In this document: positions 1-34,025 of the stretch, piece by piece
How positions within the stretch are numbered: the stretch's first letter is position 1
Layout of the letters: every line of letters starts with the position of its first letter
Source: Actinomycetales bacterium
GTDB lineage: Bacteria > Actinomycetota > Actinomycetes > Actinomycetales > JAHECE01
DNA: 34,025 nt
NCBI GenBank assembly: GCA_029975645.1
Contig: JARKOU010000079.1
Coordinates: forward strand, 1 to 34,025
Reading direction: 5' to 3'
The notes under the pieces: generated by a model
Told to the model about the DNA's origin: nothing
Seen by the model: the letters and a program-made list of their open reading frames with translations, nothing else
Database searches by the model: none
Position numbers and translations under genes: made by a program

Positions 1-529
<529 letters not shown>

Positions 530-546
530 GCACCCGCTCCTTCACG

Positions 547-592
547 ACGACGGCGCCCGCCCCCCGAGAGCTCGGGGGGCGGGCGCCGTCGT
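547..592. terminator. GC-rich hairpin terminator between rpoC and the MFS gene
   Basis: Two perfectly complementary 22-nt arms (547-568 and 571-592) follow the rpoC stop by 17 nt. The 2-nt centre implies that the innermost pairs open into a loop. There is no T-tract after it, which is common for actinobacterial terminators. Because the symporter gene runs towards it from the other side (stop at 639), it may serve both convergent transcripts. Confidence 0.8.
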
Positions 593-638
593 CCGTCCTG
601 GTGGTCCGCTCGCCCCGAGAGGAGCCGATAGGCGCCGC

Positions 639-1961
639 TCAGGCGCCGACGGCGGCGGTGGCCGGCGCGGCCGGAGCGTCGGGGGCCGCCCGGTCGAGGC
701 GGACGAATCGGGAGACCACGGCCGCCACGGTGACGAGGACGAACGGCACCACGAGCATCAGGAAGCGGGCGGCATCGCCGGGGTTGTCCCCGGGATCGGA
801 CGCGCTGTTGAACCCGTAGAACGCGGCCATGCCGAAGAACGCGGCCGACCTCGCCAGCGCGTTGAGCCGGTTCGCGAAGCCGAAGGCGGAGATGGTCATG
901 CCCTCGCGGTGCAGTCCGGTGCGGGCGGCGTCGGCGTCGATGAACCGCGCGACCACCAGGTCCATCGTGGCGATGACCCCGCTGTACCCGACGGCCAGGA
1001 GCAGTCCCGCGGCGATGGCGAGGGGCAGGGACTCGACCAGGTACATCGGGATGAAGGAGAAGGCGAGGATCACGAGCGAGATCCGCCAGACCGCGAGGGC
1101 ACCCCGGCGCCTGACGATGCGGACCCAGATCGCGAGGAAGCCGATCGACCCCAGGATCACGGTGCCGAGCAGCACGCTCGACCACACGGCGTCGAGTCCG
1201 AGGGTGTACGTGACGAAGAACGGCGCCCCGGCCAGCACCAGGGGCATCGCGCTGGCGTAGGCGCCGCCGGCGACCGCGATGAGCCAGAACTGCTTGGTCC
1301 CCAGGATCGCCCGGATCGACTCGAGCGCCCGCGGCTTGCGGCTCTCCCGCCGCGCCGGGTTCTCCCGCGCTCCGAGGGCGACCGAGATGATGACGACGGC
1401 GGCGACCGCGCCGTAGGCGACGGCGGTCGCGGCGTAGCCGATCGCGTCGGTGATCACCGGGGTGAGGGCGACACCGATGACGATGGCGACGAGCATGAAG
1501 GCCTGCCGGAGGCCGTTGACCCGAGCCCTCGTCCGTTCCTCGGGGAAGAGCTCCGGCAGGAGCGAACCGTAGTTCGTGTTGACGAGGGAGTCGATGGTCT
1601 GGACGAGGATCGCGAAGAAGGCGAACCACGCGAGGAGGACGGGTGCCCCGGCATCCACCGGCGGGTTGAAGAATGCCACCAGCCCGATCGCGAGCAGGGG
1701 TGCGCCGACGAGGAGCCACGGGCGGCGCCGACCCCACCGCGTCCGGGTGCGGTCGGAGAGGTAGCCGTACACCGGGTTGTCGACGGCGTCGATGATCGCG
1801 TACGCCACCAGCACCGCGGCGACCTGGGTGGACGTGAGGACGTTGAGTTCCCTCACGTAGTAGAAGCCCATGTAGGTGAGGAACATGTTGATCGGCAGGG
1901 ACGTGCCGAACATGCCGATCGCATAGCGCCAGGCGCTGGTCGGGGGCTGGCTCTGGCTCAT
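639..1961 (-). CDS. MFS transporter, MelB-like sugar:cation symporter (GPH family)
   Basis: A 440-residue membrane protein with about twelve hydrophobic segments. Near residues 50-75 it has the signature of the glycoside-pentoside-hexuronide:cation symporter family: an Asp-containing helix (IIDAVDNPVYGYLSDRT), then the cytoplasmic loop TRTRWGRRRPWLL. Such proteins take up sugars with Na+ or H+; the substrate cannot be read from the sequence. ATG at 1961 is chosen because GGAGG lies about 7 nt upstream on the minus strand and the protein then starts MSQSQPPTSAWRYAIGMFG, just before the first helix. The frame stays open further upstream, but that stretch is low-complexity Arg/Pro antisense to the rpsL promoter region. 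It sits antisense between rpoC and rpsL, with no transport partner genes nearby. Confidence 0.88.
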   Translation of the reverse strand: MSQSQPPTSAWRYAIGMFGTSLPINMFLTYMGFYYVRELNVLTSTQVAAVLVAYAIIDAVDNPVYGYLSDRTRTRWGRRRPWLLVGAPLLAIGLVAFFNPPVDAGAPVLLAWFAFFAILVQTIDSLVNTNYGSLLPELFPEERTRARVNGLRQAFMLVAIVIGVALTPVITDAIGYAATAVAYGAVAAVVIISVALGARENPARRESRKPRALESIRAILGTKQFWLIAVAGGAYASAMPLVLAGAPFFVTYTLGLDAVWSSVLLGTVILGSIGFLAIWVRIVRRRGALAVWRISLVILAFSFIPMYLVESLPLAIAAGLLLAVGYSGVIATMDLVVARFIDADAARTGLHREGMTISAFGFANRLNALARSAAFFGMAAFYGFNSASDPGDNPGDAARFLMLVVPFVLVTVAAVVSRFVRLDRAAPDAPAAPATAAVGA

Positions 1962-1981
1962 CTGCGTCCTCCAGGGGCGGG

Positions 1982-2016
1982 CCCTGCGATGGCGCAGGGG
2001 CGGCGGGGGGAGTGTA
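1982..2016 (-). promoter_or_regulatory. Putative -10 and leader hairpin of the MFS gene
   Basis: On the minus strand a TACACT hexamer (complement of 2011-2016) lies about 50 nt before the MFS start. A 7-bp hairpin (1982-1988 pairing with 1993-1999) lies just upstream of the ribosome binding site. No convincing -35 was found. The hairpin is clear; the promoter is a guess. Confidence 0.3.
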
Positions 2017-2095
2017 GGAGATGTCGACCAGCGCGGGGCCGGACCTGGGGCCGCGGTGCGGTCACGGTCGGAGTGACGGCGTCGGTCGATCCGCT

Positions 2096-2125
2096 TTGAC
2101 GCTCTCGACGGCGCCAGAGTATTCT
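2096..2125 (+). promoter_or_regulatory. str operon promoter (rpsL-rpsG-fusA-tuf)
   Basis: TTGACG (2096-2101) and TATTCT (2120-2125) are separated by 18 bp, a good sigma-70/HrdB-type match in otherwise GC-rich DNA. Transcription would start near 2132 and leave a leader of about 210 nt before rpsL. The intergenic stretch 1962-2341 holds this promoter, the leader and the MFS 5' region, and no further gene. Confidence 0.75.
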
Positions 2126-2266
2126 CTTCGGGTCGTGCCCGCGCCGTCGGGCCTTCGCGCGTGCGCAACGAGCCCTCGGGTCTGACGCGCACAGGGCGGT
2201 CACCGGATCGCCGGGCGCACACCGTCCGCTCGCCGAACGTGAGGGGACGGGTCGTGCCCGAGACCG

Positions 2267-2292
2267 GCGACACGCCCGGGCGCGGGGGTCGG
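2267..2292 (+). repeat. Shared r-protein leader element, copy A (str leader)
   Basis: This 26-nt stretch, beginning GCGACACGCCCGGGCGCGGG, recurs at 6919-6944 in the S10 leader with two differences. In this copy, 2277-2283 can pair with 2294-2300 to form a 7-bp hairpin. The element ends about 50 nt before the rpsL start. The function is unknown; a common regulatory site for two ribosomal operons is an inference. Confidence 0.6.
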
Positions 2293-2341
2293 AGCGCCCG
2301 CCCGATCCGACGTGTCACGTGAGACTCGAGATGGAGAAGTA

Positions 2342-2716
2342 GTGCCCACGATCCAGCAGCTGGTCCGCAAGGGCCGAAGCGCCAAGGCCGGCAAGACCAA
2401 GACGCCGGCCCTCAAGGGCAGCCCGCAGCGGCGCGGCGTGTGCACCCGCGTCTACACGACCACTCCGAAGAAGCCGAACTCGGCGCTGCGGAAGGTTGCG
2501 CGCGTGCGGCTGTCCAGCCAGGTCGAGGTGACCGCCTACATCCCGGGCGTGGGTCACAACCTGCAGGAGCACTCCATCGTCCTCGTGCGTGGCGGGCGTG
2601 TGAAGGACCTCCCGGGTGTGCGGTACAAGATCGTGCGCGGCGCTCTCGACACTCAAGGGGTTCGCGGCCGCCAGCAGGCGCGTAGCCGCTACGGCGCGAA
2701 GAAGGAGAAGAAGTAA
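2342..2716 (+). CDS. rpsL: 30S ribosomal protein S12
   Basis: A 124-residue S12, the decoding-centre protein of the small subunit. The start is GTG at 2342, preceded by GGAGAAG at 2333-2339; the protein begins [12 protein letters not shown] as expected. An in-frame upstream ATG at 2312 would add ten residues not found in S12. The two loops that contact 16S rRNA are intact: [11 protein letters not shown] with Lys43 and GGRVKDLPG with Lys88, the residues whose substitution gives streptomycin resistance, so the allele looks sensitive. The tail is Lys-rich. Its stop overlaps the rpsG start by one base (TAATG), suggesting translational coupling. Confidence 0.97.
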
Positions 2717-3186
2717 TGCCTCGCAAGGGCCCGGCCCCGAAGCGGCCGCTCGTCGTCGACCCGGTGTACGGCTCGCCGCTGGTGACGCAACTCGTCAACC
2801 GCGTCCTGCTCGACGGCAAGAAGTCCGTCGCCCAGCGGATCGTGTACGGCGCGCTCGAGGGCGTACGGGACAAGTCCGGCGCCGACCCGACCACGGTTCT
2901 CAAGCGCGCGATGGACAACGTCCGCCCCGCCCTCGAGGTGCGTTCCCGTCGAGTCGGCGGCGCCACCTACCAGGTGCCGGTCGAGGTTCGCGCCAGCCGG
3001 TCCACGACGCTGGCCCTGCGCTGGCTCGTCGACTACTCGCGCGCGCGCCGTGAGAAGACCATGACCGAGCGGCTCATGAACGAGATCCTCGACGCCTCGA
3101 ACGGCCTCGGCGCCGCTGTCAAGCGCCGCGAGGACACCCACAAGATGGCCGAGTCGAACAAGGCCTTCGCGCACTACCGCTGGTAG
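2716..3186 (+). CDS. rpsG: 30S ribosomal protein S7
   Basis: A 156-residue S7, the primary assembly protein that nucleates the 30S head and lines the E site. The beginning [20 protein letters not shown] and the core segments [11 protein letters not shown] and [12 protein letters not shown] are typical, as is the end [14 protein letters not shown]. The length is normal for actinobacteria. The ATG overlaps the rpsL stop. In other bacteria S7 represses the str operon by binding its mRNA between rpsL and rpsG; here the two genes overlap, so a site of that kind could not lie between them. Confidence 0.97.
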
Positions 3187-3228
3187 CAGACGCCGTCCGC
3201 CCACCACGCGACGAAACGAGAGAAGACT

Positions 3229-5330
<2,102 letters not shown>

Positions 5331-5458
5331 TCCCGTCGGGTCGAGGAGACCCAGCACCAACAACCGACCCGTAGAGACCGCCGCGCCCCAGCAGGGCCGC
5401 ACACGAGCGTGAGACCCTGCATCGTTCGGCACAACTACCCGAGTCCCAGGAGGACCCC

Positions 5459-6652
<1,194 letters not shown>

Positions 6653-6658
6653 CACGAG

Positions 6659-6700
6659 AGCGGGGCCCGGGTAGCCCGTAAGGGCGGCCCGGGCCCCGCT
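6659..6700 (+). terminator. Terminator after tuf
   Basis: Perfect 13-bp arms (6659-6671 and 6688-6700, AGCGGGGCCCGGG and its complement) start 6 nt after the tuf stop. The loop contains a second small stem (6674-6677 with 6682-6685). There is no T-tract. It separates the str operon from the S10 operon. Confidence 0.8.
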
Positions 6701-6745
6701 GCTGCGTGCGGCCCGGCGCACGCCGGTCAGTCGACCGGCTGCCGG

Positions 6746-6785
6746 CAGATCGCGATTGGTGAACCGGCCCGCGATCTGGCACACT
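6746..6785 (+). promoter_or_regulatory. Putative S10 operon promoter with inverted repeat
   Basis: TTGGTG (6756-6761) and CACACT (6780-6785), 18 bp apart, form a mediocre promoter match. A perfect 9-bp inverted repeat, CAGATCGCG (6746-6754) and CGCGATCTG (6770-6778), brackets the -35 element and spacer. This arrangement would suit an operator, but no regulator is known for it. The 6653-6979 gap holds the tuf terminator, this site and the S10 leader, and no gene. Confidence 0.42.
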
Positions 6786-6918
6786 ACCGAGGTTGCCCGA
6801 GGCGCCCCGCGCCTCGAGGCGGCCACCCGAACCGGATCGGCTCCCACACGGGGCCAGGTCCACATGCAGATCCCCGCCTCCCACGCTCTCGTGACACGGC
6901 CTGTCTCCGGCAGGTCGC

Positions 6919-6944
6919 GCGACACGCCCGAGCGCGGGGGCCGG
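6919..6944 (+). repeat. Shared r-protein leader element, copy B (S10 leader)
   Basis: This copy matches 2267-2292 at 24 of 26 positions (beginning GCGACACGCCCGAGCGCGGG). It ends 35 nt before the rpsJ start. The flanking hairpin seen at copy A is not kept here, so primary sequence rather than a shared stem seems conserved. Confidence 0.6.
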
Positions 6945-6979
6945 TCCGAGCGGTACGAGAGAGAGAGTCAGACGACGCC

Positions 6980-7288
6980 ATGGCGGGACAGAAGATCCGC
7001 ATCCGGCTCAAGTCCTACGACCACGAGGTCATCGACAGCTCGGCGCGCAAGATCGTCGACACGGTGACTCGCGCCGGCGCGACGGTCGTGGGGCCGGTGC
7101 CGCTGCCGACGGAGAAGAACGTCTTCTGCGTCATCCGGTCGCCCCACAAGTACAAGGACAGCCGCGAGCACTTCGAGATGCGCACGCACAAGCGGCTCAT
7201 CGACATCATCGACCCGACGCCGAAGGCGGTCGACTCGCTCATGCGACTCGACCTTCCCGCCGACGTCAACATCGAGATCAAGCTCTGA
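6980..7288 (+). CDS. rpsJ: 30S ribosomal protein S10
   Basis: A 102-residue S10, which also acts as NusE in transcription antitermination. It starts at ATG 6980 with a weak GA-rich ribosome binding region. [19 protein letters not shown] is canonical. The loop with [19 protein letters not shown] contacts 16S rRNA and, in the NusE role, the same fold binds NusB. First gene of the S10 operon; rplC follows 11 nt later. Confidence 0.98.
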
Positions 7289-7299
7289 GGACTTCGGCC

Positions 7300-7968
7300 A
7301 TGACTACCTCCCCCCAGCACGGGGCCGGCGCGACCAGGACGGCGCTGCTCGGCACCAAGCTCGGCATGACCCAGGTCTGGGACGGCGCCGGCCGGCTCGT
7401 CCCGATCACGGTCGTCCAGGTGGGCACCAACGTGGTGACGCAGGTGCGCACTCCCGAGACGGACGGCTACTCCGCCGTGCAACTCGCCTTCGGCCAGATC
7501 GACCCGCGGAAGGTGACGCAGCCGCTGAAGGGCCACTTCGCCCGTGCGGGCGTCACGCCGCGGCGCCACGTCGCCGAGATCCGGACCGCTGACGCCGAGC
7601 AGTATGCGCTCGGCCAGGAGATCGGCGTCGACGCCTTCGAGGCGGGTGCGCGGGTCGACGTCATCGGGACCACCAAGGGCAAGGGCACCGCCGGCGTCAT
7701 GAAGCGGCACGGCTTCGCGGGCGTCAGCGCATCCCACGGTTCCCACCGCAACCACCGCAAGCCGGGTTCGATCGGCGCCGCGTCCACGCCGTCGCGCGTG
7801 TTCAAGGGCCTGCGCATGGCCGGCCGGCTGGGCAACTCCCGGCAGACCACGCAGAACCTGCGGATCCACGCCGTCGACGCCGAGAAGGGCCTCCTTCTCG
7901 TGGCCGGTGCCGTCCCGGGTCCCAAGGGCGGCGTCGTCGTCGTCCGCAGCGCTGTGAAGGGAGCGTGA
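7300..7968 (+). CDS. rplC: 50S ribosomal protein L3
   Basis: A 222-residue L3, an early assembly protein whose long loop reaches towards the peptidyl-transferase centre. The core opens with [13 protein letters not shown] after a 13-residue N-terminal tail. The loop region with [19 protein letters not shown] and the Gly/Ser-rich stretch around [16 protein letters not shown] match the family. ATG at 7300 is chosen because it is 11 nt after rpsJ and gives the normal actinobacterial N-terminus. rplD begins 7 nt downstream. Confidence 0.98.
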
Positions 7969-7975
7969 GATCACG

Positions 7976-8653
7976 ATGGCGGAGAACCGCTCTGTGACCG
8001 TGCTCGACGCTTCGGGGAAGAACCGCGAGACGGTCGACCTCCCCGCTGAGGTGTTCGACGCGCAGACCAACGTGCCCCTGATCCACCAGGTGGTCGTCGC
8101 CCAGCTCGCCGCTGCGCGCCAGGGTACTCACGCCACCAAGACGCGCGGTGACGTGAGTGGCGGCGGCAAGAAGCCCTACAAGCAGAAGGGCACGGGCCGC
8201 GCGCGCCAGGGCTCCACCCGGGCCCCGCAGTTCGCGGGCGGCGGCACGGTCCACGGTCCGCAGCCGCGCTCGTACACCCAGCGGACGCCCAAGAAGATGA
8301 AGGCGGCCGCACTGCGCGGCGCGCTCTCCGACCGCGCGCGCGCCGACCGCGTGCACGTGGTGGGGTCCTTCGTGAGCGGGTCGACGCCGTCGACGCGTTC
8401 CGCGGTCTCGGTGCTGTCGCAGGCGACGTCCGCGCGCAACGTGCTCGTCGTCGTGGACCGGACTGACGAGGTCACCTGGAAGAGCCTGCGGAACGTCGTG
8501 GGCGTGCACCTCATCGCGCCGGACCAGTTGAACACGTACGACGTGCTGGTGAGCGACGACGTCGTGTTCACCGCGCCGGCTCTGGAGTCTTTCCTCGCTC
8601 GGGCCGCGGCCGCGGGCGAGGTCGGCGACGAGGTGAAGGAGGACGTGAAGTGA
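7976..8653 (+). CDS. rplD: 50S ribosomal protein L4
   Basis: A 225-residue L4. The extended loop that lines the polypeptide exit tunnel is visible at about residues 50-95 ([19 protein letters not shown], then [11 protein letters not shown]). This loop is where macrolide-resistance changes occur elsewhere; the [14 protein letters not shown] core is wild-type. In gammaproteobacteria L4 represses the S10 operon, but nothing here shows such control. The end is acidic (GDEVKEDVK). The stop overlaps the GTG of rplW by four bases. Confidence 0.98.
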
Positions 8654-8952
8654 GCGTCTGGACCAAGGACCCGCGCGACGTCCTGATCGCCCCGGTGGTC
8701 TCCGAGAAGAGCTACGGGCTGCTGGACGAGGGCAAGTACACGTTCCTCGTGGACCCGCGATCGAACAAGACCGAGATCAAGATCGCGGTCGAGCAGATCT
8801 TCGGTGTGAAGGTCGACGCCGTCAACACGTCGAACCGCAAGGGCAAGTCGCGGCGGACCAAGTACGGCACCGGCCGGCGCAAGGACACGAAGCGCGCCAT
8901 CGTCACGCTGCGCGAGGGCAGCATCGACATCTTCGGTGGACCCGTCGGCTGA
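8650..8952 (+). CDS. rplW: 50S ribosomal protein L23
   Basis: A 100-residue L23, located at the tunnel exit, where trigger factor and the signal recognition particle dock. The start is GTG at 8650, inside the last codons of rplD (GTGA overlap). Typical elements are [34 protein letters not shown] and the basic tip [18 protein letters not shown]. Length is normal. Confidence 0.97.
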
Positions 8953-8991
8953 GGCCGATGCGCGCACCGAGAAGAGTGAGGACCGATTTCC

Positions 8992-9828
8992 ATGGGCATC
9001 CGTAAGTACAAGCCGACGACGCCGGGCCGGCGCGGCTCGAGCGTCGCCGACTTCGTCGAGATCACCCGCACCGAGCCGGAGAAGTCGCTGGTCCGTCCCC
9101 TCGCCAAGTCGGGCGGCCGGAACTCGACCGGTCGGGTCACCACGCGGCACAAGGGCGGCGGGCACAAGCGCGCCTACCGCGTGATCGATTTCCGCCGCCA
9201 CGACAAGGACGGCGTTCCCGCGAAGGTCGCGCACATCGAGTACGACCCCAACCGGACGGCTCGCATCGCCCTGCTGCACTACGCGGACGGGGAGAAGCGG
9301 TACATCCTCGCGCCGAACCGGCTGAAGCAGGGCGACCGCATCGAGAACGGACCTGGCGCCGACATCAAGCCGGGGAACAACCTTCCCCTGCGCAACATCC
9401 CGGTCGGCACGGTGGTGCACGCGATCGAGCTCAAGCCGGGCGGCGGGGCGAAGATCGCCCGTTCGGCGGGAGCGTCGGTGCAGCTGGTGGCCAAGGACGG
9501 GCCGTACGCCCAGCTGCGGATGCCCTCCGGAGAGATCCGGAACGTCGACCTGCGGTGCCGCGCCAGCATCGGCGAGGTGGGGAACGCGGAGCAGTCCAAC
9601 ATCAACTGGGGCAAGGCCGGCCGGATGCGCTGGAAGGGCAAGCGCCCGACCGTCCGCGGCGTCGCCATGAACCCGGTCGACCACCCGCACGGTGGTGGTG
9701 AGGGCAAGACCTCCGGTGGACGCCACCCGGTGAGCCCGTGGGGTCAGCCCGAGGGCCGGACCCGCCGGCCGCACAAGCCGAGCGACAAGCTCATCGTCCG
9801 CCGTCGCCGCACCGGCACGAAGCGCTGA
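8992..9828 (+). CDS. rplB: 50S ribosomal protein L2
   Basis: A 278-residue L2, one of the proteins closest to the peptidyl-transferase centre and needed for subunit association. [18 protein letters not shown] is the usual beginning. The C-terminal motif [14 protein letters not shown] contains the highly conserved histidine linked to peptidyl-transfer activity. The end GTKR follows a basic stretch. The ATG lies 39 nt after the rplW stop, and rpsS starts 17 nt after its end. Confidence 0.98.
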
Positions 9829-9845
9829 GAAGGAGGGGTGACGAG

Positions 9846-10127
9846 ATGCCGCGCAGCCTGAAGAAGGGCCCGTTCGTGGACGACCACCTGCAGAAGAAGG
9901 TGGACGCCCAGAACACCAAGGGCACCAAGAACGTCATCAAGACCTGGTCCCGCCGGTCGGTCATCACGCCCGACTTCCTGGGCCACACCTTTGCGGTCCA
10001 CGACGGCCGCAAGCACGTCCCGGTGTTCGTCACCGAGTCGATGGTCGGGCACAAGCTCGGCGAGTTCGCGCCCACCCGCACGTTCCGGGGGCACGAGAAG
10101 GACGACCGCAAGGGTCGGCGTCGCTGA
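9846..10127 (+). CDS. rpsS: 30S ribosomal protein S19
   Basis: A 93-residue S19 of the 30S head, near the A-site tRNA. ATG 9846 is chosen because the protein then starts [15 protein letters not shown], the universal N-terminus, and AGGAGG lies at 9831-9836. The frame is open upstream but that part is a different frame of rplB. The segment [20 protein letters not shown] is conserved. Confidence 0.97.
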
Positions 10128-10177
10128 CGTCGCCTCGACCCGACACCAGCTCGATCACAGACGAAGGCAGGACATCG

Positions 10178-10576
10178 ATGGAAGCGAAGGCGCAGGCGCG
10201 ATACGTGCGCGTCACGCCGCAGAAGGCCCGGCGGGTCGTGGACGTGATCCGCGGCAAGCAGGCCCAGGAGGCGGTGGCGATCCTCAAGTTCGCGCCGCAG
10301 GCGGCGGCCGAGCCGGTGCGCAAGGTCGTCGAGAGCGCGGTGGCGAATGCCCGCGTGAAGGCGGACCGGGACTCCGTGGCGTTCGACGAGCGTTCGCTCG
10401 TGGTCGCCGAGGCCTATGTGGACGAGGGACCGTCGCTCAAGCGGTTCCGCCCGCGGGCGCAGGGGCGCGCCGGTCGCATCCTCAAGCGGACCAGCCACAT
10501 CACCGTGGTCCTGGCCGCCCGCGAGACGTCCGCGGCGGTGCCCGCCGCCGGCAGCACGAAGGGGAGGACCCGATAG
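10178..10576 (+). CDS. rplV: 50S ribosomal protein L22
   Basis: A 132-residue L22. Its hairpin loop lines the exit tunnel constriction: the region [20 protein letters not shown] holds it and shows no insertion or deletion of the kind that gives macrolide resistance. The start [19 protein letters not shown] is typical. There is an Ala/Gly/Ser tail ([20 protein letters not shown]). The TAG stop shares its last base with the GTG of rpsC. Confidence 0.97.
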
Positions 10577-11370
10577 TGGGCCAGAAGGTCAACCCGACCG
10601 GGTTCCGGCTCGGCATCACGACCGACCACCGCTCGCGGTGGTTCGCCGACAGCACGAGGCCGGGCCAGCGGTACCGGGACTACGTGCGCGAGGACGTCGC
10701 GATCCGCAAGCTGATGCAGAGCGGCCTCGAGCGGGCCGGCATCTCGAAGGTGGACATCGAGCGGACGCGTGACCGCGTGCGCGTCGACCTGCACACGGCT
10801 CGCCCCGGCATCGTCATCGGCCGTCGCGGCGCCGAGGCCGACCGCCTGCGCAGTGAGCTCGAGAAGCTCACGGGCAAGCAGGTGCAGCTGAACATCCTCG
10901 AGGTCAAGAACCCCGAGCTGGACGCTCAGCTGGTGGCGCAGGGCATCGCGGAGCAGCTCGCGAGCCGGGTGTCCTTCCGGCGGGCGATGCGCAAGGGCAT
11001 GCAGTCGGCGCAGCGCGCGGGAGCGCGTGGCATCCGGGTGCAGTGCTCCGGGCGGCTCGGCGGCGCGGAGATGAGCCGGAGCGAGTTCTACCGCGAGGGT
11101 CGGGTGCCTCTGCACACCCTGCGGGCGAACATCGACTACGGCTTCTTCGAGGCCCGCACCACCTTCGGCCGGATCGGTGTGAAGGTGTGGATCTACAAGG
11201 GCGACATGACCGAGAAGGAGTTCGCCCGCGAGCAGGCGTCGGCAGCTCCGCGCGCGCCGCGGGGACGGGCCGACCGGCCGCGCACCCGCCGCGACGCCCA
11301 AGGCCCGGCCGACGGCCCCGCCGACCAGGCGAGCGGCGCACCGGCGACGACGAGCGGAACGGAGGTCTGA
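10576..11370 (+). CDS. rpsC: 30S ribosomal protein S3
   Basis: A 264-residue S3, part of the mRNA entry channel and its helicase function. GTG at 10576 overlaps the rplV stop by one base and gives [20 protein letters not shown]. The type II KH domain shows GIVIGRRG at about residue 75. The C-terminal domain has [17 protein letters not shown] and the end of the fold is at [10 protein letters not shown]. The last 35 or so residues are a low-complexity Arg/Ala/Pro/Asp tail, frequent in actinobacteria. Confidence 0.97.
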
Positions 11371-11373
11371 GCG

Positions 11374-11793
11374 ATGCTCATTCCCCGGCGGACCAAGCAC
11401 CGCAAGCAGCACCACCCCTCGCGCGGCGGCGCGTCGAAGGGCGGCAACACGATCACCTTCGGCGAGTACGCGATCCAGGCGCTCGAGCCTGCGTACGTGA
11501 CGAACCGGCAGATCGAGGCCGCCCGTATCGCGATGACCCGCCACATCAAGCGTGGCGGCAAGGTGTGGATCACGATCTACCCGGACCGGCCCCTGACCAA
11601 GAAGCCGGCCGAGACCCGCATGGGGTCCGGCAAGGGTTCGCCCGAGTGGTGGATCGCCAACGTCAAGCCCGGCCGAGTGATGTTCGAGCTCGCCGGTGTC
11701 CCCGAGCCCCTGGCACGCGAGGCGATGCGCCGCGCGCAGCACAAGCTCCCGATGAAGACCCGCTTCCTGCGGCGCGAGGGTGGTGACGCGTGA
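11374..11793 (+). CDS. rplP: 50S ribosomal protein L16
   Basis: A 139-residue L16, which helps position the A-site tRNA acceptor end. [15 protein letters not shown] opens the protein, and [19 protein letters not shown] is the conserved core. The start lies 3 nt after the rpsC stop. The TGA stop overlaps the ATG of rpmC by one base. Confidence 0.97.
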
Positions 11794-12032
11794 TGGCCAT
11801 CGGTTCGAAGGAGCTCGTCCCCACCGAGCTCGACACCATGGACGACGAGCGGCTGGCGGCCGAGCTCCGCAAGGCGAAGGAGGAGCTGTTCAACCTCCGC
11901 TTTGCGGCGGCGACGGGACAGCTCGAGAGCCACGGGCGGCTCAAGGCCGTGCGGCGCGACATCGCGCGGATCTACACGATCCTCCGCGAGCGTGAGCTCG
12001 GCATCCGGACAGCCCCGAGCGTCGCGAAGTAA
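11793..12032 (+). CDS. rpmC: 50S ribosomal protein L29
   Basis: A 79-residue L29, a two-helix protein at the tunnel exit beside L23. The core is [25 protein letters not shown] followed by [19 protein letters not shown] 11793 is preferred over the GTG one codon upstream (11790) because it overlaps the rplP stop in the usual coupled way. The N-terminal 15 residues and a short Ala/Pro/Ser tail extend beyond the minimal L29. Confidence 0.95.
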
Positions 12033-12044
12033 GGACGGACAGGA

Positions 12045-12332
12045 ATGAGCACCACGACCAAGCAGGCCGAGGGCACCCCCGCCCGCCCGTACCGCAAGAC
12101 GCGGCGCGGGTACGTGGTCAGCGACAAGATGGACAAGACCCGGGTGGTCGAGGTCGAGGACCGCGTCAAGCACGCGCTCTACGGCAAGGTCATCCGGCGC
12201 ACGCGCAAGGTCAAGGCACACGACGAGGCCAACGCGGCCGGCGTCGGCGACCTCGTCCTGATCATGGAGACGCGGCCGCTGTCCGCTGACAAGCGGTGGC
12301 GCATCGTGGAGATCCTCGAGAAGGCCAAGTAG
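12045..12332 (+). CDS. rpsQ: 30S ribosomal protein S17
   Basis: A 95-residue S17, a primary 16S rRNA binder with an OB fold. The core begins at [20 protein letters not shown] and contains [20 protein letters not shown]. The end [13 protein letters not shown]-like segment is conserved (here [13 protein letters not shown]). It ends the S10 part of the superoperon. A 171-nt leader follows before rplN. Confidence 0.97.
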
Positions 12333-12361
12333 TTCTCGGGAGCGAAGGAGTTCTCGGGAGC
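12331..12361 (+). repeat. 13-nt direct repeat after rpsQ
   Basis: AGTTCTCGGGAGC occurs at 12331-12343 and again at 12349-12361, so the first copy begins in the rpsQ stop codon. It is followed by a 10-nt palindrome (CCACGCGTGG, 12361-12370). The function is unknown. Confidence 0.7.
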
Positions 12362-12428
12362 CACGCGTGGTCCTCGGGACGGCAAGGCCGGCGAACGCCG
12401 CTCGACCCGACAGGTGCTCAGGCGCCTC

Positions 12429-12476
12429 GGGTCACCTGACCCTTATCCGTTCGGCAAGGCTCGCCCGGCGGGCGAG
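12429..12476 (+). promoter_or_regulatory. Hairpins in the rplN (spc) leader
   Basis: Two perfect small stems precede rplN: GGGTCA (12429-12434) pairing with TGACCC (12437-12442), and CTCGCCCG (12460-12467) with CGGGCGAG (12469-12476). The second ends 27 nt before the rplN ATG. In the spc operon of E. coli, S8 represses translation at rplE; here a leader before rplN could be a control point or attenuator, but this is inferred. No clear -35/-10 pair was found. Confidence 0.4.
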
Positions 12477-12503
12477 AACCAGCACGACGACAGGAGCTGA
12501 TGA

Positions 12504-12872
12504 ATGATCCAGCAGGAGTCGCGACTCAAGGTCGCCGACAACACGGGTGCGAAGGAGATCCTCTGCATCCGTGTGCTCGGTGGCTCGGGTCGGCGCTATG
12601 CCGGTATCGGCGACGTCATCGTCGCCACTGTGAAGGACGCGATCCCGGGCGGGAACGTCAAGAAGGGCGACGTCGTGAAGGCGGTCGTGGTGCGCACCAA
12701 GAAGGAGCGCCGGCGGCCGGACGGGTCGTACATCCGCTTCGACGAGAACGCCGCAGTGATCCTCAAGAACGACGGCGAGCCGCGCGGGACGCGCATCTTC
12801 GGCCCGGTCGGCCGTGAGCTCCGGGACAAGAAGTTCATGCGGATCGTCTCGTTGGCACCGGAGGTGCTCTGA
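12504..12872 (+). CDS. rplN: 50S ribosomal protein L14
   Basis: A 122-residue L14, at the subunit interface and the RsfS binding site. [19 protein letters not shown] is canonical, as are the central [20 protein letters not shown] and the end [15 protein letters not shown] at 12491-12496 serves as ribosome binding site. First gene of the spc half. Confidence 0.98.
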
Positions 12873-12874
12873 CC

Positions 12875-13216
12875 ATGGCCAAGATCAAGAAGGGCGACCT
12901 CGTGGTCGTCATCAGCGGCCGCGACCGTGGCAAGCAGGGCCGGGTGCTCGAGGTCCGGCCCGAGGAGGACCGCGTGGTCGTCGAAGGCGTCCAGCGTGTC
13001 AAGAAGCACACCAAGGTCGGCCAGAGCAGCCGGGGCAGCCGGACGGGCGGCATCGAGACCGTCGAGGCGCCGATCCACGTGAGCAATGTGATGCTCGTCG
13101 ACCCGGAGACGAAGAAGGGCACCCGGGTGGGGTATCGCACCGAGACGATCGAGCGCGACGGACGCACGCGAACCGTGCGGATCCGGGTGGCCAAGCGCTC
13201 CGGTAAGGACATCTGA
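12875..13216 (+). CDS. rplX: 50S ribosomal protein L24
   Basis: A 113-residue L24, an assembly initiator near the tunnel exit. The KOW motif is visible at the start: [20 protein letters not shown], followed by [18 protein letters not shown]. The rest ([20 protein letters not shown]) is typical. It starts 2 nt after rplN, and its TGA overlaps the ATG of rplE by one base. Confidence 0.97.
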
Positions 13217-13950
13217 TGGCGAAGAGCGCGACGCCCACCAAGGGCAAGGGCGGCACCGCGAAGGGCGGGGCCAAGGGCAAGGGCGCACCGGCGCGGAAGA
13301 ACGCGTCGGCGAAGAGCATGCCGGCGCAGCCGAAGTCGACCGGGACGGGAAGGGCAGTCGCTCCGTTGGCTCCGGCTCCTGGCCGCGCGCGCTCCGCCGC
13401 AGAGGTCACGCCCCGCCTCAAGACGCGGTACCGCGAGGAGATCCGGCCCGCGCTCCTGAAGGAGTTCGGCCACCGGAACGTGCACCAGGTGGCCGGCCTC
13501 ACCAAGATCGTGGTGAACATGGGCGTCGGCGAGGCCGCTCGCGACTCCAAGTTGATCGAGGGTGCGATCCGTGACCTCGCCCTGATCACCGGTCAGAAGC
13601 CGCAGGTCACCAAGGCCCGCAAGTCCATCGCGCAGTTCAAGTTGCGCGAGGGCATGCCGATCGGCGCGCACGTGACGCTGCGCGGTGACCGGATGTGGGA
13701 GTTCCTGGACCGGCTGCTCTCGCTCGCGCTGCCGCGTATCCGTGACTTCCGTGGTCTCTCGCCGAAGCAGTTCGACGGGCACGGGAACTACACGTTCGGC
13801 CTGACGGAGCAGTCGATGTTCCACGAGATCGACCAGGACCGCATCGACCGCGTCCGCGGCATGGACATCACGGTGGTCACGACGGCGACCACCGACGACG
13901 AAGGGCGGTCGCTCCTGCGCCGCCTGGGCTTCCCCTTCAAGGAGGACTGA
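13216..13950 (+). CDS. rplE: 50S ribosomal protein L5 with a basic N-terminal extension
   Basis: L5 of the central protuberance, which binds 5S rRNA. The family core begins around residue 63 ([17 protein letters not shown]) and runs normally through [21 protein letters not shown] and the P-site loop [18 protein letters not shown] to the end [11 protein letters not shown]. Before it lie about 62 residues rich in Lys, Ala, Gly, Pro and Thr, so the protein is 244 residues where about 180-190 is usual. The ATG at 13216 is coupled to the rplX stop (one-base overlap) and no gap exists that could hold another gene, so the extension is probably translated. An internal ATG at 13318 would still leave about 28 extra residues. 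Confidence 0.95.
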
Positions 13951-13951
13951 C

Positions 13952-14137
13952 GTGGCGAAGACCGCCCTGATCCAGAAGGCCGCGCGCACGCCCAAGTTCT
14001 CCGTGCGCGGCTACACCCGGTGCCAGCGGTGCGGCAGGCCGCACTCCGTGTACCGCAAGTTCGGCCTGTGCCGCGTGTGCCTGCGCGAGATGGCGCTGCG
14101 CGGACAACTCCCCGGCGTGACCAAGAGCAGCTGGTAA
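13952..14137 (+). CDS. rpsN: 30S ribosomal protein S14, type Z (zinc-binding)
   Basis: A 61-residue S14 of the short zinc form (also called rpsZ). The four zinc-ligand cysteines are at 24, 27, 40 and 43 (CQRC and CRVC). The longer zinc-free paralogue used during zinc starvation is not in this window. The GTG start lies one base after the rplE stop, with AAGGAGG just upstream inside rplE. Confidence 0.97.
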
Positions 14138-14195
14138 ACGACTACGTCGCAGGTCCCGGACGAGGAAACCGCGGCGAGGAAGGGCGAGCAGCCCG

Positions 14196-14594
14196 ATGAC
14201 GATGACCGACCCGATCGCAGACATGCTGACGCGTCTGCGCAACGCCAACTCGGCATACCACGAGACCGTGGCGATGCCGTATTCAAAGATCAAGGAACGC
14301 ATCGCGGAGATGCTGACCGCCGAGGGCTACATCAGCGGCTGGACCGTCGAAGACCTGGAGGTGGGCAAGAAGCTCACCCTCTCGCTCAAGTACGGCCCGA
14401 ACCGGGAGCGCGCCCTGGCCGGCGTGCGCCGCATCTCGAAGCCCGGTCTCCGGGTGTACGCGAAGTCGACGAACCTGCCGCGAGTCCTCGGTGGCCTCGG
14501 CGTGGCGATCCTGTCGACGTCCTCCGGTCTGTTGACTGACCGGCAGGCGGCCAAGAAGGGCGTGGGTGGGGAAGTCCTCGCCTACGTCTGGTGA
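14196..14594 (+). CDS. rpsH: 30S ribosomal protein S8
   Basis: A 132-residue S8, a primary 16S rRNA binder. [20 protein letters not shown] is the conserved start, and [11 protein letters not shown] with [28 protein letters not shown] forms the C-terminal half. ATG 14196 is used; ATG 14202 two codons later is possible. GAGGAAGG at 14176-14183 fits the first better. Confidence 0.96.
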
Positions 14595-14616
14595 CGAGGA
14601 CTCGAGGAGCAGACCC

Positions 14617-15156
14617 ATGTCTCGTATCGGAAAGATCCCCGTCCCCGTTCCCGCCGGCGTCGACGTCACCATCGAGGGCGACGTCGTCACGGTGACGGGT
14701 CCCAAGGGCACGCTGACCCACCGCATCCCCTCCCCGATCCAGGTGGAGCGCGGCGAGGCCGGAGCGCTCGTGGTGACCCGCCCGGACGACGAGCGCGCGT
14801 CGCGCTCGCTGCACGGGCTCACCCGGACGCTGCTCGCCAACCTGGTGACCGGTGTCACCGATGGCTACCAGCGCAAGCTCGAGATCGTCGGCACCGGTTA
14901 CCGCGTGGTGGCGAAGGGAGCGAACCTCGAGTTCGCCCTCGGCTTCTCGCACCCCGTGGTGGTCGAGCCCCCCACGGGCATCTCGTTCACCGTCGAGACG
15001 CCCACGAAGTTCACGGTCTACGGGATCGACAAGCAGCAGGTGGGCGAGGTCGCCGCGAACATCCGTAAGATCCGCAAGCCCGAGCCCTACAAGGGCAAGG
15101 GCGTGCGCTACGCCGGCGAGCAGGTCCGCCGCAAGGTCGGAAAGGCTGGGAAGTAG
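14617..15156 (+). CDS. rplF: 50S ribosomal protein L6
   Basis: A 179-residue L6 with its two similar domains, near the factor-binding site. [21 protein letters not shown] opens it, and the C-terminal rRNA-binding part is [23 protein letters not shown] 14617 has CGAGGAG about 8 nt upstream; the frame is open further up but that region is the end of rpsH in another frame. Confidence 0.97.
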
Positions 15157-15158
15157 TC

Positions 15159-15533
15159 ATGTCTGGTCTGTCCATCAAGGGCTCCGGCACCGGAGTGGCG
15201 CGCAAGCGTCGTCACGTCCGGGTCCGGAAGCGGGTCAGCGGCACCGCCGCCCGCCCACGTCTCGTCGTGTCGCGCTCGTCCCGGCACATGGTCGCGCAGC
15301 TGGTCGACGACACGGTCGGCCGCACGCTGGTCTCCGCGTCGACGCTCGAGGCGGACGTGCGCGCTGCCGAGGGCGCGAAGGTCGCGAAGGCTCACCGCGT
15401 GGGCGAGTTGATCGCCGAGCGCGCGAAGGCAATCGGGATCGCCGCCGCCGTCTTCGACCGAGGCGGCAACAAGTACCACGGTCGCGTGGCCGCGGTGGCC
15501 GACGGCGCCCGAGAGGGCGGTCTGGACCTGTGA
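15159..15533 (+). CDS. rplR: 50S ribosomal protein L18
   Basis: A 124-residue L18, which binds 5S rRNA together with L5. The basic N-terminus ([20 protein letters not shown]) and the end [20 protein letters not shown] are diagnostic. It begins 2 nt after rplF; rpsE begins 37 nt after its stop. Confidence 0.97.
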
Positions 15534-15570
15534 CCGGCACCGAATTCGCACGAGAGCAGAGGAACGACTG

Positions 15571-16245
15571 ATGGCTGCACCGCAGCGAGGCAGGGCGGGC
15601 GCCGGGGGCTCGACGGGCTCCGGTCCGGCGGGTGGCTCGGGCTCGGGCTCGGGCGAGCGCCGGGATCGGCGCGACAGCCGCCGCAGCCCGGAGGCAGAGA
15701 AGAGCGCGTACATCGAGCGCGTCGTGACGATCAACCGTGTGGCGAAGGTCGTCAAGGGTGGACGCCGTTTCTCCTTCACGGCCCTGGTGGTCGTGGGTGA
15801 CGGCGACGGCACCGTCGGCGTCGGCTACGGCAAGGCCAAGGAGGTCCCCGCGGCGATCGCGAAGGGCGTCGAAGAGGCCAAGAAGAACTTCTTCAAGGTT
15901 CCGCGGATCCAGAGCACGATCCCGCACGTCGTCCAGGGCGAGGCAGCGGCGGGCGTGGTGTTCCTCCGCCCGGCATCCCCGGGTACCGGGGTCATCGCCG
16001 GCGGACCGGTGCGCGCGGTCCTGGACTGCGCCGGGATCCACGACGTGCTGAGCAAGTCGCTCGGGTCGTCGAACGCCATCAACATCGTGCACGCGACGGT
16101 CGCGGCGCTGCGGTCGCTCGAGCAGCCCGAGGCAGTCGCCGCCAGGCGCGGGCTCCCGCTCGAGGACGTCGCGCCGGCTCCGCTGCTGCGGGCTCGCGCC
16201 GCCGGGGCGAAGGCGGCCGCCGCCGCAGTCGGGACGGGTGCGTGA
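15571..16245 (+). CDS. rpsE: 30S ribosomal protein S5
   Basis: A 224-residue S5, at the mRNA entry and important for decoding fidelity. The first 45 or so residues are Gly/Ser/Arg-rich ([18 protein letters not shown]), a common actinobacterial extension. The dsRNA-binding-like domain starts at [20 protein letters not shown], and the second domain contains [20 protein letters not shown]. The loop where spectinomycin resistance arises (near [10 protein letters not shown]) looks wild-type. The stop overlaps rpmD by one base. Confidence 0.97.
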
Positions 16246-16427
16246 TGGCCCAGTTGAAGATCACCCAGACCAAGTCCGTCATCGGCGGCAAGCAGAACCA
16301 GCGGGACACGTTGCGCAGCCTCGGGCTGAAGCGCATCGGTGAGACGGTCGTCAAGCCGGACGAGCCGGTGTTCCGCGGCATGGTGGCGACGGTCTCGCAC
16401 CTCGTCACCGTCGAGGAGGTCGACTGA
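16245..16427 (+). CDS. rpmD: 50S ribosomal protein L30
   Basis: A 60-residue L30. [20 protein letters not shown] and [17 protein letters not shown] are the conserved strand-helix units. ATG 16245 overlaps the rpsE stop; a GTG one codon earlier is less likely. rplO follows after one base. Confidence 0.96.
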
Positions 16428-16428
16428 C

Positions 16429-16911
16429 ATGGCCGAGAAGGCTCCCGCGAACCGGCCGGCAGGCAGTGGCGGTGCCCTGAAGGTGCACCACCTGCGGCCC
16501 GCGCCGGGTGCGCACACCCCCAAGACCCGCGTCGGCCGCGGTGAGGGTTCCAAGGGCAAGACGGCCGGACGGGGCACCAAGGGCACGAAGGCCCGGTATC
16601 AGGTCTCGCCCGCCTTCGAGGGCGGGCAGATGCCGCTCCACATGCGGCTGCCAAAGCTGCGCGGCTTCAAGAACCCGTTCCGGACGGAGTACCAGGTGGT
16701 CAACCTCGACCGCCTCGCGGACCTCTACCCCGCGGGTGGGGCGGTGACCGTCGAGGACCTCGTCTCGAAGGGTGCCGTGCGTGCCGGTCGACCGGTCAAG
16801 GTGCTCGGCACGGGCGACGTCGCCGTCCGTCTCGACGTGACGGTGAACGCGTTCTCGGCGTCGGCCAAGGAGAAGATCCTCGTTGCCGGTGGGACGGCCA
16901 CCGAGGCCTGA
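16429..16911 (+). CDS. rplO: 50S ribosomal protein L15
   Basis: A 160-residue L15, a late-assembly protein with a long basic N-terminal arm. [20 protein letters not shown] and the Gly/Lys-rich arm [20 protein letters not shown] precede the globular part, which contains [21 protein letters not shown] 16429 is one base after rpmD, with GAGGAGG at the end of rpmD as ribosome binding site. About ten extra residues precede the usual start of the core. Last ribosomal gene of the spc operon. Confidence 0.97.
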
Positions 16912-16926
16912 GGAATGGTGCGTCGA

Positions 16927-16954
16927 GGGCGGTCCGGGTGGTCCCGGGCCGCCC
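16927..16954 (+). terminator. Hairpin between rplO and secY
   Basis: Twelve-base arms (16927-16938 and 16943-16954) with one G-U pair and a 4-nt loop follow the rplO stop by 15 nt. They may end or attenuate the spc transcript before secY. No T-tract follows directly; a CTTT occurs 7 nt later. Confidence 0.6.
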
Positions 16955-16980
16955 GCGCGCCTTTGGGGCCAGGCAGCGGC

Positions 16981-16986
16981 TAGTGT
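16981..16986 (+). promoter_or_regulatory. Possible -10 of a secY promoter
   Basis: TAGTGT stands out in GC-rich DNA 64 nt before the secY start and after the hairpin. No -35 at normal spacing was found, so the call is weak. Confidence 0.3.
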
Positions 16987-17050
16987 CGACCCGGCCGAGA
17001 GATCGGCCCTCCCGCGCACGTCGGGTGCGCGCACGCGATCAGGAGGCAGA

Positions 17051-18349
17051 GTGCTCAGCGCTTTCGCACGGGCGTTCCGAACGCCGGACCTGCGGCGCAA
17101 GCTGCTCTTCACCATGGGCATCATGGCGATCTTCCGCCTGGGCTCGTTCATTCCGACGCCGGGCGTCGACTACGGCAACGTGCGCCAGTGCGTGGCCGAC
17201 ACCGCCGGCAGCACCGATCTCCTGGGCCTGGTCAACCTGTTCAGCGGCGGGGCGCTGCTCCAGCTCTCCGTGTTCGCGCTCGGCATCATGCCCTATATCA
17301 CTGCGAGCATCATCATCCAGCTGCTGCGGGTGGTCATCCCCAGATTCGAGGCCCTGCACAAGGAGGGACAGGCCGGGACCGCCAAGCTCACGCAGTACAC
17401 GCGTTACCTGACCATCGCTCTCGCGATCCTGCAGTCCACCACCATCATCACGGTCGCGCGTTCCGGACAGCTCTTCCCGGGCTGCTCGGTGCCGATCATT
17501 CCGAACGACGGCTGGGTGACGATCGTCCTCATGGTCATCACGATGACCGCGGGAACGGGCCTGATCATGTGGATGGCCGAACTGATCTCCGAGCGCGGGG
17601 TCGGGAACGGGATGTCCCTCCTGATCTTCACGTCGATCGTCGCCGGCTTCCCGGCCGCCCTGTGGGGCATCGCCGGAGGCGACAACGGATTCGGCAAGTT
17701 CGTGGCGATCCTCGGCGTCATCCTCCTCGTCATCGGCCTGGTCGTGTTCGTGGAGCAGTCGCAGCGCCGCATCCCGGTGCAGTACGCGAAGCGGATGGTC
17801 GGTCGTCGGATGTACGGCGGCTCGAGCACCTACATCCCGATCAAGATCAACATGGCCGGCGTGATCCCGGTCATCTTCGCGTCGTCCCTGCTCGCGCTGC
17901 CGGCCCTCATCGCACAGTTCGCAGACCAGGCGGCCGACTGGGTGATCTGGGTCTCCAACAACATCGTGGATCCGACGGCGCCGCTCCACATCGCGATCTA
18001 CGTCCTGCTGATCATCTTCTTCGCGTTCTTCTACACCTCGATCACGTTCAACCCGGACGAGGTGGCGGACAACATGAAGCGATACGGCGGGTTCATCCCG
18101 GGCATCCGTGCCGGTAGGCCCACCGCGGAGTACCTCCAGTACGTCATCAACCGGATCACGTCGGCCGGTGCGATCTACCTGGCACTCGTCGCTCTGGTGC
18201 CGACCATCGCGCTCATCCTCCTGAACATCAGCACGAGACTCCCGTTCGGCGGCACGTCGATCCTGATCATCGTCGGCGTCGGCCTCGAGACCGTGAAGCA
18301 GATCGATTCGCAGCTCCAGCAACGGCACTACGAGGGGTTCCTCCGGTGA
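17051..18349 (+). CDS. secY: Preprotein translocase subunit SecY
   Basis: A 432-residue integral membrane protein with about ten hydrophobic helices, the pore of the Sec translocon. GTG 17051 follows AGGAGG (17041-17046) and gives MLSAFARAFRTPDLRRKLLF. Recognisable parts are FRLGSFIPTPGVD before the plug, GIMPYITASIIIQLL, the loop QSQRRIPVQYAKRMVGRRMY, which contacts ribosomes and SecA, and DEVADNMKRYGGFIPGIRAGRPTAEYL. secE and secG are outside the window. The stop overlaps the adk GTG by four bases. Confidence 0.97.
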   Translation: MLSAFARAFRTPDLRRKLLFTMGIMAIFRLGSFIPTPGVDYGNVRQCVADTAGSTDLLGLVNLFSGGALLQLSVFALGIMPYITASIIIQLLRVVIPRFEALHKEGQAGTAKLTQYTRYLTIALAILQSTTIITVARSGQLFPGCSVPIIPNDGWVTIVLMVITMTAGTGLIMWMAELISERGVGNGMSLLIFTSIVAGFPAALWGIAGGDNGFGKFVAILGVILLVIGLVVFVEQSQRRIPVQYAKRMVGRRMYGGSSTYIPIKINMAGVIPVIFASSLLALPALIAQFADQAADWVIWVSNNIVDPTAPLHIAIYVLLIIFFAFFYTSITFNPDEVADNMKRYGGFIPGIRAGRPTAEYLQYVINRITSAGAIYLALVALVPTIALILLNISTRLPFGGTSILIIVGVGLETVKQIDSQLQQRHYEGFLR

Positions 18350-18915
18350 GCGCTCACCTGGTCATGCTCGGTCCACCCGGAGCCGGAAAGGGCACCCAGG
18401 CGGCACGTCTGGCGAACCACCTCGGGATCCCGGCGATCTCGACCGGCGACATCTTCCGGACGCACGTCGCCGAGCACACGGGCCTCGGCGTCATCGCCCG
18501 CCGCTACATGGAGGCGGGTGAGTACGTCCCGGACCAGATCACGAACGCGATGGTGCGCGACCGGCTTGCCCGCAAGGACGCGCTCGAGGGCTTCATCCTC
18601 GATGGCTACCCCCGCACCCTCGAGCAGGTCGAGGCCCTCGACGGCATGCTCAAGGACCAGGATCGCGGCCTCGACGCCGTGATCGAACTCGTGGCCAACC
18701 ACGACGAGGTGGTCGAGCGCATGCTCAAGCGTGCGGCCGTGCAGGGACGCATGGACGACACCGAGGTGGTGATCCGACGCCGGCTCGAGGTCTACGCCGA
18801 ACAGACCGAACCGCTGACCCGGGTGTACGGCGAGCGCGGACTCCTGGTGCAGGTGGACGGCATGGGGTCGGTGGACGAGGTCACCGAGCACATGCTCGCG
18901 GCACTGGCGGAGTAG
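18346..18915 (+). CDS. adk: Adenylate kinase (short form)
   Basis: A 189-residue adenylate kinase (ATP + AMP to 2 ADP). The P-loop GPPGAGKG is at 9-16, the AMP-binding segment STGDIFR follows, and DGYPRTLEQ marks the second nucleotide-site motif. Instead of the long zinc or non-zinc LID domain there is only GRMDDTEVVIRRR, so it is the short form common in actinobacteria. GTG at 18346 overlaps secY (GTGA), so translation is probably coupled, as in the common secY-adk-map order. Confidence 0.96.
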   Translation: MSAHLVMLGPPGAGKGTQAARLANHLGIPAISTGDIFRTHVAEHTGLGVIARRYMEAGEYVPDQITNAMVRDRLARKDALEGFILDGYPRTLEQVEALDGMLKDQDRGLDAVIELVANHDEVVERMLKRAAVQGRMDDTEVVIRRRLEVYAEQTEPLTRVYGERGLLVQVDGMGSVDEVTEHMLAALAE

Positions 18916-18926
18916 ACGAACCGCTC

Positions 18927-19745
18927 ATGATGGGTAGGGACCGGATCGAGTACAAGACGCCGGACCAGGTGCGCGCCATGCGGCGCGCCGGCCTTGTGGT
19001 GGCAGATGCGCTGGCGGCGGCCCGGGAGGCGATTCGGCCGGGCGTCACCACGCGGGAGCTGGACGCCATCGCCTCCGGCGTCATCGCCGGTGCGGGTGCG
19101 ACGTCGAACTTCCTCGGTTACCACGGGTACCCGGCGACGCTCTGCGTCTCGGTCAACCACGAGATCGTGCACGGCATCCCGGGGAGCCGAGTCATCGAAG
19201 CGGGCGACATCGTGTCCGTCGACGGCGGGGCCGTCGTCGACGGGTGGCACGGCGACTCGGCCTTCTCGGTGGTCGTGGAACCCATGGATCCGGCCGACGT
19301 GGCGCTCGTTGCCGCCTGCGAGGACGCGCTCTGGGCCGGCATCGCCGCGCTCGCCAGGGCCGAGCGGCTGGGCGAGGTGGGCGCCGCGATCGAGGACGCC
19401 GTCCGAGCCGCGGGCGACTACGGAATCGTGCGCGAGTACGTGGGGCACGGGATCGGGACGGCGATGCACCAGCCGCCGGAGGTCCTCAACTACCGGGCGC
19501 GCGACAAGGGAGCCCGCGTCCGGCCGGGCCTGTGCGTGGCGATCGAGCCGATGATCACCCGTGGGGGGCGTGGCACGGAGGTGCTGGACGACGGATGGAC
19601 GGTGGTGACGGCGGACGCCTCGCGCGCCGCCCACGCCGAGCACACCGTCGCCGTGCTCGAGGACGGCGTCTGGGTGCTGACGGCGCCCGACGGCGGAGCC
19701 GAGCAACTCGCCGCACGCGGCGTCCGCGTGGCAGCCCTGGACTAG
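18927..19745 (+). CDS. map: Methionine aminopeptidase, type I
   Basis: A 272-residue cytosolic enzyme that removes the initiator methionine. All five metal ligands of the pita-bread fold are visible: Asp99 (VSVDGG), Asp110 (HGDSAF), His174 (GHGIG), Glu207 (AIEPM) and Glu238 (AEHTV). The catalytic His in VNHEIVHG is present. ATG 18927 or the adjacent ATG 18930 could start it; the ribosome binding site is poor, so coupling to adk (11 nt away) is likely. A short C-terminal tail after the fold is variable. Confidence 0.95.
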   Translation: MMGRDRIEYKTPDQVRAMRRAGLVVADALAAAREAIRPGVTTRELDAIASGVIAGAGATSNFLGYHGYPATLCVSVNHEIVHGIPGSRVIEAGDIVSVDGGAVVDGWHGDSAFSVVVEPMDPADVALVAACEDALWAGIAALARAERLGEVGAAIEDAVRAAGDYGIVREYVGHGIGTAMHQPPEVLNYRARDKGARVRPGLCVAIEPMITRGGRGTEVLDDGWTVVTADASRAAHAEHTVAVLEDGVWVLTAPDGGAEQLAARGVRVAALD

Positions 19746-19766
19746 GTGCGCGGGCCAGGCACGCGA

Positions 19767-19797
19767 TTACACGGCTCGATGCGTGATGCCGTAGCAT
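19767..19797 (+). promoter_or_regulatory. Possible infA promoter
   Basis: TTACAC (19767-19772) and TAGCAT (19792-19797) with a 19-bp spacer lie in the 127-nt gap between map and infA. The spacer is longer than ideal. The map-infA gap otherwise contains only the leader. Confidence 0.4.
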
Positions 19798-19872
19798 TGC
19801 TCGCTGGTCGTGTGCCCACCAAATCCCGGGCACTCGCACCTGTGCAGTATCGCCCAGGAGTTAGCGGAGGAC

Positions 19873-20094
19873 ATGGCAAAGAAGGACGGCGTCATCGAGA
19901 TCGAGGGCAGTGTGGTCGAGGCCCTGCCGAACGCGATGTTCCGCGTGGAGCTGAGCAACGGGCACAAGGTCCTCGCCCATATCTCGGGGAAGATGCGCCA
20001 GCACTACATCCGGATCCTCCCGGAGGACCGCGTGGTGGTCGAGCTGAGCCCGTACGACCTGTCCCGCGGTCGCATCGTCTACCGCTACAAGTAA
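19873..20094 (+). CDS. infA: Translation initiation factor IF-1
   Basis: A 73-residue OB-fold protein that occupies the 30S A site during initiation. [20 protein letters not shown] and [19 protein letters not shown] are nearly universal. ATG 19873 is preceded by GGAGG at 19866-19870; an open frame further upstream would add residues not found in IF-1. rpmJ follows after 94 nt. Confidence 0.98.
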
Positions 20095-20188
20095 CCGTCC
20101 ACGGCGGACAGCGAAGCGTCCCGCCCCCACCACGACGCCGTCGCCGCGTGCCGTGAGCACTCGCGCGCGCGGTACGCGAAGGACAGCC

Positions 20189-20302
20189 ATGAAGGTCAAG
20201 CCGAGCGTCAAGAAGGTCTGCGACAAGTGCAAGGTGATCCGTCGCCACGGCCGCGTCCAGGTCATCTGCGAGAACCTGCGCCACAAGCAGCGGCAGGGCT
20301 GA
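20189..20302 (+). CDS. rpmJ: 50S ribosomal protein L36 (zinc type)
   Basis: A 37-residue protein, [20 protein letters not shown] and onwards to KQRQG. The zinc ligands Cys11, Cys14, Cys27 and His32 are all present, so this is the zinc-dependent form. GAAGGACAG precedes the ATG. It lies in the usual infA-rpmJ-rpsM-rpsK order. Confidence 0.96.
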
Positions 20303-20314
20303 ACCGCCCCGCCA

Positions 20315-20400
20315 GGTGACGACTGCGTCACCACCAGCGCACAGCCAGCGCCGAGTCGTCCACGGACGACGACGGCGCCACCCCCGGTCGGAGGCCGGGG
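20315..20400 (+). promoter_or_regulatory. Three-hairpin leader of rpsM
   Basis: The 154-nt gap between rpmJ and rpsM holds three successive stems: GGTGAC/GTCACC (20315-20320 with 20327-20332), GTCGTCC/GGACGAC (20355-20361 with 20364-20370) and CCCCGGTC/GGCCGGGG (20382-20389 with 20393-20400, one G-U). The last could terminate or attenuate. A regulatory role for rpsM-rpsK is inferred only. Confidence 0.4.
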
Positions 20401-20456
20401 CCCGCATCCCGCGGGACGGCGTGCGGCAGACCTCCGAGTAGTTCAGGAGTTGTGAG

Positions 20457-20837
20457 TTGGCACGTCTCGTCGGCGTCGACCTCCCCCGCGACAAGCGGCT
20501 CGAGGTTGCGCTCACCTACATCTACGGCGTCGGCCGTACCCGCGCGAAGCAGACCCTTGAGGCCACGGGCATCAGCCCGGACCTGCGGGTCAAGGACCTG
20601 GGCGACGCCGAACTCGTCGCGCTCCGTGACTACCTCGAGGGCAACTACAAGCTCGAGGGTGACCTGCGCCGCGAGGTCGCGGCGGACATCCGCCGCAAGG
20701 TCGAGATCGGTTGCTACGAGGGCTTGCGGCACCGCCGTGGCCTGCCCGTCCGCGGTCAGCGGACGAAGACCAACGCGCGCACCCGCAAGGGTCCCAAGCG
20801 CACCGTCGCCGGCAAGAAGAAGGCCGGTCGCAAGTAG
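20457..20837 (+). CDS. rpsM: 30S ribosomal protein S13
   Basis: A 126-residue S13 of the 30S head, which bridges to the 50S subunit and contacts tRNA. It starts with the rare codon TTG at 20457, supported by AGGAG at 20446-20450 and by the exact family N-terminus ([19 protein letters not shown]). The helix-two-turn-helix region and the basic end [20 protein letters not shown] are intact. Confidence 0.96.
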
Positions 20838-20902
20838 TCCGCAGCCCCCGGCGCCGTCGCCGGGAAAGCGGTCCGACGACCTCACGAGAAGAGAACGAGA
20901 GA

Positions 20903-21310
20903 ATGCCTCCCAAGACTCGCCAGGCCGGCGGCGCGCGCAAGCCGCGCCGCAAGGAGAAGAAGAACGTCTCGCACGGCAACGCCTACATCAAGAGCACGTT
21001 CAACAACACGATCGTCTCGATCACGGACCCCACCGGCGCCGTGATCTCCTGGGCGTCCGCCGGCCAGGTGGGCTTCAAGGGCTCGCGCAAGTCGACGCCC
21101 TTCGCCGCCCAGCTCGCCGCCGAGGCCGCCGCTCGCCGTGCGCAGGAGCACGGCATGAAGAAGGTCGACGTCTTCGTGAAGGGCCCCGGTTCGGGCCGCG
21201 AAACGGCGATCCGCTCGCTCCAGGCCACGGGCCTCGAGGTCGGGTCGATCCAGGACGTCACCCCGCAGGCGCACAACGGCTGCCGGCCGCCCAAGAGGCG
21301 CCGCGTCTGA
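20903..21310 (+). CDS. rpsK: 30S ribosomal protein S11
   Basis: A 135-residue S11 of the platform, next to the E-site mRNA. The core begins [20 protein letters not shown], and the end is [19 protein letters not shown] 20903 follows an AGA-rich stretch. rpsD, which often follows rpsK in bacteria, is absent here; rpoA comes next. Confidence 0.97.
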
Positions 21311-21345
21311 CCCTCCGTGGTGGCCGCGCCCGCGGCCCCCACGGC

Positions 21346-21420
21346 GCCCGCCTCAGGGCGGGCCCCCGGCGGCCGGACCGAGCGCCGCCGGGTACCGCAT
21401 GGCGTCATATGGCGGACGCC
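21346..21420 (+). promoter_or_regulatory. Hairpins in the rpsK-rpoA gap
   Basis: Three stems precede rpoA: GCCCGCC/GGCGGGC (21346-21352 with 21357-21363), CCCGGCGGC/GCCGCCGGG (21365-21373 with 21384-21392) and GGCGT/ACGCC (21401-21405 with 21416-21420). They could attenuate or stabilise the transcript. No promoter was recognised. Confidence 0.4.
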
Positions 21421-21439
21421 ACGCTGAAAGGACACCCCC

Positions 21440-22447
21440 GTGCTCATTGCACAGCGCCCCACCCTGACCGAGGAGAAGGTCTCGGAGAACCGCTCCCGGT
21501 TCGTGCTCGAGCCCCTCGAGCCGGGCTTCGGGTACACCCTCGGCAACTCCCTTCGCCGCACGTTGCTGTCCTCCATCCCGGGGGCGGCGGTGACGAGCAT
21601 CCGCATCGACGGCGTGCTGCACGAGTTCAGCACCGTGCCGGGTGTGAAGGAAGACGTCACCGAGATCATCCTCAGCATCAAGAACCTCGTGGTCTCCTCC
21701 GAGTTCGACGAGCCGGTCGTCATGTACCTGCGCAAGCAGGGCCCAGGCGTGGTGACGGCGGCCGACATCACCCCGCCCAGCGGCGTCGAGGTGCACAACA
21801 CGGACCTCCACCTCGCCACGCTGAACGCGAAGGGCAAGCTCGAGGTCGAGCTGACGGTCGAGCGCGGGCGCGGCTACGTCTCCGCGGCGCAGAACAAGCA
21901 GGCCGACGCCGAGATCGGCCGGATCCCGGTGGACTCGATCTACTCGCCGGTCCTCAAGGTCACGTACAAGGTCGAGGCCACCCGCGTGGAGACGCGTACG
22001 GACTTCGACAAGTTGATCGTTGACGTCGAGACCAAGCCCGCCATCACCCCGCGGGATGCGGTGGCCTCGGCCGGACGCACGCTCGTGGAGCTGTTCGGGC
22101 TCGCCCGGGAGCTCAACGTCGAGGCGGAGGGCATCGAGATCGGCCCGTCGCCGTCCGACGCCGCGCTCGCCGCGGACCTCGCCCTTCCCATCGAGGACCT
22201 CGACCTGACGATCCGGTCCTACAACTGCCTCAAGCGCGAGGGGATCCACTCGGTGGGCGAACTCGTGGCCCGCAGCGAGGCGGACCTCCTGGACATCCGC
22301 AACTTCGGCGCGAAGTCCATCACGGAGGTCAAGGAGAAGCTCGCCGGCCTGGGCCTCGCGCTGAAGGACAGCCCCGCCGACTTCGACCCGTCCCTGGTGG
22401 CCGACGCGTACGACGGCGACGGCGACTTCGACGACGAGCAGTACTGA
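21440..22447 (+). CDS. rpoA: RNA polymerase alpha subunit
   Basis: A 335-residue alpha subunit. The N-terminal dimerisation domain contains [20 protein letters not shown] and the assembly region [18 protein letters not shown]. After a linker, the C-terminal domain (about 245-310) has the DNA- and activator-binding elements [18 protein letters not shown] and [17 protein letters not shown]. The tail is acidic ([12 protein letters not shown]). The start is GTG 21440, with AAAGGA about 10 nt upstream. Confidence 0.98.
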
Positions 22448-22496
22448 CGCGCCGGTTCACGCCGACGAGAACCGACTTCAGACCTAGGAGAACGAC

Positions 22497-23045
22497 ATGC
22501 CCACGCCCGCCAAGGGTCCGCGCCTCGGGGGCAGCCCGGCGCACGAGCGGCTGATCCTGGCCAACCTGGCCACCGCGCTCTTCGAGCACGGCCGCATCAC
22601 CACCACGGAGACCAAGGCCAAGCGGCTCCGCCCGCTCGCCGAGCGCCTCGTCACGATCGCCAAGCGCGGCGACCTCGCCTCGCGCCGGCGCGTGCTTCGG
22701 GTTGTCCGGGACAAGGGCGTGGTCCACGTCCTGTTCACCGAGATCGCCCCGCAGATGGCGGAGCGGCAGGGTGGCTACACCCGGATCACCAAGATCGGCC
22801 CGCGCAAGGGCGACAACGCCCCCATGGCCGTCATCGAGCTCGTCACCGAGCCGGTGAGCCCCAAGCAGGCCGTGGTGCGCGAGGCGACCAGGGCGGCGGC
22901 CAAGGCCGCTCCCGCGGCGAGCGCCGCTGCTTCGCCGGTGGTCGCAGCCGCTCCGGTGGTCGAGGACGCCCCGGTCGAGGACGCGGCCGTGGAGGCCGAG
23001 GCCGTCGAGGCGCCGGTGGACGACGCGCCCGCCACCAAGGCCTGA
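22497..23045 (+). CDS. rplQ: 50S ribosomal protein L17 with an acidic tail
   Basis: Residues 1-120 are L17, at the tunnel exit: [20 protein letters not shown] and [20 protein letters not shown] are canonical. The following 62 residues are low-complexity Ala/Val/Pro with many Glu and Asp ([20 protein letters not shown]), making 182 residues. Such tails occur in actinobacterial L17, but the length varies. TAGGAG lies 8-9 nt before the ATG. It closes the ribosomal block and is followed by a terminator. Confidence 0.97.
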
Positions 23046-23058
23046 TCTCGTACGACCC

Positions 23059-23112
23059 ACGCGTGCGGTCGTCGGAGGAGCCCCGCGGGGCCCCATCGAC
23101 GGCCGCACGCGT
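23059..23112 (+). terminator. Terminator after rplQ
   Basis: Sixteen-base arms (23059-23074 and 23097-23112, one G-U pair) enclose a second stem, GCCCC/GGGGC (23080-23091). The structure begins 14 nt after the rplQ stop and marks the end of the ribosomal protein cluster. Confidence 0.8.
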
Positions 23113-23130
23113 CGTTGTCCGACGGCGTAC

Positions 23131-23191
23131 CGTGGCGACGTGAACCGTTCGGTGGCGACGTGAACCGTCCGGGTGGCGACCTGAACCGTCC
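23131..23191 (+). repeat. Tandem repeat array 1, three copies of about 20 nt
   Basis: Copies lie at 23131-23150, 23151-23170 and 23172-23191 and follow the pattern GGTGGCGACGTGAACCGTCC with one to three differences. The array begins 18 nt after the rplQ terminator and runs into the start of the hydrolase gene. The copies are directly adjacent, without spacers. Confidence 0.85.
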
Positions 23192-23960
23192 GGGTGTGGT
23201 GCTGCTCCACGGACTCCGGGGGTCGGCAAGCCTGTGGCGCCAGCAGGTGGAATCCCTGCGCACGGCCGGCTACCGCGTCGAGGCGATCGACCTTCCCGGC
23301 CACGGCACCCGGCGGGGTGAGCGCTTCACCCTCGCGGGCGCCGTCGCCCTGCTGGAGTCTGCGTGCGATCGGCTCGCCGAGCTCACCGGAACCGTTCTGG
23401 TGGTGGGGCAGTCCCTGGGCGGGTACGTCGGACTCCACTGGGCGGCGCGCACCCGCGTCCCGCTCGCCGGTGTCCTCGCGGCGGCCTGCAGCACCACTCC
23501 GGTCGGTCCCGCGCTGGGCGGGTATCGGCTCATGGCCGGGGCGGTCGCGCTGCTTCCGGACAAGGGTGCGTGGCTCAACGACCGGATGGCGGCGTTGACG
23601 CTGCCCGAGCAGGGTGCCCGCGACGCCGCCGCGGGCGGATACGCCCTGGACGTCATGCAGGACACGCTGCGTGCGTTGCGGCCCGTTCGGCCGATCGAGG
23701 ACATCCGAGCGCTCGGCGCCGTGCCCGTCTGGATCGTCAACGGTGCGCTCGACCACTTCCGGGCCCAGGAACGCGCCTACCTGAGGGCCGCGCAGAACGG
23801 TCGGCTCGTGGTGGTGCCCCGGGTCAAGCACCTCGTCTCGCTGGAGGCGCCGGTGGCGTTCACGCGCATCGTCTTCGAGATGCTCGACCACGTGGAGGGC
23901 CGTCGGCACCCGCGCCACGTCAGCGGGTCGGCAGGCTCCACGCGCGCACACCGCCGATGA
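23160..23960 (+). CDS. Alpha/beta-hydrolase fold protein
   Basis: A 266-residue protein of the alpha/beta-hydrolase superfamily. Seen with the GTG 23160 start: the oxyanion-hole motif LLHGLRGS (15-22), the nucleophile elbow GQSLGG with Ser85, a candidate acid in NGALDHF and a candidate catalytic His in VKHLVSLEAP. No signal peptide, so it is probably cytosolic. Such proteins act as esterases, lipases or related enzymes; the substrate is unknown. The start is uncertain: GTG 23160 lies inside a tandem repeat, a TTG at 23115 would add 15 residues, and neither has a good ribosome binding site. The 3' end overlaps the convergent ROK gene by 41 nt. Confidence 0.82.
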   Translation: MNRPGGDLNRPGVVLLHGLRGSASLWRQQVESLRTAGYRVEAIDLPGHGTRRGERFTLAGAVALLESACDRLAELTGTVLVVGQSLGGYVGLHWAARTRVPLAGVLAAACSTTPVGPALGGYRLMAGAVALLPDKGAWLNDRMAALTLPEQGARDAAAGGYALDVMQDTLRALRPVRPIEDIRALGAVPVWIVNGALDHFRAQERAYLRAAQNGRLVVVPRVKHLVSLEAPVAFTRIVFEMLDHVEGRRHPRHVSGSAGSTRAHRR

Positions 23961-24681
23961 TGCCCGCGGAGTTCGGCACCACGACGACGTCGTCGCCCAT
24001 CTTCTCCAGGACGGTCGGCACGATGCGCCGGCCGTTCCCGCCACCCACGTAGACGCGGTCCCAGAGCACCACGGGCCGGAGCGCCTCGAGGACGCGGCGG
24101 ACGCGCCGGGACCAGTGGGCGTCGCCGAGCCGGATGCGCTCGTGCTCTCCGATGTACATGTCGTAGGACAGGCCCCACCGCATGGGCGCCTGGGAGAGCT
24201 CGAGGTGGGGAGCGAGCATCCCGCCGTCGTACATGGCGTTCCCGAGGCCCGTGCCCAGGGTGATCACCATCTCCAGGCCGGCGCCGGCGATCACCCCGGC
24301 ACCGTGGACCTCGGCGTCGTTCAGGACGAGCGCGGGGACCCCGAGGGCGTGGGCGACGGCGCCACGCATGTCGAAGCCGGCCCACGCCTCGAGGAGCTCG
24401 GGGACCACGGTGGTCCGGGGTCCGGCGCGGGTCACGTAGTGCGGGGTGGCGACCACGACGCCGTGCCGGATCATGCCGGGCATCCCCACCGTCACGCGGG
24501 CCGCGGGGGGAAGGGAGCGGGCGAGGTCGGCGATCGTGGCGACGAGGCGCTCCGGGGGGAGGGGGTACGGGGTCGGGGTACGCGTCGGGTGGGCGTGCAT
24601 GGTGCCCTGGGCGTCGAGGACCGACGCCTTGATGCCGCCCCCGCCGCAGTCGACGGCGAGTGTCAGGAGGTCCTCGCCCAT
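23920..24681 (-). CDS. ROK family sugar kinase, polyphosphate-glucokinase-like
   Basis: A 253-residue protein of the ROK (ASKHA) superfamily. The phosphate-binding motif LAVDCGGGGIKASVLD (about 8-23), the sugar-site motif VLNDAEVHGAG and the second phosphate motif VITLGTGLG are present; the C-terminal adenosine-side motif is VYVGGGNGR. The ROK zinc motif (CxCGxxGCxE) is absent, and the length and layout resemble PPGK-type glucokinases that use polyphosphate or ATP. Phosphorylation of glucose is therefore likely but the phosphate donor is inferred. ATG 24681 gives MGEDLLTLAVD; the ribosome binding site is weak. Convergent with the hydrolase and divergent from pckG. Confidence 0.8.
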   Translation of the reverse strand: MGEDLLTLAVDCGGGGIKASVLDAQGTMHAHPTRTPTPYPLPPERLVATIADLARSLPPAARVTVGMPGMIRHGVVVATPHYVTRAGPRTTVVPELLEAWAGFDMRGAVAHALGVPALVLNDAEVHGAGVIAGAGLEMVITLGTGLGNAMYDGGMLAPHLELSQAPMRWGLSYDMYIGEHERIRLGDAHWSRRVRRVLEALRPVVLWDRVYVGGGNGRRIVPTVLEKMGDDVVVVPNSAGIIGGVRAWSLPTR

Positions 24682-24895
24682 TCCCCGGACGCTACCCCGC
24701 GCTCCGGGCCGACTATGGACGAACGCCACCTGCGCCGCCGCCAGAGCGGCGCGGGAGGCGTTTGGTCCTACCCGACGGCAGGTGCGGACCATGATGCTAG
24801 GCACACCTCCCGACGGCACCGACGCCGGGATCGCCGCCGCGTGGTGACCTGTACCCCGCGCCGGGTCACCACACGGGGGAAGGACCGAGGAGACC
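24682..24895. other. Divergent intergenic region ROK kinase / pckG
   Basis: This 214-nt gap must hold the promoters of both divergent genes. A weak imperfect inverted repeat flanks a small GC stem at about 24718-24766 (GGAC-AA-CGCC against GGCG-TTTGGTCC). No convincing -35/-10 pair was found. GGGGGAAGGACCGAGGAG before 24896 gives pckG a good ribosome binding site. Confidence 0.45.
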
Positions 24896-26767
24896 ATGAC
24901 CGACATCGACAGAGTCCTCGACGAGGCCGGCCTGCACAACACTCGCGTGCACGACTACGTGCGGTACTGGTTCGACCTCACCGGCGCCGCGCGCATCGAG
25001 GTGGTCAGCGCAGCCGACGACGAGCGCCTCATCGCGGAGTCCCTGGCAGCCGGGGAGATCGTGCCGGCGGGCGACGGCCTGTACTACTCGCGCTCGTACT
25101 ACAAGGACACCGCGCGCTCGGAAGAGCGCACCGTGGTGGCCACGAGCAACCCTGCCGACAAGGGCGTCTACAACAACTGGCGGCCCGCCGCGGAGATGAA
25201 GTCCCTGCAGGAAGAGCGCATGCGCGGGGCGTCGACCGGCAAGACGATGTATGTGATCCCGTACCTCATGGCTCCTCCCGGGTCCCCGCTCGAGGACTAC
25301 GCGGGAGGTGTCGAGCTCACCGACAACCGCACCGTGGTGCTCCACATGATCCGCATGGCCCGGGTGGGCCCGCAGTTCATCGACAACCTCACGCACCCGG
25401 ACCGCTTCGTGCGGGCGGTACACGTGACCGGGGACCTCGAGAACCTCGGCCAGGGCACGCCCGAGGACCAGCGGTACTTCGTCACCGTCGCCGACGAGCG
25501 TCTGATCCTCCACTACGGCTCGTCCTACGGAGGCAACGCCCTGCTCGGGAAGATCGCCCACGGCCTCCGGCAGGCCTGCTACGACGGCTGGGCGTCCGGT
25601 CAGTTCCTGTCGGAGCAGTTCATGCTCATCGGGATCCGGGACAAGGTGACGGGCCGCAAGTACCACGTCTGCGGCGGGTTCCCGAGCGCCTCGGGCAAGA
25701 CCAACCTGGCGATGATGCTCGCGCCGGACGCCCTGGGCGACCGGTACTACGTCGAGTTCTTCGGCGACGACATCGCGTGGATCTGGGTGAACCCCGAGGA
25801 CGGCCGCGTCTACGCGATGAACCCCGAGAACGGGGTGTTCGGCGTGGCCAAGGACACGAACGAGGTGTCGAACCCGACGGCGCTCGCCGCCATCGCGCCC
25901 GGGACCAAGACGTTGTTCACCAACGTCGCGTACAACGAGGCCACCCAGGAGGTCTGGTGGGAGGGGCGCACGCCCGACTACCCGGAGGACGTCACCGGCT
26001 GGCGCGACTGGAAGGGCAACCTCATCTCGGAACGGCCGATCGAGCACCAGCGGTCCGCTCTGGCCGGCGACACCTGGGCCCACCCGAACAGCCGCTTCAC
26101 CACGGCGATCGACAACGTGCCGAACGCCTCGCCCGACTTCCACGACCCCCGCGGGGTGCCGATCGACGCGATCATCTTCGGCGGCCGGTGCCGGGACCGA
26201 GAGCCGCTCATCCGGGCCATCACGGACCTGGCCGAGGGCGTGTACGACGGTCTCACCCTGGGCGCCGAGGCGACGTTCGCCGCGGAGGGCAAGGAGGGCC
26301 AGCTGCGCTACGACCCGATGTCCATGCGGCCCTTCATGGCCTACAGCGAGGGTGCCTATGCCGCCCACTGGCTGAGCATCCTCGGGGCAGCGCGGGAGCT
26401 CCCGATCTTCGCCCACGTCAACTGGTTCCAGCGGTGCCCCGACGGCCGGTACATCTGGCCGGGCTACCGGGAGAACCTCCGTCCGCTCCTGTGGCTGCTC
26501 GACCTCAAGGAGGGCCGGGTGAGCGGCCGCTCGACGCCGGTCGGGATCGTGCCGGCGCCCGGGGAGCTCATCCTCGAGGGCCTCGACCTGCCCGCCGGTG
26601 ACCTCGAGTCGCTGCTCGCGATCGACGTCGACCGGTGGCGCCGTGAGATGCAGATGCGCGAGGAGCACCTCGCCCAGTTCCACGGGCTCCCCGAGGAGAT
26701 CTGGGTGGCGCACCGGCGCGTGACCGGTGCCCTCGACGCCCAGACGCCGGTGCCCGCCGGCGCGTAA
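24896..26767 (+). CDS. pckG: Phosphoenolpyruvate carboxykinase, divergent GTP type
   Basis: A 623-residue member of the GTP-PEPCK family (oxaloacetate + GTP to PEP + CO2 + GDP), the gluconeogenic entry step. The fold is covered end to end: TARSEERT (72-79, the substrate-binding Arg region), NNWRPAAEM, GKTMYVIPYLM, SYGGNALLGK (210-219), P-loop FPSASGKTN (262-270), GDDIAW (290-295), NPENGVFGVA, and the guanine-site region NWFQRCPDGRYIWPGYREN. Compared from memory with canonical enzymes, the P-loop FPSACGKTN has Ser266 for Cys, the second Lys of GKK is Ile220, and the His of AEHML is Gln241; the last two positions bind Mn2+ in classical GTP-PEPCK. The GGR motif is kept (GGRCRDREPL). Activity is thus probable but not certain. 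A strong GGAG precedes the ATG. Confidence 0.85.
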   Translation: MTDIDRVLDEAGLHNTRVHDYVRYWFDLTGAARIEVVSAADDERLIAESLAAGEIVPAGDGLYYSRSYYKDTARSEERTVVATSNPADKGVYNNWRPAAEMKSLQEERMRGASTGKTMYVIPYLMAPPGSPLEDYAGGVELTDNRTVVLHMIRMARVGPQFIDNLTHPDRFVRAVHVTGDLENLGQGTPEDQRYFVTVADERLILHYGSSYGGNALLGKIAHGLRQACYDGWASGQFLSEQFMLIGIRDKVTGRKYHVCGGFPSASGKTNLAMMLAPDALGDRYYVEFFGDDIAWIWVNPEDGRVYAMNPENGVFGVAKDTNEVSNPTALAAIAPGTKTLFTNVAYNEATQEVWWEGRTPDYPEDVTGWRDWKGNLISERPIEHQRSALAGDTWAHPNSRFTTAIDNVPNASPDFHDPRGVPIDAIIFGGRCRDREPLIRAITDLAEGVYDGLTLGAEATFAAEGKEGQLRYDPMSMRPFMAYSEGAYAAHWLSILGAARELPIFAHVNWFQRCPDGRYIWPGYRENLRPLLWLLDLKEGRVSGRSTPVGIVPAPGELILEGLDLPAGDLESLLAIDVDRWRREMQMREEHLAQFHGLPEEIWVAHRRVTGALDAQTPVPAGA

Positions 26768-26784
26768 CTACCGGCGTCGCTCGG

Positions 26785-26828
26785 AGGCGCCCCTTCCCGG
26801 CCGGCCTGGCCGCGGGGGAGGGGCGCCT
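26785..26828. terminator. Terminator between pckG and truA
   Basis: Fourteen-base arms (26785-26798 and 26815-26828, one G-U pair) begin 17 nt after the pckG stop. The loop can form an inner GGCC/GGCC pairing. It lies between convergent genes and may work in both directions. Array 2 begins directly after it. Confidence 0.75.
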
Positions 26829-26831
26829 GCG

Positions 26832-26901
26832 CGTCTCGGCTGGCCAGGTGTCTCGGCCGGCCAGGGTGTCTGAGCCGGCCACGTGTCTCAGCCGGCCAGG
26901 G
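26832..26901. repeat. Tandem repeat array 2, four copies of 17-18 nt
   Basis: Copies at 26832-26848, 26849-26866, 26867-26883 and 26884-26901 follow TGTCTCGGCCGGCCAGGG with a few changes each. The fourth copy contains the stop codon and last residues of truA (minus strand). The unit is unrelated to array 1 by eye. Confidence 0.85.
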
Positions 26902-27775
26902 TGCGGACGGCCCGGGACTCCTCCGCGCGCGCGGCCAGGCCGGCGTCGTCCGGGTACGACACCTCTTCCAGGGTGAGCCCCCGGGGCGGAGCGACCGTGA
27001 CGCCCGGGTGGCGAAGCCCACCGGCGAGCACCTGCGCCGGCCACGTCGGCTCGCGCCTGCCCTCCCCGACGGCGAGGCACGCCCCCACCAGGGCTCGCAC
27101 CATCGAGTGGCAGAAGGCGTCGGCGCGCACGTGCGCGACGGCGAGGCCGTGCCCGTCCCGTTCCCAGCCGAACGCCAGAAGAGTGCGGATCGTCGTCGCG
27201 CCTTCGCGGGGCCGGCAGTACGCCGCGAAGTCGTGCTCGCCCAGCAGGCCGCGGGCCGCGGCGTCCATCGCGGGGACGTCGAGCGACCGTGGGTGCCAGG
27301 TCACCTCGGCCCGCCGGAGGGGGTCGCGGGCTGCGACGTCGTCGGCGATCCGGTAGGCGTAGCGCCGCCACAGCGCGGAGAAGCGGGCGTCGAAGCCGGG
27401 CGGCGCGGGTCGTGCGCGGTGGACGACGACGTCGGGTGGCACCACGGCCGCGAGGCGGCGGGTGACGGCGTCGCCCGGGCTGCGGGAGGCGCGGCCAGGG
27501 GCGGCGAGCCAGGCGTCCGCGGGCAGGTCCACGTGCGCGACCTGCCCGCGGGCATGCACCCCGGCGTCGGTGCGGCCGGCGACCACGAGGCGTGGGGCCT
27601 GCGGCAGGCGCAGCACGGTGGCCAGCGCCTCCTCCAGGACTGTCTGGACGGTGCGCAGCCCCGGCTGCCGGGCCCAGCCCGAGAACGCGGTGCCGTCATA
27701 GGCGAGGTCGAGCCGGATGCGGACCGCAGGGGCGCCGCCGTCCGGCTCGTCTGCGGGGCTCGTGGCCGGGGCCAC
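26888..27775 (-). CDS. truA: tRNA pseudouridine(38-40) synthase TruA
   Basis: A 295-residue TruA that isomerises uridines 38-40 in the tRNA anticodon stem. [20 protein letters not shown] opens the fold, [17 protein letters not shown] contains the catalytic Asp70, and [23 protein letters not shown] and [21 protein letters not shown] follow in order. GTG at 27775 is the last start before the fold; GGGAGG is directly adjacent, so spacing is poor and the start is uncertain. In many actinobacteria truA follows rplQ on the same strand; here it is on the other strand and separated from rplQ by three genes. Its last codons and stop lie in a tandem repeat. Confidence 0.92.
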
Positions 27776-27807
27776 CCTCCCGGGACCGGAGGCCGAGGGG
27801 CCGCCCG

Positions 27808-28293
27808 TCAGCGGTCCTCGTCCTCGGTCACGGGGAACTCGCCGTCCTCGCCCAGGGCCGCGTCGACGTCCACGTCGACGTCCTCGGTCTCGGCGGCGAG
27901 GTCCTCGAGGTCGACGATGTGCATCGCCGCCTCCTCGGCGCTGGCCGCGCCGCCCGCCACGCCCGCGTCCGAGGCGTAGATGTCCTGGGATCGCCACGAG
28001 TCGTCGTTCTCCACGAGCCGTCCGGCCCGATCCGGCTCGCGGCCGCGGGGTGCGCCGCCACCGGTGACCCACACGTCGGGTTCTTCCTCGGCGAGGCGCC
28101 GATCGAGGGTCTCGCCGAGGATCTCCTCGAGCGGGGTCTCGCCGTAGTGGTTGGACCGTGGGAAGTCGGGGGGTGAGTACCCCTCGTCGAGGAGGTCGTC
28201 GACGCCGCGGTCGAGGAGGGTGTCCTCGCGGGGAAGCTGGTTGGAGTCGCCCTCGCCGCTGAGGTAGCGCTCCGTCGCCTCGTAGTCGCTCAT
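27808..28293 (-). CDS. DUF5709 domain protein
   Basis: A 161-residue acidic, soluble protein of unknown function. It matches the actinobacterial DUF5709 pattern: [20 protein letters not shown] (about 26-45), [14 protein letters not shown] in the middle, AGRLVEND and the helix [12 protein letters not shown] near the end. The tail is strongly acidic ([20 protein letters not shown]). No signal peptide, membrane segment or catalytic motif is visible. ATG 28293 is used; GTG 28299 two codons upstream is possible. It is 32 nt upstream of truA on the same strand and probably co-transcribed. Confidence 0.85.
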
Positions 28294-28333
28294 GGGCACA
28301 GCGTGTCACCTGGCTGCGGCGTCCGCACGGTTC

Positions 28334-28386
28334 ACCGGGAGCGGGTTTGCCGAGGTCGGTCGCGCCGGGAGCGCGTCTGACGCGAG
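28334..28386. repeat. Imperfect two-copy repeat upstream of DUF5709
   Basis: CCGGGAGCGGGTTTGCCGAG and CCGGGAGCGCGTCTGACGCG (starting at 28335 and 28365, 30 nt apart) resemble one another. The pair lies in the 317-bp gap 28294-28610 between divergent DUF5709 and rplM, together with the rplM promoter and leader. No gene is seen in the gap. Confidence 0.4.
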
Positions 28387-28434
28387 CGGTCCAGCGGCGC
28401 TCCGGACCGGCGTCGGTGGGGGTCCAGGGCGCTT

Positions 28435-28463
28435 TTGCCCGTGCGGCACGGGGACGGTACTCT
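28435..28463 (+). promoter_or_regulatory. rplM-rpsI promoter
   Basis: TTGCCC (28435-28440) and TACTCT (28458-28463) with a 17-bp spacer. Transcription would begin near 28470, giving a leader of about 140 nt. Confidence 0.6.
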
Positions 28464-28545
28464 GAGCAGTCGTTGTGCGTCCGTGGCAATCGGTCGGTGC
28501 TCCCACTCACCGAATCGCGTCCGGATCGCGCTCCGTGACCTCAGG

Positions 28546-28579
28546 GACGTCGTTCGCTCCGCAGCGTGGGGACGACGTC
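28546..28579 (+). promoter_or_regulatory. Leader hairpin of rplM
   Basis: GACGTCGT (28546-28553) pairs with ACGACGTC (28572-28579) and encloses a second stem CGCT/AGCG (28555-28558 with 28563-28566). It ends 31 nt before the rplM start. L13 leaders are known in other phyla; whether this is a comparable autoregulatory element is inference. Confidence 0.45.
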
Positions 28580-28610
28580 GGACACCAGCAGAGAAACGAA
28601 GGCTACGACT

Positions 28611-29054
28611 GTGCGCACGTACACCCCGAAGCCCGGCGACGTCGAGCGGACGTGGTACGTCATCGACGCGACCGACGTCGTCCTCGGCCGCCTGGCAAGC
28701 CAGGTCGCCACGCTGCTGCGGGGGAAGCACAAGCCGACCTTCGCGCCGCACGTGGACACCGGTGACTTCGTCATCGTCGTCAACGCCGACAAGGTGGCGC
28801 TCACCGGCAACAAGCGCGAGCAGAAGCTCGCCTACCGCCACTCCGGCTACCCGGGCGGCCTGCGCGCCGTCCCCTATGCCGAGTTGCTCGAGAAGCGTCC
28901 CGAGCGGGCCGTCGAGAAGGCCGTCCGCGGGATGCTGCCGAAGACGAGCCTCGGTCGCGACCAGCTCCGCAAGCTGAAGGTCTACGCCGGTGGCGAGCAC
29001 CCGCACGCCGCCCAGCAGCCGAAGCCCTTCCAGATCACCCCGGTCGCCCAGTAG
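28611..29054 (+). CDS. rplM: 50S ribosomal protein L13
   Basis: A 147-residue L13, an early 23S rRNA-binding assembly protein. [20 protein letters not shown] and [20 protein letters not shown] are the conserved start, and [13 protein letters not shown]-like [17 protein letters not shown] the end. GTG 28611 has GAAGG about 8 nt upstream (28598-28602). It forms the usual two-gene operon with rpsI, which begins 55 nt downstream. Confidence 0.97.
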
Positions 29055-29109
29055 GCCCCCGCCTGCGCGCGCCGACTCGCCACGAGCACTGAAGGACACG
29101 AGGAGAACA

Positions 29110-29616
29110 GTGGCCGAGACCACCGCCCCGTACGACGAGATCGAGGAGTTCGACCCCGAGGTCTCGGACGCCCCGAGCAGCTACACCACCGAGACCGCGG
29201 CCCCGGCCGGGCGCGGCGTCTCGCGCACCGCTCCGGGTCACGCCCTCGGCCGCCGCAAGGAGGCGATCGCCCGCGTGCGGCTCGTCCCGGGCTCCGGCAA
29301 GTGGACGGTCAACGGCCGTGAGCTCGAGGACTACTTCCCGAACAAGTTGCACCAGCAGCTCGTGAACTCGCCCTTCGTGCTGCTCGACCTCCAGGGTCGG
29401 TTCGACGTCGTCGCCCGCATCACCGGCGGTGGCGTCTCGGGCCAGGCCGGAGCGCTGCGCCTGGGCATCTCGCGCGCTCTCAACGAGATCGACGCCGAGG
29501 CCAACCGTCCGGCCCTCAAGAAGGCCGGCTTCCTCACCCGGGACGCCCGGGTCACCGAGCGCAAGAAGGCGGGCCTCAAGAAGGCTCGCAAGGCGCCCCA
29601 GTACTCCAAGCGCTGA
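29110..29616 (+). CDS. rpsI: 30S ribosomal protein S9
   Basis: A 168-residue S9, whose C-terminal tail reaches the P-site tRNA anticodon. The conserved part starts near residue 47 ([20 protein letters not shown]); the end [12 protein letters not shown] carries the terminal Ser-Lys-Arg that touches tRNA. The first 45 residues are acidic and Thr/Ala-rich ([17 protein letters not shown]), an extension frequent in actinobacteria. GTG 29110 has AGGAG at 29101-29105. Confidence 0.97.
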
Positions 29617-29648
29617 CCGCGGCAGGTCCGGCCAGCCGCGGCGCGGTC

Positions 29649-29692
29649 CGCTACGGCCCCGACACGAGCACGCTCGAGTCGGGGCCGTAGCG
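29649..29692 (+). terminator. Terminator after rpsI
   Basis: Perfect 15-bp arms (29649-29663 and 29678-29692, CGCTACGGCCCCGAC and complement), with an inner CGAG/CTCG stem in the loop. It lies 33 nt after the rpsI stop and separates the operon from glmM. Confidence 0.8.
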
Positions 29693-29749
29693 CGTCGCGG
29701 TGTGGTCTCATGGGCGGGCCGACGTCGCCAAGGCCGGCGGACACGAGGC

Positions 29750-29769
29750 GGGGGCGTCCCGACGTCCCC
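29750..29769 (+). promoter_or_regulatory. Small hairpin in the glmM leader
   Basis: GGGGGCGTC (29750-29758) pairs with GACGTCCCC (29761-29769), allowing one G-U. It ends 30 nt before the glmM start. No promoter was recognised between the rpsI terminator and glmM. Confidence 0.35.
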
Positions 29770-29799
29770 CGCGAGGAACTCTCAGTGGAGACGAGACGT

Positions 29800-31149
29800 A
29801 TGGGTCGACTGTTCGGCACCGACGGCGTGCGTGGCCTGGCCAACCGGGACGTGACCGCCGAACTGGCCTTGGACCTCGGGGTCGCCGCCGCTCACGTCCT
29901 GGGCTCGTCCGGGGCGTTCGAGGGGCACCGGCCTCGCGCCGTCGTCGGCCGTGACCCCCGGGCCTCGGGGGAGTTCCTCTCCTCCGCGGTCTCCGCGGGC
30001 CTCGCCAGCGCCGGGATCGAGGTCACGAACCTCGGCGTGCTGCCGACGCCGGCCGTCGCCTACCTGACCAAGGAGTGGGCCGCCGACCTCGGCGTCATGA
30101 TCTCGGCGTCCCACAACCCGATGCCCGACAACGGCATCAAGTTCTTCGCACGGGGCGGCCTCAAGCTCGAGGACGACATCGAGCTCGCCATCGAGGACCG
30201 GCTCAACGAGCCGTGGGACCGGCCGGTGGGGGCCGACGTCGGCCGCATCTTCACGGACCCCGGCTTCGGGGAGCGGGCCTACGTGGACCACCTGGTCCGC
30301 AGCATCGGTGCCGACCTCTCGGGCCTGCGCATCGCCGTCGACTGCGCCAACGGCGCGGCGAGCGAGATCGGCCCGACGGCTCTGCGGGAAGCCGGTGCCG
30401 ACGTCGTGGTCATCAATGCCTCGCCGGACGGCCGGAACATCAACGAGCACTGCGGGTCCACGCACCCCGAACAGTTGCAGGCCTCCGTGGTGGCCTCCCG
30501 CGCGGACCTCGGCGTGGCCTTCGACGGCGACGCCGACCGGTGCCTCGCGGTGGACCACACCGGTGCGCTGGTCGACGGCGACCAGATCATGGGCCTGCTC
30601 GCGCTCGCGATGAAGGAGGCCGGGACGCTCGCCCACAACACCCTGGTCGTCACGGTCATGAGCAACCTCGGTCTCATCCTCGCCATGCGGGACGCGGGCA
30701 TCGAGATCGTGCAGACCGGGGTGGGCGACCGGTACGTGCTCGAAGGCATGCGGGCCCGGGGCTACACGCTGGGCGGGGAGCAGTCCGGGCACATCATCAT
30801 GTCCGAGTACTCCACCACCGGCGACGGCGTCCTCACGGCCCTCGCCCTCGCGGCGCGCGTGAAGCGCACCGGCCGCAGCCTGGCGGACCTCGCCTCCGTC
30901 GTCCGCCGGCTGCCGCAGGTGCTCGTCAACGTGCCCGGTGTGGACAAGCAGCGCGCCCCTGTCGACGAGGGCCTGGCCGCAGCGATCGAGAGCGCCGAAC
31001 GCGCGCTCGGGGCGACCGGGCGGGTGCTTCTGCGGGCCTCGGGTACCGAGGCGCTCGTCCGCGTCATGGTCGAGGCCGCGAGCGAGGAGCAGGCCGAGGA
31101 GATCGCCGCGAGCCTGGCCGAGGTGGTGCGCGCGCGCCTGGCGCTCTGA
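29800..31149 (+). CDS. glmM: Phosphoglucosamine mutase
   Basis: A 449-residue enzyme converting glucosamine-6-phosphate to glucosamine-1-phosphate for UDP-GlcNAc and peptidoglycan. [15 protein letters not shown] opens it. The phosphoserine loop [16 protein letters not shown] has Ser104, the metal loop is FDGDADRC, the sugar-binding loop is GGEQSGHII, and the phosphate-binding loop is [18 protein letters not shown] 29800 has GGAG at 29787-29790; an in-frame ATG at 29710 would add 30 residues not found in GlmM. glmS, the preceding step of the pathway, lies just beyond coaA. Confidence 0.97.
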
Positions 31150-31187
31150 CGGGCGCACCGGCGCACCGGCGCCCGCGGGCGTCAGCC

Positions 31188-31274
31188 CCCGCCCTCCCGA
31201 CCGTCGACGCGAGGGCGGGTCCGTGCGCGGAGGGCGCGTCGGAATGGACCCGCCCTCCGCGCACGCACCCGCCG
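31188..31274. terminator. Overlapping terminator hairpins between glmM and coaA
   Basis: The arm GAGGGCGGG (31211-31219) can pair with CCCGCCCTC at 31188-31196, or, extended to 12 nt (31211-31222), with 31256-31267. A third stem joins 31223-31236 to 31261-31274. These pairings exclude each other in part. The genes on either side converge, so the region probably ends both transcripts. Confidence 0.65.
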
Positions 31275-31286
31275 TCGCCGGACGGG

Positions 31287-32285
31287 CTAGAGCTTGCGCA
31301 GGCGGATGCGCTGGACCTTGTGGTCAGCAGCCTTCGTCAGCACGAGCGTGGCCCGGCCGCGGGTGGGCAGGATGTTGTGCACCAGGTTCGGGCCGTTGAT
31401 GCGGCGCCAGATCCCTTCCGCGAGCGCCCGCGCCTGCGCGTCCTCGATCGCCGCGTACCGGTGGAAGTACGAACCGGGCTGGGCGAAGGCGGTGCGGCGC
31501 AACTCGAGGAAGCGGTCGACGTACCACCGCTCGACGTCGGCGGCACGGGCGTCCACGTAGATCGAGAAGTCGAAGAAGTCGCTGACGGCGAGGCCCTGGC
31601 CGCCGTCGACCGTGGCCCGCGCGGGTTGCAGCACGTTCAACCCCTCGACGATCAGGACGTCGGGACGGCGGACCGTCACGTACTCGCCGGGCACGATGTC
31701 GTACGAGAGGTGCGAGTAGACGGGCGCGCGGACCTCGACGGCGCCCGCCTTGACGCCGGCGAGGAACCGCAGGATCGCGCGCCGGTCGTAGGACTCGGGG
31801 AAGCCCTTGCGCTCCATGAGGCCACGCCGCTCCAGCTCGGCGTTCGGCAGGAGGAAGCCGTCGGTGGTGACGAGGTCCACCTTGGGCGTCTCGGGCCAGC
31901 GTCGCATCATCTCCCGCAGCAGACGCGAGGTGGTCGACTTGCCCACGGCGACCGACCCGGCCACGCCGATCACGTACGGCGTGGTGCGCGAACGCTCCCC
32001 GAGGAAGGTCGACGTCGCGGCGTGGAGCCGCCGGGTCGCCTCGACGTAGAGGGTCAGCAAGCGGGAGAGGGGCCGGTAGACGACGTCGACCTCCTCCAGG
32101 TCGAGCGGGTCGCCGAGGCCGCGGAGGTTGACCACGTCCGCCTCGGTCAGCGGCAGCGCCGTCATCTCGGACAGCCGGCTCCACGCCTGCCGGTCGAACT
32201 CGACGAACGGCGACTCGCCGGCTGGTCCGGCGTCCGGGCCCGTGAGCGATTCGCTCCACGGATCGATGATCACCGGTACGGCCAC
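31287..32285 (-). CDS. coaA: Pantothenate kinase, type I
   Basis: A 332-residue kinase for the first step of coenzyme A synthesis (pantothenate + ATP to 4'-phosphopantothenate). The P-loop [12 protein letters not shown] is at 107-118; [43 protein letters not shown] and [13 protein letters not shown] follow in family order, and [20 protein letters not shown] is near the end. These define the CoA-inhibited type I enzyme rather than type II or III. GTG 32285 starts it, with GATGAGG immediately upstream. It is convergent with glmM and divergent from glmS. Confidence 0.96.
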
Positions 32286-32370
32286 GCCTCATCATGGCGC
32301 ACGGACCGGCGCGTGCGCGCCGGACCCAGGACCCGTTGGCCGCGAGGTGACGCGCATCGCTCCCACGGGT

Positions 32371-32412
32371 CCCATGTGCGGTGCCGCCCGCTAGCCTGGG
32401 GCCCATGTGCGG
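32371..32412 (+). repeat. Duplicated start-codon context before glmS
   Basis: The 11-nt sequence CCCATGTGCGG occurs at 32371-32381 and again at 32402-32412, where it is the glmS start. The upstream copy opens a six-codon frame (MCGAAR, stop TAG at 32392-32394) in a different frame from glmS. Its TAG stop is part of the putative -10. Confidence 0.6.
32392..32397 (+). promoter_or_regulatory. Putative -10 for a leaderless glmS transcript
   Basis: TAGCCT ends 7 nt before the A of the glmS ATG, the spacing expected when transcription begins at the start codon. No Shine-Dalgarno sequence lies between. No clear -35 was seen. Confidence 0.5.
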
Positions 32413-34025
32413 AATCGTGGGGTACGTCGGTCCGGCCGAGCCGAGCAACCGGCCGCTGGAGGTAGTGCTCGAGGGCCTGCGGCGCCTCGAGTACCGCGGG
32501 TACGACTCGGCCGGCGTGGCCGTCGCTACCGGTGGCGGACTGGCCACCGCCAAGAAGGCAGGCAAGCTGGCCCGCCTCGAAGAGGTGCTCGAAGCCCATC
32601 CCCTGCCGCCCGGGACCGCGGCGATCGGGCACACGCGCTGGGCGACGCACGGCGGGCCGACGGACGCGAACGCCCACCCGCACCTCGGTGGCGGCGGCCG
32701 GATCGCCGTCATCCACAACGGCATCATCGAGAACTTCGCCACCCTGAAGGCCGAGCTGCTCGCGGACGGGGTGGCCTTCTCCTCGCAGACGGATACCGAG
32801 GTGGTGGCGCACCTCCTCGCGCGGGCCTACGAGGAGGTCGGTGACCTCACCGCGGCGATGCTCGCCGTCACGCGCCGCCTCGAGGGAGCATTCACCCTGC
32901 TGGCGCTCCACGCGGACCAGCCGGGGACCGTGGTGGGCGCGAGGCTCAACTCCCCGCTCGTCGTCGGCCTCGGCGAGGGCGAGAACTACCTCGGTTCCGA
33001 CGTCGCCGCCTTCATCTCGCACACGAAGGAGGCGCTCGAACTCGGCCAGGACCAGGTGGTCACGATCACCGCGGACTCCGTGAGCGTGATCGACGGTGAG
33101 GGCAAGCCCGCCGAGGCGCGTCGCTACACCGTGGACTGGGACGCCGCCGCCGCCGTCAAGGGCGGCTTCGCCACCTTCATGGAGAAGGAGATCCACGACC
33201 AGCCCAAGGCCGTGGCCGACACGCTGCTCGGTCGCACCGACCCCCAGGGCAACCTCGTGCTCGACGAGCTGCGGATCCCGGAGAGCATCCTGCGCTCGGT
33301 CGACAAGATCGTGGTCATCGCGTGCGGCACGGCGGCCTACGCCGGTCACGTGGCGAAGTACGCGATCGAGCACTGGTGCCGGATCCCGGTGGAGGTGGAA
33401 CTCGCCCACGAGTTCCGCTACCGCGATCCGGTGGTCAACGAGAAGACCCTGGTGGTGGCCATCTCGCAGTCGGGCGAGACCATGGACACGATCATGGCGA
33501 TCCGCCACGCGCGCGAGCAGGGCGCCAAGGTGCTCGCGGTGGTCAACACCTTCGGCTCGACCATCGCGCGTGAGTCCGACGCCGTGCTCTACACGCACGC
33601 GGGGCCCGAGGTGGCCGTCGCCTCCACCAAGGCGTTCCTCGCCCAGATCACCGCGTGCTACCTGCTCGGGCTCTACCTCGCGCAGCTGCGCGGGAACAAG
33701 TACATCGACGAGGTGGCCGGCTACCTCCAGGAACTCGCGCAGCTCCCGGACAAGATCCAGGACGTCATCAACCACGAGGAGCAGGTCAAGTCCGTGGCCC
33801 GCGCCATGAAGGACGTGACGTCGGTGCTCTTCCTCGGCCGCCACGTGGGCTACCCCGTGGCGCTCGAGGGCGCCCTCAAGCTCAAGGAACTCGCCTACAT
33901 CCACGCCGAGGGCTTCGCGGCGGGCGAGTTGAAGCACGGTCCGATCGCGCTCATCGACGAGGACCAGCCGGTGTTCGTCATCGTGCCGACGCCGCGGCGC
34001 CCGCTGCTGCACAGCAAGGTGGTCT
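32405..34025 (+). CDS. glmS: Glutamine-fructose-6-phosphate aminotransferase (partial)
   Basis: The first 540 codons of GlmS, which makes glucosamine-6-phosphate from fructose-6-phosphate and glutamine. MCGIVGYVG puts the catalytic cysteine at position 2, exposed after Met removal. The glutaminase domain shows YRGYDSAGVAV, IGHTRWATHGGP and HNGIIENF; the two sugar-isomerase domains show VVIACGTAAYAG, ISQSGETMDTIMA, STKAFLAQ, and LFLGRHVGYPVALEGALKLK. The last residues seen are PTPRRPLLHSKVV; the end, including the C-terminal DxPRNLAKSVTVE-type active-site tail, lies beyond the window. A leaderless start is likely. No glmS ribozyme is seen in the 119-bp gap to coaA. Confidence 0.97.
   Translation, partial: MCGIVGYVGPAEPSNRPLEVVLEGLRRLEYRGYDSAGVAVATGGGLATAKKAGKLARLEEVLEAHPLPPGTAAIGHTRWATHGGPTDANAHPHLGGGGRIAVIHNGIIENFATLKAELLADGVAFSSQTDTEVVAHLLARAYEEVGDLTAAMLAVTRRLEGAFTLLALHADQPGTVVGARLNSPLVVGLGEGENYLGSDVAAFISHTKEALELGQDQVVTITADSVSVIDGEGKPAEARRYTVDWDAAAAVKGGFATFMEKEIHDQPKAVADTLLGRTDPQGNLVLDELRIPESILRSVDKIVVIACGTAAYAGHVAKYAIEHWCRIPVEVELAHEFRYRDPVVNEKTLVVAISQSGETMDTIMAIRHAREQGAKVLAVVNTFGSTIARESDAVLYTHAGPEVAVASTKAFLAQITACYLLGLYLAQLRGNKYIDEVAGYLQELAQLPDKIQDVINHEEQVKSVARAMKDVTSVLFLGRHVGYPVALEGALKLKELAYIHAEGFAAGELKHGPIALIDEDQPVFVIVPTPRRPLLHSKVV

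Follow-up and report, generated by a model that had tools for sequence, protein, structure and literature searches.

A conserved actinobacterial branch of GTP-type phosphoenolpyruvate carboxykinase with replaced metal-1 ligands

Described PEPCKs and the window gene

The M1 Mn2+ site, built from Lys, His, and Asp, is common to GTP- and ATP-type phosphoenolpyruvate carboxykinases (PEPCKs) and is central to their published mechanisms; in the rat enzyme, its ligands are Lys244, His264, and Asp311. A 1995 paper reportedly described a GDP-coupled PEPCK in Actinomyces naeslundii. Metal site 1 of GTP-PEPCK has been described as Lys, His, and Asp (PMC4370629), and in a survey from 2007, Aeropyrum pernix alone had no second Lys in the PCK-specific motif, for which the authors suggested that a metal site had been lost (PMC2684135). 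The P-loop is known to vary at its hyper-reactive Cys, which is naturally Ser in the GTP-PCKs of Thermoplasma acidophilum and T. volcanium (SASGKTN; PMC2684135). In M. tuberculosis Pck, the corresponding Cys273 is reported to be non-essential (PMC5279734), and the C273S protein, an engineered single change with the metal-1 site intact, is folded and was crystallized (5i67).

The window, by which we mean the whole stretch of 34,025 nucleotides that was analyzed, carries an intact open reading frame at 24896-26767 (+) with an ATG start, a stop at its end, zero internal stops, and a product of 623 aa. A ribosome-binding site, GAGGAG, was read from the sequence 5' of the ATG (24887..24892, +). The product matched two Pfam families (PF17297 and PF00821), PEPCK_N at 188 bits and PEPCK_GTP at 387 bits, along almost the whole of each profile, and scored 602 bits against the NCBIfam equivalog NF003253, PEP carboxykinase (GTP), for which the cut-off is 504. 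The curated cut-offs for GTP-dependent PEPCK were thus exceeded full-length by a protein of ordinary GTP-PEPCK length, and only GTP-type families were matched, with no match to the ATP-dependent PEPCK profile PF01293. By sequence, the nearest solved relatives were M. tuberculosis Pck chains. An AlphaFold2 model had a mean pLDDT of 90.9, with local dips to 66 around residues 211-220 and to 61 around residues 261-270, and its best solved fold matches were the M. tuberculosis and Polaromonas GTP-PEPCKs (TM 0.84-0.91). The gene therefore encodes an IQS-type PEPCK, where IQS is our label for the clade with Ile, Gln, and Ser at positions 220, 241, and 266. The two-domain fold is common to this clade and canonical GTP-PEPCK (EC 4.1.1.32; M. 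tuberculosis Pck, 4wou and 4r43; rat cytosolic enzyme, 2qew; Polaromonas enzyme, 9e32).

Altered and retained residues

In the alignment, Ile220 (25553..25555, +) takes the place of the second Lys of GKK, Gln241 (25616..25618, +) that of the His of AEHM, and Ser266 that of the P-loop Cys in FPSASGKTN (25679..25705, +), where Lys268 and Thr269 are kept and the SxxGKT motif is intact. The one metal-1 ligand left is Asp292, within the invariant Asp291-Asp292 pair that also forms the kinase-2 motif (25766..25771, +). The sequence-only reading had called these three changes and the retention of the Asp of GDD, and all of these calls were correct. An alignment run to look for Lys and His at the metal site did not place them there, and a shifted register that hides them was ruled out, since YGGNALLGK aligns as one block without a gap and Glu240, beside Gln241, is invariant. 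Because the Asp alone is retained from the M1 ligands, we describe the protein as a variant rather than as a plain member of GTP-PEPCK.

Across a family alignment of 154 members, 88 sequences had Ile/Gln/Ser with the Asp, 65 had Lys/His/Cys with the Asp, and 1 (L061, at a locus of genome G314) had Lys/His/Ser with the Asp. Ile220, Gln241, and Ser266 were each found in 88/88 clade sequences, whereas Lys and His were kept in 66/66 sequences elsewhere, so that loss of the 2 metal ligands was always joint, confined to the IQS clade, and found in 0/66 canonical or distant homologues. Synonymous codon variation was present at all 3 sites within the clade. L061 is an otherwise canonical PEPCK that keeps Lys and His, which indicates that Ser can replace the Cys without any accompanying change at the metal site; because the Thermoplasma enzymes also have Ser, the P-loop Cys is not strictly family-defining. 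The P-loop Ser pointed out from the sequence alone is thus real, but it is less remarkable than it had seemed. Thermoplasma GTP-PCKs differ from IQS in that both PCK-motif Lys are kept (SKK; PMC2684135). The A. pernix PCK likewise lacks the second Lys of the motif (LKM); unlike IQS, it is ATP-PEPCK-like in sequence and a single species, and its His was not commented on (PMC2684135).

About 40 further positions are diagnostic of the clade, including His206, Ser210, Ala221, Phe242, Phe288, and Asp320. Three His residues (206, 222, and 507) are clade-invariant and missing from canonical enzymes; His206 (25511..25513, +) stands where canonical enzymes have Ser and His222 (25559..25561, +) where they have Tyr or Phe, each in 84/84 clade sequences versus 0/61. 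These His, together with the retention of all other catalytic residues, would suit a Mn2+-dependent GTP-PEPCK of the ordinary kind, its Mn2+ held by Gln241, Asp292, and one of the clade His in a slightly altered shell and its metal preference unchanged. We regard this as rather unlikely, given that the clade His sit off the ligand positions and that metal binding is impossible for Ile220.

Retention was extensive beyond metal site 1, as IQS and canonical GTP-PEPCK have in common the P-loop Lys and Thr, the kinase-2 Asp-Asp, the Arg, Asn, and Tyr that bind oxaloacetate or PEP, and the guanine pocket. In a 67-sequence alignment, Arg74, Tyr211-Gly-Gly-Asn214, Pro263-Ser264, Gly267-Lys268-Thr269, Gly290-Asp-Asp-Ile293, Asn398, Arg400, Arg431, and Phe511 were invariant. 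The oxaloacetate/PEP-binding set (Arg74, Tyr211, Asn398, and Arg400) is therefore present, with Arg74 (25115..25117, +) corresponding to the R-loop Arg87 of the rat enzyme and Arg400, in Asn398-Ser399-Arg400 (26087..26095, +), to rat Arg405, both of which have a described role in binding oxaloacetate and PEP (PMC5279734). Lys219, the first Lys of GKK (25550..25552, +), was kept in 84/84 clade and 61/61 other sequences, and Tyr524 and Asn527 were likewise invariant among the 84.

Extent, phylogeny, and genomic setting of the IQS clade

A phylum-wide search returned 2 further proteins at 70-72% identity, after which the next match dropped to 45%. Scanning GTDB genomes with the peptides MSMRPFM and FAHVNWF gave 344 confirmed matches; residues were read in the best 80 of these, which had 72-78% identity in the best segment and came from Aeromicrobium, Nocardioides, Blastococcus, Modestobacter, Mumia, Phycicoccus, Trueperella, Schaalia, Arcanobacterium, Varibaculum, and other genera. 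Mean pairwise identity within the clade was approximately 74%, versus at most 45% to ordinary actinobacterial PEPCK. Close clade pairs had dN of approximately 0.02-0.03 versus dS of 0.12-0.19, and dN this far below dS indicates functional constraint (purifying selection) on the IQS genes. More distant proteins from other lineages of the phylum (L145-L148; approximately 28% identity to the window protein) are without the WPG guanine motif and keep Lys, His, and Cys; they resemble the archaeal/Giardia-type motif of PMC2684135. Lys, His, and Cys were also all kept in 5 proteobacterial PEPCKs borne on plasmids or megaplasmids. One canonical GTP-PEPCK gene, on the conjugative plasmid p3 of Sphingobium sp. 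CAP-1 (L160), adjoins a gene whose annotation reads alkylphosphonate utilization protein.

We built an IQ-TREE C20 tree with the 3 diagnostic columns removed. A branch supported at 100/99 separated all IQS sequences from every sampled canonical GTP-PEPCK, and proteobacterial and actinobacterial enzymes were intermixed on the canonical side. Nesting inside canonical actinobacterial PEPCK, the placement that would have spoken against a separate subfamily, is ruled out by this branch. The IQS stem measures 2.86 changes per column, and because it is so long the exact position of the root is uncertain, although the clade itself is not. The proposal that this is a separate subfamily whose metal geometry differs is thus well supported at the level of sequence, with one deep clade and a joint loss of Lys and His seen nowhere else among the 154 sequences. 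We found no description of this branch in the open-access literature and, to our reading of it, the branch is undescribed so far.

In a class sample of 396 genomes, in which IQS and other GTP-PEPCK genes were counted by hand, IQS was identified in 43 genomes, as the sole GTP-PEPCK in 25 and with another GTP-PEPCK copy in 18. ATP-PEPCK was identified in 0/25 of the IQS-only genomes. Within one genus (code g41), 12 near-complete genomes had IQS as their sole GTP-PEPCK and no PPDK_N protein (PPDK/PEP-synthase); GlpX FBPase was present in these 12 genomes, and full-length isocitrate lyase in 2. Similarly, IQS was the sole GTP-PEPCK, and no PPDK_N was found, in Aeromicrobium phragmitis, A. camelliae, A. 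massiliense, and Aeromicrobium sp. Root495, whereas A. endophyticum and A. stalagmiti had IQS plus a canonical PEPCK, and a canonical PEPCK stood beside IQS in 6/6 named Actinomycetaceae genomes tested. One genome (G388) had 2 IQS-type copies, on C26 and C107, and a third PEPCK match. The suggestion to look for a second, canonical pckG in the genome of the window was followed up, and neither a second PEPCK nor a PF01293 match was found in this 88.7% complete assembly, which carries PPDK-like and PEP carboxylase genes.

Where IQS is the only PEPCK and PPDK/PEP-synthase was not found, it is the sole PEP-forming candidate found, if sugars are made there from C4 acids, which argues that the enzyme is able to run at least towards PEP. 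These genomes bear on the alternative that PEPCK activity has been lost and that another reaction is carried out on the same substrates, such as the decarboxylation of oxaloacetate or the use of GTP to phosphorylate some other enolizable acid. Loss of 2 of the 3 M1 ligands, co-occurrence with canonical PEPCK in 18/43 IQS genomes, and a lack of any conserved operon partner linking IQS to gluconeogenesis would all agree with such a change. However, the 25 genomes with no other PEPCK, among them the 12 with FBPase and without PPDK/PEP synthase, and the intact PEP/oxaloacetate residues make it improbable.

No conserved operon was identified for the IQS genes, and about half of their immediate neighbors were singletons. 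A canonical gene lay within a few kb of IQS in some Nocardioidaceae and Phycicoccus loci, which was not general; the 2 genes were adjacent and divergent in Phycicoccus elongatus (L135:5633-9839) and adjacent in tandem in a Nocardioidaceae MAG (L139:2624-8316). Such side-by-side genes may be under shared or opposed regulation. An ArsR-like regulator was divergent from and directly upstream of the IQS gene in 5 loci (L119:7557-7916, L110, L122, L134, and L144), again not generally; ArsR-family proteins are often metal sensors. In the window, the divergent neighbor of the PEPCK gene is a ROK-family sugar-kinase-like gene (PF00480) at 23920-24942 (-), inside the rpoA-rplQ/truA-rplM-rpsI ribosomal region. 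A perfect 9-bp inverted repeat, GTGGTGACC-N14-GGTCACCAC, occupies 24841-24872, 23 bases before the PEPCK gene begins, and was not shared by relatives.

Nucleotide use, possible mechanism, and significance

The guanine pocket of the window protein, with 3 aromatics and an Asn (Phe511, Tyr519, Tyr524, and Asn527; 26426..26476, +), is equivalent to Phe502, Phe510, Phe515, and Asn518 of M. tuberculosis Pck, for which the roles of the nucleotide phosphate residues have also been described (PMC4370629). Phe511, Tyr524, and Asn527 were found in 84/84 clade sequences, and position 519 was always aromatic (Phe in 80 and Tyr in 4). A shift of the guanine-site aromatics from Phe to Tyr had been proposed from the sequence; this holds for Tyr519 and Tyr524 but not for Phe511, and Tyr at the position equivalent to 524 is common among ordinary GTP-PEPCKs (PMC2684135, Table 2), adding a hydrogen bond to the ribose in the Polaromonas enzyme (PMC12529880). 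The one point in favor of the accompanying idea of another phosphate donor, ATP or pyrophosphate in place of GTP, is how far IQS lies from canonical enzymes (at most 45% identity). With the guanine pocket and phosphate residues kept, the P-loop Lys and Thr invariant, Tyr524 ordinary, and zero ATP- or PPi-type features in a protein of ordinary length and profile score, a switch of donor is unlikely, to the point that we give it very little weight. PPi-dependent PEPCK has been described as lacking the catalytic domains of GTP- and ATP-PEPCK (PMC10441589). A sequencing or assembly error, or a decaying gene in a contaminated draft genome, might be suspected from the 6.5% contamination and incomplete state of the assembly, but this is practically ruled out by Ile/Gln/Ser in 88/88 sequences, finished genomes included, and by dN well below dS.

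The window protein belongs, as its residues and phylogeny show, to a distinct and conserved actinobacterial branch of GTP-PEPCK, which probably performs the PEPCK reaction with GTP on a rebuilt M1 site. Since its other catalytic residues are intact and the clade supplies the sole PEPCK of genomes in which PPDK/PEP-synthase was not found, a working GTP-PEPCK is very probable. We infer PEPCK activity, GTP use, and metal preference along the following lines. The reaction would be oxaloacetate + GTP <-> PEP + GDP + CO2. At M1, the nitrogen ligands Lys and His, which favor Mn2+, have given way to Ile and the oxygen donor Gln, with Asp292 and the M2 site (nucleotide-metal, Mg-GTP) kept. Most likely, M1 would then either bind Mg2+, a harder ion, by way of Asp292, Gln241, and water, so that the enzyme runs with Mg2+ alone and is perhaps Mg2+-selective, or be empty, leaving one metal fewer. 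The enolate would be stabilized by Lys219, Arg74, and perhaps a clade-specific His, and the P-loop, its oxidizable thiol replaced by Ser, would be insensitive to oxidation.

Against this explanation, mutation of the corresponding Lys and His of the yeast enzyme reportedly reduces its activity strongly, and many genomes have IQS alongside canonical PEPCK; in genomes with 2 PEPCKs, IQS could have another job. Tentatively, the lineage may have gone further and left the M1 Mn2+ site unused, relying on nucleotide-bound Mg2+ and Lys, Arg, and His alone, and so providing a Mn-independent and oxidation-resistant enzyme that replaces or complements canonical PEPCK.

A conserved and abundant branch is thus without 2 of the 3 M1 ligands and, in 1 genus or more, supplies the only PEPCK of most genomes sampled, so that a natural enzyme makes the role of the M1 metal testable. 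Automatic annotation at the equivalog level masks this metal-site change. Metal-limited or oxidizing conditions might explain the retention of 2 PEPCKs by many actinobacteria. A Mn-independent IQS enzyme would come as a strong surprise to PEPCK enzymologists; if Mn2+ is held by other residues, the surprise would be moderate.
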